From NCBI GenBank assembly GCA_029259655.1, contig JAJDET010000376.1, forward strand, positions 1-64,000: a stretch of 64,000 nucleotides of DNA, in the 5' to 3' direction. The notes beneath the pieces were generated by a model that saw only the letters and a list, made by a program, of their open reading frames with translations, made no database searches and was not told the origin of the DNA. Below are positions 1-64,000 of the stretch, piece by piece. The position numbers and the translations under genes are program-made. Source of the stretch: Planctomycetota bacterium (GTDB taxonomy: Bacteria > Planctomycetota > UBA1135 > GCA-002686595). Position 1 is the stretch's first letter; every line of letters starts with the position of its first letter.

Positions 1-1356
1 GAGGCCCTCGACGCCGGCATCCTCCCCAGCCGATTCCAGGGCGTCGAGGAGGTCATCGTGGATGAGGCCCAGGACCTGTCCCCGATCCAGTGGCACTTCA
101 TCGACTCCCTCGTGTCCCTTTTGGGGGCCAACTTGGTCATCATCGGCGACGACGACCAGTGCATCTACCGCTGGCGGCATGCGTCGCTCGAGACCTTCCT
201 GAATCGCTGCCGCAGCGCCGAGCTGCTCCCCCTGGGGATCAACTTCCGCTGCCCGGCGGACGTGGTCGAGGCCGCGGCTCGGTGCATCGCGCTCAACGAG
301 GACCGGATCGACAAGGACATCCGGCCCAACCGCGAGGATCGCTGCAGCCCGCAGGTGCGGGTGTTCGGCAACGCCATCTCCGAGGGTGACGCGATCGCCG
401 ACGCCATCGTCGCCCGTAACCGTGACGAGGGCGTGCACTTCCGTCATTTCGCGGTCGTGTCCAGGACCCACTCCTCGCGGGTGGAGATCGAGCGCGCCCT
501 GCTCGAGCGCCGCGTCCCCTTCCAGATCCTCGGGTCGAACGCCTGGGCCCGGAAGGAGATCGACCGGATCATGGACTTCCTCAAGGCCGCCGAAGGCCAC
601 AGGGAGTGGTTGGACTGCGTGGGCAGGGTCGCCAGCGAGCTGCCCGGGATCGGAACCCGCACCATCAAGATTGCCCTGGGCGGCAACCCCCAGGACTTGA
701 AGGCGGCGATCCACGAGCTCCAGACGCGTGCCCGTGGTGCCCGCGGCCGCAACTCGGTGAGCGCGCTGAGCCGCGCCCTGGAGGAGGCGGCGGTGCTCCT
801 GAGTCGGGATTCTGGCGCTCAGCGTGTCTCTGACGCCGCGGCGCTCGCCACCAACCTGATGTTCCCCGCCGACTCGGCGGCGGATGAGGACTCCGGCGGT
901 GCTGACAGCAGCCGGAGCGTGTGCGACGCCTTCATGGCCCTGGCCAAGCACGTCAGGGACATGCGGGAGGTGGTCGACTACATCAACCAGCTCCGGTACC
1001 CCGACGCCGGCGGCCGCGAGGGGTGCGTGACCCTCTCCACCGTCCACCGGATGAAGGGCCTCCAGTTCGACCACGTTTTCGTGGCCCAGACCTGCGAGGG
1101 CACCTTCCCGCACGCCCGCGCGATCCAGAGCGGCGGCATCGAGGACGAGCGCCGGCTGTGGTACGTCGGCATCACGCGGACTCTCCAGAGCCTGACGATC
1201 AGCTTCTCGGAGACGAACACTTTCGGACGCGAGACCGGCCCCTCCCAGTTCATCATCGAGTCGGGGTTCCAGATCCCTCTGGGGCCCGAGGAGATGGATG
1301 GCGGGGAGGACGCGGGCCTCGAGGAGATCTTGGATGACAGCGACGTCTCGGTTTGA
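1..1356 (+). CDS. UvrD/Rep-family superfamily 1 DNA helicase, 5' end outside window
   Basis: Open from base 1, so the N-terminus with the Walker A motif lies outside the window. Visible SF1A helicase motifs in order: motif II VDEAQD, motif III GDDDQCIYRWR, motif IV NFRCP, motif V STVHRMKGLQ, and motif VI EDERRLWYVGITR. These residues bind and hydrolyse ATP and couple it to 3'-5' strand separation in UvrD, Rep and PcrA. The acidic tail ends at TGA 1354-1356. The next reading frame starts 8 bases later. A phage replication or repair role is likely; the precise pathway is not shown. Confidence 0.9.
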   Translation, partial: EALDAGILPSRFQGVEEVIVDEAQDLSPIQWHFIDSLVSLLGANLVIIGDDDQCIYRWRHASLETFLNRCRSAELLPLGINFRCPADVVEAAARCIALNEDRIDKDIRPNREDRCSPQVRVFGNAISEGDAIADAIVARNRDEGVHFRHFAVVSRTHSSRVEIERALLERRVPFQILGSNAWARKEIDRIMDFLKAAEGHREWLDCVGRVASELPGIGTRTIKIALGGNPQDLKAAIHELQTRARGARGRNSVSALSRALEEAAVLLSRDSGAQRVSDAAALATNLMFPADSAADEDSGGADSSRSVCDAFMALAKHVRDMREVVDYINQLRYPDAGGREGCVTLSTVHRMKGLQFDHVFVAQTCEGTFPHARAIQSGGIEDERRLWYVGITRTLQSLTISFSETNTFGRETGPSQFIIESGFQIPLGPEEMDGGEDAGLEEILDDSDVSV

Positions 1357-1363
1357 GGAGGAG

Positions 1364-1729
1364 ATGATCGCGGGGTGGCGTAAGGAGCTGCTCCGCAAGC
1401 TGAGGGACCGGCTCGGCACCGACCGGCTGGCCGCGCAGGCCCTCGACGTGCTGACGAGGCATATGGCGGAGACTGCCGGCGAGATCCATTTGGTCGGCTC
1501 CAAGATGGTGTCGGTCGGGGCAGTGCTGGAGGGGGCTTCCCTCTTCTTGCAGCAGATTCAGGGAGCTGACCATGGCGAAGAAGGCTGCGAAGAAGGCCGC
1601 GAAGAAGACCGCGAAGAAGTCGTCGAAGAAGCCCGCGAAGAAGACCGCGGACCCGCCTTCGGCGGACCCGCCAGCGGCAGCGAAGCCGAAGCGGAAGAAG
1701 GTGGAGAAGAGGACCCTCCGGGTTCTTGA
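1364..1729 (+). CDS. Small hypothetical protein overlapping the SWIM gene
   Basis: An ATG follows GAGGAG directly after the helicase stop. The first 65 or so residues (MIAGWRKELLRKL...) look like a normal helical protein. From about residue 70 the frame runs through the Lys/Ala repeat of the next gene and becomes an artificial-looking Glu/Arg/Gly stretch, overlapping that gene by 158 bases. Either both frames are used or only the upstream part is real. No family recognised. Confidence 0.45.
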   Translation: MIAGWRKELLRKLRDRLGTDRLAAQALDVLTRHMAETAGEIHLVGSKMVSVGAVLEGASLFLQQIQGADHGEEGCEEGREEDREEVVEEAREEDRGPAFGGPASGSEAEAEEGGEEDPPGS

Positions 1730-2141
1730 CCGACGAGGGAACCGCATTCAGAAGTGGGTGGCGGAGATCGTGGGCGGCAGCGCGGGAGAGCCCGAGCTCG
1801 AGTCCACCTACGACATCGACGACAGCGGCTGCTCCTGCCGCGGCTACACCATCCGCAGCGACTGCACTCACATGCAGATCTGGAGGGATGAGGTCGTTAG
1901 GGAGCCGGCGCCGACCGCCGAAGCGGTGCGCGCGGCACAGGTGGCGCGGCGTCTCCTCATGCACGAGGGCAGGAACACTGCCGTCATCGAGGCGTACGTC
2001 CCCTCCTCCAAGGAGGACTGCGTCGACGAGGTCCGCGTCAGGACGACCCATCCTTCCTGGCACAGCCGGTCGGAGGTCTGGGACGTGTCGGTGCCGGGCG
2101 GGCCTCTCGTCCGTCTTAGGATCGCCGGAGATCCTCTGTGA
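1572..2141 (+). CDS. SWIM zinc-finger protein with histone H1-like Lys/Ala tail
   Basis: The 189-residue protein opens with about 30 residues of AKKAAKK-type repeats, rich in Pro/Lys to residue ~50, like the tails of histone H1 or bacterial nucleoid proteins. A CSC-(8)-CTH pattern near residue 84 (CSCRGYTIRSDCTH) fits the CxCx(n)CxH SWIM zinc finger, a nucleic-acid or protein binding fold. The tail suggests non-specific DNA binding (inference). It lies between a helicase and a uracil-DNA glycosylase, and its stop overlaps the glycosylase GTG start. Confidence 0.75.
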   Translation: MAKKAAKKAAKKTAKKSSKKPAKKTADPPSADPPAAAKPKRKKVEKRTLRVLDRRGNRIQKWVAEIVGGSAGEPELESTYDIDDSGCSCRGYTIRSDCTHMQIWRDEVVREPAPTAEAVRAAQVARRLLMHEGRNTAVIEAYVPSSKEDCVDEVRVRTTHPSWHSRSEVWDVSVPGGPLVRLRIAGDPL

Positions 2142-2794
2142 CCGACCACCTGCAGGCGACCGAGCTCGCTGCAAGGATTCGCGGGTGTCAGCAGTGTTCC
2201 TGCTGGAGGCGCACGACTCAGAGGGTGGCCGGGGTGGGCTCGTCGGCCGCCAGGGTGGTCGCGCTCGCGAGGAACCCGGGGGAGCAGGAGGACAAGAGGG
2301 GGATTCCTCTCGTTGGTCCGTCCGGCAACCTCTGCAAGCACATGTGCGAGAGGCTGTTCGGCGTGCCTTGGCCCTCTGTCGCGCGCGTGAACGTGATGTG
2401 TTGTCACACCGCGAACAACCGAGCCCCGTCGCCCGAGGAGGTTCGAGCCTGCGCGGCGTTCCGAGAAGCGCAGCTCAACTTCTTCGAAGAGAAGGTGCTG
2501 GTCTTCGCCATGGGCAGGGAGGCCATCGAGTCCATGATCGGCGCGATCGGCAAGATTGCCGAGGTGGTGGGCGAGCTTCGGCGGCCCGTGGCCATCCCCA
2601 ACAGGGGGAGGCCGAAGCGCTGGGGGGTGATTCCTCTTTGGCACCCTTCCTACCTGCTGAGAGACAGGAGGGAGGCCAAGAAGTTCGCCGCGGAGGTGGC
2701 GCCAGGGATACGGCAGATCGTGCAGAAGGTTCTCGAGCAGGGGGTTCCTTGGGACCAAGAGGACCAGCTCGATCTTTTCGACGACCTCAAGTAA
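2138..2794 (+). CDS. Family 4-like uracil-DNA glycosylase
   Basis: Enzymes of this group cut uracil from DNA for base-excision repair and carry a 4Fe-4S cluster. Visible here: CxxC at residues 17-20, a motif-A-like NPGEQEDKRGIPLVGPSGN, further cysteines in VMCCHT and RACAAF, and the C-terminal HPSYLLR box that contacts the base. Length 218 is usual for the family. The GTG start overlaps the previous stop as GTGA, with GGAG upstream. The motif A residue before PG is Asn rather than the common Ala, so activity is likely but not certain. Confidence 0.87.
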   Translation: MTDHLQATELAARIRGCQQCSCWRRTTQRVAGVGSSAARVVALARNPGEQEDKRGIPLVGPSGNLCKHMCERLFGVPWPSVARVNVMCCHTANNRAPSPEEVRACAAFREAQLNFFEEKVLVFAMGREAIESMIGAIGKIAEVVGELRRPVAIPNRGRPKRWGVIPLWHPSYLLRDRREAKKFAAEVAPGIRQIVQKVLEQGVPWDQEDQLDLFDDLK

Positions 2795-2870
2795 GCCCTG
2801 GCGGAGCTCGAGTCCGATCGTCTAATATCGATCGACCGGGCAACCTCTATCTGGGAATCGGAGTACCTGC

Positions 2871-3290
2871 ATGTTCCTCCTCGAGTCCAGCTTCATGGAC
2901 GGCCTCCTCGACCAAGCCGTTCCGATCATTCTGACCGTCGTGGGCACTGGCCTTTCGTGGCTTTTCGGAATGGCCATGAGGAAGGGTTGGATCGACAAGG
3001 ACTTCCACGACGCGGCGCTCCTCGCAGCGCAGCGCGCGAAGGACAAGTATCTGGCGGAGATCGCCAAGGCCAAGAACCCCGACGGCGACGGCGGGGTGAC
3101 GGTGACCGACGAGGAGAAGTCGAAGGCGCGCGCCGAGGCCCTGGGCCATTTCAAGGAGTTCGCCAAGGGGCCGGTGCTGAAGTTCGCCATGCGGAAGGGC
3201 GACACCTTCATCAAGTCCAAGATCGGGTACTACCTCGACCGACTCCTTGCCAAGGAGAAGGAGGAGGCGGCGCCGGCGGCCGGATCCTGA
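2871..3290 (+). CDS. Holin-like small membrane protein
   Basis: A single hydrophobic segment (about residues 14-35, AVPIILTVVGTGLSWLFGMA) is followed by a Lys/Glu/Ala-rich helical cytoplasmic domain ending EEAAPAAGS. This layout matches several phage holin or holin-like families such as holin_LLH, but no diagnostic motif is visible. It is coupled to a second hydrophobic protein (TGATG overlap) and then a lipoprotein, so a lysis cassette is plausible. No endolysin is seen here. Confidence 0.65.
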   Translation: MFLLESSFMDGLLDQAVPIILTVVGTGLSWLFGMAMRKGWIDKDFHDAALLAAQRAKDKYLAEIAKAKNPDGDGGVTVTDEEKSKARAEALGHFKEFAKGPVLKFAMRKGDTFIKSKIGYYLDRLLAKEKEEAAPAAGS

Positions 3291-3499
3291 TGGGCGCCTT
3301 CCTCGCACAGCTGCTGGCTCCGCTCTTCCAGGCCATCGTGGGAGCGGTGACGGCACACTTCACCGGCCCTTCCGTGAAGAGCGTCTCCGACGCGGACACG
3401 CAGCTCTCGAGTATGCTGCCGGAACCGCCGTCGCCGGACCAGCTCGTGGGCCAATTCAAAGACCTCCTCAATCAGGGGAGATCGGGAGCAGTCGGATGA
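3290..3499 (+). CDS. Small hydrophobic N-terminus protein in putative lysis cluster
   Basis: The start is ATG inside the TGATG junction with the holin-like gene. The 69-residue product begins with a hydrophobic helix (MGAFLAQLLAPLFQAIVGAV) and continues with a polar, Pro-rich tail. The stop overlaps the next start (ATGA). It could be a second holin, antiholin or spanin subunit; the sequence alone does not decide. Confidence 0.7.
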   Translation: MGAFLAQLLAPLFQAIVGAVTAHFTGPSVKSVSDADTQLSSMLPEPPSPDQLVGQFKDLLNQGRSGAVG

Positions 3500-3807
3500 T
3501 TCGCAAGGCCTCCATTGTCCTGGCTCTTCTCGCTCTGCTGTGCAGCTGCGGGACGAAGAGCGACATCATCTACTCTCGATCCACCAAGGCTCCTGAGGAG
3601 ACTCGAGGCATGCTGCGCATCGCGCAGAACTCGGTGCGCGCCAACGTCACGGGAACCGATCACGCGAGCGAGTTCGAGCTCGACCCCGCGGGCGGTTACT
3701 ACATCGTGCACGAGACGGACCTCGCGCAGCTGGTCCGCAACACCGAAGCTCTCCAGGCAGCTCTCCTTCGTGTGCGTGAGCTCGAAGCGAAGCTTCCCAA
3801 CGAGTAA
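3496..3807 (+). CDS. Phage lipoprotein
   Basis: A short signal peptide (MIRKASIVLALLALLC) ends in a lipobox with Cys16, so the mature protein should be lipidated and anchored in a membrane. The C-terminus is a predicted coiled coil (QLVRNTEALQAALLRVREL). With the two membrane proteins just upstream it could act as an outer-membrane spanin component, which would imply a diderm host; that role is inference. The ATGA overlap with the previous gene fixes the start. Confidence 0.75.
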   Translation: MIRKASIVLALLALLCSCGTKSDIIYSRSTKAPEETRGMLRIAQNSVRANVTGTDHASEFELDPAGGYYIVHETDLAQLVRNTEALQAALLRVRELEAKLPNE

Positions 3808-3815
3808 CGCCTCCG

Positions 3816-4619
3816 ATGCCTCAGGATCATCACATCCGCATCATTGACCCGGTGCGGATCCCTACTGCCCTCGTCGACGAGCACGAGCAGAACCCCAACG
3901 CTATGACCGAGGCCGCGCTCGCGGACCTCGATGCGGACATCCAGACTCAGGGGTTCGACGAGCCCATCTCGGTCGTCCCGAAGGAGCTCGGCGCGTACGA
4001 AGAGCTGGGTCTCGAGAAGTATGTGGAGGCGGGCAAGAGATTCGTCACGCCGAACGGCAACCACCGCCTGAGGGTGATGCGCGGCAACGCGGCCCCGGAG
4101 ATCCTGGCGGTCCTCCGTCCGGAGTGGACTGAGGAAGAGGTGGCCATCCAGCTGGTCAGGCGGAACGTGGTTCACGGGGAGCTTGATGGGGAGAGGCTCT
4201 CAGCCTTGGTGGACAAGCACTTCCGAGGGATGGACACGGACATCCTGGCCCGTCAGCTCGGCTTCCCCGACGCGCACAAGCTGGAAGAGCATCTCGCCGA
4301 TCGCAACAGCGGGCCGGGCGGTGATGAGGACGGGGAGAAGAAGGGCGGTGGAGGCGGCGGGGGCGACCCCGCCCAGAGTCTTGCGACCATGATGGCGGAG
4401 ATCATGGGTAGGTTCGGTGGGACGGTCGACCAGAACTACATCGCGTTCATCTGGATGCAGCAGACGCACTTGCTGTTCGCGATGGATGACCGGACGCGCG
4501 CTCTCGCCGGGCGAGTAGCGGCGCACCTCGAGGAGTCCGGGGAGGACGCGAACGAGCTCATCGCTCGGATCTTCGAGCAGGCCTTGGAGGGGATGACGAC
4601 GGCCGCTCCGGAGTCGTAG
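3816..4619 (+). CDS. ParB/Srx-fold nuclease-like protein
   Basis: The N-terminal half follows the ParB/sulfiredoxin pattern: IRIIDPVRIPT, a DLDADIQTQGFDEPISVVP segment, then GNHRLRVMRG, the phosphate-binding GxxR-like box. A Gly-rich linker (residues ~170-190) leads to a helical C-terminal domain. Phage ParB-like proteins act as CTPases, DNases or DNA-modification helpers; which applies is unknown. The DUF4417-like gene follows with no gap, so the two probably work together. Confidence 0.75.
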   Translation: MPQDHHIRIIDPVRIPTALVDEHEQNPNAMTEAALADLDADIQTQGFDEPISVVPKELGAYEELGLEKYVEAGKRFVTPNGNHRLRVMRGNAAPEILAVLRPEWTEEEVAIQLVRRNVVHGELDGERLSALVDKHFRGMDTDILARQLGFPDAHKLEEHLADRNSGPGGDEDGEKKGGGGGGGDPAQSLATMMAEIMGRFGGTVDQNYIAFIWMQQTHLLFAMDDRTRALAGRVAAHLEESGEDANELIARIFEQALEGMTTAAPES

Positions 4620-5681
4620 ATGAGCTTCGAGTCCCTTGGTCCGGAATGGGCCTCTATCCCGAAGAGGGAGGCCGAGGGAGTGGCGTGCACGGTCTCGTCA
4701 TGCGGATGCGCTACCTGTCCCCTCGGTCCAAACGGAAGCCGTGCGTGCCTGGGCCCGAACAAGAAGTGCGACGCGCGCAACTGCTCGAAGGAGTGCGGGG
4801 TCTGCCGCGCCGTGTGCAACCGCCGAGACACGCGGGACACGGCTTTCGAGTCCATCGGCAACACCGTGTCCTTCGACGACATCATGTGGGAACCGTTCGG
4901 CGTCCATGCACCGGACGTGATGTTCCAGCTGAACACGCCGCTCAAGATCCCTACCTCCATCGAGGGAGCGGTGGTCAACGCGAAGAAGCTTCTTTACATC
5001 GACGCCGTCCGCGGCGGGTCCAACAACTGGAGCCCCGCAAAGGACCTGAAGGCTCGGTTCGGCGTTCCGCGCGATAGGCCCCTGGCGATCAGCTTCTGCT
5101 CGAACGACGACCTCGTGGACTACGTGATCGGCGACCTCGAGGAGACTGCTCGGGAGGTGGCTTTGTTCGAGGCGGACTACGTGTTTGGGATCAACGTCTC
5201 CATCTACGACAACTACCCGGCGTTCGACCAGCATGTCAGCCTGCGTCGGAGGTTCATGGCTCTGGAGGCTCTGCAGGCTGAGGGGGTCCGGGTCATCCCG
5301 TCGGTGTCGTGGGCCGAGTACAGGCAGCGCCGGAAGGTCCTCGACTGGCTCGAGAAGAACCGAGTGTCCGGGGTCCTGAGGAACCTGCAGACGTTCGCCT
5401 CGACGGTGGACACGGAGACCTGGAGAGTGGTGCTCCAAGACCTCGCCTACATGCGTGAGCGCCTGCCGGAGACCCGCATTTTCCTGGTAGGATGCAGCAG
5501 CTTCAGCCGGATGAAGTCCATCAGGGACGCGGTAGAAGGCCCCCTGACCTTCATCGACTCCAAGGCTCAGCGGCTGGCGGAGTTCCACAAGCGTGCTGAC
5601 GGGGTGGAGGACCGATCGTCGGACGTCCCCCAGCTGTTCGAGAGAAACGCGGCAACCGTGATGGGGTGGGCTGATGGGTGA
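4620..5681 (+). CDS. DUF4417-like protein with Cys-rich N-terminus
   Basis: Residues ~23-67 hold a dozen cysteines (CTVSSCGCATCPLG, CSKECGVCRAVC), suggesting metal or Fe-S binding. The rest resembles phage DUF4417 proteins: an INVSIYDNYP stretch, then GVRVIPSVSW, then repeated beta-alpha units ending LVGCSSFSR, consistent with a TIM-barrel-like fold. Function is unknown. The ATG follows the ParB-like stop directly, and the C-terminus overlaps the next gene by 8 bases. Confidence 0.65.
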   Translation: MSFESLGPEWASIPKREAEGVACTVSSCGCATCPLGPNGSRACLGPNKKCDARNCSKECGVCRAVCNRRDTRDTAFESIGNTVSFDDIMWEPFGVHAPDVMFQLNTPLKIPTSIEGAVVNAKKLLYIDAVRGGSNNWSPAKDLKARFGVPRDRPLAISFCSNDDLVDYVIGDLEETAREVALFEADYVFGINVSIYDNYPAFDQHVSLRRRFMALEALQAEGVRVIPSVSWAEYRQRRKVLDWLEKNRVSGVLRNLQTFASTVDTETWRVVLQDLAYMRERLPETRIFLVGCSSFSRMKSIRDAVEGPLTFIDSKAQRLAEFHKRADGVEDRSSDVPQLFERNAATVMGWADG

Positions 5682-6135
5682 GAAAGGCAGTAGGGGCGGC
5701 TCCTTGGGGGGCCTTGTGGTCACCTCAGGGCAGGCGAGATCCCTGGCCCGCGACCGCAAGCTCAAGGTCGAGGCGTTCTCGAGCGTTTCGGTGAGCGGCG
5801 GGAGGGTGTTCATCCGGGGCAAGGACGGTGGCCAGATCGTCTTTGACCAGAAGAGCTTCTCGTCGATCAGGGGGGTGATCCGCGGCGACCGCGGCCTGTC
5901 TGGCCCTGGCGGGCGCAGCAGGGAGAACCCCTTCGGCAAGGGCCGGCGCGGGAACGCGGTATTCGTTGGGGTCGACCGTCGAGTCGGTGCCAAGGAGAAC
6001 GTGATGATCAGCGTGTCGGGCAAGAACAAGACGACGCTGCGCCGAGCATTCCTTCAGGCGAAGCTCATCACCCCGAAGGACGCCGGCGGCGGCGTCACCC
6101 GAGCTCGTAACCGGGCTCGCAACCGGCCGACTTAG
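5674..6135 (+). CDS. Basic hypothetical protein
   Basis: 153 residues, strongly basic, with Gly/Ser/Arg-rich stretches at both ends (RARNRARNR near the C-terminus) and a central beta-rich part (VFIRGKDGGQIVFD). It could bind nucleic acid or be a structural protein. It overlaps the DUF4417-like gene and is followed 9 bases later by a GTG start with AGGAG. No family recognised. Confidence 0.6.
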   Translation: MGEKGSRGGSLGGLVVTSGQARSLARDRKLKVEAFSSVSVSGGRVFIRGKDGGQIVFDQKSFSSIRGVIRGDRGLSGPGGRSRENPFGKGRRGNAVFVGVDRRVGAKENVMISVSGKNKTTLRRAFLQAKLITPKDAGGGVTRARNRARNRPT

Positions 6136-6144
6136 GAGTAGGTC

Positions 6145-6939
6145 GTGGGCAAGAAGAAAAGCACCGGGCCTCTGAGCCACGTCAGCGTCAAGAAGTCCGG
6201 CGAGTCCATCTGGGGCGTGGCGCAGGGGTTCCTCCGTCACAGCGACGTCAACAACATGGCGACGCTGAGGTCGTTCTCTGCTCGCCGCCTCCGCTCAACC
6301 CTCGGCGGCTACACGCAGCCGCTGAAGGACGCCCTGCACTCCATCATCGTGATGAACAACGCGCTCAAGGGAATGCCGCGTGTTCTGCAGGCATCTCTCG
6401 TGGTCCACGAGGGAAGGCACGTCCGCCAGATCGCGCGCGGAGCTCTCGGCCCGACCGTGAAGAACGAGATGGACGCGCTGGAGTATGAGCGGGCGTTCTT
6501 GAGGGTCCACCGATCGATACCGGCAGCGGTCAAGAGGATCGATTCGATCAACGATCAACTGCGGCAGCTAAGAAAGCAGCCCCCGGAGTCCCCGCCGCGG
6601 ATCATCGTCAACAAGAGCGCGGACGACTGGCTTACGTGCGGGTGCATTCGGAAGTCTTCGCCGGACGGCTACCTAATGAAGGTGTCCATGACTCTTCCGT
6701 CCGGGAGCGGCACATCTCTCCAGGAGATTGGCAGCGTGTTTGTGGCTGACGGAAGCTCCGGCGAAGAGCTGCGACCTCGAGTTGCGAAAGCGGGGCCCGT
6801 GCTGAAGCTGTTGTGTGACCGGGCGGTCGGGAAGTTCGGCGGCACGGGCAGATCGCGCCTGGACCGGATCCGAAAGCACTACCGGAGGGACAGCGGTGTT
6901 GTTGTTGGACAGATCACAGAGCAAAGGAGCGAGGACTGA
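6145..6939 (+). CDS. Putative HExxH zinc metallopeptidase-like protein
   Basis: GTG start 6-7 bases after AGGAG. Residues 88-92 read HEGRH, a HExxH zinc-binding motif, followed about 20 residues on by a Glu-containing helix (MDALEYERAF), the gluzincin arrangement. A basic N-terminus and a C-terminal region with one Cys pair (CGC) flank it. The next gene starts within its stop codon (TGATG). Proteolytic activity is inferred from the motif alone. Confidence 0.6.
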   Translation: MGKKKSTGPLSHVSVKKSGESIWGVAQGFLRHSDVNNMATLRSFSARRLRSTLGGYTQPLKDALHSIIVMNNALKGMPRVLQASLVVHEGRHVRQIARGALGPTVKNEMDALEYERAFLRVHRSIPAAVKRIDSINDQLRQLRKQPPESPPRIIVNKSADDWLTCGCIRKSSPDGYLMKVSMTLPSGSGTSLQEIGSVFVADGSSGEELRPRVAKAGPVLKLLCDRAVGKFGGTGRSRLDRIRKHYRRDSGVVVGQITEQRSED

Positions 6940-7247
6940 TGCCCACGTACGACTTCGTATGTTCCGAGTGCGGCGCCGACGGAGAGGAGTTCTTCTCCAT
7001 GAGCAAGGCTCCAGGAATAGGAGGTCCTTCCGACGAGCTCACGTGTCCCGAAGAGTGCAAGTCCGGAGAGATGCTTAGGGTCATGTCAGCGCCCGCCTTC
7101 ATGGTCAAAGAGGGTGAGCCGATCTTCGAGCAGGTGTACAAGGAGAACGCTGACGGATCGATGGACGTCATGCCCGCAGCTCGAAGTCTCCGGCGAGGAA
7201 ACACTCGAACGATCCCCAAGACGTCACCGATGCCGCGGCCCTCTTGA
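6939..7247 (+). CDS. FmdB-like zinc ribbon protein
   Basis: The N-terminus MPTYDFVCSECG and a second CPEEC pair form a four-Cys zinc ribbon like the FmdB/putative regulatory protein family. In that family the start MPxYxFxCxxCG is very typical. The rest (to residue 102) is polar with a basic, Pro-rich tail. In phages such ribbons are common between structural genes; no function is established. Confidence 0.72.
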   Translation: MPTYDFVCSECGADGEEFFSMSKAPGIGGPSDELTCPEECKSGEMLRVMSAPAFMVKEGEPIFEQVYKENADGSMDVMPAARSLRRGNTRTIPKTSPMPRPS

Positions 7248-7250
7248 CCC

Positions 7251-10200
7251 ATGGCTGACTTCGCTGGACCCTGCCCGACAGTGCGGCGTGATCTTCGTGT
7301 CACGAATTCGCTGGAGGTCCCGAAGGACATGCCCCCGATGGGGAGCCCGGGTGGTTTGGTCTACAACACGTCGACGGACCGCATCGAGTTCTCCAACGGC
7401 ACGCCGACGGTCACCACGTTCTTCAACGCGAACGATCTCGCGCTCCCAGGTCTGATCCCTGTGCTTGCCCCCGCAGTGAGCGGCGCAGCACTCATCGGGT
7501 ACAACGACACATCACCTCTCCTTGGCGCCAGCACGGTTCAGGACGCGCTCGACATCTTGTCGGTGGCCGCGTTCGGCGGCGGCTCAGGCGTGACGACGAT
7601 CTCCGCGGACGAAGGCCTCACCGGCGGCGGTGCGGGACCCGGCGTCAGCTTGGCGGTGAGCGTGTCCGACAACGGTGCGTTGGGGTTCGATGCGGGTGCG
7701 AGTCCGGAAGGCTCTCTGACCGTGCGTGTGGATGGTGCAACGATCACGATCAACGGATCCAATCAGCTCGAGGTCGGGACGATCCCGATCGCGCAAGTGT
7801 CCCCGAACACCTTCACGGTGAGCGCCGACGCCGGGCTGTTGGGCGGTGGGTCAGCAACGGTGGGCGGCACCGTATCCCTTGCTGTCGATCTTGACGGTGC
7901 AGGCGGCCTGCAGGTGAGCTCAGGGACAAGCCCAGAGTCACGACTTGGCGTGAAGCTCGATGGCACCACCCTGGTCCTGTCCGCGTCAGGGATCGCGCTG
8001 AACCTCGGAGAAGCGAACACCTGGACCGCGGACCAGACTCTCGGTACGGGAATTCAGTTGGTCTTCACGGAGGACGGGGGAGCAGACACCATTTCGATCG
8101 TCGCTCCGAGCAGCATGAGCGCCAGCTACACGCTCACGCTCCCAGTCGACGACGGTGCTCTGAACCAAGTGCTGACGACGGACGGAGGTGGGACCCTGTC
8201 TTGGACCACCCCCGCCGGGGGAGGCGGGTCCGTCGACAACCTGACGGACATCCTTGATGTCTTCGGGTCGCCGTCGACAGGCGATGTGGTTGTCTATGAC
8301 GCCACCTCGCCTACCGGCTGGCACATGACATCGTTTGGCGCGGAGTTCACAGTCACGGCGGGCGGCTCCATCGTGCTGGCAACTGGTGGCGTCGCGAACT
8401 CGAAGCTCACCAATGCTGCGGTGACCGTTGCGGCCGGCTCTGGGCTGTCCGGTGGTGGGGCCGTTGCCTTGGGCTCGAGCGTGAGCCTCGACGTTGACGT
8501 GGATGCGAACGGCGGTCTTGAGCTCCGCGCTGATACCAGCCCCGAGGGCAGACTGGCGATCAAGCTCGACGGCGCAACTCTTTCGTTGGGCGCTGCAGGG
8601 CTCAGTCTGACGAATAGCAGCCTGACCGTCGCGACCGATGCCGGCTTGTCCGGCGGCGGGGCAGTAGCACTGGGCGGAACGGTCAACCTGTCGGTCGACG
8701 TCGCCGGGTCTGGTGGGCTCCAGTTCAACGCAGGCGCCAGCCCGGAGGGCAGTCTCGGCATCAAGCTCGACGGCGCGACCCTCTCGCTGGCCGCTGCGGG
8801 TCTGAGCCTCACGAACGACAGCCTCACCATCTCGACGGACGACGGGCTGTCCGGTGGCGGCGCGGTGTCCCTCGGAGGCACGGTCAACTTGGCGCTGGAC
8901 ATCGACGCCGCTGGCGGGCTGGAGCTCAAGGCCGGCGCGAGCCCAGAGTCCCGTCTCGGCGTGAAGCTCGACGGCGCGACTTTGTCTTTGTCTGCGTCAG
9001 GTGTTGCTCTGAACCTCGGCAACGCGAACACCTGGACCGCAGACCAGACTCTCGGCGCAGGCATCCAGCTGGTTTTCACGGAGGACGGCGGGTCAGACAC
9101 CATTTCCATCATCGCTCCAGGCAGCATGAGCGGGAGTTACACACTCACGCTTCCGGTTGACGACGGCGCCTTGAACCAAGTCCTGACCACGAACGGCGGC
9201 GGAGTCTTGTCTTGGAGCACGCCGTCTGGCGGAGGCGGGTCCGTCGACAACCTAACGGATGTCCTCGACGTCTTCGGATCTCCGTCGACAGGCGACGTGA
9301 TCATCTACGACGCTACTTCGCCCACCGGGTGGCACATGACGTCGTTCGGTGCGGAGTTCACAGTCACCGCCGGCGGCTCCATCGTGCTGGCGACGAGCGG
9401 TATCGCGAACTCGAAGCTCGCCAACTCTGCGGTGACCGTCGCTGCAGGTGCGGGCTTGTCGGGCGGCGGATCGGTGGCTCTTGGCTCGAGCGTGAATCTT
9501 GACGTCGACGTGGATGCGAACGGCGGCCTTGAGCTCCGTGCGGACACCAGCCCCGAAGGCAGGCTGGCGGTCAAGCTTGATGGTGCGACTCTTTCCCTGG
9601 GGGCTGCAGGACTCAGCCTCACGGACAGCAGCGTCACCGTCACGGCCGACGGGGGCCTGTCTGGCGGTGGCGAGGTGTCCCTCGGAGGCACCGTTAACTT
9701 GGCGGTGGACATCGATGCCGCTGGCGGGTTGGAGTTCAAGGCGGGCACAAGCCCGGAAGGACGCCTCGGCGTGAAGCTCGACGGCGCGACGCTGACGTTG
9801 AGCGCTTCCGGAATTGCTTTGAACCTTGCGAATGCGAACACGTGGACAGCGACCCAAGCATTCGATGCGGCGGGTGACGCGTTCACGTGGGGATCGTCGT
9901 CAGCCACCGACGATGGGGCGATGGACATCGTGCTCACTGCCGATGCGGTGGGCCTCGCCATCCACGCTTCTGGAGTTCAGCTCGCGGACCTGCTCCAAGT
10001 GTACGACACGGGGTCGAACCTCGTTGCGAGCATCACGGATCTCGGCGCGACGACGTACGAGATCCAGACGGACGGAATCGTGCTCACCGTCACTGGGTTC
10101 CTGAGCGGGCAGACGACGGACGTCTTCCGTGTTCGAAAGGACAGCAGCATCGGCACTGTCTTCTCGGTCGGTGCTGACGGCGATGTATACATCAACCTTT

Positions 10201-10946
10201 CGTCGAACGACGACACCGGTATCACCATCGACCAGGGGTCGACACCCGCGGCGGGCCAAGACTTCATCGACATGCGCACGTCGGGCGGGTCAACCCTGGC
10301 GAAGTTCGACAACGCCGGCAAGCTGACGTGCGTCGACGTGGACTATGGATTCGGCGATCCGAACAGCCACTACAGCGGAGCGAGCGACACCTCGAGCCTC
10401 GACTCGAACATCGAGGAGCTGGGCTACGTTCTGGCCGAGCAGACTGACTACTGGACGTCGTGGCCTCTATCCGCCATCGAGTGGTTGGTGGACACGGCAA
10501 CGCTCCAGTACGCTGGCGGTGATGTCGGGGTCATCCGTGGTCTGGGGACCGGTACAACTAATATCGGTTATCACCGCGGACAGATTCCGTTTTGGTACGA
10601 CGGCGGCGACATCACGATCGAGGTTACGTGGACTGTGAGCACGGGGACGGGAGTTGCTCGAGCATGGACTTTCCAGGTGGGGTGGAGAGAGCTCACGACG
10701 TCAGCTTCCTGGGAAGCACGCCCGTCAATGGCCCAGTCCTCGACGGACATTACCGTGAGCACGTCGGCAGCTAACACGAGCGAGATCACGACTACGTTCA
10801 CGATCACGGCTCCGAGCCCAGCGTTGAGCCCTGGACGATGGCTCGACATCGCTTTCCAGAGGCTTGGCGACGACGCCGCGGACACTTTCGCTGGTCAGGT
10901 TAGAGTGATTGCGTATCGCGTATCCTCAGGCGTGCTGAACACCTGA
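7251..10946 (+). CDS. Large repetitive tail-fibre or adhesin-like protein
   Basis: 1231 residues, low in Cys and charged residues, built from repeated beta-rich units. Short units (AGLSGGGAVALGGTVNLSVD, GGLELRADTSPEGRLAVKLD) recur about six times. A longer unit of roughly 200 residues occurs twice (see repeats at 7995 and 9005). Residues ~870 onward are unique and end in a beta-sandwich-like C-terminal domain (HRGQIPFWYDGGDITIEV). This suits a trimeric fibre with a receptor-binding tip, probably on the virion surface. No Shine-Dalgarno of note precedes ATG 7251. Confidence 0.78.
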   Translation: MADFAGPCPTVRRDLRVTNSLEVPKDMPPMGSPGGLVYNTSTDRIEFSNGTPTVTTFFNANDLALPGLIPVLAPAVSGAALIGYNDTSPLLGASTVQDALDILSVAAFGGGSGVTTISADEGLTGGGAGPGVSLAVSVSDNGALGFDAGASPEGSLTVRVDGATITINGSNQLEVGTIPIAQVSPNTFTVSADAGLLGGGSATVGGTVSLAVDLDGAGGLQVSSGTSPESRLGVKLDGTTLVLSASGIALNLGEANTWTADQTLGTGIQLVFTEDGGADTISIVAPSSMSASYTLTLPVDDGALNQVLTTDGGGTLSWTTPAGGGGSVDNLTDILDVFGSPSTGDVVVYDATSPTGWHMTSFGAEFTVTAGGSIVLATGGVANSKLTNAAVTVAAGSGLSGGGAVALGSSVSLDVDVDANGGLELRADTSPEGRLAIKLDGATLSLGAAGLSLTNSSLTVATDAGLSGGGAVALGGTVNLSVDVAGSGGLQFNAGASPEGSLGIKLDGATLSLAAAGLSLTNDSLTISTDDGLSGGGAVSLGGTVNLALDIDAAGGLELKAGASPESRLGVKLDGATLSLSASGVALNLGNANTWTADQTLGAGIQLVFTEDGGSDTISIIAPGSMSGSYTLTLPVDDGALNQVLTTNGGGVLSWSTPSGGGGSVDNLTDVLDVFGSPSTGDVIIYDATSPTGWHMTSFGAEFTVTAGGSIVLATSGIANSKLANSAVTVAAGAGLSGGGSVALGSSVNLDVDVDANGGLELRADTSPEGRLAVKLDGATLSLGAAGLSLTDSSVTVTADGGLSGGGEVSLGGTVNLAVDIDAAGGLEFKAGTSPEGRLGVKLDGATLTLSASGIALNLANANTWTATQAFDAAGDAFTWGSSSATDDGAMDIVLTADAVGLAIHASGVQLADLLQVYDTGSNLVASITDLGATTYEIQTDGIVLTVTGFLSGQTTDVFRVRKDSSIGTVFSVGADGDVYINLSSNDDTGITIDQGSTPAAGQDFIDMRTSGGSTLAKFDNAGKLTCVDVDYGFGDPNSHYSGASDTSSLDSNIEELGYVLAEQTDYWTSWPLSAIEWLVDTATLQYAGGDVGVIRGLGTGTTNIGYHRGQIPFWYDGGDITIEVTWTVSTGTGVARAWTFQVGWRELTTSASWEARPSMAQSSTDITVSTSAANTSEITTTFTITAPSPALSPGRWLDIAFQRLGDDAADTFAGQVRVIAYRVSSGVLNT
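7995..8620 (+). repeat. Long internal repeat of fibre gene, copy 1 (approximate bounds)
   Basis: Encodes NTWTADQTLGTGIQLVFTED through the SVDNLTDILDVFGSPSTGD segment and on into the LSGGGAVALGSSV unit. Copy 2 starts about 1010 bases later with very similar DNA, so a tandem duplication inside the gene is the simplest origin. Confidence 0.75.
9005..9640 (+). repeat. Long internal repeat of fibre gene, copy 2 (approximate bounds)
   Basis: Second copy of the unit beginning NTWTADQTLGAGIQLVFTED. Differences from copy 1 are mostly silent or conservative (for example SIVAP versus SIIAP), pointing to purifying selection after duplication. Confidence 0.75.
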
Positions 10947-10976
10947 CCCACACCGGCAGATGACCGGGAGATAGAC

Positions 10977-11330
10977 ATGACGAGAAAGCCCCGGCCCTCG
11001 GGCCCGACGTACTTCAGGAAGAGGATCGAGTCTCTCCTCAAGCAGGCGCAGGCGGCCAATGCTCAGATGCAGGAGCACCGCACTGCTGCTGAGAAGGCGC
11101 AGGCGGAGCTCCAGGCGGTGGCTGCGCGCCTCTCCGAGGCTCAGGACGTCTTCAAGGACATGCATCCCAAGGAGCACGCGGCGTACATGGCCAAGGTGCG
11201 GAAGGAGCGGAAGCTACCGGAGGTGTCAGATGACGAGCCGGAGAAGGCAACGAAGAAGCCGACGCCTCCGGCGCGCAAGAAGGCGACCCGGAAGAAGGCG
11301 GTCCGCAAGCGACCTCGCCGCAAGACTTGA
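10977..11330 (+). CDS. Coiled-coil protein with basic histone-like tail
   Basis: 117 residues. A long helix (residues ~15-60, LLKQAQAANAQMQEHRTAAE) is followed by a Lys/Arg/Pro-rich tail (KKATRKKAVRKRPRRK). GGGAG lies upstream of the ATG. The tail recalls the Lys/Ala tail of the SWIM gene, so DNA binding or packaging is possible. No family recognised. Confidence 0.65.
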   Translation: MTRKPRPSGPTYFRKRIESLLKQAQAANAQMQEHRTAAEKAQAELQAVAARLSEAQDVFKDMHPKEHAAYMAKVRKERKLPEVSDDEPEKATKKPTPPARKKATRKKAVRKRPRRKT

Positions 11331-11356
11331 GGTAGGGCGCACTCTCTTCGTATAGG
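11327..11356 (+). promoter_or_regulatory. Weak sigma70-like promoter without operator
   Basis: TTGAGG and TATAGG are 18 bp apart just upstream of the HTH gene at 11368. Unlike promoters elsewhere in the window it lacks the CGGYGATCRCCG operator, consistent with this block belonging to another expression class. Confidence 0.35.
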
Positions 11357-11367
11357 ATGAGAGTCCT

Positions 11368-11997
11368 ATGAGCGATCAGCCTGAAGCACCGGCCCCGAGT
11401 GGATGGTCAGATCCGCCCCCTGCGGATGCGGTGACCGGTGTAGTCGCAGCCCCAGAGAACCCGGCCAAGAGGGCGTACAAGAAGGACCAGATCGAGCAGC
11501 GCCGTCGCAGTGTGTTCCGGCTGAAGCAGATGGGCATGTCGCGAACCCAAATCGCCGACACGCTCCACTGCCACCGGAACACCATCGCGAACGACATGAA
11601 GGAGCTGGAGAAGCAGCGCCGCGACATCGTCATTGATGCGGAAGGCTTCTCTGAGCTCGGCGGCGCGATCATGGCTCTGGACAGCATCTACGAGCAGGCG
11701 ATGGCCGACGTACTTTCGGCGAGGGCCGGATCGTCAGAGCGGAACTCGCTGTTGCGGACGGCGATGAATGCCCAGCTCGAGAAGACGCGGATGATGCAGG
11801 AGGCGGGGGTGATTCCCAAGGTCGCCGATCAGCTGCACCTCACCGGTGCGGTCGAGCTCCTCAAGCTGCCCACCGATGCACTCATGAAGAGGCGCGCGGA
11901 GATCATCCAGCAGCTCGCGTCCATCGAGGGCGTGCCCGTCCCCGCCGGCGCTCTCGAGAGGCTGGTGCCGGCCGACGTCATCGAGATGTCCAAGTGA
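11368..11997 (+). CDS. HTH DNA-binding protein, possible small terminase subunit
   Basis: Residues ~50-80 form a helix-turn-helix of the resolvase/terminase type (MGMSRTQIADTLHCHRNTIA), preceded by a basic stretch (KRAYKKDQIEQRRR). A long helical C-terminal region (EIIQQLASIEGVPV) could mediate oligomerisation. Size and layout suit a small terminase subunit, but no large subunit lies downstream in the window, so a regulator is an alternative. Confidence 0.5.
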   Translation: MSDQPEAPAPSGWSDPPPADAVTGVVAAPENPAKRAYKKDQIEQRRRSVFRLKQMGMSRTQIADTLHCHRNTIANDMKELEKQRRDIVIDAEGFSELGGAIMALDSIYEQAMADVLSARAGSSERNSLLRTAMNAQLEKTRMMQEAGVIPKVADQLHLTGAVELLKLPTDALMKRRAEIIQQLASIEGVPVPAGALERLVPADVIEMSK

Positions 11998-12034
11998 ACG
12001 CGCGCCGCTTGAAACACGCAGAGGCCTGAGCTCA

Positions 12035-12107
12035 GGGTCTCAAGCATAGCTGGCGATGCACCGGACTTTTAATCCGGACAAGCCGCGTTCGATTCGCGGG
12101 GGGCCCA
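12035..12107 (+). tRNA. tRNA-Lys (anticodon TTT)
   Basis: A full cloverleaf can be drawn. The acceptor stem GGGTCTC pairs with GGGGCCC, two pairs being G-U. D arm GCAT/ATGC has loop AGCTGGCG. Anticodon stem CCGGA/TCCGG has loop CTTTTAA, anticodon TTT. Variable loop ACAAG. T arm CCGCG/CGCGG has loop TTCGATT. Discriminator base A; CCA is not encoded. It sits at the end of the plus-strand block, directly before a strong hairpin. Confidence 0.95.
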
Positions 12108-12118
12108 TCGCAGGGAAG

Positions 12119-12161
12119 ACCCCCCACCCCCTCTATTCTCAGAATTGGAGGGGAGGGGGGT
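12119..12161 (+). terminator. Hairpin terminator after tRNA-Lys
   Basis: A C-rich arm (ACCCCCCACCCCCTC) and a G-rich arm (GGAGGGGAGGGGGGT) pair with one mismatch and one bulge; the inner ATT/AAT extends the stem. CTTTT lies shortly downstream. It separates the plus-strand block from the converging minus-strand operon ending at 12187, so it may act in both directions. Confidence 0.65.
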
Positions 12162-12186
12162 CCGGAACTTTTGGGCTGTCGAAGCC

Positions 12187-12489
12187 TCAGCGCCGTCCTC
12201 GTTTGCCACGCATGTGCATGACCCACCAGTCCCGGGTCTTGCGCCACTCTCGGCGACCGGCCACCTGCCTGCGCGGCTCCTGCCACACGCCGAAGCAGCG
12301 GTGCTTCCTGGCCCGCCCACGCAGCTTCCTGGCCATCCGGCGCGCCGCGCGTTCGGTCTTGAACGGGCCGGCCGATGCGGTCCACCACCAGCGGTGCCCC
12401 GCGACGCGACGGACCTGGGGCTCCCGGCGCAGCCCGAACGCAGGGCCGATCTTCGCGGCCACGAGCTCGTCGACTTCGGAGGGGGTCAT
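12187..12489 (-). CDS. Basic Trp/Arg-rich hypothetical protein
   Basis: 100 residues, last gene of the operon started at 13.4 kb. Very basic and rich in Trp (HRWWWTASAGPFKTERAARR), the look of a small nucleic-acid-binding protein. No family recognised. Confidence 0.6.
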   Translation of the reverse strand: MTPSEVDELVAAKIGPAFGLRREPQVRRVAGHRWWWTASAGPFKTERAARRMARKLRGRARKHRCFGVWQEPRRQVAGRREWRKTRDWWVMHMRGKRGRR

Positions 12490-12570
12490 CTACGACTCGC
12501 CGCCGAGGTCCACCCAGAGCTTCGCCCACTGCGGTTCCTCGGGGAGGAGGCCGCGGCGCGCGTAGGCCAT
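12490..12570 (-). CDS. 26-residue coupled small protein
   Basis: Starts in the ATGA overlap with the upstream gene and stops next to the following ATG. The product MAYARRGLLPEEPQWAKLWV(...) is short and polar. Support comes from the exact coupling on both sides; function unknown. Confidence 0.5.
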   Translation of the reverse strand: MAYARRGLLPEEPQWAKLWVDLGGES

Positions 12571-13034
12571 CAAGCGTCGTCCTCTTCCTGGTCTGGCGGC
12601 GAATCCGGGGGGAGGACTTGGGCGACGCTGATGGTCTTCTTGTCGGGAGTCAGGCCGAACAGGGCCTTCCTGAGGGCCTTCTTGCGGCGGTCGATCTCTT
12701 TCCATGCGGCTTCTCCAAGCGTTTCCTCGAGGCCGGGCGGGAGGAATCCCATGAGCGCGTCAGCGCAGCGCTGGACCTCTTTGGCGGGGTCTTCGACGAG
12801 GGTCGCCATCAGCCAAGCGAGGGCGAAGTTTGCGAACTCGCAGGTGTAGCGTGAGGGCGTTGCCCCTGCATGGGGCTTCACGGCGAGCCGGAATCCGCTC
12901 TTGTTCGGGAGGTGGCTGAGGACGAACTGCGCCTCCCCCAGGGACCCGCCGGCGATCGAGTCCTCGACCACGATCAGGGAGCTCGGGTCCTCGACGAAAG
13001 GGATGTGCATGAACTCGGTATCGGTCACGCTCAC
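12570..13034 (-). CDS. Hypothetical protein, acidic C-terminus
   Basis: 154 residues with an acidic, Pro-rich tail (PPDSPPDQEEDDA) and a mid-region helix (FANFALAWLMATLVEDP). Coupled by a 4-base overlap to the 115-residue gene upstream. No family recognised. Confidence 0.7.
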   Translation of the reverse strand: MSVTDTEFMHIPFVEDPSSLIVVEDSIAGGSLGEAQFVLSHLPNKSGFRLAVKPHAGATPSRYTCEFANFALAWLMATLVEDPAKEVQRCADALMGFLPPGLEETLGEAAWKEIDRRKKALRKALFGLTPDKKTISVAQVLPPDSPPDQEEDDA

Positions 13035-13378
13035 GAGGTCTCTCCGTCTTCGTCGCCGTCCAGCGCGGGGTTTGGTTCAGGGGCGCAGATCATGCCCATG
13101 AGCTTGAGCAGGGTGCTCGGGACCATCACCAGCCGGCAGCCGTCGGGCAGCCAGCGCTGTTCGATGCTGAGGAGGGCGGGAGTCCCGGTGAGCTCGGTCT
13201 TGAAGAACACCTGGAGCTTCCACGTGGGCCGCCCCGGCGCGGGCTTCTGGACGCGGCCGCCGAGGTAGCCGCTCTGCAGTTTGCATCCGTCGAGCCAAGC
13301 CCAGGCCTCTTCCCCGTCGCGTGCGTAGTCCACGTATTGGATCGCGTAGAGTTGGTTCGGGACCTCGATTTCGGGCAT
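13031..13378 (-). CDS. Hypothetical protein, first gene of its operon
   Basis: 115 residues. GAGGAG lies shortly before the ATG, 24 bases after the -10 box of the 13.4 kb promoter. A beta-rich protein (YAIQYVDYARDGEEAWAWLD, WKLQVFFKTE) with an acidic tail. No family recognised. Confidence 0.72.
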   Translation of the reverse strand: MPEIEVPNQLYAIQYVDYARDGEEAWAWLDGCKLQSGYLGGRVQKPAPGRPTWKLQVFFKTELTGTPALLSIEQRWLPDGCRLVMVPSTLLKLMGMICAPEPNPALDGDEDGETS

Positions 13379-13402
13379 TCAGCGTCTCCTCTTGGGTACC
13401 TC

Positions 13403-13430
13403 ATCTTACGGTGATCGCCGAATAAAGCAA
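13403..13430 (-). promoter_or_regulatory. Promoter-operator module driving the 13378-12187 operon
   Basis: -35 TTGCTT and -10 TAAGAT with a 16-bp spacer. Operator CGGTGATCGCCG at 13409-13420 fills the spacer, so a bound protein would block RNA polymerase. Confidence 0.8.
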
Positions 13431-13517
13431 CCGTATTGCTGGAGACCGATTTCCTCGCTTCCGGACGCCAAAAGGCTCCGAAATTGAAAGTTGTAACCCC
13501 TGCCCAGCGGGCCACTT

Positions 13518-13630
13518 GTGGCACAAAGCGGGATCGTCGATTTAAAAGCGGGGGGTGCGCACAAACAGGCTGTTTCCTGCACTATTTTGTGGTCCCAGTG
13601 CACAAAATCGCTGCGGTTCGGTGCACAAAA
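13518..13630. repeat. GTGCACAAA iterons in a 290-bp gene-free region
   Basis: Between the 13.4 kb promoter and the gene ending at 13725 no gene is evident. Direct copies of GTGnnCACAAA(A) occur at 13518, 13555, 13598 and 13621. One inverted copy at ~13583 makes the perfect pair ATTTTGTG / CACAAAAT with a 9-base spacer. Such iterons mark replication-initiator or regulator binding sites in other phages and plasmids; here the role is inference. Confidence 0.6.
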
Positions 13631-13724
13631 CGGCTTCGCGGCAGCGGAAAGTAGGCGATCCTTTGGGCCTCGGTGATCCGACCCGGCAGAGCCCATTTAC
13701 TGCGGCGGTCGTCGAATATACCTC

Positions 13725-14108
13725 TTAGGTCGCCGGTCCTTCGACAGGGCGGTCCTTGGAGTCGAGCTCGTCGAGCCATCCGAGGTGGTCCTCGAGGTCC
13801 TGGTGCTCCCGGCCTTCCTCCTCTCGGCACATGAAGCAGGGGAGCGGTTCTTCGACGTAGGGGTGGACGGCGCAGTGGCCCGTCTGCAGCGGGTGCCCGA
13901 AGATGTCCAAGGACCCCCCGCAGCCCCGGGGACAGTCGCGGCAAAGGTCACATGCGATCTTTGCCGGCGGGTCCCCCTGGATGTCGATGAAGTGCCCGCA
14001 GTCGAGTACCGCCACCCGGCGCGGCGCCCCGCCGGCGCGCGGGATCTCCTTCAGGGCGACTACTCGCTTGGAGGCGGCTGGCTTGCGCCGTCGGGGGCGT
14101 CCGGGCAT
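13725..14108 (-). CDS. Cys/His-rich zinc-binding hypothetical protein
   Basis: 127 residues starting MPGRPRRRKPAASK; the start overlaps the 3' end of the upstream gene by 49 bases. Pairs DCGHF, CDLCRDC, GHCAVH and CFMC suggest two or three zinc sites. Last gene of the long operon begun at 23.0 kb. Confidence 0.65.
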   Translation of the reverse strand: MPGRPRRRKPAASKRVVALKEIPRAGGAPRRVAVLDCGHFIDIQGDPPAKIACDLCRDCPRGCGGSLDIFGHPLQTGHCAVHPYVEEPLPCFMCREEEGREHQDLEDHLGWLDELDSKDRPVEGPAT

Positions 14109-14377
14109 TCCGGGTTCCTCAGGTTGGTCACGAAGATCGGCGTAAGCTCGCCCACGTAGGCCCCCTCGACGTTGAAGGAGAAGTGCTCCTCTGCCTCTTC
14201 GAGGCTGAGCCCTTCCTTGTCCACCAGGATCTGGATGCACCGGGCGCGGTCGTAGGCGATGATGGGTCCCAGCGAGCACCGGTAGGCGGTGCCGAGGATC
14301 GCGTCGTCGAAGCCGTCGGCGACATACGCCTCAGGAAGGTGTTCCTTCAGGTGCTCCCTGATCTCCGTCGTGTTCAT
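14060..14377 (-). CDS. Conserved phage hypothetical protein
   Basis: 105 residues. The central stretch (YDRARCIQILVDKEGLSLEE, then a FNVEGAYVGELTPIF segment) resembles a small protein seen in many phages and plasmids of diverse bacteria, with no assigned function. It overlaps both neighbours by 40-50 bases. Confidence 0.72.
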   Translation of the reverse strand: MNTTEIREHLKEHLPEAYVADGFDDAILGTAYRCSLGPIIAYDRARCIQILVDKEGLSLEEAEEHFSFNVEGAYVGELTPIFVTNLRNPECPDAPDGASQPPPSE

Positions 14378-14669
14378 TGGACGCGCTCTCCTCTTCAGAA
14401 GCGCCGTGGAGCTCCTGGGCTTGCTTGCATGCCTCTTCGAAGACGCGGGCGGAGCGGCGCTCCATCTTCTTCACGTCTCCCTCGGAGGGGACCTTCAGGT
14501 GGTCCTTCTCGATCTCGAGCTGGAACTCCTCGGGCGGTAGGTCCCCGATGAACGCCCGTACGCACAGCGCCTTCCACCATCGGTAGAGGCGTTGCTTCTG
14601 GGCGAGTTTGATCGGCATCTCGCGGGTGATGATCGTCTGCTGGGGGAGGTCTTCTGGTGTCTGCATCAT
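14331..14669 (-). CDS. Hypothetical helical protein
   Basis: 112 residues, charged and mostly helical (QRLYRWWKALCVRAFIG), with an acidic, Ser/Gly-rich tail. Coupled by a 4-base overlap to the 257-residue gene upstream. No family recognised. Confidence 0.65.
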   Translation of the reverse strand: MMQTPEDLPQQTIITREMPIKLAQKQRLYRWWKALCVRAFIGDLPPEEFQLEIEKDHLKVPSEGDVKKMERRSARVFEEACKQAQELHGASEEESASNEHDGDQGAPEGTPS

Positions 14670-15439
14670 GTCTCTCCGCGCAAGCCGCTGACGGTCAGTT
14701 CGTGCAGCTCCTGCTGCCAGAGTTCGAGGAAACCGTCGCCAGTGAGGTGGGCCTGCTCATGGGCTCGCTCCTCGATCTCTTTGGCGGTGACCCTGCTCTC
14801 GAGGCCGAGGCCTCTGATGACGTTCCTCGTCCTGCAGCGCATCTCGCCGAGCATCCCGTCTTGAGCCGATAGCCCCAGCTCAGAGAACACGGTGCCGTAC
14901 CTGAGGTGGTCCAGAGGGATGACGGTCTCTGGTGCGTCGTCGCCGAGCACCGCCCGTGAGGGTCTCTTGACGATGCCGCCAGTAGCGAAGGGCGGGACCG
15001 CGGCTATGGTTTCGGCGGGGACGCCCACAAGCTGGATTTCACGGCGCCAGCAGGTCTCGAGGTCGTCGACGGTAGTGAGTGCTTTCTCCTTCGCGCGCGC
15101 CTCGATCAACTCGGCAACGGACTCGGAATTGGCGTAGCCGCCCCACTCCTTCATTACGGCCTTGGTCCAGGCCCTGAGATGCCCGATGCGCATGGACTGA
15201 TCGATCACCGGCCTCGTCCCAGGGGGGACGACGGTGATGCGCAGCGAGGAGTCGTGGGCGATCAGGATCGGCCGCCCGGCCTTCTCCCTGAGGAACCGGC
15301 TGATCCGGTGCGCCTCCTGCTCGGTCATTTTCTTGCCGCCGGTCAGGAACAGCATGGCCGGCTCGCCGAAGCTGGTTCCGAGCAGCGCGTTGCTGAGGAG
15401 CTGGAGGGGCCTCGTCACGGCCCAGAGCACTCGCCTCAT
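14666..15439 (-). CDS. Hypothetical protein with tape-measure-like motif
   Basis: Start chosen at MRRVLWAV, preceded by AAGGAGACGGC. 257 residues. Residues ~160-185 read FATGGIVKRPSRAVLGDDAP followed by ETVIPLD. This TGGIV-P-LG-E-VIPL pattern is best known from phage tape-measure proteins, but the rest lacks long coiled coils. The surrounding genes are small accessory genes, so it is probably not a tape measure. Confidence 0.65.
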   Translation of the reverse strand: MRRVLWAVTRPLQLLSNALLGTSFGEPAMLFLTGGKKMTEQEAHRISRFLREKAGRPILIAHDSSLRITVVPPGTRPVIDQSMRIGHLRAWTKAVMKEWGGYANSESVAELIEARAKEKALTTVDDLETCWRREIQLVGVPAETIAAVPPFATGGIVKRPSRAVLGDDAPETVIPLDHLRYGTVFSELGLSAQDGMLGEMRCRTRNVIRGLGLESRVTAKEIEERAHEQAHLTGDGFLELWQQELHELTVSGLRGET

Positions 15440-15846
15440 GCCGTCTCCTTCGCGGGTGGCGGGCGGTCTTCCGTCCAGGTGGACGCCCAGAGTAGCAGGG
15501 CGGGGATGTCGTCGAACACGACCACGCAGGAGGCCTTGGCCCACGCGACTTCGATGTCAGCCCCGAGGGAGTGTCCTGGCAGCCGCAGGACCGCGTCGCA
15601 GAGCTCCAGCCACACACGGTCGTGGGAGAGCCACTCCTCCGCGCTGCACGGGTGCTGCACGCCCCAGAAGGTGTTGAGGTGCGGCAGGTAGGGAACCATG
15701 CCGGCCGACCTCAGGACGTTGCCGGCGTGGAAGGCCGCCACGACGTTCTTCGACGGCGTTCCGGAGCTGTTGATGGGGCCGGCGATGTAGATCCGCGGCT
15801 TGCTCCGCAGGTCCTTGATCTTCCTCGGATCCAGGCGGTAGCTCAC
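15436..15846 (-). CDS. DUF4406-like / nucleoside 2-deoxyribosyltransferase-fold protein
   Basis: GTG start in a GTGA overlap. RIYIAGPIN near the N-terminus, a CDAVLRLPGHSLGADIEVAW block and CVVVFDD match DUF4406 proteins, relatives of nucleoside deoxyribosyltransferases that act on nucleotides. 136 residues is usual. Substrate unknown; a nucleotide salvage or signalling role is inference. Confidence 0.75.
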   Translation of the reverse strand: MSYRLDPRKIKDLRSKPRIYIAGPINSSGTPSKNVVAAFHAGNVLRSAGMVPYLPHLNTFWGVQHPCSAEEWLSHDRVWLELCDAVLRLPGHSLGADIEVAWAKASCVVVFDDIPALLLWASTWTEDRPPPAKETA

Positions 15847-17186
15847 TCCTTGATCTCCCCGCATTCGAGCATCAGGGCACCGTCGTCGCGCTCGCCGGTC
15901 CGCTCGAGGATCAGCTGCAGGCCGGTCTCCTCGCAGGTCTCGGCGACCAGCATGAGGTTGGCGTCGTCCAGGCAGTCGCCCTCCTGGGTCCACGCGACGC
16001 GGAGGTTGGCCTTGGTCGCGGAGACGATCTGCAGGCAGGTGCGCAGCCTACGGCCCTTGGACGCCGCGGTCCAGGCGCGCCCGTCGATGAGAGGCTCGCC
16101 GCCGGAGAGGTCCAGGCCTTCGATGTCCAGGCCGGCGTCCTTCAGTGCCTTGGCGCGGTCGGCCTGCAGGGCTTCGATCTGCCGGGTCAGGCCCTCGTAG
16201 GAGGTCTCCTCGCTCCGCAGCTCGGTCTCCATGCGGCGCAGCGCGGCGTTCTGGCGGACCTTCTGGTTGACGTCCTCGACTCCGTCGAGCTCGAGCCTGA
16301 TCGGGTCCAGGTCGGGCTCGGGCGCGTCCTTGGCGATCTTCCAGGCAGCCTCTGCGGCGTCCGTGAGGGCCGTGCGTTCTTCGGTGAGCGCGACAGCCTC
16401 TGCTTGGAGATCCCTGACCCGTTGCTGCAGGCGCTCGATCTCTTCGGTGGCCTCGTCGACCGAAGCGCCCTTGGCGGTGATCTCGTCGTCCTTGCGAGCC
16501 ACGGCGTCGGTCGCCTTCTCGGCGGCGGCGTGGAGCTGCTCCTTCTTTCTCCCCAGGCTGGCTTCGGTCTCGTAGCGCTCGCGGATCTCCGCGCCGCTCA
16601 CCTCTTCGGCGGGGACCTCGGGGATCATCCGACCGTGTTCGGTGATGGCCCCGCCGAGCTTCTTGACCGTCCGGCCCACAGAGGTGCGGGCGTCGCGAAT
16701 ACCCTTCTCTTTCGTGTCGAGGGCGTCCGTGTCGACGCCGATGGCCTCGAGGATGGCAGCGCGGACCTTCCGGGGGTCACTCTCCCAGGCCATGGCTACC
16801 GGGTCCGGCCCGGCCGAGCCGCGTAGAGCCTGGAGCTGCTTCATTGGAGAGGAGATGGGCTCGCCGCTGGCGGTCCACATCTGGAATTCGTAGGTCCCGC
16901 CAGCGGTCTGGCTGATCTTGATGGCCGGCCCTGGCGTGCCGTCGGAGTTGGTGAGCTCGGCCTCGATCGTGGCCCGATCGGCTCCATCGCGGACGGGCGC
17001 CTCCACCAAGGCCTTCTTCCCGTTGGCGACCGCGGCGATCGCGCTGATTAGGGTGGACTTCCCGCTTTCGTTGTTGCCCGCGACGATGGTCATGCCCGCG
17101 GGCAGCATGGTGTCAACGAGCTTGATGACGCCGTAGTCGTGGACGATCAGTCGGGACAGGCGGCAGTCCTTGGATTCGATGGTCAC
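15843..17186 (-). CDS. SMC/RecF-like AAA ATPase with coiled coil
   Basis: A Walker A motif GNNESGKST near residue 40 follows a beta-rich N-terminus. A long coiled coil (residues ~200-300, EIERLQQRVRDLQAEAVALT) leads to a C-terminal half with LSGGEP, a signature-like motif, and a degenerate Walker B (LDDANLMLVAET). Length 447 is short for SbcC/Rad50, typical of phage AAA_23 ATPases. Those usually pair with a nuclease; none is adjacent here, though a YkgJ-type Cys protein precedes it. Recombination or DNA-end handling is likely. Confidence 0.8.
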   Translation of the reverse strand: MTIESKDCRLSRLIVHDYGVIKLVDTMLPAGMTIVAGNNESGKSTLISAIAAVANGKKALVEAPVRDGADRATIEAELTNSDGTPGPAIKISQTAGGTYEFQMWTASGEPISSPMKQLQALRGSAGPDPVAMAWESDPRKVRAAILEAIGVDTDALDTKEKGIRDARTSVGRTVKKLGGAITEHGRMIPEVPAEEVSGAEIRERYETEASLGRKKEQLHAAAEKATDAVARKDDEITAKGASVDEATEEIERLQQRVRDLQAEAVALTEERTALTDAAEAAWKIAKDAPEPDLDPIRLELDGVEDVNQKVRQNAALRRMETELRSEETSYEGLTRQIEALQADRAKALKDAGLDIEGLDLSGGEPLIDGRAWTAASKGRRLRTCLQIVSATKANLRVAWTQEGDCLDDANLMLVAETCEETGLQLILERTGERDDGALMLECGEIKE

Positions 17187-17509
17187 GCTTTGATCTCCTT
17201 CATGTGATCAGGGGCCTTGCAGTCGGTGCGGCGGCACTTGCCGCCCTTCGGGTACCAGCGGCACATCCAGGGCCTCTGGTCGTAGACTCCGCAGAGCCCG
17301 TCGTCCTGCAGGTGCCTGCAGGAGAATGTGTCGGTTTCCCCCTCGATGGGGACCACCATGTCGAGGATGAACTCGGCTTCGCGCTTGTCGCCGGGATGCC
17401 CGGATTGGGCCTTCCGCTTCAGCCGCGCGATCCCGTCGCGGATCACGAACCGCCGGCAGCAGGCTCCCCCGCAGCGGATGTTGAGCTCGGGGCGAGCAGG
17501 GTCTGTCAA
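17183..17509 (-). CDS. YkgJ-like cysteine-cluster protein
   Basis: CGGACCRRF near residue 13, CRHLQDDGLCGVYDQRPWMC and CRWYP...C...DC fit the YkgJ Cys-cluster family, thought to bind zinc or an iron-sulfur centre. Coupled (ATGA overlaps) to the ATPase downstream and a 127-residue gene upstream. Role unknown. Confidence 0.75.
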   Translation of the reverse strand: MTDPARPELNIRCGGACCRRFVIRDGIARLKRKAQSGHPGDKREAEFILDMVVPIEGETDTFSCRHLQDDGLCGVYDQRPWMCRWYPKGGKCRRTDCKAPDHMKEIKA

Positions 17510-17889
17510 AGCTGCTTCTCAAGGGCCTCAGCCTCCTTCTCCAGCTCGCGCAGGGCCGACCTCCAGGCCCGTCCGGGCTCGATCCGCTTGAATTCCCACC
17601 ACAGGCCTTCGGACTTGACGACCAGCATATACTGGGCGGCGTAGTACATCGTTTGGCCGACGCAGGCCCAGCCGGTATGGCCCGGCACGTAGGTGATTCG
17701 GGTGTTCTCGCTGGGCGTGCGGACGACCTCCAGGCAGCTGGACCGGTTGCGCCAGCCGTCGCCTTTCTTGAGCTCGAGAGATCTTCGGGGCTCCCCCCAG
17801 TCCACGCCGGGGGTGTGGAGGTAGGTGCCGCGGTCACGGGTAGAGGTCCCGTGCAGCTGAATCACGCGTTCACCCGCGATCGTCTTCAT
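17506..17889 (-). CDS. Hypothetical protein
   Basis: 127 residues: beta-rich N-terminus (YLHTPGVDWGEPRRSLEL), a central TYVPGHTGWACVGQTMYYAA segment and a charged helix at the C-terminus (LRELEKEAEALEKQL). Overlaps both neighbours. No family recognised. Confidence 0.7.
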   Translation of the reverse strand: MKTIAGERVIQLHGTSTRDRGTYLHTPGVDWGEPRRSLELKKGDGWRNRSSCLEVVRTPSENTRITYVPGHTGWACVGQTMYYAAQYMLVVKSEGLWWEFKRIEPGRAWRSALRELEKEAEALEKQL

Positions 17890-18265
17890 GGCCGATCACC
17901 TCGAATGGGATTCCTTGCGTCCGGGCCTTCCAGACTGTGTCCCGCGTGCCGCGGCTTCGGCCGAGGTCGCTGTGGAACGCGATCACCAAGTCGGGTAGCT
18001 GGGCCAGCATCTTCGAGTTGCGGTCGTGGCCCGCCGGTCGGCCCTCGCCGGCCCAATTCGCGGGGAAGGACCTCGTGGGGAGCCCGAGTTTCTCGGCCTC
18101 CTCTCCGGCGATGCGATCCGCGCCGCGCGCCGCGCCGTGCATGATCACGGTCTTCGGGGGGAACTCCTGCAACCGGCTTCGGATCTTGGCTCGGTCTGAC
18201 CACTCTCGATCTCCGCATACGAGAACCAGGAGCGGCTCAGAAGTGGGAGGCCGCTTCGAAGACAC
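17870..18265 (-). CDS. SLOG-family (YspA / DUF2493-like) protein
   Basis: VLVCGDREWSD, MHGAARGADRIAGEEAE, a W/GRPAGHDRN block and LVIAFHSDLGRSRGTRDTV follow the DUF2493/YspA group of the SLOG superfamily, Rossmann-like proteins proposed to bind or sense nucleotide-derived ligands. 131 residues is usual. In other phages such genes occur near nucleotide and defence functions. Confidence 0.82.
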   Translation of the reverse strand: MSSKRPPTSEPLLVLVCGDREWSDRAKIRSRLQEFPPKTVIMHGAARGADRIAGEEAEKLGLPTRSFPANWAGEGRPAGHDRNSKMLAQLPDLVIAFHSDLGRSRGTRDTVWKARTQGIPFEVIGHEDDRG

Positions 18266-18503
18266 GAGACGACAGCATCTGGTCGGCGCCGAGGCCGCTG
18301 CCGAGGTCGCGGCCGAGACCGAGCCTCTGGGCCATGTCCAGCGCGGGGGGAGGCAACATCGACGCTTGGCCGGCGGTGGCCTTGGCGACGAGCAGCAGTA
18401 GCTGCAGGCCGCTGTGGGCGAGTTCCATGGCGTCCCCCTCGTTGGCGGGGTTGAAGTTCTCGTCCATCATCATCGCCAGTTGGCGGGGAGTCGGATCGTC
18501 CAT
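18237..18503 (-). CDS. Hypothetical helical protein
   Basis: 88 residues starting MDDPTPRQLAMMMDENF, mostly helical with a hydrophobic middle (LQLLLLVAKATAGQAS). Overlaps the SLOG gene by 29 bases. The 130 bases upstream hold two operator copies and a G-rich motif. Confidence 0.6.
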   Translation of the reverse strand: MDDPTPRQLAMMMDENFNPANEGDAMELAHSGLQLLLLVAKATAGQASMLPPPALDMAQRLGLGRDLGSGLGADQMLSSRVFEAASHF

Positions 18504-18540
18504 TTGACAGGCCTCCAGGTGAGTTCTTGCCCCCAGGAAA

Positions 18541-18633
18541 CAAGGGGGGAGGGGGTCATTCTCGGGGCAACCTTAACTCCGGTGATCGCCGCAGGGAAGA
18601 GCCCCGAGAGGAAAATAGGGCGATCACCCTCGT
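18541..18633 (-). promoter_or_regulatory. Two operator copies without a good promoter, plus G-rich motif
   Basis: CGGTGATCGCCG (18580-18591) and GGGCGATCACCC (18618-18629) lie between two genes of the same minus-strand operon. A possible -10 TATTTT follows the second, but no convincing -35 is present. They may be a weak internal promoter or operator-only sites that stop transcription when bound, as stoperators do in mycobacteriophage L5. GGGGGGAGGGGGTCATT starts near 18543. Confidence 0.55.
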
Positions 18634-18972
18634 TTACGCCCGGCAGATGGTCCGGTGTTCGCGGAGAACCGCGTCGTGGATGGCGTCGGCCTCGTCAGCG
18701 GACTCGCGCATCCACCGGACGGCCTCAACGAGCGCGCGGGCCTTGCACTTCTGCAGGCCCTGCACCTTCTCGACCGCCTGATTGTCCGGGCTGCCAATGT
18801 GGGAGGTGCACCAGCCTCCTTTGCCGGGGACGATGCAGAGCATCAGGGGGCCGTATCGGCAGCGCCAATGGCGGGGGCGGAGGCCGTGCTTCGGCATCTC
18901 CCACCAGTCGATGAAGTCCCGTTGGGTGTCTACCGGCATACCGGTGATCCGAGGAAGGTCCGGTCGAGCCAT
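18634..18972 (-). CDS. Hypothetical protein
   Basis: 112 residues. An N-terminal Trp/Arg-rich part with Cys residues (HWRCRYGPLMLCIVPGKGGW) leads to a helical C-terminus (KARALVEAVRWMRESADEAD). Overlaps the next gene upstream by 43 bases. No family recognised. Confidence 0.65.
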   Translation of the reverse strand: MARPDLPRITGMPVDTQRDFIDWWEMPKHGLRPRHWRCRYGPLMLCIVPGKGGWCTSHIGSPDNQAVEKVQGLQKCKARALVEAVRWMRESADEADAIHDAVLREHRTICRA

Positions 18973-19226
18973 CGGACCGCGCCGACGATCCAGCCCCAGA
19001 CCCTGACAGGTAGCGGATCCGGGACCGAGAGCAGCGCCAGCAGTAGCTCAGGCTCCTGGCCGATCATCGCCGACAGGGCCTTCAGGAGCCTCTCCAGGGC
19101 CCTGTTGACGGCCTCGAGCACGGGCGACAGGGCCTCGAGGATGGCGTCCCCGAGGTTCCTCAGGGCGGAGCTGAGGTTCTGGGCGGCCTCGAGCAGGGTG
19201 GCAGTGGGGGCGCGGTCATTTGTCAT
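18930..19226 (-). CDS. Amphipathic helical protein
   Basis: 98 residues dominated by Leu/Ala-rich amphipathic helices (LEAVNRALERLLKALSAMI, LLLALLSVPDP), with a Trp-rich C-terminus. A membrane-associated role is possible. Overlaps both neighbours. Confidence 0.6.
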   Translation of the reverse strand: MTNDRAPTATLLEAAQNLSSALRNLGDAILEALSPVLEAVNRALERLLKALSAMIGQEPELLLALLSVPDPLPVRVWGWIVGAVRWLDRTFLGSPVCR

Positions 19227-20196
19227 ATACGCGCTCCGGTTCGCCGTCCCTGCCTTCGACGGTGTGCTGCGCCAGGATTAGGCCTTGGAAGAATCCGCGA
19301 TCGTAGGCTGTCTTGACGTTCAGGGGGGTCCTTCTTCGAGCGATCATCTTGCGCAGTCTCGCGGTGCAGCCGCCGAAGGTGGAGCTGACGTAGAGGTGCT
19401 CTTTCACCTCTCGGAGCTCAGCGAGGGCGGCCAGCGTATGCACGGAGGGCTGGTGCAGCCGCTCCAGCTCCTGGATGGCCCGGGTGACCCCGAGCTGTGC
19501 CCCTGGCGACACGGGGTGCCTTTCGCGGTGTATCTCGTTCCCGGAGGGCTTCAGGGCCTCGTGCAGGAAGCTCATCCCGCAGTTTGACCCGAGCCACTGC
19601 ACCACGGTGGCGGCGACGAACTTGTCACGCACCGTGGCGCTCATGTAGTCGGGGAGCAAGGCGTCGAGGAGGCCCTGTCCGTAGTTCCGGTACGGCTTCC
19701 CTTCGTTCTCCTCCTCCCACCGGTCGGCGAAGCCCTTCTCGCGATCGCAGGAGAGGGTCCTGTCGTGGTGGTGGCTGCGGTTCGGATGCGCCGCGTCGAA
19801 GCTCGAAGGCATCGACGGGCCGTCGGCGCTGGGTGGCTTCTTGTAGGGGAGTACGGGGACGCGCATTGAGTGCGAATCTCCGAGCATGCGGCGGCCCGCA
19901 GCGGTTCCGGCGTAGAGGTCCACGCACGGGAAACGCCCAGCCTCTCCGTCGTGGATCTCGATGCTGAGATCGGCTGACCTCAGGCCGAGGAGGTCGCGCA
20001 CGGCCGAGGTGAAGAGTTCTGGGTCCTTGGGCGGCCAGCAGGATAGCGGACGCCGGAGGCAGCGGACGGTCGTGCGGACCCGATCCTGGTTGGCCCGGAA
20101 CTCCTCGAGCTCCAGGTTCCGGGGGCTCTTCTCTGATGGCACGGCGGTCTTCTTTGACCCCAGGAGTGCGTCGCGGACGCGGCCTACGATCTTCAC
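19216..20196 (-). CDS. Hypothetical protein, 326 residues
   Basis: Contains a His-rich segment (HPNRSHHHDRTLSCDREKGF), a Gly/Cys block (VQWLGSNCGMSF) and a basic C-terminal region (LRKMIARRRTPLNVK). The stop overlaps the start of the downstream 98-residue gene. No family recognised; one of the largest genes of this operon. Confidence 0.7.
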   Translation of the reverse strand: MKIVGRVRDALLGSKKTAVPSEKSPRNLELEEFRANQDRVRTTVRCLRRPLSCWPPKDPELFTSAVRDLLGLRSADLSIEIHDGEAGRFPCVDLYAGTAAGRRMLGDSHSMRVPVLPYKKPPSADGPSMPSSFDAAHPNRSHHHDRTLSCDREKGFADRWEEENEGKPYRNYGQGLLDALLPDYMSATVRDKFVAATVVQWLGSNCGMSFLHEALKPSGNEIHRERHPVSPGAQLGVTRAIQELERLHQPSVHTLAALAELREVKEHLYVSSTFGGCTARLRKMIARRRTPLNVKTAYDRGFFQGLILAQHTVEGRDGEPERVYDK

Positions 20197-20462
20197 GACG
20201 CGTCTCCGCGCGAGCCGAAGAGCAGCTCGCCCACCCGACCGAAGATCTTGCCGGTGAGCCAGCGGTTCTGGCGCAGCAGCTGGTCTCGGAAGTCGGAGTC
20301 GGTGAGCTGGACGGCGAGCGACAGCGGTGGGATGAGGAGGGAGATGGCGACTGCGGCCAGCGGGTTACCGAGGCTCCGCACGTCGGGGTTGAGCTGTCGG
20401 GTGGCGTCCAGCGCCGCGACCCACGCGCCCAGGCCGAGCCAGCAACAGAGGAGCAGGATCAT
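20193..20462 (-). CDS. Small membrane protein
   Basis: 89 residues from MILLLCCWLGLGAWVAAL. Two hydrophobic segments (residues ~1-18 and ~30-50) and a charged C-terminus (RQNRWLTGKIFGRVGELLFG). It is coupled to the next membrane protein, which has a similar plan and tail (VGRVLLGERNET), so the two may be paralogues or partners. Confidence 0.7.
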   Translation of the reverse strand: MILLLCCWLGLGAWVAALDATRQLNPDVRSLGNPLAAVAISLLIPPLSLAVQLTDSDFRDQLLRQNRWLTGKIFGRVGELLFGSRGDAS

Positions 20463-20737
20463 GTCTCGTTCCTTTCTCCGAGAAGGACGCGGCCGACCTG
20501 GGCAGCCAGCCACTTGACTGTGGCGATTGCTTCTCTCCGCATGTGTGGGGTGAAAATGAACCCGACGTACATGATCGGGCTGATGACGATGGCTATGGCG
20601 GCGAAGGCCATGCTGTCCCGGAGACCGATAGGACCGCCGTGGCCGTGTTTGCCGTGGTCTGCGAATCGCACCGTGAGGCAGATCAATGCGGGCGGGATGC
20701 CGGCGGCGAGGTAGAGGAGTACTTCGATCGGGATCAT
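20459..20737 (-). CDS. Small membrane protein, partner of the downstream one
   Basis: 92 residues from MIPIEVLLYLAAGIPPALIC. Two hydrophobic segments are separated by a His/Gly-rich loop (DHGKHGHGG). Ends in the ATGA overlap with the 89-residue membrane protein. Function unknown. Confidence 0.7.
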   Translation of the reverse strand: MIPIEVLLYLAAGIPPALICLTVRFADHGKHGHGGPIGLRDSMAFAAIAIVISPIMYVGFIFTPHMRREAIATVKWLAAQVGRVLLGERNET

Positions 20738-21162
20738 TTGGCGTACCTCTGGTTGGTCGGTTCCGCCGACTCTACCCTGAAGGAGTCCCAGGTGTAGGTC
20801 CGGACGCGAGGGCTGTCGGGGGTTTGGATCTTCATCTTCCCTCGCTTGCTCTTTGAGGCCGGGTCGTAGTACACACCCCAGTAGTCGACCCGGGATCCTT
20901 CCGGCAGGTGTTGCAGGAGGGAGCACCAGTGTCTGAGGAACGAGACGCGCTGTACGTCACTCGAGCTCGGAGAGAATGCGAAGCGCAGGTGCTTGGGCAC
21001 CGCGATGCCGTACAGCTCCCCGCGGTCTCCGGAGAGTGCGCTGCCCGTCTTCACGTGAGCCTCTACTGGCTTGTTGGGGTCAACGATTCTGCCGTCCCCG
21101 CCGAGGAGGACGACGGTGAGCTCCTTCCCGAAATCCAGCCCCATTCGCCATAGGTTTTTCAT
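20734..21162 (-). CDS. Hypothetical protein
   Basis: 142 residues, mixed alpha/beta (LTVVLLGGDGRIVDPNKP, RVDYWGVYYDPASKSKRGK). Coupled on both sides by 4-base overlaps. No family recognised. Confidence 0.68.
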   Translation of the reverse strand: MKNLWRMGLDFGKELTVVLLGGDGRIVDPNKPVEAHVKTGSALSGDRGELYGIAVPKHLRFAFSPSSSDVQRVSFLRHWCSLLQHLPEGSRVDYWGVYYDPASKSKRGKMKIQTPDSPRVRTYTWDSFRVESAEPTNQRYAK

Positions 21163-21659
21163 GACTCGGTCTCTCCTCGGATTTCGACCTCGGCCCAGAT
21201 CTCTCCCTCTCCGTCGGGGAGGTCCCGGTACCCGTGTTCTATGACAACGCCGCGCCCTTCTGACCCAGTGAACGCCATCCCCTGGAAGCCTCTTTTGTCG
21301 AGCTCGGCCAGCGAGGCCGCGGTGTGGACGCCGCCGCCGGCGTCGGGCTCACCGCTCCTGAAGAGCACCACCGGCACCGTGCTGCTGAGAGGGGTCTGCT
21401 TGGGGACCGGAACGGAGTGGGTGGCACGCTCTTCCTCTTCCTCCTGATCTCTCACGTAGTCGGAGAGGGTTTCGCAGTCGCAGATGACTACGAACTGACC
21501 GCGGGGCCCGGGTCCGATCTGGACGCTTAGGACCTTGAGGTTGAGGTCTCCGTCTCCGACGGGGTCAATCTCCAAGCCCTTCCAGATGGGCCAGGGGAGC
21601 CGGGCCTTGTAGAGCAGGTCACCCGTCTCGTGGTCGTTCAGCACGACATTGACGATCAT
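21159..21659 (-). CDS. Hypothetical protein
   Basis: 166 residues. N-terminal beta-rich part (MIVNVVLNDHETGDLLYKAR), an acidic run (DQEEEEERA) and a Gly-rich centre. The ATGA overlap with the zinc-ribbon gene upstream fixes the start. No family recognised. Confidence 0.68.
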   Translation of the reverse strand: MIVNVVLNDHETGDLLYKARLPWPIWKGLEIDPVGDGDLNLKVLSVQIGPGPRGQFVVICDCETLSDYVRDQEEEEERATHSVPVPKQTPLSSTVPVVLFRSGEPDAGGGVHTAASLAELDKRGFQGMAFTGSEGRGVVIEHGYRDLPDGEGEIWAEVEIRGETES

Positions 21660-22288
21660 CGGTCGTTCTCCTCGTTTTCTCCGCCCACGCTCAGGGCGTT
21701 GAGGTCGGTGACGGACACTTCTCCAGCAGCCAGCCGGTGGAGCAGGCTCGAGCCCGACTCGTAGGCGCTGGTGGCAACATCGTTGAGCACGTCGGTGAGG
21801 ATCAGGCGGAACTCCACGAGGGCGTCGGCGACGTCTCTCGGGAGGAGCTTCTGGTCGGGGTAGTTGTGGCCGTCGCGGCGGTCGCCGACAGCATCCAGCA
21901 TCCGTTCGTCGTATCCGACGCCATCCTGCTTGATGCTCTCACCGTAGTGCCCGCCGCGGTGACCCTCACGCCCGAGCGCAGTGACCAGGGCCAGAGACAC
22001 CTTGTCCCATCGCCGGCAGGTGTCGAAGCCGACGTGGACACGGGCGCTCCTGACTCCGTCTACCTTCCCCGCCAATCTCCCCAGGGGGGAGTGGCGGGGG
22101 GTGAGGAGTACGACCTCGTCCTCCTTGACGGCCGCTTGGGCAGCGAGGCCGTCGTGGGCGTCCAGCTTCTTCTGGCACTCGTCGCAGACCCCTGCGGTTG
22201 GGCGATCCCAGTGGTCGGGCCACTCGGAGTCCTGACCGGTCGTGCCGCATCCGTGGCAGGGCTTCTTTGTTCGTCCAGCGCGGCTCAC
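21656..22288 (-). CDS. Zinc-ribbon hypothetical protein
   Basis: GTG start in a GTGA overlap. 210 residues beginning MSRAGRTKKPCHGCGTTGQD; CHGCG and CDECQ make a four-Cys ribbon at residues ~11-41. The remainder is helical and polar (LPRDVADALVEFRLILTDVL). No family recognised. Confidence 0.68.
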   Translation of the reverse strand: MSRAGRTKKPCHGCGTTGQDSEWPDHWDRPTAGVCDECQKKLDAHDGLAAQAAVKEDEVVLLTPRHSPLGRLAGKVDGVRSARVHVGFDTCRRWDKVSLALVTALGREGHRGGHYGESIKQDGVGYDERMLDAVGDRRDGHNYPDQKLLPRDVADALVEFRLILTDVLNDVATSAYESGSSLLHRLAAGEVSVTDLNALSVGGENEENDR

Positions 22289-22548
22289 CAGCTCGGCTCC
22301 CCTCGAAGGATTGGGGTCATGTCGTCCAGGAACACGTCGCCTTTGCCGTCGAAGTGGCAGGTCGTGAGGAAGTAGCCTTTCGGCTCGTCGCCGAGGGCCT
22401 TGAACAGCTCCGGGGCGGCGGCAATCGGGATCAGGACGTCCACCGTCTTCCGGTCCTCGGAGTAGACGATCAGCTTGGGGTCGGGATCGGTGGTCATGAG
22501 AGGTCGTTGGACCTTCAGGACCAGCTGTTTCACCGTGGGCTTGGCCAT
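22285..22548 (-). CDS. Hypothetical protein
   Basis: 87 residues starting MAKPTVKQLVLKVQRPLM, alpha/beta with an LIVYSEDRKTVDVLIPIAAA core and YFLTTCHFDGKGDVF. Coupled on both sides. No family recognised. Confidence 0.68.
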   Translation of the reverse strand: MAKPTVKQLVLKVQRPLMTTDPDPKLIVYSEDRKTVDVLIPIAAAPELFKALGDEPKGYFLTTCHFDGKGDVFLDDMTPILRGEPSW

Positions 22549-22979
22549 CAGTCTTCCAGGGTCTGCCCGTCGACACCGATGAACGGCCATTCGGGCACGG
22601 CCTTGTCCAGCCATGCGTGGTGGGCAATGACCGGTAGGACCCCGTCGTCGCGGACGGCGGTGGCCTGCATGTGGTGGGTCTGGATCAGCCCGAGGGGCGC
22701 GCCGGGCAGACGCAGGCTCCCCTGGCGGTCGTTGCCCACCGCGATGCGCGCGGCCACGAAGCCCGGGCAGAGGTGCAGGAGGGCGTCGGCCGACCCACAG
22801 TCCTGGCAGCACTTACCGGAGCCGTCCCTGGCCAGCGGGTCCATCGCGCCACCCTTGAGCGGCATGATGGTCTCGGAGCGAATCTTCCGGTCCCTGGCCA
22901 GCTGCAAGCAACGGGGGCAGGGGAGGGGAACCTCCGCCCTGGTCTTCTTCCCGGGCTTGGGCTTGGTCTTTCGTGCCAT
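22548..22979 (-). CDS. Zinc-binding hypothetical protein, first gene of the 23.0 kb operon
   Basis: 143 residues with a Lys-rich N-terminus, CPRC near residue 21 and a CCQDC group about 35 residues later, suggesting a zinc site. Only 6 bases (AGGGGT) separate the -10 box from ATG, so the mRNA should be leaderless or nearly so. The operon downstream runs to 13725. Confidence 0.7.
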   Translation of the reverse strand: MARKTKPKPGKKTRAEVPLPCPRCLQLARDRKIRSETIMPLKGGAMDPLARDGSGKCCQDCGSADALLHLCPGFVAARIAVGNDRQGSLRLPGAPLGLIQTHHMQATAVRDDGVLPVIAHHAWLDKAVPEWPFIGVDGQTLED

Positions 22980-22985
22980 ACCCCT

Positions 22986-23013
22986 ACTCTACGGCGATCG
23001 CCGCACAGATCAA
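22986..23013 (-). promoter_or_regulatory. Promoter-operator module of the 22979-13725 operon
   Basis: -35 TTGATC, 16-bp spacer containing the perfect palindrome CGGCGATCGCCG (22992-23003), -10 TAGAGT. The TGA of the upstream operon's last gene (23010) lies inside the -35 box. Confidence 0.85.
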
Positions 23014-23366
23014 GAGCGATTGCCGAAGAATGCGCCCACGAGGCCGCGCCACCACTGTTGCAGACGGCAGCGCCGCGAGGGCTCGTAGGGATCTCGTTTC
23101 AGGGACTCGGCCACCTGCTTCCCCAGCCTCGTGAGGTGCCACCATTCGTAGGGGTTCCCTTTGCGGTTGGTCTCGAGCATGCCCAACTCGGCCATCCGTT
23201 CCAGGATCTTCCTGTCGCAGCCCAGGCGCATGGTTGAAACCCATGCACCCATGCCGCTGGGGCTCCAGTCGGACTCTATTTCAGATCGGAGGAGGTGCGC
23301 CAGAACGCGGACCTCGATCTTGGAGTAGTCGAACTCCACCGTGATTTTGCGAGTCGTGAGGTTCAT
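23010..23366 (-). CDS. Small protein with winged-helix look
   Basis: 118 residues starting MNLTTRKITVEFDYSKIEVR. The middle (CDRKILERMAELGMLETNRK followed by YEWWHLTRLGKQ) has the helix-strand pattern of a winged-helix domain. Candidate DNA-binding protein; no specific family. Its stop lies inside the next promoter. Confidence 0.62.
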   Translation of the reverse strand: MNLTTRKITVEFDYSKIEVRVLAHLLRSEIESDWSPSGMGAWVSTMRLGCDRKILERMAELGMLETNRKGNPYEWWHLTRLGKQVAESLKRDPYEPSRRCRLQQWWRGLVGAFFGNRS

Positions 23367-23779
23367 GGACAGACCTCCTTCAGTAGGGCGGCCAGCTGCC
23401 CCTCGCACGGAATGCAGTAGACGTCCCAGCCGTCCGGGTAGTTGTAGTGGCGGGCGGCGGCCCAGTCGGTGGCTTCCTTGCGAGACAGGAAGACTCGTTC
23501 GATCTTCCACTGCTCGGTGACGTAGGGGACGTCGTCGCCGCCGACCAGTCCGATGAGGTGGTTGGGGCTGAGCTCGTCCTGGTGCTTTTCGACCATCCGG
23601 AGGACGTCACGCGGTACGTCGCGCAGCTCATCTACCCAGATGGAGTCGCTGTCCGTGGCCAGCCCGTCGGGCATGAGCTGAAGCGTCAGGATCTTCGATC
23701 GGAACAGGAAGATGGGGTTGCAGGTGGCCTCGCGGTGAACTTGGGCGGATCGCGAGCCGATCTCGAGGTGCGGGATCAT
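23363..23779 (-). CDS. Hypothetical protein
   Basis: 138 residues from MIPHLEIGSRSAQVHREATC, start fixed by ATGA overlap with the upstream 38-residue gene. Alpha/beta protein with QWKIERVFLSRKEATDWAAA and a C-terminal Cys pair. No family recognised. Confidence 0.65.
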   Translation of the reverse strand: MIPHLEIGSRSAQVHREATCNPIFLFRSKILTLQLMPDGLATDSDSIWVDELRDVPRDVLRMVEKHQDELSPNHLIGLVGGDDVPYVTEQWKIERVFLSRKEATDWAAARHYNYPDGWDVYCIPCEGQLAALLKEVCP

Positions 23780-23892
23780 TTGGCTGCCCTTTCGATCCGC
23801 ATCCACAGCTCCATGGGGATCTCGATCGCCCGGGATGCTTCGGTGTCCCTGACGGCCCCCGTGAGCTCGGAGAGATCGCGCTTGGTTCCCAT
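23776..23892 (-). CDS. 38-residue leaderless small protein
   Basis: Product MGTKRDLSELTGAVRDTEAS followed by a helical, basic end. The ATG lies 7 bases after the -10 box of the 23.9 kb promoter, so transcription should start at or next to the start codon. Its TGA overlaps the next ATG. Function unknown. Confidence 0.6.
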   Translation of the reverse strand: MGTKRDLSELTGAVRDTEASRAIEIPMELWMRIERAAK

Positions 23893-23899
23893 GAGGCTC

Positions 23900-23927
23900 A
23901 ATATACGGCGATCGCCGAGGTTATCAA
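23900..23927 (-). promoter_or_regulatory. Promoter-operator module of the 23892-23010 operon
   Basis: -35 TTGATA, 16-bp spacer with perfect palindrome CGGCGATCGCCG (23906-23917), -10 TATATT. The stop codon of the upstream operon's last gene (23924) lies in the -35 box. Confidence 0.85.
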
Positions 23928-24283
23928 GCCCCCGGCGGGAGGGTGTCCTCGAAGCGCTTGCGCTGGTCGCCGACGAGCTCGAGCTCGTGGATGTTCTCGC
24001 AGGACAGGAGCTGCATCCGGAGGGCGATGTTGTTGCCGGGGCCGGCCTGATTCGCGAGCCAGCCGAGGCAGTGGTACTCCTCGCCCTCGAGCGCCTCGTG
24101 GCAGGACATGGCGTGGAGGCCGTGGAGCTCGACGCGCCCGGGCTCGGCGATCGTGGACTTCAGGGCTTGGTGCTTCTCCACCGAGTAGTCGGGGATCGGG
24201 ATGTCCTGCTCGGGGTCGACGTCGACGCGCCAGGGGCAGCTCGTGCACTGCTTCGTCCGCCTCAGCCGCCAGCTGCTGCTCAT
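23924..24283 (-). CDS. DUF6283-like protein
   Basis: 119 residues. CTSCPWRVDVDPEQDIP near the N-terminus, AMSCHEALEGEEYHCLGWL and NQAGPGNNIALRM match the DUF6283 family, small Cys/His proteins common in phages, probably binding a metal. Function unknown. Last gene of the 26.0 kb operon. Confidence 0.8.
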   Translation of the reverse strand: MSSSWRLRRTKQCTSCPWRVDVDPEQDIPIPDYSVEKHQALKSTIAEPGRVELHGLHAMSCHEALEGEEYHCLGWLANQAGPGNNIALRMQLLSCENIHELELVGDQRKRFEDTLPPGA

Positions 24284-24573
24284 GGCTTCTTGCCGCCCAT
24301 GCTGTCCAGGATGGCCCGCATCTCGGGGTCGGTCTGTGCGTCGGCCCAGGCTTGCGATTCCTCGGGAGTGCCGTCCCACTCCCCGTCCCTGGCGCGCGCG
24401 GCGAGGTCCCCACGGCCGCAGGCGGTCAGATCGCGGTTCAGGTCGATGCAGGGGGTGGCCGACTCGGATTCGAAGTCGTCGTAGCGGCCCTTGGCGGCGA
24501 GGTCCGCCATCCGGTCGAGGCCTTCGGCGCGCAGCACCCTGGCCAGCCGGGTTTTTGTTCGTTCGGTGACCAT
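24280..24573 (-). CDS. Hypothetical protein
   Basis: 97 residues from MVTERTKTRLARVLRAEGLD, mostly helical and charged. Coupled by ATGA overlaps to both neighbours. No family recognised. Confidence 0.65.
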   Translation of the reverse strand: MVTERTKTRLARVLRAEGLDRMADLAAKGRYDDFESESATPCIDLNRDLTACGRGDLAARARDGEWDGTPEESQAWADAQTDPEMRAILDSMGGKKP

Positions 24574-24848
24574 CAGCCGCGAGCTCCGAGGAAGGTGTTC
24601 GTGATCAGGTTGCAGAAGGCGCGCAGCCGCGAAGGCCACCTCAACTCCCGGCAGATTCCGTCATCCAATGCGGCCTGACCCTCGTCGGTGAGAGCCCAGT
24701 TGTTCCCAAGACCACGGTTGTGCACCAGTCCGCGGACCTTCAAGGCCGAGAGGGTCTTGGGGTGAAAGCAGTGGGAGCCTAAGCACTGGCCGGGGCCGAT
24801 CCGGCGCAGGGCCTGGAAAATGCCTTCGCGATGGGGAGGAGGGATCAT
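24573..24848 (-). CDS. Winged-helix-like small protein
   Basis: 91 residues. TLSALKVRGLVHNRGLGNNW followed by ALTDEGQAALDDG has the recognition-helix/wing pattern common to small phage winged-helix proteins. Cys/His residues (CLGSHCFH) precede it. Possibly DNA-binding. Confidence 0.65.
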   Translation of the reverse strand: MIPPPHREGIFQALRRIGPGQCLGSHCFHPKTLSALKVRGLVHNRGLGNNWALTDEGQAALDDGICRELRWPSRLRAFCNLITNTFLGARG

Positions 24849-24849
24849 G

Positions 24850-25158
24850 TCACAGCTCGCCGAGGAGCGGGGCCAGGATCTTCTTCCACCGGGGCTTCGC
24901 CTCGCCGGCGGCGGTGCGTAGCTGGTGGGGGAGGGGGCTTTCCTTTGTCAGGAGGTCCCAGCCCTTCTGCGTCACGACGGCGCCGTTTCCCTCCCACATG
25001 ATCAGGCCTCGCGAACAGGTTTCGTACAAGACCTTCTCGCTGTAGTGGCGCATGAGGGTGTTGTTGTGCGTGTACCCGCTGGGGTTGCCGTCGCTGCTCA
25101 GGGCCCGCATGAGGACCAGCACCTTGAGGGGGGTGGGGTCCTTGTCGTCGAGGCTCAT
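24850..25158 (-). CDS. Winged-helix-like small protein
   Basis: 102 residues from MSLDDKDPTPLKVLVLMRAL. SEKVLYETCSRGLIMWEGNG followed by AVVTQKGWDLL resembles a winged-helix domain, like the gene just downstream, with which it may be distantly paralogous. Confidence 0.65.
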   Translation of the reverse strand: MSLDDKDPTPLKVLVLMRALSSDGNPSGYTHNNTLMRHYSEKVLYETCSRGLIMWEGNGAVVTQKGWDLLTKESPLPHQLRTAAGEAKPRWKKILAPLLGEL

Positions 25159-25382
25159 TCGGTCTCCTCCCGGTCTTTGGTCTGGCTCAGCAGGGCCCCT
25201 TCGGGGGTGCGGAGCGGGTGCTGTCGGAACTTCGGTCGAGTCGGTCCGCAGTGTCCTCCCTCTGCCGCGGCCCTCCTGATGTAGGTGCCCATCATTCCTG
25301 CGTCGGGGTGGCCGCAGCAGAAGTCGTCGTCGGGCTCCATGAAGCAGTGGGCGCAGGCCAAGCACGTGGCGGGCTGCGTCAT
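25155..25382 (-). CDS. Cys-rich small protein
   Basis: 75 residues from MTQPATCLACAHCFMEPDDD. CLACAHC, CCGH and HCGP suggest one zinc or Fe-S site. Coupled on both sides by ATGA overlaps. No family recognised. Confidence 0.68.
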   Translation of the reverse strand: MTQPATCLACAHCFMEPDDDFCCGHPDAGMMGTYIRRAAAEGGHCGPTRPKFRQHPLRTPEGALLSQTKDREETE

Positions 25383-25549
25383 TTGGCGGCTCCGTGAAGC
25401 CTCTTCGGGTTGGGGGCCCACCGGCTTCGCGACTGGCAGTCCTGGCAGACGAGGACGAACCCCGCGATGCTGCCTCTCGTGACGCCGACGCGAGCGATTC
25501 GGGTGCCTTCGCAAGACCGACAGATCGCGGACACGCACTTGTAGCCCAT
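25379..25549 (-). CDS. 56-residue zinc-ribbon protein
   Basis: Product begins MGYKCVSAICRSCEGTRIAR and has a second pair CQDCQ; the spacing fits a four-Cys zinc ribbon. Start lies 3 bases after the upstream stop and its TGA overlaps the next ATG. Too short to be found by length alone, but coupling and Cys pattern support it. Confidence 0.65.
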   Translation of the reverse strand: MGYKCVSAICRSCEGTRIARVGVTRGSIAGFVLVCQDCQSRSRWAPNPKRLHGAAK

Positions 25550-25552
25550 GGC

Positions 25553-25915
25553 TCAACACTCCTCGAGGAAGAGGCCCCACGAGATGCAGGCCTCGGGTTC
25601 GATCGTTCTGACCCAGTTGAGCGCTTGCTCCCCCCAGAAGGTGGGCTCTCTGAGGTCCTTCACCGTCCGGTAGCCGTCCGGTTTCAGGCCTCTGTCCATC
25701 TCGTGCGGTGCGCTGCAGAGGGTCTGTGCGGAGATCGCGAACCGAACGTCTTCGGACATTGCGACCGTGGTCAGGCCCAGGAACCGGACCGGCCCGTCTA
25801 TCAGCTTCTCGTGCAGGGGCATCCGGAGGTCTTTCTCCAGAGCGGCCATAAGCGCGTCTGATCCCTCTTCGGGAGTGGCGACGATCCAGCCGATGTTGAG
25901 TCGGATTCCGTTCAT
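25553..25915 (-). CDS. Hypothetical protein, first gene of the 26.0 kb operon
   Basis: 120 residues from MNGIRLNIGWIVATPEEGSD; AGAAGGACTC precedes the ATG, 59 bases after the -10 box. Alpha/beta protein with TFWGEQALNWVRTIEPEACI near the end. No family recognised. Confidence 0.68.
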   Translation of the reverse strand: MNGIRLNIGWIVATPEEGSDALMAALEKDLRMPLHEKLIDGPVRFLGLTTVAMSEDVRFAISAQTLCSAPHEMDRGLKPDGYRTVKDLREPTFWGEQALNWVRTIEPEACISWGLFLEEC

Positions 25916-25974
25916 GAGTCCTTCTTTGTTGCCTTGCCAGGGAAGAATCGGGAGTGCGGAGGCCTCACCCACTC

Positions 25975-26002
25975 AATATAGCGGTGATCGCCGGACTTTC
26001 AA
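25975..26002 (-). promoter_or_regulatory. Promoter-operator module of the 25915-23924 operon
   Basis: -35 TTGAAA, 16-bp spacer with CGGTGATCGCCG (25982-25993 on the plus strand), -10 TATATT. The stop of the upstream operon's last gene (25999) is inside the -35 box. Confidence 0.85.
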
Positions 26003-26199
26003 CCCTTCTTTGCGAACGTGGGGAGGGTCAGCATCAGCTCGCGGACGTGCCTTGCGGAGTCTTTCTCGATCGCCTCGTCGATTCGCCGGCGCCACTCGGC
26101 GAGCAGCGCATCCGCGCTCGCCGAGGCCTCCAGGAATTGGGCCTCTGTGATGTGGACCAGCTTGTCCGGGAGGGCGATGATGTAGCCGGAGCGGCTCAC
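25999..26199 (-). CDS. Small helical protein
   Basis: 66 residues: a beta-rich start (GYIIALPDKLVHI) and one long charged helix (EWRRRIDEAIEKDSARHVRE). Last gene of the 29.1 kb operon. No family recognised. Confidence 0.62.
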   Translation of the reverse strand: MSRSGYIIALPDKLVHITEAQFLEASASADALLAEWRRRIDEAIEKDSARHVRELMLTLPTFAKKG

Positions 26200-26483
26200 C
26201 CGCTTGCCGCTGCGGAGAGGTGGGTCTCGACGAAGTCGGAGATCTCCTTCGCCACCGTGTCGGGAGCGAAGTCGTTCTCGGTCACCGTTACCTCGTGGGG
26301 ATGGGTCACCCGGAGCGTCAGGGTGCCGGGTCGCTCCCCCACCCCGGTGTCGGGGTTTTCGGGCAGCCTGCCCCCCTCATCAGGGGGCCCATCCACGACC
26401 GCGTTCTCGGTGGTGTAGCTCACCACCCGCCCGCGGTTTCGCAGCATCTCGACTGCGAGCTCCATCTCGTTTTCCAGCGCCAT
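26196..26483 (-). CDS. Hypothetical protein
   Basis: 95 residues from MALENEMELAVEMLRNRGRV. Acidic, with a Gly/Pro-rich loop and a beta pair (TLTLRVTHPHEVTVTENDF). Overlaps the next gene by 4 bases. No family recognised. Confidence 0.62.
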   Translation of the reverse strand: MALENEMELAVEMLRNRGRVVSYTTENAVVDGPPDEGGRLPENPDTGVGERPGTLTLRVTHPHEVTVTENDFAPDTVAKEISDFVETHLSAAASG

Positions 26484-26502
26484 GAGGTCTCTCCGTGAGT
26501 GT

Positions 26503-26823
26503 TCAGCGCGCCATCGCGCGCTTGGAAGTGAGTCGGCAGACAAAGCCCATCTCCTCGGCGGCGGAGAAGAGCTCAGTGAACGGCGGGATGGCCTCTGTGC
26601 CCCAGCAGCCATCACTCTCTTCGACGGCCGTGACCTCGGAGCGCAGGACCACGCAGGGGCCGCAGGTCTTGAAGTGGTCCCAGCGCCCGTCCCACAGGCC
26701 GCTGGCGAGCTCGTAGCGATCGCCGGGAGGGATCTCTGTGCGGCACTCGATGCACTCGTGGGCCACGCGGGCGCGTGGGGTTTCCTTGCGGTAGACGCTG
26801 GGGGAGTCGCCTTGGAAGCACAT
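26503..26823 (-). CDS. Zinc-finger hypothetical protein
   Basis: 106 residues from MCFQGDSPSVYRKETPRARV. HECIECRTEIPPGDRYE followed by CGPC forms a treble-clef or LIM-like four-Cys site, common in small phage proteins. ATGA overlap with the HAD-like gene upstream. Confidence 0.7.
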   Translation of the reverse strand: MCFQGDSPSVYRKETPRARVAHECIECRTEIPPGDRYELASGLWDGRWDHFKTCGPCVVLRSEVTAVEESDGCWGTEAIPPFTELFSAAEEMGFVCRLTSKRAMAR

Positions 26824-27242
26824 CAGAAGATCTTCTTCGGCTGTGGTTTGTTCCAGGGCCGGGCGGCGTGGACCTCTTCCCTCGACGGGAAGTTGTCCCC
26901 GGTGAATCGCCACGCCCGGTCGTCGATGTAGACCCAGGCCGGCAGCTTCTTGTAGGAGCAGCGGATGGAGCCGTAGGGGTCGACGTCTTTCCAGCTCGCG
27001 AACCCGAACCCCACCAGGGTGTGGCTGCGGAGCCACTGCTTGATCGCCCGGCGGCCGCGCCATGTCCGGCAGCGCGTGCTCAGGATCACCACCTGGAAGT
27101 CCTTGGAGATCTCACGGAGCCACTCGAGGGCTCCTGGCACCGGCGGGTCCGGGATGACGTGGGCACCCCTCCAAGGGGTGGTGTAGGAGTGCAGAACGCC
27201 GTCGAAGTCGACGGCCACGGTTGGCTGGTGGTGGTGTTTCAT
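26823..27242 (-). CDS. HAD-superfamily phosphatase-like protein
   Basis: 139 residues. Motif I is VAVDFDGVLH near residue 9 with the nucleophile Asp and DxDG pattern, motif II is VILSTR, and a YIDDRAWRF stretch near residue 105 supplies the acidic motif IV. This is a single-domain HAD hydrolase of the size often seen in phages. Substrate unknown; nucleotide or polynucleotide 3'-phosphate are common in relatives. Confidence 0.82.
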   Translation of the reverse strand: MKHHHQPTVAVDFDGVLHSYTTPWRGAHVIPDPPVPGALEWLREISKDFQVVILSTRCRTWRGRRAIKQWLRSHTLVGFGFASWKDVDPYGSIRCSYKKLPAWVYIDDRAWRFTGDNFPSREEVHAARPWNKPQPKKIF

Positions 27243-27748
27243 TCTGCTTCCTTGCGAAGTCTATCGCGGACCGCCGTGAAGCGCGGCACCTCGCCAGGGA
27301 GCCGCTCCAGGGTTTGGTTGACGATGTCGGCGCAAGAGTCGCCACCGGCCTTGGCGCGCTCCAGCCCGTCTGCGGCGACGCCGAGCACGTGCTGGAGAAT
27401 CTCCGTTGTGTCCTCCTCTTCGCTGATCCGGTGGAGGAGCCAGTTGACGAGGTCGACGAGCCCGCCCTTGGACCTCTTGGCGCCGACCATGCGCATGGCC
27501 TCGAGGTAGATCTTCCCGGAGCCGTCGCGCACGGGGTGGGTGTCGTGGATGGCCTCATCTTCGGGGAGTTCGCGATCGTTGTCGGTCCATGCGAGGGCGT
27601 CCCGCCGGACCTCGACCACCATGTCGTCGAAGCGCTGCACGACAGCGTCGACCATCTCGTGGTCAGGGTGGAGGTTGGCGACGGCGAAGCGGCGCAGTTC
27701 GTCTCTAACGTCGTCAACGGCGCTCACCGAGGGTTTAGGTTCAGCCAT
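27239..27748 (-). CDS. Hypothetical helical protein
   Basis: 169 residues, acidic and helical throughout (MVDAVVQRFDDMVVEVRRDA, TTEILQHVLGVAADGLERAK). Coupled to the HAD gene by ATGA overlap. No family recognised. Confidence 0.68.
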   Translation of the reverse strand: MAEPKPSVSAVDDVRDELRRFAVANLHPDHEMVDAVVQRFDDMVVEVRRDALAWTDNDRELPEDEAIHDTHPVRDGSGKIYLEAMRMVGAKRSKGGLVDLVNWLLHRISEEEDTTEILQHVLGVAADGLERAKAGGDSCADIVNQTLERLPGEVPRFTAVRDRLRKEAE

Positions 27749-28136
27749 CGAGCGCGGCCTCCATCTTCTTGAGGAGGTCCACGTCTGAGTTGCCCCAGTA
27801 CCGGTAGTCCTTGAGGTACGCGCGGGCGGCCGCGCGGAGCCGCGGCGATCCTGTTTGGGAGCTAAGGGCGAGGTCTATGGGGCGGAGTTGGTCGGGCCCC
27901 GGAGCACCGTGGCGAGTCCGGTAGGTCAGGAACGAGCTGACCGCTCGGTAGAGCTTGTCTCGCTTGCGGCTCCTGCAACAGATCGGGCAGATGGTGGTGC
28001 GCGGAAGGGGCTGAGTGGCTGCCTTTTTTTTCAGCACTCGGTGTCCGCAGCACAGTCTTAGGTGGAAGTGCCGGTCAATGGTCGTCGGCGAGACGCTGAC
28101 TACCTCGCACCGGACGGAGTTGGGATCTCGGCTCAT
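27741..28136 (-). CDS. Zinc-ribbon hypothetical protein
   Basis: 131 residues with LRLCCGHRV near residue 27 and CPICC around residue 50, a split four-Cys ribbon, then a basic helical C-terminus (RLRAAARAYLKDYRYW). No family recognised. Confidence 0.68.
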   Translation of the reverse strand: MSRDPNSVRCEVVSVSPTTIDRHFHLRLCCGHRVLKKKAATQPLPRTTICPICCRSRKRDKLYRAVSSFLTYRTRHGAPGPDQLRPIDLALSSQTGSPRLRAAARAYLKDYRYWGNSDVDLLKKMEAALDG

Positions 28137-28139
28137 GTC

Positions 28140-28496
28140 TTACTTCAGGAAGAAGACGGCGCAGAGGAAGTTGCGAACGGAGGCCCACCGGCTGGACTTC
28201 GAGGGCTCCGGCGCATCGAGGCCGATCGCTACCGAAAGGCCACGCCGGGCGCTCTCGGCGCCTCGCACGGCCCGGTCGATGCCAGGGGTCTCCTCTCGGC
28301 AGATGCCGGTGCCGGTACCGCCAAGCTGCGCCGCTTCGGTGCTGAGCGGGTAGAGCTCTTCGAGGCAATCCTCGAGTGCGTAGCAGGCATCGCGACCGTT
28401 CGCGCGAAGGGAGAGGTATTCCTTCTTGGCCCTGTGGTTGGGGGAGAGGCTGTTGACTACCTCCTCCAGCGTCATCTCTCTCGAGGCTCCGTCCAT
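28140..28496 (-). CDS. Hypothetical protein
   Basis: 118 residues beginning MDGASREMTLEEVVNSLSPN; helical first half and a hydrophobic C-terminus (VRNFLCAVFFLK). No family recognised. Confidence 0.65.
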   Translation of the reverse strand: MDGASREMTLEEVVNSLSPNHRAKKEYLSLRANGRDACYALEDCLEELYPLSTEAAQLGGTGTGICREETPGIDRAVRGAESARRGLSVAIGLDAPEPSKSSRWASVRNFLCAVFFLK

Positions 28497-28500
28497 GGGT

Positions 28501-29094
28501 CTATTCCTCCGGTGCAGGCGGCTGCACCTCTCTCAGGTGAAGAGGGGTTTGGTCCAGGAAGCGCATCGGCTCCGGGAGCTCGTTCATCAGGACGTTGGCG
28601 ACGCCGAGGTAGATCTTGTCCCGGAACCGGTTGAAGGTGTCACCGGGCATTCCCATGCCAGCCAGCGCGCTCTCGGCCAGCCTGAGCGCGAGTAGGTGAA
28701 CGTCGGCGCCGGATCGCGCCGGCGCGCCGTCCTCCCCCAGCTCGCAGCTCCCGATGTCCCTGTCACAGGCGACGTCGTCGGCGCTCCACGTCTTTCCCTC
28801 GTCACGAGTTATGAGTCCGCAGTCGGCGCATTCTGCGTAGGGCCCTCCGGGCAGAGTGACGCCGTGGCGGCGCGTTTTGTGAGGACACTCTCTTCGCCTC
28901 TGGTGGATGCGAGCCATCAGATCGTCGGAGATGGAGCAGCCTTCGGTGGCCACCTCCGCGATCTCCACCAGCCTCTTCAGGAAGTGCTCCATCTCGACGG
29001 CGCAGTCTCGGGCCTTGTCCAGGGCCTCGATGGCGACTGCGTAGTGGGGAGGGATCTCCCTCTGAATCTGTTGTAGGAGCCGGTTCAGTTTCAT
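28501..29094 (-). CDS. Hypothetical protein, first gene of the 29.1 kb operon
   Basis: 197 residues. Helical N-terminus, a His/Cys cluster in the middle (CPHKTRRHG...CADCG) likely binding zinc, then a helical C-terminus. Only 16 bases separate -10 box and ATG and no Shine-Dalgarno is seen, so the leader is about 10 nt or less. Its last codons (EVQPPAPEE) contain a TGCAGGC palindrome variant and resemble the tail of the 33129 gene. Confidence 0.7.
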   Translation of the reverse strand: MKLNRLLQQIQREIPPHYAVAIEALDKARDCAVEMEHFLKRLVEIAEVATEGCSISDDLMARIHQRRRECPHKTRRHGVTLPGGPYAECADCGLITRDEGKTWSADDVACDRDIGSCELGEDGAPARSGADVHLLALRLAESALAGMGMPGDTFNRFRDKIYLGVANVLMNELPEPMRFLDQTPLHLREVQPPAPEE

Positions 29095-29110
29095 GATGGG
29101 TGCTCGGCGT

Positions 29111-29138
29111 ATCTTACGGCGATTGCCGCAGAACTCAA
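29111..29138 (-). promoter_or_regulatory. Promoter-operator module of the 29094-25999 operon
   Basis: -35 TTGAGT, 16-bp spacer with CGGCGATTGCCG (29117-29128; CGGCAATCGCCG on the coding strand, one substitution from the palindrome), -10 TAAGAT. Confidence 0.82.
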
Positions 29139-29148
29139 GGGGGATTGC

Positions 29149-29349
29149 CTACTCCTTCTCGCCGCTCTTCTTACTCTGCTTGCGCGACGCACAGAGGAAC
29201 ACCTCCTTGACGTACGCGAGGAGCGCGGCGTCGGCGGGGCCCTGCATCTCGATGCGCACGTCCTCGTCCACGTAGCCGATTGTGATGAGGCCGGGAAAGC
29301 CTCCTTTGCCGATGTCGCGGAGCATCTCTCGCGAGTAGGAGACGCCCAT
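29149..29349 (-). CDS. Small hypothetical protein
   Basis: 66 residues from MGVSYSREMLRDIGKGGFPG, alpha/beta, ending in a Lys/Ser-rich tail. ATGA overlap with the next gene upstream. Last gene of the 32.1 kb operon. Confidence 0.65.
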   Translation of the reverse strand: MGVSYSREMLRDIGKGGFPGLITIGYVDEDVRIEMQGPADAALLAYVKEVFLCASRKQSKKSGEKE

Positions 29350-29591
29350 CAGCGAGGCCCCTGCCACGGACGGTCCGCCTCACAGAGCTTAAGCGCGATA
29401 TCCCTGGCCAGGAGGGGATACTCCTCCTGGCACGCGTTGGCGTAGGCGATGAGAGCCTCACCGGCGAAGCGGTCGTGGGTCAGGTCGAGCACGAAGTACT
29501 CGCATCCGTGGTGCTTGCCGCCTTCGGCGCTGGATCCGTCGGTGCGTTTGACCTCGAACTTGTCGTAGAGGCCTTGTTCACGGTTTCCCAT
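29349..29591 (-). CDS. Conserved phage hypothetical protein
   Basis: 80 residues: MGNREQGLYDKFEVKRTDGS, then GCEYFVLDLTHDRFAGEALI. This small protein is familiar from many phages of proteobacteria and actinobacteria, always without assigned function. Coupled on both sides. Confidence 0.8.
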   Translation of the reverse strand: MGNREQGLYDKFEVKRTDGSSAEGGKHHGCEYFVLDLTHDRFAGEALIAYANACQEEYPLLARDIALKLCEADRPWQGPR

Positions 29592-29845
29592 CAGGTGTCT
29601 CCTTCGTGTTTGACGGACGGTTCGCACTCCATCCGCCGGCAGTGATCGGCGATCAGGTCACCGAGGGTGGGTAGAGAGACGCCCCACTTCCGCGCGAGCG
29701 CGAGGAAGGTCATCCCCTTGCCGTTCCGGGTGTGGAGCTCGTAGCAGAGGAGCTCGCCGAAGCTTCCACCGCAGCCGGTGGGGTGCTCGTCGTAGCTCTC
29801 TTCGATGAGGCGGCGGAATCGCTCGATTCTGGGCTCTTGTCTCAT
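29591..29845 (-). CDS. Small HTH-like protein
   Basis: 84 residues from MRQEPRIERFRRLIEESYDE. FLALARKWGVSLPTLGDLIA has helix-turn-helix character (xxxLARKWGVSxxTLxxxI), so DNA binding is plausible; a candidate for the operator-binding regulator, but not a strong one. Confidence 0.62.
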   Translation of the reverse strand: MRQEPRIERFRRLIEESYDEHPTGCGGSFGELLCYELHTRNGKGMTFLALARKWGVSLPTLGDLIADHCRRMECEPSVKHEGDT

Positions 29846-30177
29846 GGAGATTCCTCGCGCTCCCGCAGCTCCGCTTCCTCGGCCGCCATGCGCCTGATGT
29901 CGATCTTGACGTATTCGTCGTCGACCCAGCAGAGGTGGTACTTGATCTGGGAGAGCTCTCCGTCGCGCACGTTCTGGACGAACAGCACGGTATTGGCGAA
30001 CGATGTCAGGTAGGGGCTGGGCTCGATGACCCCATAGCCCATCACCACGTAGCCCCGGTGCCATCGATCCTCGCCTCCGGAGAACTTGATGGCCTCGACG
30101 TCGGGGGTCTTCACGTAGCGGCCCACGAGGCCGTCGAGGCTCAGGAAGACGGTCTTCCGTTCGAATTTCAGAACCAT
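29842..30177 (-). CDS. Hypothetical protein
   Basis: 111 residues from MVLKFERKTVFLSLDGLVGR, beta-rich (HRGYVVMGYGVIEPSPYL) with a charged helical C-terminus. ATGA overlap downstream. No family recognised. Confidence 0.65.
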   Translation of the reverse strand: MVLKFERKTVFLSLDGLVGRYVKTPDVEAIKFSGGEDRWHRGYVVMGYGVIEPSPYLTSFANTVLFVQNVRDGELSQIKYHLCWVDDEYVKIDIRRMAAEEAELREREESP

Positions 30178-30374
30178 GGTTTCCCGTCTCCCCGGGGTTC
30201 GGTGACCCGGTTCTTGATGTAGTTGCACTGGGAGCAGCAGCACCGGCCGCTGGCGTGGAGGAACCCGATGAGGGTCTGCACGGAGATGGAGATCGAGCCC
30301 CGGCGCACCGGCGCGACGTCGTCGCCGCTGCGGGTGCGGATCCATTCGGTGGGGGTCACGATCGGCGTCGTCAT
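30168..30374 (-). CDS. Small Cys-containing protein
   Basis: 68 residues; CCCSQC near residue 45 suggests metal binding. Overlaps the downstream gene by 10 bases. No family recognised. Confidence 0.6.
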   Translation of the reverse strand: MTTPIVTPTEWIRTRSGDDVAPVRRGSISISVQTLIGFLHASGRCCCSQCNYIKNRVTEPRGDGKPWF

Positions 30375-30384
30375 GGGGCTGCTC

Positions 30385-30969
30385 CTATTCGAACAGGTAG
30401 GACAGTTGCCCCTGCCAGTCGTCCGCGGAGTACATCCGGAACAGCGCTTCGAGGGCGTAGTAGAGCTTGATCTCCCGATCCAGCATCTTGTCCCGGTCGA
30501 CGCGCTTGATGTCGAAAGGACTCGCCAGAGGAGTCCCGTGCGCGAAGTGCTGGAGGTGCCACTGGGTCATCTCTGCGAGGCTCTTCCCCGGAATGATTCC
30601 TCGGCAGAGCCCTTGGAATTGCTTTTGCAGGAACATCCCCCAGGCGCCGACCTTTCCTTCGTCGCACTCGGACGCTCCGATGATGCTGTAGGCCGCGGTG
30701 GTGGGGTCGGACTCGCAGCGCTTCCGGAGCGCCGTGTGCTGCATGACGCCCAGGTCCCAGTGGTCGAGCCACTCCCCGTTGACTTGGGCCTTCGTTCCTA
30801 CTTCGCTCATGGTTGTCTCCTTGGGCTCGGTGAGTGGTTGGGGAATGAACTCGAAGCACCCGCCTGGGCCGCAGATCTTGCAGTGGCCGGTGATCTCACC
30901 GACGTGGCCGGTGCTGGCGTGGTCCCCCGGGCCGTGGCCGCAGGCGCAGACGTTGATGACCAGGGTCAC
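30385..30969 (-). CDS. Zinc-site domain in frame with a second domain; possible internal start
   Basis: 194 residues as one frame. Residues 1-45 (CACGHGPGDHASTG, CKICGPGGCFEFIP) match a small CxCGH-type zinc peptide usually encoded alone in phages. Residue 54 is a Met (MSEVGTKAQVNG) preceded by AAGGAGACAACC, a strong Shine-Dalgarno. Either this is a fusion, or a second, shorter protein is made from the internal start at about 30810. Confidence 0.68.
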   Translation of the reverse strand: MTLVINVCACGHGPGDHASTGHVGEITGHCKICGPGGCFEFIPQPLTEPKETTMSEVGTKAQVNGEWLDHWDLGVMQHTALRKRCESDPTTAAYSIIGASECDEGKVGAWGMFLQKQFQGLCRGIIPGKSLAEMTQWHLQHFAHGTPLASPFDIKRVDRDKMLDREIKLYYALEALFRMYSADDWQGQLSYLFE

Positions 30970-31163
30970 GTGGCGCGCACGACGTTGGCTTGGACCTGGA
31001 GGACCGTGCCCTCATGATCGCTCCGGTCGGCGTCGTTCCCTTCCATGGCGTAGGTCCGGTCCTCGACCTCGAAGAAGACGCTGCACTTCTTGGCCTTGCG
31101 CAGCACCGCCAGGGGTGCGTCGGTCTCGACTTCGATGTTCAGGATCACTCGTCTGCTCTTCAT
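30966..31163 (-). CDS. Small beta-rich protein
   Basis: 65 residues from MKSRRVILNIEVETDAPLAV, ending in the overlap with the zinc-site gene. No family recognised. Confidence 0.62.
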   Translation of the reverse strand: MKSRRVILNIEVETDAPLAVLRKAKKCSVFFEVEDRTYAMEGNDADRSDHEGTVLQVQANVVRAT

Positions 31164-31185
31164 CGCAATGCCTTTCGTTGTGGTA

Positions 31186-31201
31186 GCGGCCCTTCGGCCG
31201 C
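31186..31201 (-). other. Intercistronic hairpin
   Basis: GCGGCC, tetraloop GAAG on the transcript, GGCCGC, in the 47-base gap between two minus-strand genes. No U tract follows, so it is more likely an RNA-processing or stability element than a terminator. Confidence 0.45.
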
Positions 31202-31210
31202 AATCGATCT

Positions 31211-31861
31211 CTACGGGTTCGGTGTCAGGTCTCGAAGCTCGGTCGGCGGGACCATCCCGCAGCCACAGAGGTAGGGCGGTCCGTCCCAGTCGATGTCGGA
31301 GCGGCTCCAGTGGTGGCCGTCTTGGTGGAAGGCGCAGGTGGACCAGAGCTTCTCCTGGCTCCGGTAGTGGCCCTGTGGGCCTTCCTCCCACGGCATGTCG
31401 TGGTCTCGGGTGAGGGCGTTGTCCCCGGCCTCCGCCACGGTCTTCTCCTCGGCGTCTTCGACGCCCATGCTGCGGTAGGCTCGGGCGCAGGCGACGGTGA
31501 CGGCGAGCGGCCCGGAGTCCCGGACGATGCGCTCGTAGCCCAGGAAGGTGACGGACCAACGCCAGACCTCTGGGTTCCCCCCGCGGACGCGGAAGCGGTG
31601 CATTTCGAAGAAGTCGCAGGAGTTGCCGTAGGTCTGGTTGGGGCGCATGGCCTCGGCGAGCTCCATGGCGTGCCCCCAGTTCGAGCAGGGGTCCCAGTCC
31701 TCGCCAGCACGCAGTGGGACGTCATCCGAGATGAACCAGCCCGAGCGCGGCTCGTCGACGATGAACACGCCGGTCGGGGTCACGCCGTCGACCCACGTCC
31801 AGCCCATGATCTTCTGGGCAGCGAAGCGGTTGAGCCCTTCTTCGTAGCTGGTGTTGGTCAC
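31211..31861 (-). CDS. Hypothetical protein, 216 residues
   Basis: GTG start in GTGA overlap. Alpha/beta protein with a Trp-rich N-terminus (MGWTWVDGVTPTGVFI) and a C-terminal His/Cys cluster (CAFHQDGHHW, YLCGCG) that may bind zinc. No family recognised. Confidence 0.68.
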   Translation of the reverse strand: MTNTSYEEGLNRFAAQKIMGWTWVDGVTPTGVFIVDEPRSGWFISDDVPLRAGEDWDPCSNWGHAMELAEAMRPNQTYGNSCDFFEMHRFRVRGGNPEVWRWSVTFLGYERIVRDSGPLAVTVACARAYRSMGVEDAEEKTVAEAGDNALTRDHDMPWEEGPQGHYRSQEKLWSTCAFHQDGHHWSRSDIDWDGPPYLCGCGMVPPTELRDLTPNP

Positions 31862-32118
31862 AGGATGGATTCTCTGGCGATGGCGCGGAGGACCTGATCC
31901 CTGCCGTGGAGGCAGCGGTACCACCTGTCGATGAGGACACTGCAGGCGCCCGCGGCCGGCTTGTCGATCGAAACTTCCATGACGGAGCGGATGGCGTCCC
32001 AGCGCACGTCCATGGTGTAGTCGACCGGAGTTGGGTCGACTCCTTCCATGGGCACTGGGGAGTACCGCACCATCAGCGTGAGCAGACCGCCGGGCTTTCG
32101 ATCGATGGGTGTGAACAT
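31858..32118 (-). CDS. Hypothetical protein, leaderless first gene of the 32.1 kb operon
   Basis: 86 residues from MFTPIDRKPGGLLTLMVRYS. Only 7 bases (GGAGCTA) separate -10 and ATG, so translation is probably leaderless. Beta-rich with RAGAC... tail. No family recognised. Confidence 0.65.
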   Translation of the reverse strand: MFTPIDRKPGGLLTLMVRYSPVPMEGVDPTPVDYTMDVRWDAIRSVMEVSIDKPAAGACSVLIDRWYRCLHGRDQVLRAIARESIL

Positions 32119-32125
32119 TAGCTCC

Positions 32126-32153
32126 ACTCTACGGCGATCGCCGCACAAGTCAA
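32126..32153 (-). promoter_or_regulatory. Promoter-operator module of the 32118-29149 operon
   Basis: -35 TTGACT, 16-bp spacer with perfect palindrome CGGCGATCGCCG (32132-32143), -10 TAGAGT. The stop of the upstream operon's last gene (32150) lies in the -35 box. Confidence 0.87.
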
Positions 32154-32353
32154 GAGTGCTTCTCCGCCCTCACCCGAATCGGGGTGGCGTAGCAGTAGAG
32201 CCACAGGCCGTGCTCCTCGTGCCGATGGTAGAACTGGCCGTCGGGGAGGTCCTTCCGGATCTCCGGGCGCCGCTCAGGAGTGATGTTGACGCCCTCGATG
32301 AGCCCTCTGCAGTGGGAGCAGATGTCCCGGATGCACTGGAGTCGTTCGGTCAC
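32150..32353 (-). CDS. Small Cys/His protein
   Basis: 67 residues from a GTG start: MTERLQCIRDICSHCRGLIE. A CxxxxCxxC group and later HRHEEHG could bind metal. Last gene of the 34.3 kb operon. Confidence 0.62.
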   Translation of the reverse strand: MTERLQCIRDICSHCRGLIEGVNITPERRPEIRKDLPDGQFYHRHEEHGLWLYCYATPIRVRAEKHS

Positions 32354-32363
32354 TGAGGCGCCT

Positions 32364-32726
32364 TCACGACACCCGGTCTTCTTCGGGCTCCTCGAGCAGG
32401 TCCCAAGTCACCAGTAGGGAGCCCTCGTTCAGGTCGATGACGACGACGAGGTCCTCCCGGACCAGGATCACGGTGGGCCAGGACACGGGGCACGTGCGGG
32501 ACAGCATCTGCCGCCGGGGGTACCCCTTCCCGATCCAGTCGAAGTACGTGCGGAAGATGGGGGTCTCGTCGTTGACCTGGGTGATGTAGGCGGAGAGCAC
32601 GACCTCCCTGTCGGGGGAGAGGCTCCCGCGGACTCTCGCGAGGGTGACGATCTTGACGTGCTGCTCCGGGGGCGAAGCGCACCCGACGAGGACCAGGGCC
32701 AGTAGGACTGCGAGGATGCTTTTCAC
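32364..32726 (-). CDS. Lipoprotein
   Basis: GTG start. MKSILAVLLALVLVGC is a lipoprotein signal with lipobox LVGC (Cys16), followed by a beta-rich 105-residue domain. A lipoprotein made from an early-type operon could act at the cell surface, for example in superinfection exclusion; this role is inference. Confidence 0.75.
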   Translation of the reverse strand: MKSILAVLLALVLVGCASPPEQHVKIVTLARVRGSLSPDREVVLSAYITQVNDETPIFRTYFDWIGKGYPRRQMLSRTCPVSWPTVILVREDLVVVIDLNEGSLLVTWDLLEEPEEDRVS

Positions 32727-32776
32727 TTGTCGATCTCCGTGGTCAGGGTTTCTCCGGTGAGCTCGATCGCGGTCAC
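32723..32776 (-). CDS. 17-residue coupled micro-ORF
   Basis: MTAIELTGETLTTEIDK from GTG, joined to both neighbours by GTGA overlaps. Double coupling suggests it is translated, perhaps only to carry ribosomes to the lipoprotein start. Confidence 0.45.
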   Translation of the reverse strand: MTAIELTGETLTTEIDK

Positions 32777-33132
32777 GGCGTCCCCGCCCGCCTCAGGTGG
32801 CGCCCGTGCTCCTTGCGCCACGACTTGAGGCTGAGGTGGACCACCTCGACCTTGACCGGGGCGGAGTTCGCGGTCCCCTGGACTCCGTCGAGCATGACAT
32901 TGGCGTCCGCGGCGAGGATCGGGTCGAAGAACATGCCGCGGGGCACCGGGTGACCCCTCCCTTCGGTGAGGTCCGAGTTCTGCATGGGGATGTGGACGTC
33001 GATCCCATCCCCTTCGGGGAGGCCCAGCGCCGCCCGAATGTTCTGGGCGCGCACGGCGGCGACAGCCTTCCTGGCCGCGCTCTCCTCTTCGGGGGTCAGC
33101 CCGGCGAGCAGCCCCTTGGATTCCTGGCTCAT
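32773..33132 (-). CDS. Hypothetical protein
   Basis: 119 residues from MSQESKGLLAGLTPEEESAA. Helical N-terminus, then a beta-rich region (VMLDGVQGTANSAPVKVEVV) and a basic tail. ATGA overlap with the PadR-like gene upstream. No family recognised. Confidence 0.66.
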   Translation of the reverse strand: MSQESKGLLAGLTPEEESAARKAVAAVRAQNIRAALGLPEGDGIDVHIPMQNSDLTEGRGHPVPRGMFFDPILAADANVMLDGVQGTANSAPVKVEVVHLSLKSWRKEHGRHLRRAGTP

Positions 33133-33743
33133 GATAATTCTCCTGCAGGCGCCTGCACCTCTTCGGTGGTGGTCTCGTACCGGCGGTTCGTCCAGCCCCT
33201 TCGGGCTCTGGCGCGCCGCTCGAAGGCGGCGGTCACGGCCGCCTCTTCGGATAGCCGGACCCAGTGAGTTCCTTGCTTGTTGTGGTGGGCCATCCGGATC
33301 CGTCCGAACGTGACGAACCCCGAGGCCAGCCATCGATCGATGATTGCCATGTCTTCGGCGTTCATCCTGTCCATGTGCACTCGGCCGGAGAGATCCACGG
33401 CGCAGGTCTCGAGGTAGAGCAGTAGGGAGGCCTCGGTCTTCTCCAGCGCGGCTGGGCTGGCGGCGGCCATGTCGCGCGCGGCGCCGATCGATCTCTTTCC
33501 GTGGCCGGTGAGCTCGTAGTGCCGCTCCTTGCAGGTGAATCCGTCGATGACGCTGTCGACGTACCAGCCGCGGGCGAGGTTCGCCTGCTCGATCCGGCTC
33601 ATCAGCTGGTAGAAGCTGGCGCGGGATCGGGACCTCGTCTCGAGAGCGTCGAGCTCCCTGCGGATCTTCGCACCGGACGCGGTCCGGCTACCGATGATCT
33701 TCATGACCGCCAGCTGGAGGAAGGTGACCTCGGGGATGCTCAC
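33129..33743 (-). CDS. PadR-like winged-helix protein
   Basis: 204 residues. Residues ~8-85 (LQLAVMKIIGSRTASGAKIR, ASFYQLMSRIEQANLARGWY, HYELTGHGKRSI) follow the PadR winged-helix plan: N-terminal helix, recognition helix with SFYQLMSRIE, then a wing ending in YxLTxxGK. A helical C-terminal region could dimerise. Among genes in the window it is one of the better candidates for a DNA-binding regulator, possibly of the operator family. Confidence 0.68.
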   Translation of the reverse strand: MSIPEVTFLQLAVMKIIGSRTASGAKIRRELDALETRSRSRASFYQLMSRIEQANLARGWYVDSVIDGFTCKERHYELTGHGKRSIGAARDMAAASPAALEKTEASLLLYLETCAVDLSGRVHMDRMNAEDMAIIDRWLASGFVTFGRIRMAHHNKQGTHWVRLSEEAAVTAAFERRARARRGWTNRRYETTTEEVQAPAGELS

Positions 33744-34216
33744 GAGCGCTCCTCCAGGTGCTTCCTGACGGCGGCGAGAGCTGAAGCTTGTCCTACCCCA
33801 ACTTCGTCGCCGTCAATGAACCCCACCAGCTCCCGCACGTCCTCGACGAACTGCGCGTGCTTGCTGTGGCGTTCGGCCAGCGTCGTCTCAGAGAACTCGG
33901 GGTGCATGGCCCGCACCCTCTCCAGGGCTTCTCGAAGACGGTCGGTGGGCATCAGCTCGGGCGTGCCGGCCGCCCCCAGGAGTTCTGAGACCTCCAACAT
34001 GAACTGTGCGGGGGACGCACCGCCCAGGCCCTCGGCCATCGCGGCGTCGTGGACCTCCTGCCACTTGGCGGCGACCTCGAGCCTGCTCTGGCCGCACACG
34101 ACCTCTCCGAGCACGGGGTGGGAAGCCCCGATGCACATGCCGGCGTACCTATCGGGCTCCTCCTCGAACGTGAGGTCCCAGCCCGCGGCCTCCAGCTTGT
34201 CTCGTATTTCGCCCAT
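33740..34216 (-). CDS. Hypothetical protein, first gene of the 34.3 kb operon
   Basis: 158 residues from MGEIRDKLEAAGWDLTFEEE; GGAGCACGAC precedes the ATG. Mixed alpha/beta N-terminus and a helical remainder (LREALERVRAMHPEFSETTL). ATGA overlap with the PadR-like gene. Confidence 0.68.
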   Translation of the reverse strand: MGEIRDKLEAAGWDLTFEEEPDRYAGMCIGASHPVLGEVVCGQSRLEVAAKWQEVHDAAMAEGLGGASPAQFMLEVSELLGAAGTPELMPTDRLREALERVRAMHPEFSETTLAERHSKHAQFVEDVRELVGFIDGDEVGVGQASALAAVRKHLEERS

Positions 34217-34262
34217 GTCGTGCTCCGTGGTGGGGGCTCTCGGGTCTCGTATCGGCACCCCT

Positions 34263-34290
34263 ACTATACGGCGATCACCGCGCACTTCAA
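34263..34290 (-). promoter_or_regulatory. Promoter-operator module of the 34216-32150 operon
   Basis: -35 TTGAAG, 16-bp spacer with CGGTGATCGCCG on the coding strand (34269-34280), -10 TATAGT. Confidence 0.85.
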
Positions 34291-34303
34291 GGCCTTTCAT
34301 TGC

Positions 34304-34579
34304 TCAGGAGGTCTTCCCGTAGATGGCGAAGACGTGGTGGACGCCATTGATGGTGCGCGCGGCGAACCCCCACTTTCCCTTGGGGACGATGACGCGTCGT
34401 GCCCGAAGGTTGCTGGCGTGCCTTGATGCTTGGCCGGAGTCCTCGCACTCCATCACGGACACCCAGAGTCCGCGGCGCTTCATGGCCGGCGAGAGCCGTT
34501 TCACCCAGATCCCGTTGGGGGGCTTACTGCGCGGCAGGGACTCGAGGGCGAGTGGTTCTTTGGGGCGTGGCTTTTTCAT
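34304..34579 (-). CDS. Basic hypothetical protein
   Basis: 91 residues from MKKPRPKEPLALESLPRSKP, basic, with a RVIVPKGKWGFAARTINGVH segment. Last gene of the 39.7 kb operon. No family recognised. Confidence 0.64.
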   Translation of the reverse strand: MKKPRPKEPLALESLPRSKPPNGIWVKRLSPAMKRRGLWVSVMECEDSGQASRHASNLRARRVIVPKGKWGFAARTINGVHHVFAIYGKTS

Positions 34580-35184
34580 CACATCGTCTTGCAGCAGAGA
34601 GCGCACTGGGTGATGGTTCTCTCGGGTCCGCCCTTCAGGACTCGGATGGGGTTGGAGATATCGATCATGCGATTGCAGACCGGGCACGCCCTCTGGATGA
34701 GGCGCTCGGTCGCGCCCTTCCGGGCCTCGCCTTCATCGTCTCTCCCCTCCTTCGCGCGGCGGGCGCGGCGGTCGGCCATGACTCGGTGGTAGGTGTTGCA
34801 CGCCGAGCACGTCCTCGGGCTGTCGGGTCCGCTTCCGCCGCAATCGCACTCTGCGTTGACAGCTGCGCTCCAGATGCGGAATTCCTCCCCTTTCCCTTCC
34901 GCCCGCGCCTCCGCGATGGCGGCGGTGTGCAATGCTTCGCGACGCCGCAACTCCCCCATGAGTTCGTCGATCCGCGCTCTTCTGACCTCGATTGCGGTAA
35001 TGATTTCGTCTGACGACTCCTGGCAGTCAGGCCCGAATAGCCCGATGCGATCACCGGTCGGTGGGTAGAGGTACACCACCGGGACCGGAGTCATGTCCTC
35101 GCCAAGCAGAGCGTACGACTGCCCGTCCATGCGCGATCTTGTCCACTTACCCATCGTCCCTCCCCTATCCGGTGTCTTGCTCAT
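34579..35184 (-). CDS. Zinc-binding hypothetical protein
   Basis: 201 residues. CDCGGSG...CSAC in the middle resembles a DnaJ-type CxxCxGxG half-site, and a second group CPVC...CALCC lies at the C-terminus. The start region shares 18 identical bases with the start region of the membrane-protein gene at 36315, a small local duplication. Confidence 0.7.
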   Translation of the reverse strand: MSKTPDRGGTMGKWTRSRMDGQSYALLGEDMTPVPVVYLYPPTGDRIGLFGPDCQESSDEIITAIEVRRARIDELMGELRRREALHTAAIAEARAEGKGEEFRIWSAAVNAECDCGGSGPDSPRTCSACNTYHRVMADRRARRAKEGRDDEGEARKGATERLIQRACPVCNRMIDISNPIRVLKGGPERTITQCALCCKTM

Positions 35185-35387
35185 GTCTCCCTCCTCGCCT
35201 CAACGCAACCATCGTGCGGGTCCGGCGCGTTGCCGACTTTGAACCCGTGGCCCCTACCAAAGCGCCAGTAGGAGCAGATTGGGCAGATGCCCATGAATTT
35301 GAGGCGCATCAGATCCTTGTGGAACTCGCGGTCGTAATCCTCCTTCTTGCGCATCCGCGCCAGAAGCCAAGCGAGTAGTCGTTTCAC
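35181..35387 (-). CDS. Small basic protein with CxxC
   Basis: GTG start chosen (MKRLLAWLLARMRKKEDYDR); 68 residues. ICPIC and a C-terminal His/Cys pair may bind zinc. The N-terminus is an amphipathic, basic helix. Upstream lies a long inverted repeat. Confidence 0.55.
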   Translation of the reverse strand: MKRLLAWLLARMRKKEDYDREFHKDLMRLKFMGICPICSYWRFGRGHGFKVGNAPDPHDGCVEARRET

Positions 35388-35408
35388 CTCGTTACTCCCA
35401 ATGAAAGA

Positions 35409-35491
35409 GCCGGCCCCGGCTCGAATGCTTGAGCCACCACCCCGGTTGCTTTGAGAGGCCAAGGGCGGCAGCCGGAGACACCGGGGCCGGC
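35409..35491 (-). other. Long inverted repeat between two operon genes
   Basis: GCCGGCCCCGG and CCGGGGCCGGC (11 bp, perfect) enclose about 60 bases holding a second hairpin GGCTC/GAGCC. On the minus strand CTCTTTC follows. This could be a terminator or attenuator inside the 39.7 kb operon, or a structured RNA. I could not fold it as a tRNA. Confidence 0.55.
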
Positions 35492-35496
35492 GTTGT

Positions 35497-35742
35497 TCAG
35501 CGCGCCGCCAGTTCCGGGGAGACGTGGTCCACCTTCCCGCGTTCGGTGGCGACGATCCGGGCCAGCATCGGCAGCGTCTTCACCAGTTCATCCTTGGTCA
35601 GGTCCCACCCGCAGTTGCCTCCGATGCATAGGTAGTAGAGGCCGGTGTCTCGGGCCATAACCCGGACGTGGGGAATGGGCTCGCCGTCCTGGATCGGGGT
35701 CTGGTACTCGGAAAGGCTGAGGTCGTCGTTCAAGGTAATCAT
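35497..35742 (-). CDS. Hypothetical protein
   Basis: 81 residues from MITLNDDLSLSEYQTPIQDG, alpha/beta (GLYYLCIGGNCGWDL). No family recognised. Confidence 0.65.
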   Translation of the reverse strand: MITLNDDLSLSEYQTPIQDGEPIPHVRVMARDTGLYYLCIGGNCGWDLTKDELVKTLPMLARIVATERGKVDHVSPELAAR

Positions 35743-36030
35743 CTAACTCTCCTGTGGTTGTGGGCTCTCGCCCGGGTGATCGGTCCTTGGCCGGACAACT
35801 ACCGGCCCTCTGCACGGCTTGTTCTTCCCGTCGGCGCGGCGGACGATCCCGCAGGCCGAGCACGCGGTGAACCCGAACGTCTCCCGTCGTGCCCATCGGT
35901 GCTCGCGCGAGCCGCCCGCCAGCGGGTTCCATTGGTGGCCGCACGGGCACAGCCGCGTGCTCCAGGTGTTCCGCGCGACTGCAATGCCGGAGGTCCGGCC
36001 GCAGCTACGGCAGATCATCTCAGTAGGCAT
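35743..36030 (-). CDS. Double zinc-ribbon protein
   Basis: 95 residues from MPTEMICRSCGRTSGIAVAR. CRSCGR...CPCGHQW and CSACGIVRR show two Cys-based zinc sites. The start overlaps the 40-residue gene upstream. No family recognised. Confidence 0.65.
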   Translation of the reverse strand: MPTEMICRSCGRTSGIAVARNTWSTRLCPCGHQWNPLAGGSREHRWARRETFGFTACSACGIVRRADGKNKPCRGPVVVRPRTDHPGESPQPQES

Positions 36031-36142
36031 CGAAGATCCTCCGCCAGCACCGCTCGCAGAACTGGTCTCGACCGGACGGCTCCCCACAGCGGCAACGCCT
36101 GCGCTTGAGCGCCCACAAGATGAAGTTCTTGAGGCAGCGCAT
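36020..36142 (-). CDS. 40-residue zinc-ribbon micro-protein
   Basis: MRCLKNFILWALKRRRCRCG continues to a CERCW pair, giving a compact CxC/CxxC zinc knuckle. ATG overlaps the upstream TGA (TGATG), and the stop overlaps the next gene's start. Supported by coupling and Cys spacing. Confidence 0.62.
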   Translation of the reverse strand: MRCLKNFILWALKRRRCRCGEPSGRDQFCERCWRRIFDAY

Positions 36143-36315
36143 CAGTTCATCCAAATGATCGCGCCCAACGTGAGGGCGCCAACCACGAAGCCGGTGAAGA
36201 AGAACACGATAGACCGGCGTTTTCCGCGCCAGTCTCCTGCGTCGAGGATCTCGTTGAAGATGTCTCCAACGCGGTCGTAGTCAATCACGGGTTCGTCGTT
36301 CGGTGTCTTGCTCAT
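36142..36315 (-). CDS. Small single-span membrane protein
   Basis: 57 residues from MSKTPNDEPVIDYDRVGDIF; one C-terminal transmembrane helix (VFFFTGFVVGALTLGAIIW). GGAGACGAC precedes the ATG. Function unknown. Confidence 0.7.
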   Translation of the reverse strand: MSKTPNDEPVIDYDRVGDIFNEILDAGDWRGKRRSIVFFFTGFVVGALTLGAIIWMN

Positions 36316-36671
36316 GTCGTCTCCTTTCTCGCGCGGTGCGCCAGGATCGCGGCTATCGTTCGGGCGCGTTCTTCGGTGGGGGCGGTCACGATGACCCGGT
36401 GCTCGGGCTCGTAGGGAACGAACGGGACTACAGGGATTCGGCAGCACTCCCAGCCACCCTCATCGAGTTCGGTGATCTCGGGGAGGTCGCCCGGTTGGTC
36501 CAGCGCCTTCGCGTCGCGGATGTCGTGGTAGGGGTCCCACGAGTAAACGTGGAACGTGCCGGCCTTGTAGCCGCCGCTCGTGTCCACACTCCACCCCATC
36601 CCCTCCACCGCCGCGATGCGGTTCAGCTCCTCGGCGGGGAGGGCGTGCAGGTCAGAGTTCGGGGAGTTCAT
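36312..36671 (-). CDS. Hypothetical protein
   Basis: 119 residues: an N-terminal helix, a Trp/Tyr-rich beta region (GTFHVYSWDPYHDIRD) and a helical C-terminus (EERARTIAAILAHRARKE). Coupled by overlap to the membrane protein. No family recognised. Confidence 0.65.
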   Translation of the reverse strand: MNSPNSDLHALPAEELNRIAAVEGMGWSVDTSGGYKAGTFHVYSWDPYHDIRDAKALDQPGDLPEITELDEGGWECCRIPVVPFVPYEPEHRVIVTAPTEERARTIAAILAHRARKETT

Positions 36672-36876
36672 CGAATTCCTCCTGCGTCATGTGGATGATC
36701 TCGAACGAGATGTCGTCGCCCTTGGTCGCTTCGTTCGCCCAATCCGCGAACGCTTCCCCGATGACTCGTCGCGCGTGCCCGTCCAACGGCAACGGGATCG
36801 CTTGGTACGCGTAGCCGTCGCCCAGTTCGGGCGGCATCTTGAGGAACGGCAGGCTTTCGGGGGCCGGGTCAGGCAT
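36652..36876 (-). CDS. Small acidic protein
   Basis: 74 residues from MPDPAPESLPFLKMPPELGD, ending in an acidic EEFDELPEL tail. Overlaps both neighbours. No family recognised. Confidence 0.62.
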   Translation of the reverse strand: MPDPAPESLPFLKMPPELGDGYAYQAIPLPLDGHARRVIGEAFADWANEATKGDDISFEIIHMTQEEFDELPEL

Positions 36877-37126
36877 GGGAACTCCCCCACGTACGCGGCC
36901 ACCAGTAACTCTCGTTCTCGCGGTCCAGGGTCCGCAGATCGCGCACTGAGATGAACGTGGTGCCCGCGATGTCCGAGTCGTCGCACATGAAGAGGTAGTG
37001 CCAGCACGACGCCTTGAGGCAGTTGTCGCAAACCTCCACGCGAGTGTCCTCACAGAACGGGTCCACGCCCCAACGCTGGCCCTCGACGCCAGGGGATTTG
37101 TGTTGCTCGATATCACTAATCGGCAT
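36869..37126 (-). CDS. Small Cys-rich protein
   Basis: 85 residues from MPISDIEQHKSPGVEGQRWG. CDNCLKASCWHYLFMC may form a metal site; several Trp/Tyr follow. Start inside the end of a possible broken frame upstream. Confidence 0.62.
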   Translation of the reverse strand: MPISDIEQHKSPGVEGQRWGVDPFCEDTRVEVCDNCLKASCWHYLFMCDDSDIAGTTFISVRDLRTLDRENESYWWPRTWGSSHA

Positions 37127-37212
37127 CCGTCTTCTCCATCGCCGCCGCCCGCGCGGTGCGGCCTGCGGGCGAGAGTTTGTACAGCGGAAACTTGGTTGGC
37201 GCGCTGGTTCAT
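37127..37212 (-). pseudogene. Possible frameshifted small gene
   Basis: An ATG at 37212 opens MNQRANQV... but the +1 frame reads PTKFPLYKLSPAGRTARAAA followed by MEKTDAD and a stop that abuts the next gene. The second reading looks like a natural C-terminus (YKLSPAGR resembles a winged-helix end) yet has no start codon. A one-base indel or programmed frameshift near 37200 would join them. Confidence 0.3.
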
Positions 37213-37215
37213 GCC

Positions 37216-37428
37216 TCAGTGCCCGCAGCCCGGGCCTCCGAGGGAGTAGCTCTTGGCGATGGCCCAGACTGCCGCCGTGAAGCACAGGACGGTGATGATC
37301 CTGAGCCACAACGTCTCCGTCTCCAGGGCCTTGACCCGCGCGCCCAGGGCAACGAGGATCCCGGTGTGCTGGTGGAGATTGTCGGCGACCTGAACGCGAT
37401 TTTCGGGATGCTGCTTAGGATCAGACAT
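37216..37428 (-). CDS. Small coiled-coil/membrane protein
   Basis: 70 residues; a heptad-like helix (VADNLHQHTGILVALGARVK) followed by one hydrophobic span (IITVLCFTAAVWAIA). Resembles hemolysin XhlA-type phage proteins in layout, without clear motif support. Confidence 0.62.
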   Translation of the reverse strand: MSDPKQHPENRVQVADNLHQHTGILVALGARVKALETETLWLRIITVLCFTAAVWAIAKSYSLGGPGCGH

Positions 37429-37750
37429 CGGGCTGGTCCTTGATCGGTCCGTCCAGGTTGACGAGCGCCGCGCTGAGGTGTCCGACAGAGGCCTTGCAGC
37501 CTCCCCGGGCCATGAGTTCGTTGCGCAGGCTTCGGATGACCTCGGCGGCCTCGACGAGGGTGGTGGCTGGTCTTTCGAGCAAGTCCCCCGCGGAGCAGGC
37601 GGCCTGGAGCAGGGCGAGGATCTCCCGCCCGTGCCGGGTGTCGAAGCGCTTGCTCACCCCGGGCATCGACCACCGGCCGTCTCCGTGGTGGGTCATGCCA
37701 GCCGCGGTCAGCTCGGGCGCGGGGCTCGGTGTGGATTGATCGTCACTCAT
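37421..37750 (-). CDS. Hypothetical protein
   Basis: 109 residues from MSDDQSTPSPAPELTAAGMT, helical after residue 40 (REILALLQAACSAGDLLERP). Overlaps both neighbours by a few bases. No family recognised. Confidence 0.63.
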   Translation of the reverse strand: MSDDQSTPSPAPELTAAGMTHHGDGRWSMPGVSKRFDTRHGREILALLQAACSAGDLLERPATTLVEAAEVIRSLRNELMARGGCKASVGHLSAALVNLDGPIKDQPDV

Positions 37751-38220
37751 TTCAGCCATCCGTCTGGGACTTCGATGCCGCACGCCGGGCAGTGCGAGAC
37801 CTGGGGCATCGACAAGAAAACAGTGCTGCACGTCGAGGACGGGCAGGAGTAGGGGCTGCTCCCCTTGGCGCTGCTGGCGGACAGGGAGCGCAACACGCCG
37901 GCCAGCGCCTCGTCTGCGGCTGCAAACCCGCAATCGCAGGCGCCGTCCCATGCCCAGGGACACCGTTCAGCGTGGGACTCGCGGTTCCTGTCCACGAACC
38001 GTTCCAGCTCCTTCACGCCGTCCATCAGCGGGGTCAGTGCGTTGCACATGGTTACGTAGTGGTGTGCGTTGGTGACGGCCACGTCGTCAGGCAGGGTGCC
38101 CGCTCCGAAGTCGGCGATCAGGTTTCCGCGCATGAACACCTCGCCGTCGGTCACGTCGGGGTCGCACGGCTCGACCACCGTCTTCTCGTGCAGCTGTCGT
38201 AGTGCTTCCAGGCTATTCAT
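37747..38220 (-). CDS. Cys-rich hypothetical protein
   Basis: 157 residues; acidic N-terminal half and a C-terminal half with CPWAWDGACDCGF, a YSCPSSTCS segment and CPACG, likely one or two zinc sites. ATGA overlaps. No family recognised. Confidence 0.66.
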   Translation of the reverse strand: MNSLEALRQLHEKTVVEPCDPDVTDGEVFMRGNLIADFGAGTLPDDVAVTNAHHYVTMCNALTPLMDGVKELERFVDRNRESHAERCPWAWDGACDCGFAAADEALAGVLRSLSASSAKGSSPYSCPSSTCSTVFLSMPQVSHCPACGIEVPDGWLK

Positions 38221-38576
38221 TGCCGTCGATCTCCTTCCAGGCCTCGGCGTATGCCGCCGCCCTGGACCGAATCCTCGTCGGGCTCAGATAGGGGCGCGGA
38301 CAACCCCCCTCTCCCCACCAGGAGGAGGTCCATCACCCCCAGCGAGCAGACGCAGTGCGCGCCGTCCCGCGATAGCGTGAACAGCCGGATGGGGTCCACG
38401 TCAAAGCCCTCGTGCGGCCCACGCAGCGTGAACCACTCCCGGCCGGTCAGGACAGCGTGCGCCGCCTCCATCCTGGCCTGACGGTCACGCGAGGACTTGA
38501 CCTCGCCTCGAAGTGCCGCGAGCCTCTCCTGGGCCCACACGGGGAGCTTCTTCTCTCGCTCGGTAGGACCCATCAT
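38217..38576 (-). CDS. Hypothetical protein, paralogue of the next gene upstream
   Basis: 119 residues. The N-terminus LPVWAQERLAALRGEVKSSR parallels LPGWAQRKLASLREKLRRED of the 38573-39103 gene, and both share an APLSEP segment. Tandem duplication is likely. The LPxWAQxxLxxLR start is frequent in actinophage hypotheticals. Confidence 0.68.
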   Translation of the reverse strand: MMGPTEREKKLPVWAQERLAALRGEVKSSRDRQARMEAAHAVLTGREWFTLRGPHEGFDVDPIRLFTLSRDGAHCVCSLGVMDLLLVGRGGLSAPLSEPDEDSVQGGGIRRGLEGDRRQ

Positions 38577-39103
38577 CGGGAATCCTCCGCCGGCGACGCG
38601 GCCCCCTCGACCGTCTTGGCCTCCGGGATCGCGAGCGTGGCCTCGACGAAGTAGTGAGCCTCTCCCATCCCGAGGAGGCTGGGCATCTCGTCGAAGGTGC
38701 CGTCCGGGTCTTGGCCTGTGTATCCGCGGGCGATCCAGCTCCCCTTCGGGTCGACGGCGACCGGGATCCGGACGCGGACGCTCTTGGGCGGATCCTCTCC
38801 CGGCTCCGATAGGGGCGCGGGCAACTCCCCCAACAACAAAGAGTCCCGTAGTGACCAGAGTAGGAGCGCGGCTGAGGTGTTCCCCACCAGCGGGAACCTT
38901 CTCCGGAGATCAGCTGCGTGGTCGGCTATCAGTCTGCCGACGCGTACCCGCTCAGCCACCCTGCTCCTCTGGACCCTGGCCTCGAGATCCACCTCGAGCT
39001 GAGCTCGATCGGCGTCCTCTCGACGAAGCTTCTCACGTAGTGACGCGAGCTTCCGCTGAGCCCACCCGGGGAGTACGTCTTCCTGGTACTGGTCGTCACG
39101 CAT
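38573..39103 (-). CDS. Hypothetical protein, paralogue of the downstream gene
   Basis: 176 residues. Coiled-coil N-terminus after LPGWAQRKLASLREKL, then beta-rich regions (VRVRIPVAVDPKGSWIARGY). See the neighbouring paralogue. No function known. Confidence 0.68.
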   Translation of the reverse strand: MRDDQYQEDVLPGWAQRKLASLREKLRREDADRAQLEVDLEARVQRSRVAERVRVGRLIADHAADLRRRFPLVGNTSAALLLWSLRDSLLLGELPAPLSEPGEDPPKSVRVRIPVAVDPKGSWIARGYTGQDPDGTFDEMPSLLGMGEAHYFVEATLAIPEAKTVEGAASPAEDSR

Positions 39104-39444
39104 CAGAGGTCCTCGATGTCAGGAGGGACTCTGCCCTCGGATGAATCCTGCTCGGCCGCGGCGATCTCCTCCCAGGCCTCCTTGTAGCGAGCCCACTGGG
39201 CCGAGGTAGCGCCCCGGCGGATCTCGACCCCCTCACCGTCGACCAACCGGAGCCCCCGGTAGAAGATGGCGTGGTCGACGACCCCTGAGCCCCTGGTCCG
39301 ATCGAAGTGCTCGCGCGCCTCGGCATAGGAGTCACAGGAAGCAGCGGTGCGCATCCACGGGCCGTATCTGATCTGATGGGGCCGGTAGGGATTGTGCCCA
39401 GCCACCCCGATCGATCTCCACTTGACGATGAACTGGGCGGGCAT
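39103..39444 (-). CDS. Hypothetical protein
   Basis: 113 residues: beta-rich basic first half (FIVKWRSIGVAGHNPYRPHQ) and a helical acidic end. Coupled to both neighbours. No family recognised. Confidence 0.65.
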   Translation of the reverse strand: MPAQFIVKWRSIGVAGHNPYRPHQIRYGPWMRTAASCDSYAEAREHFDRTRGSGVVDHAIFYRGLRLVDGEGVEIRRGATSAQWARYKEAWEEIAAAEQDSSEGRVPPDIEDL

Positions 39445-39722
39445 CAGGAATCTCCCCTCAACTGAGGAGCCGACATAGGGAGACTCTCGTCCCTCTTGAA
39501 GAGACGGATCTCAGCTGAATCACAGCCCGAGCACCGGAGCACAGGCTCAGGACGGGTCAATGCCTGCCCCCCAATGCGGGAGAGATCGATGGCATCACCA
39601 CACATGGGGATGTAGCCATCGGCCGCACCCCGGCGCGCGTCTCTGTTCTTCCGGTAGCAATGCCACACCCCAGAGGAGTGGGAGTCTCGCCAGTAGGTGA
39701 CAGGTCTTCCGAATCGGCTCAT
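39444..39722 (-). CDS. Zinc-binding hypothetical protein, leaderless first gene of the 39.7 kb operon
   Basis: 92 residues beginning MSRFGRPVTYWRDSHSSGVW; HCYRKNRD, MCG and CSGC could bind zinc. Only 8 bases (AGGGGATC) separate -10 and ATG. Confidence 0.66.
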   Translation of the reverse strand: MSRFGRPVTYWRDSHSSGVWHCYRKNRDARRGAADGYIPMCGDAIDLSRIGGQALTRPEPVLRCSGCDSAEIRLFKRDESLPMSAPQLRGDS

Positions 39723-39730
39723 GATCCCCT

Positions 39731-39758
39731 ACTCTACGGCGATCACCGGGAAAGCCAA
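39731..39758 (-). promoter_or_regulatory. Promoter-operator module of the 39722-34304 operon
   Basis: -35 TTGGCT, 16-bp spacer with CGGTGATCGCCG on the coding strand (39737-39748), -10 TAGAGT. A second half-site GGGATCGCCG follows at about 39762 just upstream. Confidence 0.83.
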
Positions 39759-40039
39759 TAGGGGATCGCCGAATATCAGGGAGCGGGGGAGCTGAGGGGA
39801 TAATGTAGGTGGGTGGCGATTAGTGCAGCCCAAACGGGACGCTCGCTTGCAGAATAGGGCCGAAATCCCCACCTGAGGGGAGGATTACGCAGGATTGGGC
39901 TCGAAAAGGCCTCTTGACCCCCCGTTTGAGGTCCGATTGAGCCGAATACGACGCCTAAACTGCGACGAAAGCGCTTATGGTCCCCTTGCTTCCCCACGCC
40001 CTGGTTATTACGATGATCGCCGAACTCTCGGAGGCAGCC
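39759..40039. other. Gene-free divergent control region
   Basis: About 280 bases between the leftward 39.7 kb promoter and the rightward gene at 40040. Frames here look artificial. A degenerate operator CGATGATCGCCG (40011-40022) lies near the rightward gene; upstream TTGCTT and TATTAC are too close (14 bp) for a good promoter. Otherwise I see nothing definite. Confidence 0.5.
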
Positions 40040-40912
40040 ATGTCCGACCCCACCCCCATCCTGAAGCGAGTCGCAGAGGCCCTCGGCCTCGACGGCCTCT
40101 TCTCTGGCCTGTTCAACTTCAAGTCCAGGGGTAAGCGCGCCGAGAAGCGTCAGGTCCAGACCCCGGACCGCATCCAGGCCAAGATCGACATGCTGCAGGG
40201 GCGGGCCGAGGAGCGCGAGGCGCGGAAGAAGCGCGCGGAGTGCACGGAGCGGTCATACTCCTACACCTACCAGGACGACGAGGGTCTTGAGGACGTTAGC
40301 GTCGCCGTTCATTCGCCGACGCCTTCGCCTATGGCTTCCCCGCCTGTCCACGCGGAGCTCATCCCCCCGAAGAAGGGGGTGCACTCGCCTGCACCGTCCC
40401 ATTCATGGCGCCGGCACGGCCTGAAATGCGGCGACGAGGTCGAGATCAAGCGCGTGATTTCTCCCAGGGAGCGGACTGCGGTCGGGAAGTACGTCTGGTC
40501 CGGGCCGCAGGAGGATCGCCGCGGGTGCCGTGGGAAGGTGATCAGCCTCACTCGAGAGTTGGACCTGTACACGATCGGGTTCAAGAGAGGTGATGCCGTC
40601 ACCTTCCACGAGTCCTGGATCGAGCGGAAGGTGCCTGCGATCTTCGCGCCGGACCGGTGGGCCGAAATCCTGGGCGGCCCGCCGGGCCCGGATCCCGTCA
40701 AGGTGGTCGACGCGGAGAGGCTCAACGCCGAGATCTGCGCGGCCACGGGGCTTCCTCCGCACATGGTGGCGCAGCGGCGCGTCGACGGCATGCGGAACGC
40801 GAACGCCGAGAGCTACAGCAAGATGGACCCCAGGCCGAAGAAGCCGCGGAAGTTCGCCGACGTGGTGCGCGCGGTCAATCCTCACCTGACCGAGAGTTTC
40901 GGTCCCGGCTGA
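40040..40912 (+). CDS. Hypothetical protein, 290 residues
   Basis: CGGAGGCAGCC precedes the ATG. The N-terminus is hydrophobic then basic and helical (RIQAKIDMLQGRAEEREARK). The middle resembles a small SH3-like or KOW-like beta domain (CRGKVISLTRELDLYTIGFK), and the C-terminus is basic. No family recognised. First gene of the rightward block. Confidence 0.68.
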   Translation: MSDPTPILKRVAEALGLDGLFSGLFNFKSRGKRAEKRQVQTPDRIQAKIDMLQGRAEEREARKKRAECTERSYSYTYQDDEGLEDVSVAVHSPTPSPMASPPVHAELIPPKKGVHSPAPSHSWRRHGLKCGDEVEIKRVISPRERTAVGKYVWSGPQEDRRGCRGKVISLTRELDLYTIGFKRGDAVTFHESWIERKVPAIFAPDRWAEILGGPPGPDPVKVVDAERLNAEICAATGLPPHMVAQRRVDGMRNANAESYSKMDPRPKKPRKFADVVRAVNPHLTESFGPG

Positions 40913-40956
40913 GCAAAAGGGGGGAGGGGGTCATTTCTCACAGCCAAAAAAATCCC

Positions 40957-41223
40957 ATGCCGCCCGCGACTGTCTGCTCGGCTCTCCTCGATCCGTTCCT
41001 TCGAATTCTGAAGGGGTGGAGGGGGTCATTCCTGTGGAGAGGGCCCCTCTACGCCGTGGCCGGCATCTTCCTGATGGTCTGGCTGGTGCTCGGCCTGATC
41101 ATCTTCGGGCTCGTGACCGTGCTCGAGGAGGGGTTCACCCTCAGGCTTCCCGAGGTGGATGATTCCAAGGCCCTCGAGGTCGCGCGGCGCACCGGCAGAA
41201 TGCCCTGGCAGAGGAACTTCTGA
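40957..41223 (+). CDS. Small membrane protein
   Basis: 88 residues from MPPATVCSALLDPFLRILKG with one long hydrophobic span (YAVAGIFLMVWLVLGLIIFG) and a charged tail. No Shine-Dalgarno is obvious; the frame is open far upstream across the previous gene. Two copies of a GGGGnGGAGGGGGTCATT motif occur at its start and inside it. Confidence 0.55.
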   Translation: MPPATVCSALLDPFLRILKGWRGSFLWRGPLYAVAGIFLMVWLVLGLIIFGLVTVLEEGFTLRLPEVDDSKALEVARRTGRMPWQRNF

Positions 41224-41247
41224 GCTCGAGCTCGCCACGATCGCTCG

Positions 41248-41281
41248 ATTACATACAGTCGCGGCGATTTGCAGAATGTGA
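41248..41281. repeat. Dispersed 33-bp repeat, copy 1
   Basis: Pattern GATTACATACAGTCGC, about 8 variable bases, then GCAGAATG. Copy 2 at 41341 and copy 3 at 47829 share the ends. All three are outside genes. Confidence 0.6.
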
Positions 41282-41340
41282 TGCCGGAGGCCCCAGGCGG
41301 CCTCCCTCCCCCGAGAGTAGGCCCGCCCGGGGCTCAAGCC

Positions 41341-41374
41341 GATTACATACAGGCGCGACCTCCAGCAGAATACT
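41341..41374. repeat. Dispersed 33-bp repeat, copy 2
   Basis: GATTACATACAGGCGC, variable centre, AGCAGAATAC. Lies in the gene-free stretch 41224-41535 downstream of a strong leftward promoter. Confidence 0.6.
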
Positions 41375-41507
41375 TCCGCGGAGCCGCGCGCCGCCCCCCT
41401 CGGGCCGGCGGCGCCCCCTCCGATGGAGGGGGGCCCCCGCCGCGGCGACCCAAGGGCCGCCGACAGCGAGGATGTCGAGGTCTGGCTCTCAGGTCTCGCC
41501 TCGACAC
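41375..41507 (-). ncRNA. Possible leftward non-coding transcript from the strongest promoter
   Basis: The gene-free stretch 41224-41535 contains no convincing gene on either strand. On the minus strand it starts with TGTCGAGG...CCTCGACA (8 bp stem) and then CCCCCTCC-ATC-GGAGGGGG (8 bp stem, 3-base loop), flanked by further GC pairing. With the consensus promoter at 41512-41539 this suggests a structured RNA. The 3' end is not visible; no U tract is present. Confidence 0.4.
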
Positions 41508-41511
41508 CCCC

Positions 41512-41539
41512 ATTATACGGTGATCACCGCGGATGTCAA
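41512..41539 (-). promoter_or_regulatory. Consensus promoter-operator module facing a gene-free region
   Basis: -35 TTGACA and -10 TATAAT are both perfect, 16 bp apart, with the perfect palindrome CGGTGATCACCG (41518-41529). The stop of the 41874-41536 gene lies in the -35 box. No minus-strand gene lies downstream. Confidence 0.9.
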
Positions 41540-41874
41540 GGGGAATCCGAAGTTTCTCTTTCTTCGTTCCATTCCCGCTCCATGGCCCGGGAGGCGGTCT
41601 CGTCTGGATCCGCCGGCGGCCGAGCCGGCAGGAGCCGGTAGCCGACGGCGCGCCGCTGCATGATGCGGCCGCAGGCGGCGCACGCGATCCCGTGCTCCAT
41701 CTGGCCGTGTTCGTCGGCCAGACTGCATTGCCCGAGGGCGGCGCGGAGTTCTTCCCGTTCGGGCCGTTCCGCTCCCCGCTCGAATTCGGGGGTGGTCAGG
41801 GTATCGACGCGCCTCAGGAGCGCCGCGGCCGCGCGTTCGATGCGGCTCGCGCGGGTCTCTTTCAGGTCTGGCAT
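41536..41874 (-). CDS. Zinc-binding hypothetical protein
   Basis: 112 residues from MPDLKETRASRIERAAAALL; AGAGGAGAAC precedes the ATG 28 bases after its -10 box. An upstream in-frame Met would lie inside the promoter and is rejected. IACAACGRIMQRRAV holds a CxxC. Its leader GGACCTAAGAGGAGAA matches the antisense linker at 45873 in 14 of 16 positions. Confidence 0.7.
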   Translation of the reverse strand: MPDLKETRASRIERAAAALLRRVDTLTTPEFERGAERPEREELRAALGQCSLADEHGQMEHGIACAACGRIMQRRAVGYRLLPARPPADPDETASRAMEREWNEERETSDSP

Positions 41875-41902
41875 CTTGGGTTCTCCTCTTAGGTCCACCC
41901 AC

Positions 41903-41930
41903 ACTATAGCGGCGATCACCGCGAACACAA
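41903..41930 (-). promoter_or_regulatory. Promoter-operator module of the 41874-41536 gene
   Basis: -35 TTGTGT, 16-bp spacer with the operator (41910-41921, CGGTGATCGCCG on the coding strand), -10 TATAGT. Back-to-back with the rightward module at 41956. Confidence 0.84.
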
Positions 41931-41955
41931 CCCCGAAAAGAATCTAAATCGGGCC

Positions 41956-41983
41956 TTGAGTTCTGCGGCGATCACCGCATAAT
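41956..41983 (+). promoter_or_regulatory. Promoter-operator module of the 42013 gene
   Basis: -35 TTGAGT, 16-bp spacer with CGGCGATCACCG (41966-41977), -10 CATAAT. The leader CGGACCTTGAGGAG follows. Confidence 0.86.
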
Positions 41984-42012
41984 GGAGACGGACCTTGAGG
42001 AGTAACCCCATC

Positions 42013-42762
42013 ATGCCGAGACCGAACGGATTCATCTTCTATGCGGGCCCGAGCCGGTTGAATGGCGAGCCCATCGTGGGCGTCGCGACCGGGCTCGTGC
42101 GTCGCAGTGACAACGAAAAGACCGGGCCGATGGTCCAGGTCTATTTCATCCCCGACCCCGAGCGCGCCCCCCTCCCCCACAAGGCTATCGAGTCGGGAGC
42201 GGATGCGTCCGTCTGTGGGGACTGCAAGTACCGCGATGGCGGATGCTACGTGGTGGCGTTCCGCGGTCCCTTGATGGTGGCCAAGGCGGTGCTCGCGGGC
42301 TCCTACCCTCGCGTGTCCCTGGCTGAAGCGTCGACCCTACTGGACGGTGAGACGGTCCGGCTCGGCGCTTGGGGCGACCCCGCGAGCGTCCCCACGCGCG
42401 TTTTGCGCCGTCTGGTGAGCAAGGCGCGCCGCTGGACTGGATACTCTCATGCGTGGACGCGCTTTCCCTCTCTGCGCGGTCTGCTGATGGCGAGCGTAGA
42501 TACCCCGGCCGAGTTCGCGGAGGCGCAACGGCGTGGGTGGCGCACCTTCCGCGTGGACGCCGAAGGGACGCCGATGGCGGGCGAGATCGGGTGTCCGGCA
42601 GGGCCCGAGAACGGCGCGCGGACGACGTGCGACAAGTGCGGTCTGTGCGACGGCGCGCGCGCAAGCGACGGCCGGCGTTCCATCGTCATTCGCTCGCACG
42701 GCGCGGCCCACAAGATCAAAGCGGCGAATGAGGCCTTGCGTTCCGCGGCGATCACCGTATAA
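42013..42762 (+). CDS. DUF7227-like phage/plasmid protein; C-terminus encoded by next promoter
   Basis: 249 residues. GPSRLNGEPIVGVATGL, VQVYFIPD, GADASVCGDCKYRDGGCYVV and a C-terminal CPAGPENGARTTCDKCGLC group match a conserved plasmid and phage protein of unknown function with two Cys clusters. The last six residues, SAAITV, and the stop TAA are the operator and -10 box of the next promoter, so expression of the following gene is built into this coding sequence. Confidence 0.75.
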   Translation: MPRPNGFIFYAGPSRLNGEPIVGVATGLVRRSDNEKTGPMVQVYFIPDPERAPLPHKAIESGADASVCGDCKYRDGGCYVVAFRGPLMVAKAVLAGSYPRVSLAEASTLLDGETVRLGAWGDPASVPTRVLRRLVSKARRWTGYSHAWTRFPSLRGLLMASVDTPAEFAEAQRRGWRTFRVDAEGTPMAGEIGCPAGPENGARTTCDKCGLCDGARASDGRRSIVIRSHGAAHKIKAANEALRSAAITV

Positions 42763-42763
42763 T
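42736..42763 (+). promoter_or_regulatory. Promoter-operator module inside the 3' end of the preceding gene
   Basis: -35 TTGCGT, 16-bp spacer with CGGCGATCACCG (42746-42757), -10 TATAAT. Confidence 0.9.
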
Positions 42764-42928
42764 GGAGGTGTCACTTGAACGGGAGATCACCATGATGCGT
42801 TAGCTGACACCCGCGACTCCGGCCGAACCGACTCGGGCCGGACGACGGGATAACCAAAGCGGGTCGGGGGTCGCACGCGACGGCGCGCGCGATCTTGACG
42901 GATCACTTTTCCCGAGCAGGAGGAGACC
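42764..42928 (+). other. Leader with three-codon minigene (ATG ATG CGT TAG)
   Basis: GGGAGATCACC precedes ATGATGCGTTAG (42792-42803) exactly where other modules start their gene. About 125 bases follow before the next gene, including a CCGGCC/GGCCGG hairpin. It may be a truncated gene remnant or a regulatory minigene. Confidence 0.45.
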
Positions 42929-43192
42929 ATGGCAGAGACAGTCGCGGCGTTCGAGCTGGGCGTTCGAGACGCCATCGAACAGGGCGGCAAGCTGGAGAGA
43001 GGCCGGACGTGGCGTAACCGCGCATCCAATGAGGCTTACGATCGCGGGGCCAATGTGGGTGAGGCGCTCGCGTCAACGGCCGCGGCGCTCGATCTCCTGG
43101 CGACGGGAGCGGGCTTCAACTACGTGGTGGAGCGGACCGGGTGTACCGCCCGGGTGTCTGGAGCGATCGCTCAAGCCAAGGGGCCGAGCTGA
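42929..43192 (+). CDS. Small hypothetical protein
   Basis: 87 residues; AGGAGGAGACC precedes the ATG. Mostly helical (AAFELGVRDAIEQGGKLERG, STAAALDLLATGAGFNY). The 3' end overlaps the next frame. No family recognised. Confidence 0.68.
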   Translation: MAETVAAFELGVRDAIEQGGKLERGRTWRNRASNEAYDRGANVGEALASTAAALDLLATGAGFNYVVERTGCTARVSGAIAQAKGPS

Positions 43193-43515
43193 GCCCCGGA
43201 CGGCGGCAAGTGCTCGTGGTGGAGTGGCGCGGGGGCCGGTATGTCCCTTGCCAGTCCTATCGAGTCGAGGGGCCGCCGGAGGAGTGGCTCCAGAGAGTTC
43301 GCATCGCGCATCTCGCGGGGTACCGCGGGAGTATCTACATCGTGGACCCGCCCACAGTGTTCCCGATGTTCGACGGCCGAGCTGGGGAGAAAGCCGCGGC
43401 TCGGCTGAGGCGCATTCCGATGGTCCTGGACGGCCCGATCCCGAGGGCGCCCCCTCCGCGGTATCCGCTACCGCAGTGGCGATGGCTCGGGCTCCTGCGC
43501 CGCTGGGGTCGGTAG
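43141..43515 (+). CDS. Basic hypothetical protein, start uncertain
   Basis: Frame opens at GTG 43141, overlapping the previous gene; a later GTG at 43210 (MLVVEWRGGRYVPC) is a good alternative. The product has a LVVEWRGGRYVPCQSYRVEG beta region and a Pro/Arg-rich C-terminus. The stop TAG is followed directly by the antisense linker and terminator. Confidence 0.6.
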   Translation: MYRPGVWSDRSSQGAELSPGRRQVLVVEWRGGRYVPCQSYRVEGPPEEWLQRVRIAHLAGYRGSIYIVDPPTVFPMFDGRAGEKAAARLRRIPMVLDGPIPRAPPPRYPLPQWRWLGLLRRWGR

Positions 43516-43532
43516 GTTCTCCGTAGGTCCAA
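43516..43532 (+). promoter_or_regulatory. Anti-leader sequence before terminator
   Basis: GTTCTCCGTAGGTCCAA is, read as RNA, complementary to GGACC...GGAGAAC, the core of the ribosome-binding leaders at 43604, 44222, 45285 and 46111 (a few-base bulge in each). It abuts the 43533 terminator hairpin, as at 45873 and 50690. Confidence 0.5.
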
Positions 43533-43567
43533 GGGGCCCGAGCTTGTTGCTCGGGCCCCATCTTTTT
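43533..43567 (+). terminator. Intrinsic terminator
   Basis: GGGGCCCGAGC, loop TTGTT, GCTCGGGCCCC (11 perfect pairs), then ATCTTTTT. Ends the 42.9-43.5 kb transcript. Confidence 0.93.
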
Positions 43568-43571
43568 ACCC

Positions 43572-43599
43572 TTGTGTTCTGCGGCGATCACCGTATAAT
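43572..43599 (+). promoter_or_regulatory. Promoter-operator module of the 43626 gene
   Basis: -35 TTGTGT, 16-bp spacer with CGGCGATCACCG (43582-43593), -10 TATAAT. Starts 4 bases after the terminator. Confidence 0.9.
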
Positions 43600-43625
43600 G
43601 GGGGTGGACCAACGAGGAGAACATC

Positions 43626-44114
43626 ATGCACCGAAGCAGTGACTTCAATTCCCATTCCATGCGGAACCACGACGGGCTGATTCTCGTCATGGACGCGAGC
43701 ACGGCGCACCTTTCCCTGGACGACGCGCGCAAGCTCGGCGGTCACTCGGGCAAGGTCGACGTGACCCTGATCGGGTTCGGGAAGCAACGGACCTTCACCT
43801 GCTCCAAGTTCGACGCGGAGGCCATGACGGAGGCGGTGAAGAAGGCCGACCCCAAGGCCTTCCAATTCGCGCGGGTCTTCACCGAGTTTCCCGCGTCGGT
43901 GGACAAGGTCCACGACGAGGTGAGCACGTCGCTCGTGATCGAGCACCACGAGTTCGGGTGGTGGATCTACGTGTCCGACCCCGAGGATATCGAGGGCGCG
44001 GGGTGCCCGAGCCTGATTCCCGTCATGGAGAAGGCCGCCCGGCTCGGAGCCCGGTGGGTCAAGTTCGACTGTGACGCAATGAAGCACGCCGATCTTCCCG
44101 AGCACGAGTGGTAG
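43626..44114 (+). CDS. DUF5983-like protein
   Basis: 162 residues. VMDASTAHLSLDDARKL at the N-terminus, an FGWWIYVSDPEDIE block and a C-terminus VKFDCDAMKHADLPEHEW fit the DUF5983 family, found on plasmids and phages often beside ArdC and DUF2958. Function unknown. Leader GGACCAACGAGGAGAAC. Confidence 0.78.
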   Translation: MHRSSDFNSHSMRNHDGLILVMDASTAHLSLDDARKLGGHSGKVDVTLIGFGKQRTFTCSKFDAEAMTEAVKKADPKAFQFARVFTEFPASVDKVHDEVSTSLVIEHHEFGWWIYVSDPEDIEGAGCPSLIPVMEKAARLGARWVKFDCDAMKHADLPEHEW

Positions 44115-44145
44115 GCGGGGGGCCACCGCCGGCCCTGGCAGACAG

Positions 44146-44174
44146 TCGCGGCCTTGCGGCTGCCGCGATTCTTC
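44146..44174 (+). terminator. Intrinsic terminator
   Basis: TCGCGGC, 9-base loop, GCCGCGA, then TTCTT. The 5' arm includes part of an ACAGTCGC copy (44142-44149). Confidence 0.65.
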
Positions 44175-44186
44175 CCAACTGATCCC

Positions 44187-44214
44187 TTGAACTTCGCGGC
44201 GATCACCGTACAAT
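44187..44214 (+). promoter_or_regulatory. Promoter-operator module of the 44243 gene
   Basis: -35 TTGAAC, 16-bp spacer with CGGCGATCACCG (44197-44208), -10 TACAAT. Confidence 0.9.
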
Positions 44215-44242
44215 GGCGGTGGACCAACGAGGAGAACCAATC

Positions 44243-44770
44243 ATGGGCGAACGCGCATACACAAGCTTCCGAATTCACCCGGACGACATCGAGAACGCGG
44301 CCCCCTTCCTGGAAGGGGAGTTGGGCGGAGAGATGACCGCGGACGCGATCCGTTCCGGTAGGTGCTCCGATGGCGAGGACGAGCCCGGAAGGATCATCGA
44401 GGTCGAGGGAAACTACGGCCTGACTTCCCTCCGCGACAGGATGGCGGTCGCCGGGGTCCGGTTCTACGGGGAGCACGGCGCGTGCACGGGGGCATTCCCG
44501 GCGAGCAGCTACTTCTCTGACGGGACCGTGCTGCACGAGACTTCCGTCGACGATGACGGCAACCCGTCGGTGAGTCTGTCCCTCCCGCACGGATCTGATC
44601 CGGGGGTTCTCCTCTGGGACTCCTACGCGCCGCCGCAGGTGGTGGGGCTGGACGCTCTTCAGGAGTGGGTCCGCGGTGCCTTCCAGGCGCGGCGCTCGAT
44701 CGACACCGCGTGGAAGGTCCGGATCGCGAAGGATGAGAGACGCCGAGGAATCGGCGATCTGATCCCTTGA
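44243..44770 (+). CDS. Hypothetical protein
   Basis: 175 residues from MGERAYTSFRIHPDDIENAA; GAGGAGAACC leader. Acidic alpha/beta protein (GEHGACTGAFPASSYFSDGT; PQVVGLDALQEWVRGAF). Stop TGA is part of the next -35 box. No family recognised. Confidence 0.72.
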   Translation: MGERAYTSFRIHPDDIENAAPFLEGELGGEMTADAIRSGRCSDGEDEPGRIIEVEGNYGLTSLRDRMAVAGVRFYGEHGACTGAFPASSYFSDGTVLHETSVDDDGNPSVSLSLPHGSDPGVLLWDSYAPPQVVGLDALQEWVRGAFQARRSIDTAWKVRIAKDERRRGIGDLIP

Positions 44771-44794
44771 ATTCCGCGGCGATCACCGTATAAT
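44767..44794 (+). promoter_or_regulatory. Promoter-operator module of the 44823 gene
   Basis: -35 TTGAAT, 16-bp spacer with CGGCGATCACCG (44777-44788), -10 TATAAT; overlaps the previous stop. Confidence 0.92.
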
Positions 44795-44822
44795 GGTGGT
44801 GGACCTTACAGAGGAGATCATC

Positions 44823-45230
44823 ATGGGCTGGTACTACACCTACGGTGCGTCGCGGAAGAGTCTTTCCGACGAGATCTTGCGGGAGTTCAACTGGGAGACT
44901 CCCACGGGCAAGTCGGAAAACCTCCGGCACTGCTTTCGCGGGAACGTGCTTTGGACTCTCAATCGGACGGTCAAGCGCGCGAGCGGCACGGAGACCGTCT
45001 GGATCGGATGCCACCTGCTTTCCCGCGGCACGGGCGACGGGTGGGGCTACAAGCCGATGGACGAGTCCATGGGCCCCTTCTACTACACTTGCCCCAAGTC
45101 CTACTTGGACGCGTCTACCTGCAACGACAGTAGCGCGCCTAAGTGGCGGGCGGACTGCCTGGAGGTGCAGACGCAGAGGCTGGCACGGCTCCGAGCGCGG
45201 CGCCTCCGTCGGGCGGGAGCGCCGGTCTGA
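44823..45230 (+). CDS. DUF6927-like protein
   Basis: 135 residues. The start MGWYYTYGASRKSLSDEI and later WIGCHLL, YKPMDESMGPFYYTCP resemble a conserved plasmid/phage family (DUF6927-type) whose members begin MGWYYTxGATRxD. Function unknown. C-terminus is Arg-rich. Confidence 0.7.
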   Translation: MGWYYTYGASRKSLSDEILREFNWETPTGKSENLRHCFRGNVLWTLNRTVKRASGTETVWIGCHLLSRGTGDGWGYKPMDESMGPFYYTCPKSYLDASTCNDSSAPKWRADCLEVQTQRLARLRARRLRRAGAPV

Positions 45231-45249
45231 AAAGAATCGCCGCGGGGGG

Positions 45250-45277
45250 TTGAACTTCGCGGCGATCACCGTACAAT
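45250..45277 (+). promoter_or_regulatory. Promoter-operator module of the 45305 gene
   Basis: -35 TTGAAC, 16-bp spacer with CGGCGATCACCG (45260-45271), -10 TACAAT. Confidence 0.9.
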
Positions 45278-45304
45278 GATGGTGGACCAACGAGGAGAAC
45301 CACC

Positions 45305-45841
45305 ATGAGAGACGAGATTCAAGCGTGGAAGTGCCGAGGCTTCTGTGGGGGCTGGTTCCTCCACGAGGACATCTTCTTCGGGGCCGAGAGCGCGACTCTC
45401 GGCGAGTGCCCGGAGTGCGGGGACGAGGCGGGGGTGCGGACGGGGTTCGTGGCGCTGGAGGGGTTCTCCGGCAATTCCAACTTCCGGCCGGCCAAGATGG
45501 CCGTGGCCCTCGTGGACAGCGGCACGGCCGAGAGGCTCCTGGCCCGGATGGCCCGGCTCCAGGTGATGCGCAACGAGGACGATCCGCCGGAGTCGATCTC
45601 GTTCGACCGACCCACGGTGGATTGGATTCCGGCAGAGGCGGACGGAGAGCCGGACTACGCGCTCCACGTCTCGAAGGAGGTCCCGGTTCTCCGGGTGGAC
45701 GACGAGTCCTGCGAGGTGATGGGCTACAAGGCCCACCCGGGCGCGGAATCGAGTGAGTGCGTTCGCTTCCGGGCGGTCTGGGGCGACGAGGACATCCACA
45801 CCGCCGCGCTGAGTCGCGAAGACTTGGCCGGCATGATCTGA
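45305..45841 (+). CDS. Hypothetical protein with N-terminal zinc site
   Basis: 178 residues. CRGFCGGW and CPECGDEAG near the N-terminus form a likely zinc ribbon; the rest is alpha/beta (VALVDSGTAERLLARMARLQ). GAGGAGAACC leader. Its 3' UTR carries the second hairpin/anti-leader/terminator element. Confidence 0.72.
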   Translation: MRDEIQAWKCRGFCGGWFLHEDIFFGAESATLGECPECGDEAGVRTGFVALEGFSGNSNFRPAKMAVALVDSGTAERLLARMARLQVMRNEDDPPESISFDRPTVDWIPAEADGEPDYALHVSKEVPVLRVDDESCEVMGYKAHPGAESSECVRFRAVWGDEDIHTAALSREDLAGMI

Positions 45842-45857
45842 CAAAATGGCGAGGGCG

Positions 45858-45940
45858 GGGGCTTGGAGCCCCTTCTCCTCAAAGGTCCGCGGCCCCCGTC
45901 GTAAAGCTGACTCGCTCGGCGACGGGGGCCGTCTTTATTG
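45858..45940 (+). ncRNA. 3'-UTR element: hairpin, anti-leader linker, terminator
   Basis: Hairpin GGGGCT-TGG-AGCCCC (45858-45872), an unpaired linker TTCTCCTCAAAGGTCC (45873-45888), then a 12-bp perfect terminator stem CGGCCCCCGTCG/CGACGGGGGCCG with TCTTTATT. The linker is antisense to GGACCTTGAGGAG (leader of the 42013 gene) with one bulged base, and to GGACCTAAGAGGAGAA (leader of the 41874 gene) with two mismatches. Same design as the 50637 RNA but without its own promoter, so release by processing is assumed. Confidence 0.6.
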
Positions 45941-45963
45941 GTTTCGAGCCCGGAGACAGTCGC

Positions 45964-46080
45964 ATGCGACTCTTCTGCCTGATCTGCGCTCGACTGATCG
46001 AGCACGTCAAGAGCAAGCGACACCCGGAGCTGTGGGACTGCTCCCGATGCGGCCGCACGCGTTCCGAGGATTCCACTTGA
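45964..46080 (+). CDS. 38-residue zinc-ribbon protein
   Basis: MRLFCLICARLIEHVKSKRH then WDCSRCGR: two CxxC pairs, a minimal zinc ribbon. GGAGACAGTCGC precedes the ATG. Stop TGA lies in the next -35 box. Probably expressed by read-through or an unseen promoter after the terminator. Confidence 0.65.
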   Translation: MRLFCLICARLIEHVKSKRHPELWDCSRCGRTRSEDST

Positions 46081-46104
46081 AGTCTGCGGCGATCACCGTA
46101 TAAT
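46077..46104 (+). promoter_or_regulatory. Promoter-operator module of the 46130 gene
   Basis: -35 TTGAAG, 16-bp spacer with CGGCGATCACCG (46087-46098), -10 TATAAT; overlaps the previous stop. Confidence 0.92.
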
Positions 46105-46129
46105 GGTGGCGGACCTACAGGAGACCACC

Positions 46130-46381
46130 ATGCCAAACCAATCACCGGCGGCAGCGCCGAGCGCGTGGACCGCGTGCTCTGAGAAGTGCCAAGGCTACTT
46201 CGTCTCGTCTTGTGAGAGCACGCAGCATGCCCCCCTGGAGTTGCAGGCCTGCCATGACTGCGAGCGCTTCATCGGCGAGTGCGGCGCGGTCGATGACGGC
46301 GCCGCGGCCGTGCAGTTCGTCCGTGACCTGGAGGACGGGAAGCCGCACGCGATCGCCATGGCCCGGGAGCTGCTCCCATGA
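46130..46381 (+). CDS. Small Cys-rich protein
   Basis: 83 residues from MPNQSPAAAPSAWTACSEKC. CSEKC, a CESTQ Cys, CHDC and CGAV suggest a metal site. Leader GGACCTACAGGAGACC. Stop overlaps the next ATG. Confidence 0.68.
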   Translation: MPNQSPAAAPSAWTACSEKCQGYFVSSCESTQHAPLELQACHDCERFIGECGAVDDGAAAVQFVRDLEDGKPHAIAMARELLP

Positions 46382-46488
46382 TCGACGACCGGAGCAAGTG
46401 CAGGCACCTGCACATCGCCGGCCTGTTCTTGCTGGGGCTCTTCATCTGGCCCTGGCTCCTCTGGAAATGGGCGAGCAACAGGGGTTGA
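46378..46488 (+). CDS. 36-residue membrane protein
   Basis: MIDDRSKCRHLHIAGLFLLG continues as a single hydrophobic, Trp-rich span (LFIWPWLLWKW). ATGA overlap with the previous gene, and the stop TGA is the TGA of the next -35 box. Confidence 0.65.
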   Translation: MIDDRSKCRHLHIAGLFLLGLFIWPWLLWKWASNRG

Positions 46489-46512
46489 CTTCCGCGGCGA
46501 TCACCGTATAAT
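46485..46512 (+). promoter_or_regulatory. Promoter-operator module of the 46540 gene
   Basis: -35 TTGACT, 16-bp spacer with CGGCGATCACCG (46495-46506), -10 TATAAT; overlaps the previous stop. Confidence 0.92.
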
Positions 46513-46539
46513 CATGGTGGACCAACAAGGAGAACCGCC

Positions 46540-46872
46540 ATGAAACTCATTCCCGACGACACCGAGATCCCCGCGCTCTACTCCCAGGACGGGGAGGGCC
46601 TCGATGCGATCTGCCACATCAAGTTGTTCAACCCGTGCGGGGCCGCGACGTGGCTCCTCACCGAGCTGAGCCCCGACAGGGAGCTGGCCTTCGGCTACTG
46701 CTTCCTCGGCCACGACGTCGGCGAGCCCGAGCTGGGCTACGTGTCGATTCCCGAGCTGGAAGGGCTTGTTCTCCCCCTCCGCGGGCTGAGCATCGAGCGA
46801 GACATCCACTTCACCCCGAAGCCGCTCCGGGAGGCCATCGCGGACCAGCCCGGCATGGAGGTGCCGGCGTGA
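46540..46872 (+). CDS. DUF2958 protein
   Basis: 110 residues. MKLIPDDTEIPAL, CHIKLFNPCGAATWLLTELS, FGYCFLGHDVGEPELGYVS and ERDIHFTPKPL are hallmarks of DUF2958, a plasmid/phage family frequently linked to ArdC antirestriction genes. Function unknown. ArdC lies 1.3 kb downstream here. Confidence 0.88.
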   Translation: MKLIPDDTEIPALYSQDGEGLDAICHIKLFNPCGAATWLLTELSPDRELAFGYCFLGHDVGEPELGYVSIPELEGLVLPLRGLSIERDIHFTPKPLREAIADQPGMEVPA

Positions 46873-47006
46873 CCGAGCGAATTGACAGGGGGGCGACCAA
46901 ACGGACCATCGTGCGCATGCTCGTCCTTGGGGACGATCTTGCGGCTTGGGCACTCATCCGCCATCTGGTGGAGTACATCAAGAAGGAGGACGGGATCGAT
47001 GGCTGA
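46869..47006 (+). CDS. 45-residue helical protein
   Basis: GTG start in GTGA overlap: MTERIDRGATKRTIVRMLVL, then a helix ending HLVEYIKKEDG. Overlaps the next start. Function unknown. Confidence 0.6.
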   Translation: MTERIDRGATKRTIVRMLVLGDDLAAWALIRHLVEYIKKEDGIDG

Positions 47007-47481
47007 GAACATGACCGGAGTCGAGTTCTACTCGCGCGTCAAGGGCTCTGCCGGCCTGGACTGCGGCAACGGCATCCGCGTGCGCGCCGTCGAGCTGCAC
47101 CTCGGCCGCAACTTGGACGGTTCGTTGCGTCGGCGCCTCAAGGCGGCCAGCGCGCAGATCGGCGAGTGCCGGGGGAACAGCAGCAATCGGTACGTCAAGG
47201 TCCCGATGACCGCGGCTACCGTGGGGCTCATCGAAGATGTCTGCCAGCGCCACAAGCCCGAGACCCTCATCGCCAGATACGTCGAGTGCGCCGAGGTCGA
47301 GAACCAGGACAGCAAGCTGCCCGCGTGGGTGGTGGTGACGAGTCCGCGGCGCGACTGGAAGACGCACCCCAAGTGCCGGAGCTACGTGTTCGAGTTCATG
47401 CGCTCCACCGGTGAGAACTACGGCCGCTTGCTCGCCCGACAGGCGAGGAGTCGCGCGGAATCGGCGATGTCTTCGGCATGA
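46999..47481 (+). CDS. Hypothetical protein
   Basis: 160 residues; GAAGGAGGACGGGATCG precedes the ATG. Basic alpha/beta protein (VRAVELHLGRNLDGSLRRRL; YVKVPMTAATVGLIEDVC). ATGA overlap with the next gene. No family recognised. Confidence 0.7.
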   Translation: MAENMTGVEFYSRVKGSAGLDCGNGIRVRAVELHLGRNLDGSLRRRLKAASAQIGECRGNSSNRYVKVPMTAATVGLIEDVCQRHKPETLIARYVECAEVENQDSKLPAWVVVTSPRRDWKTHPKCRSYVFEFMRSTGENYGRLLARQARSRAESAMSSA

Positions 47482-47822
47482 GCTGGCCGCGAAAACAAAC
47501 GGGGAGGGGGGGTCATTTCCTGGCCCGCCTTCTCTGGGACCGAAACTCAGTTTGCCGGGTGGCACACAGGCGCATGGTCAACCGTCTGCGGAGATTCACC
47601 CGGCCTCGGCGCGCCGGCTACCAGGAGCTGCTCGAGGAGAAGACTCGCATCGCCTGCGTGGATGAGCTCGACGAGGATCAGCTCCTCCGGTTGCGTGAGA
47701 TCAACACGGAGCTCGGCTGGGGATCTCCCTATGTCCTCACAGTCGAGGAGGAGCTGGAGCTGGAGCGTCTCGCAGACGAGATCCTGGACGAGGTGCTGGA
47801 GAAGAGGGGTTTGCAGGGCTGA
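47478..47822 (+). CDS. Hypothetical protein, basic then acidic
   Basis: 114 residues: Arg-rich first half (MVNRLRRFTRPRRAGYQ), acidic helical second half (VEEELELERLADEILDEVLE). The first codons contain a GGGGAGGGGGGGTCATTT motif shared with three other sites. Confidence 0.65.
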   Translation: MSWPRKQTGRGGHFLARLLWDRNSVCRVAHRRMVNRLRRFTRPRRAGYQELLEEKTRIACVDELDEDQLLRLREINTELGWGSPYVLTVEEELELERLADEILDEVLEKRGLQG

Positions 47823-48163
47823 AAGGGCGACACGTACAGTCGCAAAGCTCAGCAGAATATAGGCCGGCCGGCCCTCCCCCCGCGCGCGCCGCGCCGTGCG
47901 TGCGACGCACGCCGAAGGCGCACGTGATAGGGAGACACGGCGGCCCCGGGCCCGCGCCGGGCCGACCCCGTCGGGCCGATCGGCGCCCTGGTACCTTGCC
48001 GGTGATTTGCCGGGGCCCGGGGCCATCCGCGCTCACCATCATTCTACCGCGTGCGGCGATCACCGCAAGGGGAAAAGAAAGAATCGGATTCCCTCTTGTG
48101 CAAGTGCGGCGATCACCGTATATTCAGGGAGTCAGAAACAACCCCAACCCGAAAGGACCTACC
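47823..48163. other. Gene-free, GC-rich stretch with repeat, hairpins and an operator
   Basis: Holds copy 3 of the 33-bp repeat (47829-47862), a CGTGCGT/ACGCACG hairpin near 47895, a long GGC/GCC-rich segment, and a solitary operator CGGCGATCACCG (48054-48065) whose surrounding -10/-35 are poor. The promoter of the ArdC gene is at its right end. No gene seen. Confidence 0.55.
48096..48124 (+). promoter_or_regulatory. Promoter-operator module (17-bp type) of the ArdC gene
   Basis: -35 TTGTGC, 17-bp spacer with CGGCGATCACCG (48107-48118), -10 TATATT. Confidence 0.87.
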
Positions 48164-49072
48164 ATGGCAAAGCAGACTCAGGCCGAACTCTACGCCGCGA
48201 TCAACGCGCGGGTCATCGAATCCATGCGCAAGGGAGTCGTCCCGTGGCGGAAACCGTGGGCCGGGCTCGGCATGCCGCGGAACGCGGCCACGGGCCGACC
48301 CTACCGCGGCATCAACGCCGTCCTTTTGTCCCTGGAACCGTTCCCCGGCTCCCCCCGCTTCCTGACGTTCAATCAGGCGCGGAGCGCGGGCGGCATGGTG
48401 CGCAAGGGCGAGAAGTCAATTCAGGTCATCCTCTGGAAGCCTCTGAAGATCAAGGACGACAAGGCCCCGAAGGGGGAGAAGGTCATCCCCCTGATGCGGA
48501 CGTTCAACGTCTTTCACACCTCCCAGTGTGACGACCTGCCCGAGCGGATGACCGCGGAGCCCCGGGCGAACGCGGACCCCACGGTAGGACTCGCCGAAGG
48601 GGACCGGATCCTGGCCGAGTACGTGGCCGGCGGCCCGACCCTGACCTACGGCGGCGATCGCGCGTGCTACTCGCCGGCTCTGGATACGATCCGGCTCCCC
48701 GAGCGGTCCGCGTTCGTGACGGGCGCGGCGTTCTTCGGGGTCGCGTTCCACGAGTGTGGACACTCGACCGGGCACGCTACCCGGCTCAAGCGCGATCTGA
48801 CCGGCCTGCACGGGGACCACAGCTACAGCCGGGAGGAGCTGGTGGCGGAGATGACCGCGGCGTTCGTTCTCGGCGCGGCCGGGATCGACACTCCGGACAC
48901 GGTCGAGAACACTGCCGCCTATCTCCGGTGCTGGACGAGCACCCTGGCGGACGATACGAAGGCTCTGGTGTGGGCCGCGGGCCGCGCGCAGAAGGCGGCC
49001 GATATGGTCCTCGGCATCGAGGTGCCCGGGGCCGCGAAGCCCGAGCCCAAGCCGGCGACCGCGGCCGCGTAG
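48164..49072 (+). CDS. ardC: ArdC-like antirestriction protein
   Basis: 302 residues. The N-terminal domain (AAINARVIESMRKGVVPWRK, PYRGINAVLLSL, MVRKGEKSIQVILWK) is the ArdC single-stranded-DNA-binding domain. A zincin-like domain follows with HECGH at residues ~196-200 and EELVAEMTAAF downstream. ArdC proteins protect incoming plasmid or phage DNA from restriction enzymes. Leader AGGACCTACCATG. An upstream in-frame extension would cross the promoter and is rejected. Confidence 0.9.
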   Translation: MAKQTQAELYAAINARVIESMRKGVVPWRKPWAGLGMPRNAATGRPYRGINAVLLSLEPFPGSPRFLTFNQARSAGGMVRKGEKSIQVILWKPLKIKDDKAPKGEKVIPLMRTFNVFHTSQCDDLPERMTAEPRANADPTVGLAEGDRILAEYVAGGPTLTYGGDRACYSPALDTIRLPERSAFVTGAAFFGVAFHECGHSTGHATRLKRDLTGLHGDHSYSREELVAEMTAAFVLGAAGIDTPDTVENTAAYLRCWTSTLADDTKALVWAAGRAQKAADMVLGIEVPGAAKPEPKPATAAA

Positions 49073-49171
49073 GGCGCGGGCCCGCCGGGGCCGCCCGCCC
49101 GCGGGGCGCCCGGCGCGCGCCTGTAGGCTCGCACTCGGCGCGGAGCGTCGAAAAAAGATCGGGGATCCCTC

Positions 49172-49200
49172 TTGCGTAGTGCGGCGATCGCCGATATACT
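49172..49200 (+). promoter_or_regulatory. Promoter-operator module (17-bp type) of the 49239 gene
   Basis: -35 TTGCGT, 17-bp spacer with perfect palindrome CGGCGATCGCCG (49182-49193), -10 TATACT. Confidence 0.87.
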
Positions 49201-49238
49201 CAGGGAGTCAAATCAACCCCTGACCCCGAGGACCTACC

Positions 49239-49619
49239 ATGAACGCCATCGACTACCGCCCCTCGCCCGTGACCCTGACCGTCAACCGTCTCCGCGCCCA
49301 GATCGGCGAGGCCTTGGAGGACCGCACGAGCTACGCCCACGTCGTGGCGGACCGGGTCCTGGCCGGGGACGATATCCAGGTCGTCCGCGGCATCCTGGCC
49401 GTCATGGCCCCGACCCTCGGCGCGAACGCGGCCGGGATGGCCGGCAATTGGGAGTCTCCGGAATGGTCGGGCGATCGCTGGCTCGAATTCGGGGACGGGT
49501 CCATCCTGTCGGACGACGGGGAGCGCGCGTACTGCTTCGAGGATACCGCCGATCTTGCGCGCCAAGAGCGCGAGGACGCGCGCGAGGAATTCATCCTCGG
49601 CGGGCCCGGAGCGCGGTAG
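49239..49619 (+). CDS. Acidic hypothetical protein
   Basis: 126 residues from MNAIDYRPSPVTLTVNRLRA. Acidic C-terminal half (WLEFGDGSILSDDGERAYCF) is a possible DNA-mimic type feature, but this is weak. Leader GAGGACCTACCATG. Confidence 0.7.
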   Translation: MNAIDYRPSPVTLTVNRLRAQIGEALEDRTSYAHVVADRVLAGDDIQVVRGILAVMAPTLGANAAGMAGNWESPEWSGDRWLEFGDGSILSDDGERAYCFEDTADLARQEREDAREEFILGGPGAR

Positions 49620-49677
49620 GCCGGGGGGCCGCCGGGCCCGCGGGGCCCTCAGCCCGCGCCTGTACGCTCGGCTCTGG

Positions 49678-49691
49678 TGCAGGCGCCTGCA
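49678..49691. repeat. Perfect 14-bp palindrome TGCAGGCGCCTGCA
   Basis: One of two perfect copies (other at 33144); near copies at 17307, 28513, 46399, 53072 and 58760. Confidence 0.55.
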
Positions 49692-49710
49692 AAAGAATCC
49701 CGATTCCCTC

Positions 49711-49739
49711 TTGAGTAGTGCGGCGATCACCGCTATGAT
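49711..49739 (+). promoter_or_regulatory. Promoter-operator module (17-bp type) of the 49769 gene
   Basis: -35 TTGAGT, 17-bp spacer with CGGCGATCACCG (49721-49732), -10 TATGAT. Confidence 0.87.
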
Positions 49740-49768
49740 CAGGAGGTCAAGAATCGAAAGGACCTACC

Positions 49769-50509
49769 ATGATCGAAACACTCGAAGCCCCGACCGTTCC
49801 CGAATCCGGGATCCTGCTCATGACGCGCGATAGCGCGCGCGTGTTCTACTCCGCCGATCGCTGGCGGAGCCCCCATGATGGCCGGGAGGCCCAGCCGGGC
49901 CGCTGGCGGGAGCTGAACCGTATGGAGGTGGACGCGTTCATCCTCTGCTACGGGGACGCGTTCCCGAGCAGCCCCGGGGAGTGGGTGGACCTGGGAGAAT
50001 TCGCGGAGACCCGCGACGTCGCGACGTCCCTGGAAATCCTCAGCCATGCCGCCCTATGCGTCCACGCCAACGCGTGGGCGGACGCCACGGACGAATACGG
50101 GGACGGGGTCCGCGGGGAGGTCCTGGACCAGTGCGGCGAGCCGGGATACGAGGCTTGGGAGATCGCGGCCGCGTTCCTGGCCGGAGTCACCCGCGCGAAC
50201 CTTCGCAAGGCCGGGTCCCTGTCCCTTCCCCTTTCGATCGCGCTTCACTGGCGCGACGCGGCGAAGGAGCGCGCGACCAAGCTCTCCCACCGCGGGGACC
50301 GTGACCCGTCCGCGGAGACGTTCGGTCACTACCTCATGATGGAAGGCCTCGGACACGGAGTGTCCTGGGAGGACTCCGTGGGCGCGCCCCACGGGCTGGA
50401 CGTGCCTTATGTGTGCGGCGCCCTGTACGGGCCGGACGACGTGGGCGTGGGGGATCCCGTGGGCTGCATCCGTTGCGGGAAGGACGGTTGCGACGGAGTA
50501 CCGCACTAA
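49769..50509 (+). CDS. Hypothetical protein, 246 residues
   Basis: Acidic alpha/beta protein; a SLEILSHAALCVHANAWADA helix and a C-terminal IRCGKDGCDG Cys pair. Leader AGGACCTACCATG. No family recognised; placed next to ArdC it may belong to the same anti-defence set (inference). Confidence 0.72.
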   Translation: MIETLEAPTVPESGILLMTRDSARVFYSADRWRSPHDGREAQPGRWRELNRMEVDAFILCYGDAFPSSPGEWVDLGEFAETRDVATSLEILSHAALCVHANAWADATDEYGDGVRGEVLDQCGEPGYEAWEIAAAFLAGVTRANLRKAGSLSLPLSIALHWRDAAKERATKLSHRGDRDPSAETFGHYLMMEGLGHGVSWEDSVGAPHGLDVPYVCGALYGPDDVGVGDPVGCIRCGKDGCDGVPH

Positions 50510-50601
50510 GGCACGGAGCGCGCGAGGGGGGCGCCCGAGGCCCCGTCGGCGTGCGCCTGTGGGCTCGAGTCCGTATCTCCAGCGTTTCCAGCGGTTTGGG
50601 G

Positions 50602-50630
50602 TTGCTGAGTGCGGCGATCGGCGTTAAGTT
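50602..50630 (+). promoter_or_regulatory. Promoter of the orphan small RNA, degenerate operator
   Basis: -35 TTGCTG, 17-bp spacer with CGGCGATCGGCG (50612-50623, one base off the palindrome), -10 TAAGTT. Predicted start near 50637. Confidence 0.7.
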
Positions 50631-50636
50631 GGTCCA

Positions 50637-50738
50637 GCGGGGAAACCCGCGCAATCTGACAACCGCTCCGGGCCCCGCAAGGGCCCGGGATGGTAGGTCC
50701 TGGCCCCGGAGTGTGGTAGCTCCGGGGCCGCTTTACGT
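50637..50738 (+). ncRNA. Candidate anti-Shine-Dalgarno small RNA
   Basis: No coding frame. Hairpin 1 GCGGG-GAAA-CCCGC (50637-50650) starts at the predicted +1. Hairpin 2 is CCGGGCCC-CGCAA-GGGCCCGG (50668-50688). An unpaired linker holds ATGGTAGGTCCT (50690-50701). The terminator is GGCCCCGGAG-TGTGGTAG-CTCCGGGGCC (50702-50729) then GCTTTACG. The linker is the exact antisense of AGGACCTACCAT at 48154, 49229, 49759, 50920 and 51218 (10 of 12 at 51858). The terminator loop repeats TGGTAG. Expected effect: blocks ribosome binding on these mRNAs. Confidence 0.72.
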
Positions 50739-50929
50739 TCTAAGGCCTTTGTAAGATCCACCTTACGGATTGCGCCGATCATCGCATAGCGGCGATCACC
50801 GTAAAGCCTTGCCGCGCGTGCACTTGCAACTTTCTGCGGCGATCACCGCGTTATGGCACGCTTCCTGCTTTAGGTTGGGCGTTCTGTTCAACCCGGCCCC
50901 CTACGGGGGGCCCAACCCAAGGACCTACC
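50739..50929 (+). promoter_or_regulatory. Operator cluster upstream of the 50930 gene
   Basis: Three operator copies: CGCCGATCATCG (50773-50784), CGGCGATCACCG (50790-50801) and CGGCGATCACCG (50837-50848). The first has TTACGG/CATAGC at 16-bp spacing; the others lack good boxes. A GTAAG/CTTAC hairpin lies at ~50750. No gene here. Confidence 0.6.
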
Positions 50930-51133
50930 ATGTACCGCATCCACACCTACACCTACTCCGCGGCCGGCGCCCAGACCCGTCACGACGTTTCCGAGCCCGT
51001 GACCGGCGCCATGGCGGCCGCCCGGATCCGGCGCCAGCGGGAGCGCGGGAACCTCCGCCGCATCTCCCTGGCGGAGCCGGTGGAGATGGTCGAGTCGGAG
51101 CCCGTGGCCGGCCGATCCGTCGTCCACGCGTAA
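50930..51133 (+). CDS. Small basic protein
   Basis: 67 residues: beta start (MYRIHTYTYSAAGAQTR) and a basic helix (AARIRRQRERGNLRRI). Leader AGGACCTACCATG. No family recognised. Confidence 0.66.
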   Translation: MYRIHTYTYSAAGAQTRHDVSEPVTGAMAAARIRRQRERGNLRRISLAEPVEMVESEPVAGRSVVHA

Positions 51134-51227
51134 CCCGCGGCCCCTCGCCCCTCGGCGGGGGGTTCGGCGCCCGGGCCGGTTGAATCCGACCCGGACGCGG
51201 AACCCTCAAGCCCCGAAAGGACCTACC

Positions 51228-51461
51228 ATGAGCAATGCACACGCAACCCTGCCCGAACCCCCCGCGGCCGCCCGCGCCATCATCGGCACCACGGTCATCA
51301 TGAAGATGGCCGGGGTCATCATCACCGGCCCCATCGAGTGGACCGGCATCGGGCTGGTCGTGCGTCCCCTGGAGGCCGTCTCCACGGATTCCGACGGCAT
51401 CGCCGCGGATATCGCCGGGATCGCCGACGGGGTCCTGTACGACCCGGACGCGGTCCTGTAG
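51228..51461 (+). CDS. Small hydrophobic/acidic protein
   Basis: 77 residues from MSNAHATLPEPPAAARAIIG; Ile/Gly-rich middle (VIMKMAGVIITGPIEWTGIG) and an acidic tail. Leader AGGACCTACCATG. A TTGAAT lies upstream at 51179 but no -10 or operator, so it is probably co-transcribed with the gene before. Confidence 0.65.
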   Translation: MSNAHATLPEPPAAARAIIGTTVIMKMAGVIITGPIEWTGIGLVVRPLEAVSTDSDGIAADIAGIADGVLYDPDAVL

Positions 51462-51576
51462 GGGGCCGCGGGGCCGGGGGCCCTGGCCCCTGGCAGGAGT
51501 CGCGCCGAGCGCGGCAGACAGTCGCGGGCCGCGCCGTTGCGGGCCGCTGGAATCTCTCACCCGGAAGGATCGACCG

Positions 51577-51819
51577 ATGGCCGCTAACGAACCCCCCAAA
51601 GCCTTGACCCGTGACGACGTGACGCACCTGTTCTACCGCGCGCGGGAGACCGTGGACCGCGCGGGGGATGAACTCCTGGCGGAGGTCATCCGGAACACTG
51701 CCGGGGTCCTTCAGGATCGCATGATGGCGCGGGGGTCGGGGTGGAATCCTCAATCCCGCCTCATGATGCGCGCGATGGAGATCGTGGCAATCGCGATGGA
51801 GATCGAGGAAACCTCTTGA
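51577..51819 (+). CDS. Small helical protein
   Basis: 80 residues; GGAAGGATCGACCG precedes the ATG (not the antisense-matched leader). Helical throughout (DDVTHLFYRARETVDRAGDE). Stop TGA lies in the next -35 box. Confidence 0.66.
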   Translation: MAANEPPKALTRDDVTHLFYRARETVDRAGDELLAEVIRNTAGVLQDRMMARGSGWNPQSRLMMRAMEIVAIAMEIEETS

Positions 51820-51844
51820 ATCCTTGCGGCGATCACCGTACAAT
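51816..51844 (+). promoter_or_regulatory. Promoter-operator module (17-bp type) of the 51870 gene
   Basis: -35 TTGAAT, 17-bp spacer with CGGCGATCACCG (51827-51838), -10 TACAAT; overlaps the previous stop. Confidence 0.9.
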
Positions 51845-51869
51845 CAGAGCAACCGAAAGGACCTACCTC

Positions 51870-52313
51870 ATGAGCACTGAAACCATCACCCCCGAACGCG
51901 CGCGCGCCCTGATTCTCGGATCCTCTGGCCGCCTGTTCTCCGTCACGTTCTACCGCAAGACCGCCAAGCGGGCCGGCGGGATCACCACGGCCGAAGTCAA
52001 CGACCCGCGCACCATGCGCGCGATCCTCGGCGAGCGCACCCGCAAGGGTCTGGCCGGCGGCCCCTCGGCCTACCGTCCCCAGGATCACGGGCTGGTCTGG
52101 GTCTACACCATGGCCGGGGACCAGAGCCGGAAGGAAGACGCGCGCTTCCGCCGATCGATCCCCACGGACGCGGTCACGTCCCTGACCCTCGGCGGGGTGA
52201 CCTACAACGTGACCGGGAGCCCGTGGCCGGAGCCGGCCCCCAAGCGGGCGCGCCGGACGGCCGCGCGGGACGCGTACGCGGGCACGGGATCCACGGACGG
52301 AGAGAAGCCTTGA
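51870..52313 (+). CDS. Hypothetical protein, SH3-like/plasmid type
   Basis: 147 residues. LFSVTFYRKTAKRAGGITTA, then DHGLVWVYTMAG and IPTDAVTSLTLGGVTYNV resemble a compact beta-barrel protein also seen on plasmids (WYL-independent). Basic C-terminus. Leader AGGACCTACC then TCATG. Function unknown. Confidence 0.68.
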   Translation: MSTETITPERARALILGSSGRLFSVTFYRKTAKRAGGITTAEVNDPRTMRAILGERTRKGLAGGPSAYRPQDHGLVWVYTMAGDQSRKEDARFRRSIPTDAVTSLTLGGVTYNVTGSPWPEPAPKRARRTAARDAYAGTGSTDGEKP

Positions 52314-52672
52314 GCGAGGAAGCCCCGCGGGAGGCCCCGGCGCTCCCGCCCCTGGCCGCGCCGGTCACCGGCCCGGTCCGGGCTCTGGTCCTGGCCCGGT
52401 GCATTCTCCCGCGAGCCCTGTATCGGGTCCTGGCCCCTCGGGCCTTGTCCTGGACCGTGGGCCGGCGCCTACGCTCCCGCGGCCGATGGCTCGCCCGCGT
52501 GGCGATCTTCCGGGGCCGGGCGATTGTGGAGAAGCAGCGCGCGACGTATCTGGCCGCGGTGGCGAAAGCGGTGGCCGCGGAGGAAGCCGCGGAGAAGGAG
52601 AAGGCGGAGCGCGCGGAGAAGCGCAAGCAACGGCGCGAGGAGCGGGAGCGGGAGGTTTACCCGTTCGCATGA
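52310..52672 (+). CDS. Basic coiled-coil protein, TTG start
   Basis: 120 residues. TTG overlaps the previous TGA (TTGA). Arg/Leu-rich first half, then a Lys/Glu/Ala coiled coil (VAAEEAAEKEKAERAEKRKQ). No family recognised. Confidence 0.58.
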   Translation: MSEEAPREAPALPPLAAPVTGPVRALVLARCILPRALYRVLAPRALSWTVGRRLRSRGRWLARVAIFRGRAIVEKQRATYLAAVAKAVAAEEAAEKEKAERAEKRKQRREEREREVYPFA

Positions 52673-53554
52673 TGGCCGGCGAGCCGGGCCCGCGGCCCGC
52701 GCGCCGCGCCGCCCGCGCCTGTCCGCTCGAGCTCGTCGCGGCGGGGGAATCGTCTCGGCGGAGATCGCCGGGCCGGTCAGGGTTCCCGGGGATGAGAGCC
52801 CCCAGCCCACGGCGTACAGTCGCCTCCCGCCCTCTGGGGGGCCTCCCATAGGGGGGCCTCCCTGCACCCCCCACCCATGGGGCCTCCCTATGCTCCCCCC
52901 TCAGGTACCCTCCCACAGGGGGGCCTATGGAGGGGGGCTATCGGGGGAGCCTATGTGCAGGCCTCCCCTACGCAAGGGAGGGGGAGGGGGCCATGTGTAG
53001 GTTTCAACGTGCACGCGCGTGTGGTCACCCCGTACAGGGGGCAGGGGGGCAGGGTACGTGGGGCAGCGTAGTGCAGGCGCATGCACAGGGGTGCCCTGTA
53101 CAGGGGTGCCTGAGTGGGTGATATCACACACACATAGGTGCATATGCGTACACACATAAGCATATGGAGAGCGGGTCATTTATATGCGCATGGTATGTAG
53201 GTGGGGGGTACATATGCGCACGCAACGAATGATTCATGCGTACATACACGCACGATTCTCAAATCAAACCCGCAGTAACCCCGTGTGTTTTTGACCCGTA
53301 ATTCAGCTATTACCGAATTCCTTAGGGGCAACCCGAACGGATTTTCGCTACCGAAAAGTGCGTAACCTCTACTGTCGAAGGGGTTTACCCTAAAAAATTT
53401 TCGGGGGCAAAAGCGGCCCCCTCCCCCTCGGACCAGTCATCGGTGACCAGTGAGCGTCGGGGATGCTGGGCAGCGCTGGGGATGCTCGTGACCGGGGAGC
53501 ATCGGGGGCGCTGGGGGATGCTCGAAGAGCTCGAGATCGGGTAGGCTGGGGGGC
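52673..53554. other. 880-bp gene-free low-complexity and AT-rich stretch
   Basis: 52.68-52.8 kb: GC-rich, with a GCGCCTGT copy. 52.83-53.0 kb: repeated GGGGGGCCTCCC-type palindromes. 53.02-53.11 kb: CCCTGTACAGGG palindromes and TGCAGGCGCATGCA. 53.12-53.27 kb: alternating purine-pyrimidine DNA with repeated CATATGCG and ATGCGTACA. 53.27-53.4 kb: AT-rich, ending AAAAAATTTT. No gene. The make-up suits an origin, attachment or recombination site; none can be proved here. Confidence 0.6.
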
Positions 53555-53758
53555 ATGAGTGTCCCAGAGATCTCCGAGGCGGATGTCGAGCGCTTCAACC
53601 GAGCTGTGAAGGACGTGAAGCCCGGTGAGCTTGCGAAGAGCCCTGCGCTGCAGAGGCTGGTCGAGGACGTTCAGGGGCTCTCGAGGGAACCTGCTGATCC
53701 AGCGGACGGTCCGGTCGGCTACAACCGGATCCACAACCGGCACAACCGAGGCCGATGA
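53555..53758 (+). CDS. Small hypothetical protein
   Basis: 67 residues: MSVPEISEADVERFNRAVKD, helical, with a His/Arg/Asn-rich end. TAGGCT lies 7 bases upstream of ATG, a possible weak leaderless promoter. Coupled (ATGA) to the DUF6527-like gene. Confidence 0.63.
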   Translation: MSVPEISEADVERFNRAVKDVKPGELAKSPALQRLVEDVQGLSREPADPADGPVGYNRIHNRHNRGR

Positions 53759-54045
53759 GCGTTCCTCTGATCAAGTCCGTCCGTCACCGCCCTGTCGACG
53801 GGCCTGAGGAGGCGTGGTGGGTCTTCCACTGCCCGGGGTGCGAGGAGATCCACCAGTTCGATCCGAGGTGGACCAGGAGCGGTCCTAAGAGCTCGCCGAC
53901 GTTCTCCCCTTCCCTCGTGACGAAGGTCAACGTCCAGGGGGACGTCTGCCATCTCTACGTGCGGGAGGGCCGGATTCAGTTCCTCGACGACTCTCACCAC
54001 GAGCTCGCGGGTCAGACGGTCCCGATGCTGCCGGTAGACTGGTAG
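53755..54045 (+). CDS. DUF6527-like protein
   Basis: 96 residues. WWVFHCPGCEEIHQF, SSPTFSPSLVTKV, CHLYVREGRIQFLDDSHHEL and AGQTVPMLPVDW match DUF6527, a small zinc-ribbon phage protein of unknown function. Confidence 0.86.
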   Translation: MSVPLIKSVRHRPVDGPEEAWWVFHCPGCEEIHQFDPRWTRSGPKSSPTFSPSLVTKVNVQGDVCHLYVREGRIQFLDDSHHELAGQTVPMLPVDW

Positions 54046-54065
54046 TCGAAAGACAACGGCCCGAG

Positions 54066-54146
54066 AGGATCGCGCGTGACCGGTTCCCCCCTCGAGCCGT
54101 CGAGCGCGGGGGCTCGAAGCCGGCCTCCTACGAAGACCGACTACCC
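54066..54146. terminator. Possible terminator between converging genes
   Basis: CGAGCC and GGCTCG pair, extended by CCGGTT with AAGCCGG, in the gap between the plus-strand DUF6527-like gene and the minus-strand operon ending at 54162. No U tract. Confidence 0.4.
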
Positions 54147-54161
54147 CGCGGGTTCAGGGTA

Positions 54162-54959
54162 TCACAGCTCCCCCGCCATGCCCCTCGGGGGTCGTGTCAG
54201 GGGGGTCTGAGGCCTCCTCTCAACACGTCGCGTCACTACGTCCCTTCGGAGTAGCTCTCGGACGGCGGCGGCCTTCTCTGCCAGGGAGGTGTGGCTGGTC
54301 GTGCACGCTGCGGAGGCGGCGCCCTGCAAGGTCGACAGCACGATGTCGACGTCGCCGGTCTCGCAGGCCTTCTGAACCGCGTCCAGGATGACCGAGAGGC
54401 GCTCCGCCGACTCCACCAGCTCGAGCACGGCACCCATGGCCTTTCCTGGCTCGAGGACCTTCTCGAGGGCGTTCCAGCGGTCCTGCATCGCCAGCGCGAG
54501 GTTCGGCTCGACGCCAGTGATCAGCGCGCCGCTCTGGAAGTCGAGGTACATCTCTGGCCAATCCTCCTCGTCGTGCCAACGGGCGGTGACCTTGCCGCGG
54601 ATCGACGCGCGATCGATCTCGCAGACATCTTCGCGCGTCATGCCTGGATGGAAGCGGCAGTTCGCGTTGTGCTCAACCCAGCCGGCGTCGACGCACTTGC
54701 AGCCGAGGGCGGTAACCCTGGCGATGTAGGCGTCCTTGGCTCTTTGCTGAGGGCTGACCCTTTCCTCCTCCACCAGCGCCGCCCGCGCGTCGCAGCCCTT
54801 GGCGGTCAGCTCGTAGTCCACGCGATTGCATTTTGTCACGTAGCCGTCGTGCATCAGCTCCATGAGCGCCGCCGAGGGAAAGTCCTCGATGTGGTGCCGG
54901 CAGCCGGGCTCCATCTGCAACAGCTGCTTGCGGGCAGCGGAGAAGAGATCAGACATCAC
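54162..54959 (-). CDS. Hypothetical protein, 265 residues
   Basis: N-terminal part looks winged-helix-like (FPSAALMELMHDGYVTKCNR, then YELTAKGCDARA), then a CKC...H...C..H group, then a long helical region. Last gene of the 60.4 kb operon. No family recognised. Confidence 0.68.
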   Translation of the reverse strand: MMSDLFSAARKQLLQMEPGCRHHIEDFPSAALMELMHDGYVTKCNRVDYELTAKGCDARAALVEEERVSPQQRAKDAYIARVTALGCKCVDAGWVEHNANCRFHPGMTREDVCEIDRASIRGKVTARWHDEEDWPEMYLDFQSGALITGVEPNLALAMQDRWNALEKVLEPGKAMGAVLELVESAERLSVILDAVQKACETGDVDIVLSTLQGAASAACTTSHTSLAEKAAAVRELLRRDVVTRRVERRPQTPLTRPPRGMAGEL

Positions 54960-55146
54960 CGTGTTCCTTTGTCACGAGTGCGGGGTCCTTCCAGGGAAGG
55001 ATGAAGTCGGGGCGATGCTCGTCGGGATCGAAGCCGCAGCTCGAGCACACCGGCTCGTCGCACGGGATGAACTTGTGCTGCGCGGGGTCCAGGAGCCGCT
55101 CGCTCATGATCGCTGCCATCGGGTCGAGGCGTTCTGGCTCAGGCAT
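54949..55146 (-). CDS. Small CxxC protein
   Basis: 65 residues from MPEPERLDPMAAIMSERLLD; CDEPVCSSCGFDPDEH is a compact zinc-binding pattern. Overlaps both neighbours. Confidence 0.64.
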   Translation of the reverse strand: MPEPERLDPMAAIMSERLLDPAQHKFIPCDEPVCSSCGFDPDEHRPDFILPWKDPALVTKEHGDV

Positions 55147-55348
55147 CGGAATCGCTCCTCTTGGTTGCGTTCGGCTCCCACCACTCCGTGAAGAGGGTGA
55201 ACAGGATCCCAGCCAGGAGGCCGCCGTAGAACCACACCCCGACCCAGAAGCAGACCTCCAGGGCCTCGAGCTCGGCGTCCGCCAGCGCGATCGTGGCCTC
55301 GAGGTGCGCGCACTTGGCGCGGTACAGCGCGTCATCGGCGCCAATCAT
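55139..55348 (-). CDS. Small membrane protein
   Basis: 69 residues: helical N-terminus (YRAKCAHLEATIALADAELE), one hydrophobic span (FWVGVWFYGGLLAGILFTLF), polar tail. Confidence 0.68.
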   Translation of the reverse strand: MIGADDALYRAKCAHLEATIALADAELEALEVCFWVGVWFYGGLLAGILFTLFTEWWEPNATKRSDSDA

Positions 55349-55556
55349 GATTCTCTCCCAGGCCGGTGATGTCGTTGTAGGCCTTCGCCTCGATCGCGGA
55401 GTCCATGGAGAGGGTCCACACCTCGTCGGCCGTCAGGCGGCACCCACGGCCCTCGTGAGCTGCCAGCAGGATCCTGGCCCAGGGAGACTCCTTCGCGACC
55501 TTCCGCGCCGCGAGCGCCACCTCGGGCTCGAGGCGCTGAGTGTGTGCTTTAGTCAT
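55332..55556 (-). CDS. Small hypothetical protein
   Basis: 74 residues; CRLTADEVWTLSMDSAIEAK resembles the C-terminal pattern of small phage proteins with LTxxEV-LA. Overlaps both neighbours. No family recognised. Confidence 0.63.
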   Translation of the reverse strand: MTKAHTQRLEPEVALAARKVAKESPWARILLAAHEGRGCRLTADEVWTLSMDSAIEAKAYNDITGLGENHDWRR

Positions 55557-55752
55557 TGCTGTCCTCTTCCCCCAGGCTGTCGATCCGGACCCGCAACAGG
55601 TACTTCCCGCCGAGCTTGATCTCGCGGCTCCGGAGAGCCTTGGAGACGAGGCGCACGGCGAGCTTCTGCAGGGCCTCCTCGGCGGAGCTCGTGCCGAGGA
55701 GGAGCTCCTCGCCGGAGCGCGCGCGCATGATTTCGGTGAAGCCTTCAGACAT
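55549..55752 (-). CDS. Small hypothetical protein
   Basis: 67 residues from MSEGFTEIMRARSGEELLLG. Its C-terminal strand (KYLLRVRIDSLGEEDSND) parallels the LKYVFSVSVTEVKP end of the 62728 gene: both read like a shared beta unit (KYxxxVxI/V). Confidence 0.62.
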   Translation of the reverse strand: MSEGFTEIMRARSGEELLLGTSSAEEALQKLAVRLVSKALRSREIKLGGKYLLRVRIDSLGEEDSND

Positions 55753-56074
55753 GGTGCTCAACACCTTCCGTTTTGATGCCGCGCTCGAGGATGAGATCGG
55801 CGAGCGCGTCGTGGTACACGCAGGTCTCGCACCTCGCTCGATCGTGGACCGCCTCGTCGCAAGGGGTCCTTCGGATCTCTCGGTCGTTTCTCTTCTTCTC
55901 CTCAACCAGCGCGTCGGCGACGGCGGCTTGTGTGAATCGCATGATCGCCCACGCGTCGGCCAGCTTGCGCGCCGGGATGCCGCTGTGCTTGTTGAGCCAC
56001 CACCTGCGTCCGTTGGTGCTCCATCCAGCGCGTTCGAGGTCGCCGGCCATCAGCCGCTTGTGTTCCTTGCTCAT
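55745..56074 (-). CDS. Hypothetical protein
   Basis: 109 residues: a basic Trp-rich N-terminus (GWSTNGRRWWLNKHSGIPAR) and a C-terminal HDRARCETCVYH group. No family recognised. Confidence 0.65.
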   Translation of the reverse strand: MSKEHKRLMAGDLERAGWSTNGRRWWLNKHSGIPARKLADAWAIMRFTQAAVADALVEEKKRNDREIRRTPCDEAVHDRARCETCVYHDALADLILERGIKTEGVEHHV

Positions 56075-56196
56075 CCTCCCTCCTTCGCGCGGTGCGCCTC
56101 TTGCCAGTCGTCACGCAGGGCTTCTTCGCACCGCTCGCAACAGCCGGCGGCGCACTCGGCCATACCCTGAAAGCAAACCAGACACGGGTGAAGCAT
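56071..56196 (-). CDS. 41-residue Cys-rich micro-protein
   Basis: MLHPCLVCFQGMAECAAGCC then ERCEEALRDDW: six cysteines in 28 residues, likely zinc-binding. Its TGA overlaps the next ATG. Confidence 0.6.
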   Translation of the reverse strand: MLHPCLVCFQGMAECAAGCCERCEEALRDDWQEAHRAKEGG

Positions 56197-56199
56197 CGA

Positions 56200-56325
56200 T
56201 CACCTCCCCCAAATCAGGATGCCGAGCAGGCCCAGGAGAGCCACGGGGAAGAGGATGCGCAGGAAGATCCGCGCCTTGATCCACCGGATTTCCCAGAGCA
56301 GGCGCGTGTCTTCGGAGTCGGTCAT
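56200..56325 (-). CDS. 41-residue membrane protein
   Basis: MTDSEDTRLLWEIRWIKARI then a C-terminal hydrophobic span (FPVALLGLLGILIW). ATGA overlap with the next gene upstream. Confidence 0.63.
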   Translation of the reverse strand: MTDSEDTRLLWEIRWIKARIFLRILFPVALLGLLGILIWGR

Positions 56326-56501
56326 AGCTGCAGCACCCGCTCGAGCACCAGACCCAGAGCGCCCAGGGCGAGCAGGGCGATACAGAAGTGGTGCCACGTG
56401 ATGACCCTGGTCTGCTCGCCGACGATGCGCTCCAGTTCGATGATCCGCACCGTCAGGCCGGCCGTCTCGACCTTGGAGGCTCTGCTGGTATCTCTGCTCA
56501 T
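56322..56501 (-). CDS. 59-residue coiled-coil/membrane protein
   Basis: MSRDTSRASKVETAGLTVRI, a helix (IELERIVGEQTRVI) and a C-terminal span (FCIALLALGALGLVL). Overlaps by ATGA on both sides. Together with the 41-residue gene it forms a pair of tiny membrane proteins. Confidence 0.62.
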   Translation of the reverse strand: MSRDTSRASKVETAGLTVRIIELERIVGEQTRVITWHHFCIALLALGALGLVLERVLQL

Positions 56502-56926
56502 GGGGTCTCTCCTTGGGGGTCGGCGGCCCCGGTGCCGCTGGGGCGGACGGCGGCGGCCGCTTCACGAATGGCGCCGCTACGGATAAAAGCGATCGTCTTC
56601 GCCGGCTCTCCGAGTGCTTCTCCACATCGCTCCTGTTCCTGCGCACCGCCTATCAGACCGTCAGCGACGGCCTTCCTCTCCTCCGCCCGTGCTTTCCGCA
56701 CGGCGAGCCTCACCACCTGCATGATGCCCGCACTTTCGGGCACCTCAATCTGGTGGGCGTACGCGAGGGCAGACACGAACGACGCGCGCTCCTCCGACTG
56801 CACCTCTTCGACGGCGCGGTCGAAGCGCTTCACAAGATCGCTGGTCCGAGCGGACCCCAGTCTCTCGGGGCAGAGGCGCTGGACCAGCTCAAGCTGCACT
56901 CGAAACGCGTCCGCTTTGCTAACCAT
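56498..56926 (-). CDS. Hypothetical helical protein
   Basis: 142 residues from MVSKADAFRVQLELVQRLCP; repeated helices with Arg/Glu/Ala. No family recognised. Confidence 0.65.
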   Translation of the reverse strand: MVSKADAFRVQLELVQRLCPERLGSARTSDLVKRFDRAVEEVQSEERASFVSALAYAHQIEVPESAGIMQVVRLAVRKARAEERKAVADGLIGGAQEQERCGEALGEPAKTIAFIRSGAIREAAAAVRPSGTGAADPQGETP

Positions 56927-57641
56927 CGCTGATCTCTCCCTCGTCTTCTCGTTGATGGGTCTGCTTCCACTCAACGGGCGGAGCATCACGCTCGAAACAG
57001 GGAAGGCAGAAATGGACGCCAACCCCAACGCTCGTGCCCAGTCGACCCCTCATCGGTCCGCCGCACTTTTCGCAGGTTGAGTACTTTCTCGTGCCGGCGA
57101 GACGATCGCGGATCATGTCGTGCAGAGCTGACACACCGACCTTCCACCAAGTGTTCGCCATCGGCTGTCCGAAGGTGAGGAACGAACGGGGTTGCTTGGG
57201 GATGAGGCTCATGCACGCCACCAGTTCGTCGTGCGCGCCCTCTGACTTGCCGCGCTTGCGCCCTACGTGCCAACCCGCCTCCCATGCCGGGTGGTCGCAG
57301 TCGATGTCGATGGCTGGGTCCTCTTGTTTTGATCGAGCGCGGATGCGGTGAGCGATGCCGCTGGCGATCGTGATCGGTGAGTCAGAGACGGCCGCGCCGA
57401 CGTCAGCGGTATGTTGCGCGATTCGCGCACACGCGTGTCGTTCCTCGACGGCGCCCTTCTCACGGGCCGCCCTGAGCTCCTCTTCGTACGCAGCTCCAAC
57501 AGAAGGGTTCTGGCACGCGAGCCGCGAGCAGGTTAGATGGCCGCCGGTGCCCACGAACAGCGACTGACGTCCGCACGCGGGGCACGGAGTTACGATGCCG
57601 ACGAAGCGGTCCATGCCTTTGAACTCGTAGGCGTTGGTCAT
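56919..57641 (-). CDS. Zinc-ribbon protein of actinophage type
   Basis: 240 residues. TPCPACGRQSLFVGTGGHLT followed by CSRLACQNPSV is a CxxC/CxxxxC ribbon common at the N-terminus of hypothetical proteins from actinobacterial phages. A second ribbon CEKCGGPM...CLPCF lies at the C-terminus. Function unknown. Confidence 0.72.
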   Translation of the reverse strand: MTNAYEFKGMDRFVGIVTPCPACGRQSLFVGTGGHLTCSRLACQNPSVGAAYEEELRAAREKGAVEERHACARIAQHTADVGAAVSDSPITIASGIAHRIRARSKQEDPAIDIDCDHPAWEAGWHVGRKRGKSEGAHDELVACMSLIPKQPRSFLTFGQPMANTWWKVGVSALHDMIRDRLAGTRKYSTCEKCGGPMRGRLGTSVGVGVHFCLPCFERDAPPVEWKQTHQREDEGEISDG

Positions 57642-57811
57642 GAGTCGTCCTCGAGTTGGTCGAGCCCGAAGAAGATCGCGACGCTCTTCAGAACGCGAGC
57701 TCTGGCCTCTTCGTTGAGCGGCGCGAGAGCCTCGATCATCTGTTCGAGCGTCTTCTTCTGTTGCAGGACTTCAGCCTGCGGGTGTTGGGGCTCTTTGCCG
57801 GTGCGCGCCAT
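57638..57811 (-). CDS. 57-residue helical protein
   Basis: MARTGKEPQHPQAEVLQQKK, then helices (TLEQMIEALAPLNEEARARV, LKSVAIFFGLDQLE). This resembles the C-terminal helical hairpin of phage regulatory proteins. ATGA overlap with the next gene. Confidence 0.62.
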   Translation of the reverse strand: MARTGKEPQHPQAEVLQQKKTLEQMIEALAPLNEEARARVLKSVAIFFGLDQLEDDS

Positions 57812-58206
57812 CAGCTCTCCTCCTTCGCGTCGTCCTTTGTGGGGTAGGGCGCGGTCATCAACTCTCGGCGCATACTCCGCAGCTCGCGGACCACGTCCTG
57901 GCCGGAACAGATCAACCTCCGGCCCTGCTCGATTCCGAGTTGAATGGCGATTCCAACGATGACTTCTATAGCCTCTCGGCCCTGGTCATCGAGGTCGAAC
58001 GCCAGCCCCTTTGCGGTCAGTCGTTTGTCGTACTCGATGTCGGCCGCCCTCATGCTCTCTGGGAGCTCAGGGCCGTTCCACGGGACGTCTGAATCGCGAT
58101 CAACACGCTCGAGCCGGTAGGCGCGGCGGATGGCTGCACACACGGGCTTCACCAGCTCACTGAAGGGCAGCGTAGCGTCGCCGTCGGGCCATGGTCGGTT
58201 GCTCAC
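57811..58206 (-). CDS. Hypothetical protein
   Basis: 131 residues from a GTG start (MSNRPWPDGDATLPFSELVK), GTGA overlap upstream. Helical and charged. No family recognised. Confidence 0.64.
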   Translation of the reverse strand: MSNRPWPDGDATLPFSELVKPVCAAIRRAYRLERVDRDSDVPWNGPELPESMRAADIEYDKRLTAKGLAFDLDDQGREAIEVIVGIAIQLGIEQGRRLICSGQDVVRELRSMRRELMTAPYPTKDDAKEES

Positions 58207-58397
58207 AGCGTTCCTCCAGATTGCTCGTCGCAACGAGCACAGCGCCGTTCCGGGCTACCGCTTGCCGCCGGCAACCAGTGGCCGCAATCCAGCAAGTCGT
58301 AGCGTCGTCCGCCGCCTGATACGGTGGCGACGACGCGGCGCAGGAGCTCCGTCTTTCGGCCGCGGTGGTTTCGGGATCTCTTCCCTCTGGGCATCAC
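58203..58397 (-). CDS. Small zinc-binding protein
   Basis: 64 residues: basic N-terminus, then YDLLDCGHWL and CARCDEQ, a CGH/CxxC pattern shared by many short phage proteins. Confidence 0.66.
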   Translation of the reverse strand: MMPRGKRSRNHRGRKTELLRRVVATVSGGGRRYDLLDCGHWLPAASGSPERRCARCDEQSGGTL

Positions 58398-59422
58398 TCA
58401 CCGATCTCGTTGGCGAGGTGGGCGGGGAACTCCCGCACGCGCAGCTCGTCCGGCCACTCGGAGGGGTCACCCCCCTTGCGGTCGGTGAGCTCGCAGATGA
58501 GTCCGGGGGATGACAGGTGACCGGGGCGGGAGAGAACCCGAGCTTCGTTCTGGAAGACCTGATCGTCCGGCCGCGGGTCGTACGGCCGAGTGCCGAGTTG
58601 CTTCACGAACACGGCGGTGTCCGCCTCGCTACACTGCAAGACGATGTTTCGGATCCACGAGATGTCGCACGGCCGCGCGCCCGGTCCGGACTCTCCGCCA
58701 ACGATGATCCAGTCAACCGGGCGCGGGACCACCGAATCGGCTTGATCCCGATTCAGGCATGCAGGCGTCTGCATTGCGGCCTTCACCGCCATTCTGCGGT
58801 TGAACGCGAAGGCCGAAACGTCCACTGGCCCCAGCAGCGGCTCTGCGCTCACGAACCGCACCGCGGCCGGCGTACGGAGCAGCAGCGGCACTCGCTCGTC
58901 CGCCGTCGCTTGGTCCTCGACGGACACGCCGAGCCAGACGTTGGGGATAGGCCAGCCGCCTGAGACCATCCCGTGCGCCTGCGTCGGCAGGACGGCGACC
59001 TCCTTTCCCGTGATCTCTCGCGCAGCTTCGTTGATCTCGAAGAAGCGGCGAGACTTGACGTATGCGAGCATCCCCTCTGGCCGCTTCGTGAGCACCTGGA
59101 ACGTGTGCCTCGACGACAGCGCCATCACAGCGAAGATGCGATCGATCTCTTCGTAGGCGAGCTCCTCGTGGAAGAGGTCGCTCATCGAGTTGACGAACAC
59201 CCGGCGGGGTCTCGTCCAGCGCAGGGGCTGGCTGAGCTTCTCGGGGATGGCTCGGATGACACCAGTCCAGCGACCGTCCTCTGCGAGTCCGTGGTAGGGC
59301 ATGCCCTCACCGGAAAAGCGGGACGCCTGCTTCTCGGCGTAGCAGTTGGTGCAGCCTGCGGAGACTCGAGAACAGCCGCGGATCGGGTTCCAAGTCTCGT
59401 CTGTCCACTGAATCTTGGTCAT
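58394..59422 (-). CDS. DUF5131 (phage Gp37/Gp68 family) protein
   Basis: 342 residues. MTKIQWTDETWNPIRGCSRV, SAGCTNCYAE, RRVFVNSMSDLFHEE, VLTKRPEGML, WLGVSVEDQATADERVPLLL, RFVSAEPLLGPVD and a IIVGGESGPGARPC block are the family's hallmarks. The N-terminal Cys triad suggests a radical-SAM-like Fe-S site; substrate unknown. It is one of the most confidently assigned genes here, but the family is functionally uncharacterised to my knowledge. Confidence 0.94.
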   Translation of the reverse strand: MTKIQWTDETWNPIRGCSRVSAGCTNCYAEKQASRFSGEGMPYHGLAEDGRWTGVIRAIPEKLSQPLRWTRPRRVFVNSMSDLFHEELAYEEIDRIFAVMALSSRHTFQVLTKRPEGMLAYVKSRRFFEINEAAREITGKEVAVLPTQAHGMVSGGWPIPNVWLGVSVEDQATADERVPLLLRTPAAVRFVSAEPLLGPVDVSAFAFNRRMAVKAAMQTPACLNRDQADSVVPRPVDWIIVGGESGPGARPCDISWIRNIVLQCSEADTAVFVKQLGTRPYDPRPDDQVFQNEARVLSRPGHLSSPGLICELTDRKGGDPSEWPDELRVREFPAHLANEIGE

Positions 59423-59817
59423 GGTCCAGTCCTCTTTGCCAGCTCATCGCGCGCGGAGTAGCCCGCAGGCGTGAGGAGGTACACGGGCTTGGCGATCGAC
59501 CCCCGGCCACTCACGGTGACCGTCGATCTTTCAAGAAGCCCGAGACCTACCAGTGCGTCGAAGGTGTGGTCTGAGGTACCCTTCGGACGATCGCACGTGG
59601 CGCCCATCTTCTGGAGGGCAATTTCCATGGCCGGCGTCAGGTCAGGCATCACGAACTCAGGCACCGGCAAGATCCACGTACTCAGCACGTCGCGAATTCG
59701 CTCCACCTCTGCGACAGTGAGGTCTACGGGGAGCATGAGAACGGACGTTACGTCCTTTCTGAGCCGAATGTGGACCGGCACCATGTTTGGTTTAGGCACG
59801 CCGCGCCTCCGCATCAC
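59419..59817 (-). CDS. Winged-helix-like hypothetical protein
   Basis: 132 residues (or from Met12). TFDALVGLGLLERSTVTVSG followed by KPVYLLTPAGYSARDEL looks like a winged-helix end. The start overlaps the previous gene by 26 bases, so a shorter form is possible. Confidence 0.64.
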   Translation of the reverse strand: MMRRRGVPKPNMVPVHIRLRKDVTSVLMLPVDLTVAEVERIRDVLSTWILPVPEFVMPDLTPAMEIALQKMGATCDRPKGTSDHTFDALVGLGLLERSTVTVSGRGSIAKPVYLLTPAGYSARDELAKRTGP

Positions 59818-60010
59818 CGAGCATTGTCACCACTGCGTTGTGGTGGATGCCATATTTCTCGAGGAGGCGCATGAACGCGTCCTCGTCGTAGGCCATGGAG
59901 TTGCCGAGCGCATCGCGCTGCATGTTCTCGGCCTGCATCCCCATCGCCTCGATCATCGCGCAGGCGACTTGGGAGTTGACGTACGTTGCAGTTGCTTCGA
60001 CGGTGGCCAC
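59792..60010 (-). CDS. Small hypothetical protein
   Basis: 72 residues from GTG (MATVEATATYVNSQVACAMI), preceded by GGCGGAGACGCT. Met/Ala-rich helical middle (EAMGMQAENMQRDALGNSMA). Commonly seen as a small conserved protein in phage genomes. Confidence 0.65.
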   Translation of the reverse strand: MATVEATATYVNSQVACAMIEAMGMQAENMQRDALGNSMAYDEDAFMRLLEKYGIHHNAVVTMLGDAEARRA

Positions 60011-60231
60011 AGCGTCTCCGCCGCGCCGGATCTCCCTGGACCTGCGTACTTCTTCACGACGCCGAGGTACTTGACGTCCTCGAAGTTCGGCTTGCTTTCG
60101 ACGCTCATGCTCACCATCGATACTTCGACGGTGCCGCCGGTGGGCTTCTCGTAGAAGCAGGTCCCGCCACTCTCGGCTTGTTTCGCTGAGTACCAAGCGT
60201 GGAGGATCTTCGCGGCGTCTTCGTTGGCCAT
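59953..60231 (-). CDS. Hypothetical protein
   Basis: 92 residues from MANEDAAKILHAWYSAKQAE; the first 60 look like a regular alpha/beta protein (GGTCFYEKPTGGTVEVSMVS). The last ~20 overlap the next gene. Confidence 0.62.
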   Translation of the reverse strand: MANEDAAKILHAWYSAKQAESGGTCFYEKPTGGTVEVSMVSMSVESKPNFEDVKYLGVVKKYAGPGRSGAAETLWPPSKQLQRTSTPKSPAR

Positions 60232-60243
60232 GCTGAACTCCTT

Positions 60244-60447
60244 TCAAGAGTCGTTGTCAGATCTTCGGGCCGCCCTCAGCCTGCGGTGAGCGGGGTCGAG
60301 AAAAGCCACCACAGCCACCGAGAGAACGATGAGAGGAAGGCCGTGCCAGCCCTCGAGGTGCAGGGACGGGAAGCTGATGCTGGTCACACCGGTTACGACA
60401 CCGGCGATCACTCCAACTCGAAGAAATACGATGGTTTCCCTGCTCAT
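60244..60447 (-). CDS. Small membrane protein, first gene of the operon
   Basis: 67 residues with two hydrophobic spans (TIVFLRVGVIAGVVTGVTSI; LPLIVLSVAVVAFL) and a basic tail. CGGAGGCCTG precedes the ATG. Confidence 0.68.
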   Translation of the reverse strand: MSRETIVFLRVGVIAGVVTGVTSISFPSLHLEGWHGLPLIVLSVAVVAFLDPAHRRLRAARRSDNDS

Positions 60448-60482
60448 CAGGCCTCCGAGGGTTTCTGGGCCAGCCTCTATTA

Positions 60483-60534
60483 CGGCGATTGTAGCAAACG
60501 GACCGCGAGTTCAAGTAAAATTCGGCGATCGCAC
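60483..60534 (-). promoter_or_regulatory. Divergent control region with two degenerate operators
   Basis: On the minus strand TTGAAC and TACAAT are 15 bp apart (60488-60514) and would drive the 60447-54162 operon. Operator-like CGGCGATTGTAG (60483) and CGGCGATCGCAC (60523) flank it instead of filling the spacer. GATTAT at 60535 might serve rightward genes. Confidence 0.6.
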
Positions 60535-60623
60535 TGATTATCCCTACCGACGGCTCACGCCGCATCGTAGGATGACGCCCTGTCGAAGATGTAGTTACCG
60601 CCCCACCCGCCAGGAGAGGATCC

Positions 60624-60878
60624 ATCGGGCACAGCGATGCCGAACTTCAGTTGAAGCGCGAGCGAGACTCGGCGCGCGAGGACTACCGGCGCGTCTCCCG
60701 CTCCATGGCCAACGCCAGGGCGGCGACCGCCGACGCTAACAGGCATCTGTCGCGAGCTCGCAAAGCTCTCCGGGCGATCGCTGACTGCAGGTGCGAGACC
60801 CGCTTGGTGAATTGCGCTTGCGTAATCCATGTCGCGAGGACAGCCCTCGGGGGACTCTGGGAGGATATCGACACATGA
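60624..60878 (+). CDS. Coiled-coil protein, start uncertain
   Basis: A Shine-Dalgarno AGGAGAGG (60612-60619) sits at normal distance from ATC 60624, in frame with SDAELQLKRERDSAREDYRR. The first standard start is TTG 60651 without Shine-Dalgarno. Long coiled coil, then a Cys-rich end (DCRCETRLVNCACVIH). ATGA overlap with the next gene fixes the frame. Confidence 0.55.
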   Translation: MGHSDAELQLKRERDSAREDYRRVSRSMANARAATADANRHLSRARKALRAIADCRCETRLVNCACVIHVARTALGGLWEDIDT

Positions 60879-61054
60879 ACATCCTGGATAGGATCCGCAA
60901 AGTCTACCGCCCCACTCCAGCGGAGAAGCCGCCTCTTGGTGAGATGGTGCGGTGCACTTCCTGCGGCCACGGCATGCCTCCCCGCTACGGCGGATCCTTC
61001 TGCCTCCGCAAGAAGTGCCTCGGGAGGTACGAACGCAAGGACCGGAGACCATGA
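60875..61054 (+). CDS. 59-residue zinc-ribbon protein
   Basis: MNILDRIRKVYRPTPAEKPP, then CTSCGHGM and CLRKKCLG: two Cys pairs, probable zinc ribbon. Coupled on both sides. Confidence 0.66.
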   Translation: MNILDRIRKVYRPTPAEKPPLGEMVRCTSCGHGMPPRYGGSFCLRKKCLGRYERKDRRP

Positions 61055-61401
61055 ACGACCTCGGATTCAGAGAGTTCAACAGAGCGAACGTCCGCCGCTG
61101 CAGAGAGGTCTTTCACGAGATCGAAGAGTGGAGCCCGACCGACTGGGCGTGCGCGGCGGCCGGCGAAATGGGGGAAGCGTGCAACCTCATCAAGAAGATG
61201 CGTCGCGGCGAGGACGTAGACCTCATGCAGCTCGGCTTCGAGCTCGCGGACACCGTCACCTACATCGACCTCCTGGCCACGAGGCTCGGCCTCGATCTCA
61301 GCACCGTGGTCCGGCTGAAGTTCGACAAGGTGAGCTCTCGCCGAGGCTCGAACATCAAGCTCATGCCCCCTGATTCCGAGATGGAGGCGCCCCATGAGTG
61401 A
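61051..61401 (+). CDS. MazG-like nucleotide pyrophosphohydrolase
   Basis: 116 residues. WSPTDWACAAAGEMGEACNL followed by IKKMRRGED and ELADTVTYIDLLATRLGLD fit the all-alpha NTP pyrophosphatase (MazG-like) fold. The acidic residues in GEMGEA and ELAD bind Mg2+. Such enzymes trim NTPs or alarmones; phage versions may alter host signalling. Confidence 0.83.
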   Translation: MNDLGFREFNRANVRRCREVFHEIEEWSPTDWACAAAGEMGEACNLIKKMRRGEDVDLMQLGFELADTVTYIDLLATRLGLDLSTVVRLKFDKVSSRRGSNIKLMPPDSEMEAPHE

Positions 61402-61780
61402 GAGCACGAAGAATCGGCTGACGTGGATCGGACTGCGGGCCATCGAGGTCACGGCGCTCGTCGCCGTCTCCTGCGTGATCCTCTTCCCCGATGAGTCAGT
61501 GGGAGAACGAGCGATGACGGCGATCTCCGTCGGCATCTGGCTCGTGGTCTACTACATGAAGGGCTCGGAAGCGGGCGTCATCCAAGAGAGGTCCAGAAAG
61601 GGCGGTGTCCGGAACAGAACCCTGGAGATGAGACTCGTCACCATGGAGGAGGACATGCTGATTCTCGCGAAGAGTAATCTGCAAGTCACCACGCGAATGA
61701 ACAGCCTCCTCGAGGCGCTTGCCGCCGACCGGGATGGCGGCAGGGTGGAGAAGGAAAAGGAAGACCATGCAGAGTCATAG
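61394..61780 (+). CDS. Membrane/coiled-coil protein
   Basis: 128 residues: two hydrophobic segments (EVTALVAVSCVILFP; ISVGIWLVVYYM), then a coiled coil (LEMRLVTMEEDMLILAKSNL) and charged tail. Function unknown. Confidence 0.66.
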   Translation: MSESTKNRLTWIGLRAIEVTALVAVSCVILFPDESVGERAMTAISVGIWLVVYYMKGSEAGVIQERSRKGGVRNRTLEMRLVTMEEDMLILAKSNLQVTTRMNSLLEALAADRDGGRVEKEKEDHAES

Positions 61781-62105
61781 GGATAGCGACCACGGCAGTG
61801 TGGACAAGCTCCTTGAGCGAGAGGCGTTTCTGAAACGGCTCCGCGAGAGGGCGGACGAGATGGTGGAGAGGAAGCTGTCGGTGATCACCGGCGGCGACGA
61901 GGACGAGAAGGTTGTGCGGGAGTGGAGGCATGGGGACGTCAATGTCAGGCAATTCCCCGACGACGAGCAGAGCATCCTCAGGATCTCGGTGGGCGGGAGC
62001 AGAGACCCTGTGCAGCTCGCCTACTGCGTCTACCGAGGATCGCATGGCAAGTGCGTGAAGCTTCTCCGCAGGGTCCTCGAGGCGATGGAGAACGCGGGGC
62101 GGTAG
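61767..62105 (+). CDS. Hypothetical protein
   Basis: 112 residues from MQSHRDSDHGSVDKLLEREA; AAGGAAGACC precedes the ATG. Charged helical N-terminus and alpha/beta C-terminus (LAYCVYRGSHGKCVKLLRRV). Confidence 0.65.
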   Translation: MQSHRDSDHGSVDKLLEREAFLKRLRERADEMVERKLSVITGGDEDEKVVREWRHGDVNVRQFPDDEQSILRISVGGSRDPVQLAYCVYRGSHGKCVKLLRRVLEAMENAGR

Positions 62106-62106
62106 C

Positions 62107-62337
62107 TCAACCCTTCCTGAGCACGGCGTCGAATACCGCACTGTCGCGCGCAGCTTGCAGGACGGCGCGCACCTCTTCGCGAGTGAGCGACTTGTCGTCC
62201 TCGCCCCTCCAGCAGAGTCGGTAGGCTCTGTGCCCGTCGACAACGCCGCAGCTGACCACCGCGATTCCTCCGTAGTCCGGGTCCTTCAGAAGGCCTCTCT
62301 TCACCAACGACTCGAGGCTGACTTCTTCTCTTGGCAT
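62107..62337 (-). CDS. Small hypothetical protein
   Basis: 76 residues from MPREEVSLESLVKRGLLKDP; AAGGAGCGCGAC precedes the ATG. Alpha/beta (GIAVVSCGVVDGHRAYRLCW) with a helical end. Its leader is overlapped on the other strand by a candidate small-RNA promoter. Confidence 0.66.
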   Translation of the reverse strand: MPREEVSLESLVKRGLLKDPDYGGIAVVSCGVVDGHRAYRLCWRGEDDKSLTREEVRAVLQAARDSAVFDAVLRKG

Positions 62338-62365
62338 GTCGCGCTCCTTTCCTGTTAGGCTGGCT

Positions 62366-62441
62366 GCAGACACCTCTGGGACGGCCTTTGCACAGGCCCT
62401 TCTGATGGCCCTCCGGTTGCCGCCGGGGGGCCGTTTTTGTT
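62366..62441 (+). ncRNA. Candidate small RNA ending in an orphan terminator
   Basis: GGCCT-TTGCAC-AGGCC (62383-62398), linker CTTCTGAT, then GGCCCTCCGG-TTGCCG-CCGGGGGGCC (62407-62432) and GTTTTTGTT. The terminator faces right, but the nearest genes on that strand end at 62105 and both flanking genes are on the other strand. A weak promoter (TTGGCA 62331, TTAGGC 62355, 18 bp) could start it near 62366. Confidence 0.5.
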
Positions 62442-62731
62442 CATGCCTTTTGTAGCCACGTACCGCGGCCGTCTCGCGATCCGTCGGGCGGCCACCCGCG
62501 CTTCATTCCTTCGTCGTGATCCACTGAAGTGAAGCGCAGATCGTCTTTTGCGATTCCGAATCCGGACATGGTGATACGCAGTCCCTTTGCTCGCCAGTTG
62601 CGGTGAGGGGCGAGCCAGGAGTCCAGTGGCCGAGCCAGCTCTGCGGCCATGCGCTTCCCGTGCTGGCGGTTGTGGCACACCTCGACGATGTGCCATTCAC
62701 CGAGCTCGTCTCTGATCTCGAGGACTCTCAT
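62441..62731 (-). CDS. Hypothetical protein
   Basis: 96 residues from MRVLEIRDELGEWHIVEVCH, alpha/beta (GLRITMSGFGIAKDDLRFTS). ATGA overlap with the next gene. Confidence 0.65.
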   Translation of the reverse strand: MRVLEIRDELGEWHIVEVCHNRQHGKRMAAELARPLDSWLAPHRNWRAKGLRITMSGFGIAKDDLRFTSVDHDEGMKRGWPPDGSRDGRGTWLQKA

Positions 62732-62934
62732 ACCCTCATGTCGTTCGGCTTGACCTCGGTGACAGAGACGGAGAACACGTACTTGAGGCCGGGCTTGATC
62801 TCGATGCGGTCGAGCACGCGCGCGCACATCTCTCCGAGAAGCTCGTGAATCTCTTGAGTGGGCTCCTCTTGGGACAGGCAGTCGTCGCCGTAGAGGTAGT
62901 CCTTGATCGCCACCAGACGTTCTTGGTCGGTCAT
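62728..62934 (-). CDS. Small hypothetical protein
   Basis: 68 residues: acidic helical N-terminus (YLYGDDCLSQEEPTQEIHEL) and a beta end (LKYVFSVSVTEVKPNDMRV). No family recognised. Confidence 0.64.
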   Translation of the reverse strand: MTDQERLVAIKDYLYGDDCLSQEEPTQEIHELLGEMCARVLDRIEIKPGLKYVFSVSVTEVKPNDMRV

Positions 62935-62935
62935 G

Positions 62936-63031
62936 TCAGATGCGCTCCACGATGACGAGGACCACGAGGACGAGCAGTCCGAGAAGGACCGCGTTGCCCG
63001 CCCACATGGAGGACGAGGATTGTTCGGGCAT
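62936..63031 (-). CDS. 31-residue leaderless membrane protein
   Basis: MPEQSSSSMWAGNAVLLGLL continues as one hydrophobic span (VLVVLVIVERI). ATG lies 5 bases after the -10 box, so the transcript should start at the start codon. Confidence 0.6.
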   Translation of the reverse strand: MPEQSSSSMWAGNAVLLGLLVLVVLVIVERI

Positions 63032-63036
63032 CGCCT

Positions 63037-63064
63037 ATAGTACGGTGATCGCCGCTCACCACAA
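63037..63064 (-). promoter_or_regulatory. Promoter-operator module of the 63031-62441 genes
   Basis: -35 TTGTGG, 16-bp spacer with CGGCGATCACCG on the coding strand (63043-63054), -10 TACTAT. Confidence 0.8.
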
Positions 63065-63067
63065 GGG

Positions 63068-63101
63068 GGAAGCCTCGAAGGGGTGGGCCCTCGAGGCTTC
63101 C
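63068..63101. other. Strong hairpin next to the 63.0 kb promoter
   Basis: GGAAGCCTCGA and TCGAGGCTTCC (11 perfect pairs, 12-base loop) immediately upstream of the leftward promoter. No U tract on either strand; possibly insulation or a structured RNA end. Confidence 0.5.
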
Positions 63102-63498
63102 GTGGGAGTCCGCTTCCCTGGAGATCATCGGTGAAGGAGTCGGGAAGCTCTTGCCGCCACAGCAGCGTACCAGGAAAGGTGCGGGCCGGCCAGCCACGGT
63201 ACGTTCAGGGAACGGGCGTAGGCCGTAGGCCCACGATGAAGAATGGTTACGGGTGGTGCTCTTCGAACGGCCGGCCGACCCGCGGTTGAGAGGCTACCCA
63301 CAAATGGCCGGGATCACCGAGAAACAATTTTCTCGGAAAAGTGTAGTCACTTCGGCAATTCGGCCCCTATATGGGTAGAGAGCTGCACGCCCCACGGAGG
63401 CAAACTCTCGGTAGGTCAGCCGTCGCGCTTCGGCGCCGACGCATCTGCCGAGAGCCGGGAGCGAGCATAGGACGGTAAGACTGCGCGAATCTCCGCAG
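63102..63498 (+). ncRNA. Gene-free region, candidate structured RNA
   Basis: No convincing gene. CCGAGAAA-CAAT-TTTCTCGG at ~63319 is a perfect hairpin. CTCTCGGTAG...CTGCCGAGAG (63406-63455) encloses CGTCGCGC-TTCG-GCGC-CGACG, a stem capped by a UUCG tetraloop. CTGCG...CGCAG follows at 63481 and then the 63499 terminator. TATATG at 63369 is a possible -10. Confidence 0.45.
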
Positions 63499-63534
63499 AA
63501 GAGCCCCGAGGAATCATCCTCGGGGCTCTTCTCT
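63499..63534 (+). terminator. Intrinsic terminator
   Basis: AAGAGCCCCGAGG, loop AATCAT, CCTCGGGGCTCTT (13 perfect pairs), then CTCTT. Ends whatever is transcribed from 63.1-63.5 kb and precedes a promoter by 5 bases. Confidence 0.85.
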
Positions 63535-63538
63535 TATC

Positions 63539-63557
63539 CGGTGATCGCCGCTACTAT
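63539..63557 (+). promoter_or_regulatory. Operator and -10 box of the 63564 gene
   Basis: CGGTGATCGCCG (63539-63550) then -10 TACTAT (63552-63557). The -35 region, inside the terminator tail, is weak (TTCTCT). ATG follows after 6 bases, GGGGGA. Confidence 0.7.
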
Positions 63558-63563
63558 GGGGGA

Positions 63564-63773
63564 ATGTCAGATTCGACAGCGCCCTCCGCTACGTGCCTCC
63601 GCGTCAACTGCGGCAGGATCGTGCATTCGCGCGGGGTGTGTGTGTCGCACTACACGCAGGTGCTTCGGTGGATACAGAGGGGCGAGCTCGATGGGTGGTA
63701 CGAGGCCATCGAGAAAGGCCTCTGCGTCCGCTCCAAGTACCGCTCGCACCGGTGGCCCGATCCGAGGAGTTGA
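63564..63773 (+). CDS. Small zinc-ribbon protein, leaderless
   Basis: 69 residues. CLRVNCGRIVHSRGVCVSHY holds a CxxxxC...C..H pattern seen in small phage HNH-like or recombination zinc proteins (CxVxGCxxxxxxxGxCxxHY). The C-terminus is basic. TGATG overlap with the next gene. Confidence 0.68.
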   Translation: MSDSTAPSATCLRVNCGRIVHSRGVCVSHYTQVLRWIQRGELDGWYEAIEKGLCVRSKYRSHRWPDPRS

Positions 63774-64000
63774 TGTCCGTGGATACAGACCCCCCTTTCC
63801 GCGTGTGCCGTCCGGGGCATTTGGTGTTCGGCCGTGTCCTCAAGAAGCCCGGGAGGCAGAAGCCGTTCTTCATGACCTACGTACAGCGCTACCCCGAGAC
63901 CATTCTCGACCTCGAGGATGTCGAGGAGATCCACGACGAGTGGCTCTGGCTGATCGCCATGACCGTGGCCTACAACACGCGGCTGGTCGGGGTGTCGAAG
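63773..64000 (+). CDS. Hypothetical protein, 3' end outside window
   Basis: Opens MSVDTDPPFRVCRPGHLVFG and stays open for 76 codons to the window edge. Alpha/beta with an acidic helix (TILDLEDVEEIHDEWLWLIA). No family recognised from this part. Confidence 0.65.
   Translation, partial: MSVDTDPPFRVCRPGHLVFGRVLKKPGRQKPFFMTYVQRYPETILDLEDVEEIHDEWLWLIAMTVAYNTRLVGVSK

Follow-up and report, generated by a model that had tools for sequence, protein, structure and literature searches.

Organization of the gene block and its phage

The window (bases 1-64000 of a 157,355-bp contig, part of a 6.4-Mb assembly of 376 contigs) contains a block of genes that start behind one and the same short leader. The 12-mer AGGACCTACCAT is present in five + strand copies, each forming the segment from the Shine-Dalgarno (SD) sequence to the start codon of a gene, and in a single antisense copy, ATGGTAGGTCCT. 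These counts (five sense, one antisense) are the same in the 6.4-Mb assembly and in the complete phage contig; the five starts and their complement had been claimed from a reading of the sequence alone. Gene 48164-49072 encodes an ArdC-like product with ArdcN and MPTase-PolyVal domains. At a sixth gene, 51870, the sequence is AGGACCTACC and the start is shifted; the 10-base match also claimed there is present. The five leaders have the core AGGACCTACCATG in common but diverge further upstream, so that the antisense stretch covers almost exactly the invariant part; the bases flanking the 12-mer differ on both sides, so that the shared match extends no further and does not belong to a larger inverted repeat. 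The features of the leaders and of the spacer that carries the antisense copy are as follows.

48154..48165, +, target leader of the ArdC-like gene 48164-49072, exact 12-mer
49229..49240, +, target leader of gene 49239-49619, exact 12-mer
49759..49770, +, target leader of gene 49769-50509, exact 12-mer, leader itself structured
50602..50630, +, promoter of the unit: -35 TTGCTG (50602-50607), 17-nt spacer, -10 TAAGTT (50625-50630); weak
50611..50623, +, degenerate operator GCGGCGATCGGCG (family GCGGCGATCACCG) in the promoter spacer
50637..50738, +, predicted non-coding RNA of ~100 nt, from folding; 5' end placed from the -10 hexamer
50637..50650, +, hairpin 1, GCGGG-GAAA-CCCGC, from folding
50658..50699, +, hairpin 2 (core 50667-50689), lengthened where GACAACCG pairs with some bases of the antisense stretch
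50690..50701, +, antisense stretch ATGGTAGGTCCT, exactly complementary to the common leader
50701..50738, +, hairpin 3, terminator-like: stem 50701-50730 of 12 pairs with TGGTAG in its loop, then a weak tail, CTTTACGTTC
50920..50931, +, target leader of gene 50930-51133, exact 12-mer
51218..51229, +, target leader of gene 51228-51461, exact 12-mer
51858..51867, +, partial target ahead of gene 51870-52313, 10-base match

The contig has a terminal direct repeat of 141 bp, so that it maps as a circle. It encodes a terminase, portal, capsid-like virion protein, contractile tail sheath and DNA polymerase, along with 38 tRNA genes, a content that identifies it as a myophage. A tyrosine integrase was looked for on the contig without success. 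The tRNA genes (L064:5479-15945, and 12035-12107 in the window) cover nearly all amino acids, and among them, behind an operator-promoter, stands a gene (L064:6542-8284) with a product matching phrog_850, a PHROG family named RNA-binding protein. Over the whole contig, the palindrome CGGYGATCRCCG lies between the -35 and -10 hexamers of some 30 or more promoters and represents a phage-wide operator system. On the - strand at 41500-41540, the promoter closest to consensus in the phage (TTGACA-17-TATAAT, with an operator) is followed by GC-rich inverted repeats and not by any convincing gene; it possibly serves another non-coding RNA. A second leader family, approximately GGTGGACCAACGAGGAGAACCACCATG, follows the operator-promoters of another block (43581-46542; also contig 137843-138693, L067), and no antisense partner for it was found in a plausible transcribed unit. 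Downstream of the block genes an element, GCGCCTGTNNGCTCG, is repeated (49110-49135, 49650-49675, 50545-50570 and 52710-52735).

Relatives in which stretch and leaders might covary were sought at several levels. At the nucleotide level, 47801-53800 had no blastn match among 50,697 phage records, and the terminase search found no relative. Searches with the 246-aa neighbour protein led to two distant loci, both without operators or leaders. The major capsid protein matched proteins of Streptomyces and other phages at ~32%, and beyond these only short contigs (best 68%, L072, 7.8 kb). Sheath and capsid searches of GTDB genomes returned nothing, a capsid profile run on 154 genomes of the class gave distant matches only, and the operator and leader patterns retrieved 0, 1 and 14 stretches from IMG/VR with no relative among them. 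Across the phage-record, GTDB and IMG/VR searches, then, neither the unit nor its block yielded a homologue, and for this reason the same design was sought in other phages. Two cassettes with a promoter and the leader GAGAAAGGACCTACCATG stand on an unrelated viral contig of 40% GC (L115:4780-5330), where 13.6 kb contain no antisense copy of that leader.

Predicted fold and pairing of the intergenic unit

In the unit at 50602-50738 the promoter lies ~50 nt past the 3' element GCGCCTGTNNGCTCG (which also follows other genes of the block), at the position where a gene cassette would have its own. The orphan promoter of the local operator family that was proposed there is in register with TTGCGT-17-TATACT of gene 49239 and TTGAGT-17-TATGAT of gene 49769, and has the operator GCGGCGATCGGCG in its spacer. 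It is a weak member, however, with 3/6 consensus bases per hexamer and one operator half-site broken; it falls below the score cut-off of the phage promoter list and is missed by a consensus scan. Three hairpins are predicted downstream, in agreement with the sequence-only reading, and the second TGGTAG noted in the last loop is correct; the third hairpin, with its weak T-tail, is terminator-like. Rfam has no family match to the unit at gathering score, the only hit in the window being a tRNA.

The segment 50602-50738 folds better than 200 of 200 shuffled sequences (z -3.9). Contrary to the view that the antisense stretch is the only long unpaired part of the RNA, it is predicted to be mostly paired with the upstream GACAACCG for each of four plausible 5' ends, and to open it would cost 7.2-7.9 kcal/mol (about 7.8). 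The string GACAACC resembles GACCUACC of the leaders, which suggests that the RNA may carry a built-in mimic of its target.

Three other readings of the spacer were considered and set aside: a minus-strand ribosome binding site (RBS), where no start codon is suitably spaced from AGGACCTACCATC; a tiny ORF (MVGPGPGVW) from 50690, which has no proper SD; and a role for GTTGGTCC (50628-50635), the complement of GGACCAAC in the second leader family, which precedes the presumed 5' end of the RNA.

Predicted interactions were ranked over 221 phage gene starts, with accessibility counted on both sides and only perfect helices allowed. The five best starts (50930, 51228, 48164, 49239 and 51870; -10.4 to -7.0 kcal/mol) are five of the six with block leaders. 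The sixth, 49769, is weaker (-3.5 kcal/mol) and has a higher predicted cost of opening the target; thus net pairing is strongest at the leader at 50920 and weakest at 49759. While the block leaders rank at the top, the net energies are no better than those of GC-rich shuffles: dinucleotide-shuffled units have a mean of 5.4 targets at or below -8 kcal/mol, the real unit 4. Since shuffled sequences reach similar energies, the energy alone is unremarkable, and what is remarkable is the specificity. In co-folding the six leaders have ddG values of -12.6, -9.4, -5.9, -13.6, -10.6 and -9.6, while those of five control leaders lie between -2.1 and -6.9, and 11-12 linker bases are placed in an intermolecular helix with all six. 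When the linker is scrambled, this pairing is lost in the three leaders tried and the values (-3.7 to -5.1) are at control level. The predicted preference, then, is for the duplex with all six leaders, in which the sequestered stretch is opened.

Explanations for the antisense copy

The most likely explanation, which we hold to be probably but by no means certainly correct, is that an antisense RNA acts in trans to damp the gene block through its common start leader. On this explanation 50602-50738 would be a small phage transcription unit making a structured non-coding RNA of ~100 nt. Its stretch ATGGTAGGTCCT would pair in trans with the identical SD-to-AUG leaders of five neighbouring genes, the ArdC-like one among them, and with a poorer match to that of a sixth; the pairing would displace GACAACCG, with the duplex as the predicted preferred state. 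The duplex would mask the RBS together with the first two bases (AU) of the start codon, so that translation of five or six block genes would be lowered together. Transcription, repression in trans and the physiological role are what we infer from the sequence. That one RNA serves all the shared leaders was the central proposal of the sequence-only reading; target ranking and co-folding leave it the best explanation. It is further favoured by the exact match to five starts, unique in the assembly and with a low chance expectation, by the in-register promoter, the terminator-like end and the stable fold, and by the analogy with Adephagia among unrelated phages. The weak promoter with its degenerate operator, the predicted pairing of the antisense stretch within the RNA and the shuffle-like energies count against it. 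The preferred role is damping or shut-off of an accessory block under shared control, since a single operator family serves the RNA and its targets alike. The timing switch from early to later expression that had also been suggested as a possibility is hinted at solely by a comparable arrangement in Adephagia-type mycobacteriophages (see below).

The main rival, which we consider unlikely, is that a piece of leader was copied in inverted orientation into the spacer and survives there as a relic, the hairpins being the terminator region of the upstream gene and no regulatory RNA being made. A weak promoter with a degenerate operator would fit such a history, as would a block built from repeated cassettes and an antisense stretch that is sequestered in the predicted fold. 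However, the match ends exactly at the SD-to-AU segment and has carried no flanking leader sequence along with it, in the inverted orientation there is no start codon, and an in-register promoter stands where a cassette promoter would.

Distinctly less probable is a leader or attenuator acting in cis, where the unit is the 5' part of a longer transcript into gene 50930, with a regulated terminator and a stretch able to fold onto the AGGACCTACCAT copy at 50920. Gene 50930 is indeed the next one downstream and has the strongest predicted pairing, and the arms of hairpin 2 are partly complementary in sequence to those of the terminator. Yet an operator-promoter at 50836 separates the unit from gene 50930, transcription would have to cross the terminator-like hairpin, and the same target is present in four further, distant leaders.

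A GC-rich hairpin region could also contain the complement of the 12-mer by chance. Isolated coincidences do occur, as seen at 70276, where the opposite strand of a tRNA gene has a 12-base antisense match to three other repeated leaders (those of the 43-45 kb block), and the GC-rich unit itself has a few other, unrelated antisense matches of 12-14 bases in the contig. Under a first-order Markov model of the phage intergenic DNA, however, the expected number of copies of the 12-mer is 2.4e-6 for the unit and 0.0015 for the intergenic DNA as a whole, both strands counted, or ~0.015 if any of about ten leader 12-mers would have been accepted, and the antisense copy sits within the very block that it matches; we regard coincidence as very improbable. 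As little credit is given to an RNA that acts as a sponge or protector, titrating a host RNA or a leader-reading protein and so raising expression: nothing specific points to it, although conservation of the leader would also suit a protein-binding site, as is allowed for the start-associated sequence (SAS) of mycobacteriophages (PMC3203893), and the stretch is the complement of the leader, not a copy, so that as RNA it cannot mimic a site on the sense strand.

Comparison with other antisense RNAs and with SAS phages

Small antisense RNAs that lower phage gene expression include the sar RNA of P22 and the OOP RNA of lambda. These are encoded opposite a single target, whereas the RNA proposed here is encoded next to its targets and would act on them in trans. 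Among bacterial small RNAs, RsaE masks the SD regions of several mRNAs. FnrS likewise pairs with several mRNAs over the SD or start (as cited in PMC12197685). Both of these are encoded by the host and have dispersed targets, in contrast to phage neighbours with one repeated leader. Closer in kind is the c4 RNA of P1 and P7, a short, structured antisense RNA that acts in trans around the RBS of a phage mRNA (PMC12197685, PMC8546580); that of P1 has 77 bases, according to a title in the reference list of PMC12197685. The unit here is similarly complementary to phage mRNA RBSs (12/12 bases at five starts). There are differences: c4 pairs with ant mRNA, while the RNA here has five or six matching leaders; processing is described for c4, while the unit here has its own predicted promoter and terminator; and in c4 the complementary sequence is likely in a loop (PMC12197685), while in the unit it is mostly paired.

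The leaders have their nearest counterpart in the SAS/ESAS systems known from cluster K mycobacteriophages (PMC3203893) and Microbacterium phages of cluster EF (PMC7302621). SAS is an unusually conserved 13-bp sequence from RBS to start before many non-structural genes; it is preceded by SigA-like promoters with an inverted repeat, and its conservation exceeds what pairing to 16S rRNA would require (PMC3203893, PMC7302621). Either an RNA or a protein is allowed by the authors as its reader (PMC3203893). In the present phage, AGGACCTACCATG is exact at five starts with a 10-base core at the sixth, and CGGYGATCRCCG lies between the -35 and -10 hexamers ahead of most genes in the block, as it does at other places in the phage. 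The cluster EF consensus GGGAAAGGACCCC resembles CGAAAGGACCTACC here. Sequences and phages are nevertheless unrelated, and since the cluster K and EF sequences, GGGATAGGAGCCC and GGGAAAGGACCCC, differ from CGAAAGGACCTACC, the system here works like SAS/ESAS and is not a member of it. The sequence-only reading named no described phage system of this design. The pieces do have precedent, in SAS/ESAS and in antisense RNA of the c4 type, so that their combination is a plausible variant; the combination itself, one RNA with a repeated start leader, was not found in the open-access literature (most subscription journals lie outside this).

A single inverted SAS in a structured non-coding region is present in Anaya (in a 385-nt gap before gp97, L087:39871-39883), Angelica, Peanam, Validus, Enkosi and Adephagia (in the gap between genes 92 and 93, L125:1383-1395). 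At up to 2 mismatches there is none away from gene starts in ZoeJ or Pixie, nor any in the stretch of Microbacterium phage AnnaSerena that was read, and a motif search for cluster EF gave unrelated phages only. Some SAS phages thus have no inverted copy, and the design is not universal. In the homologous gap of 13 aligned K phages, 5 keep the string, 2 (Ekdilam and Unicorn) have pyrimidine-rich variants and 6 lack it; an anti-SAS RNA common to the whole cluster was rejected, as only 5/13 keep the string. The fold of the seven with string or variant has 19 pairs, only one of which shows a two-sided change. The inverted-SAS parallel is real but restricted to certain lineages.

In K1-type mycobacteriophages the single inverted SAS occupies the loop of a long hairpin within a non-coding gap. 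That of Adephagia, CCUCCUAUCC, is an open 10-nt loop with a predicted opening cost of 0.03 kcal/mol and a duplex energy with SAS of -14.6. As a caveat, we take this loop to resemble the anti-SD of 16S rRNA as well. Late transcription of Adephagia starts between genes 92 and 93, by RNA-seq (PMC11373665). If the late transcript includes this hairpin, it could silence the early SAS genes.

A tentative generalization, which we would not put beyond the doubtful, is that some phages provide neighbouring genes with one start-associated leader and a dedicated 'anti-start' RNA that silences them all, that this arose independently here and in K1-type mycobacteriophages, and that the late transcript of Adephagia could serve to shut off the early SAS genes. 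The usual account of phage gene-expression programmes is one of transcription factors and sigma switches; if the generalization is true, a single RNA acting on a repeated start sequence would form a compact post-transcriptional regulon, and would be a candidate answer to the question of what reads the conserved SAS, described in mycobacteriophages in 2011. With the K1 arrangement, this question can be put to the test in the laboratory, in phage Adephagia grown on M. smegmatis mc2 155.

The Anaya gap has a further arrangement (L087:39740-39850), found also in the homologous gaps of other phages (L090-L101): a promoter-like TTGRCG...TTTTAGACT, a hairpin AGCACAACTGTGC and a terminator-like hairpin. 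It is conserved in most of the 13 cluster K phages, and looks like a small RNA or a late leader.
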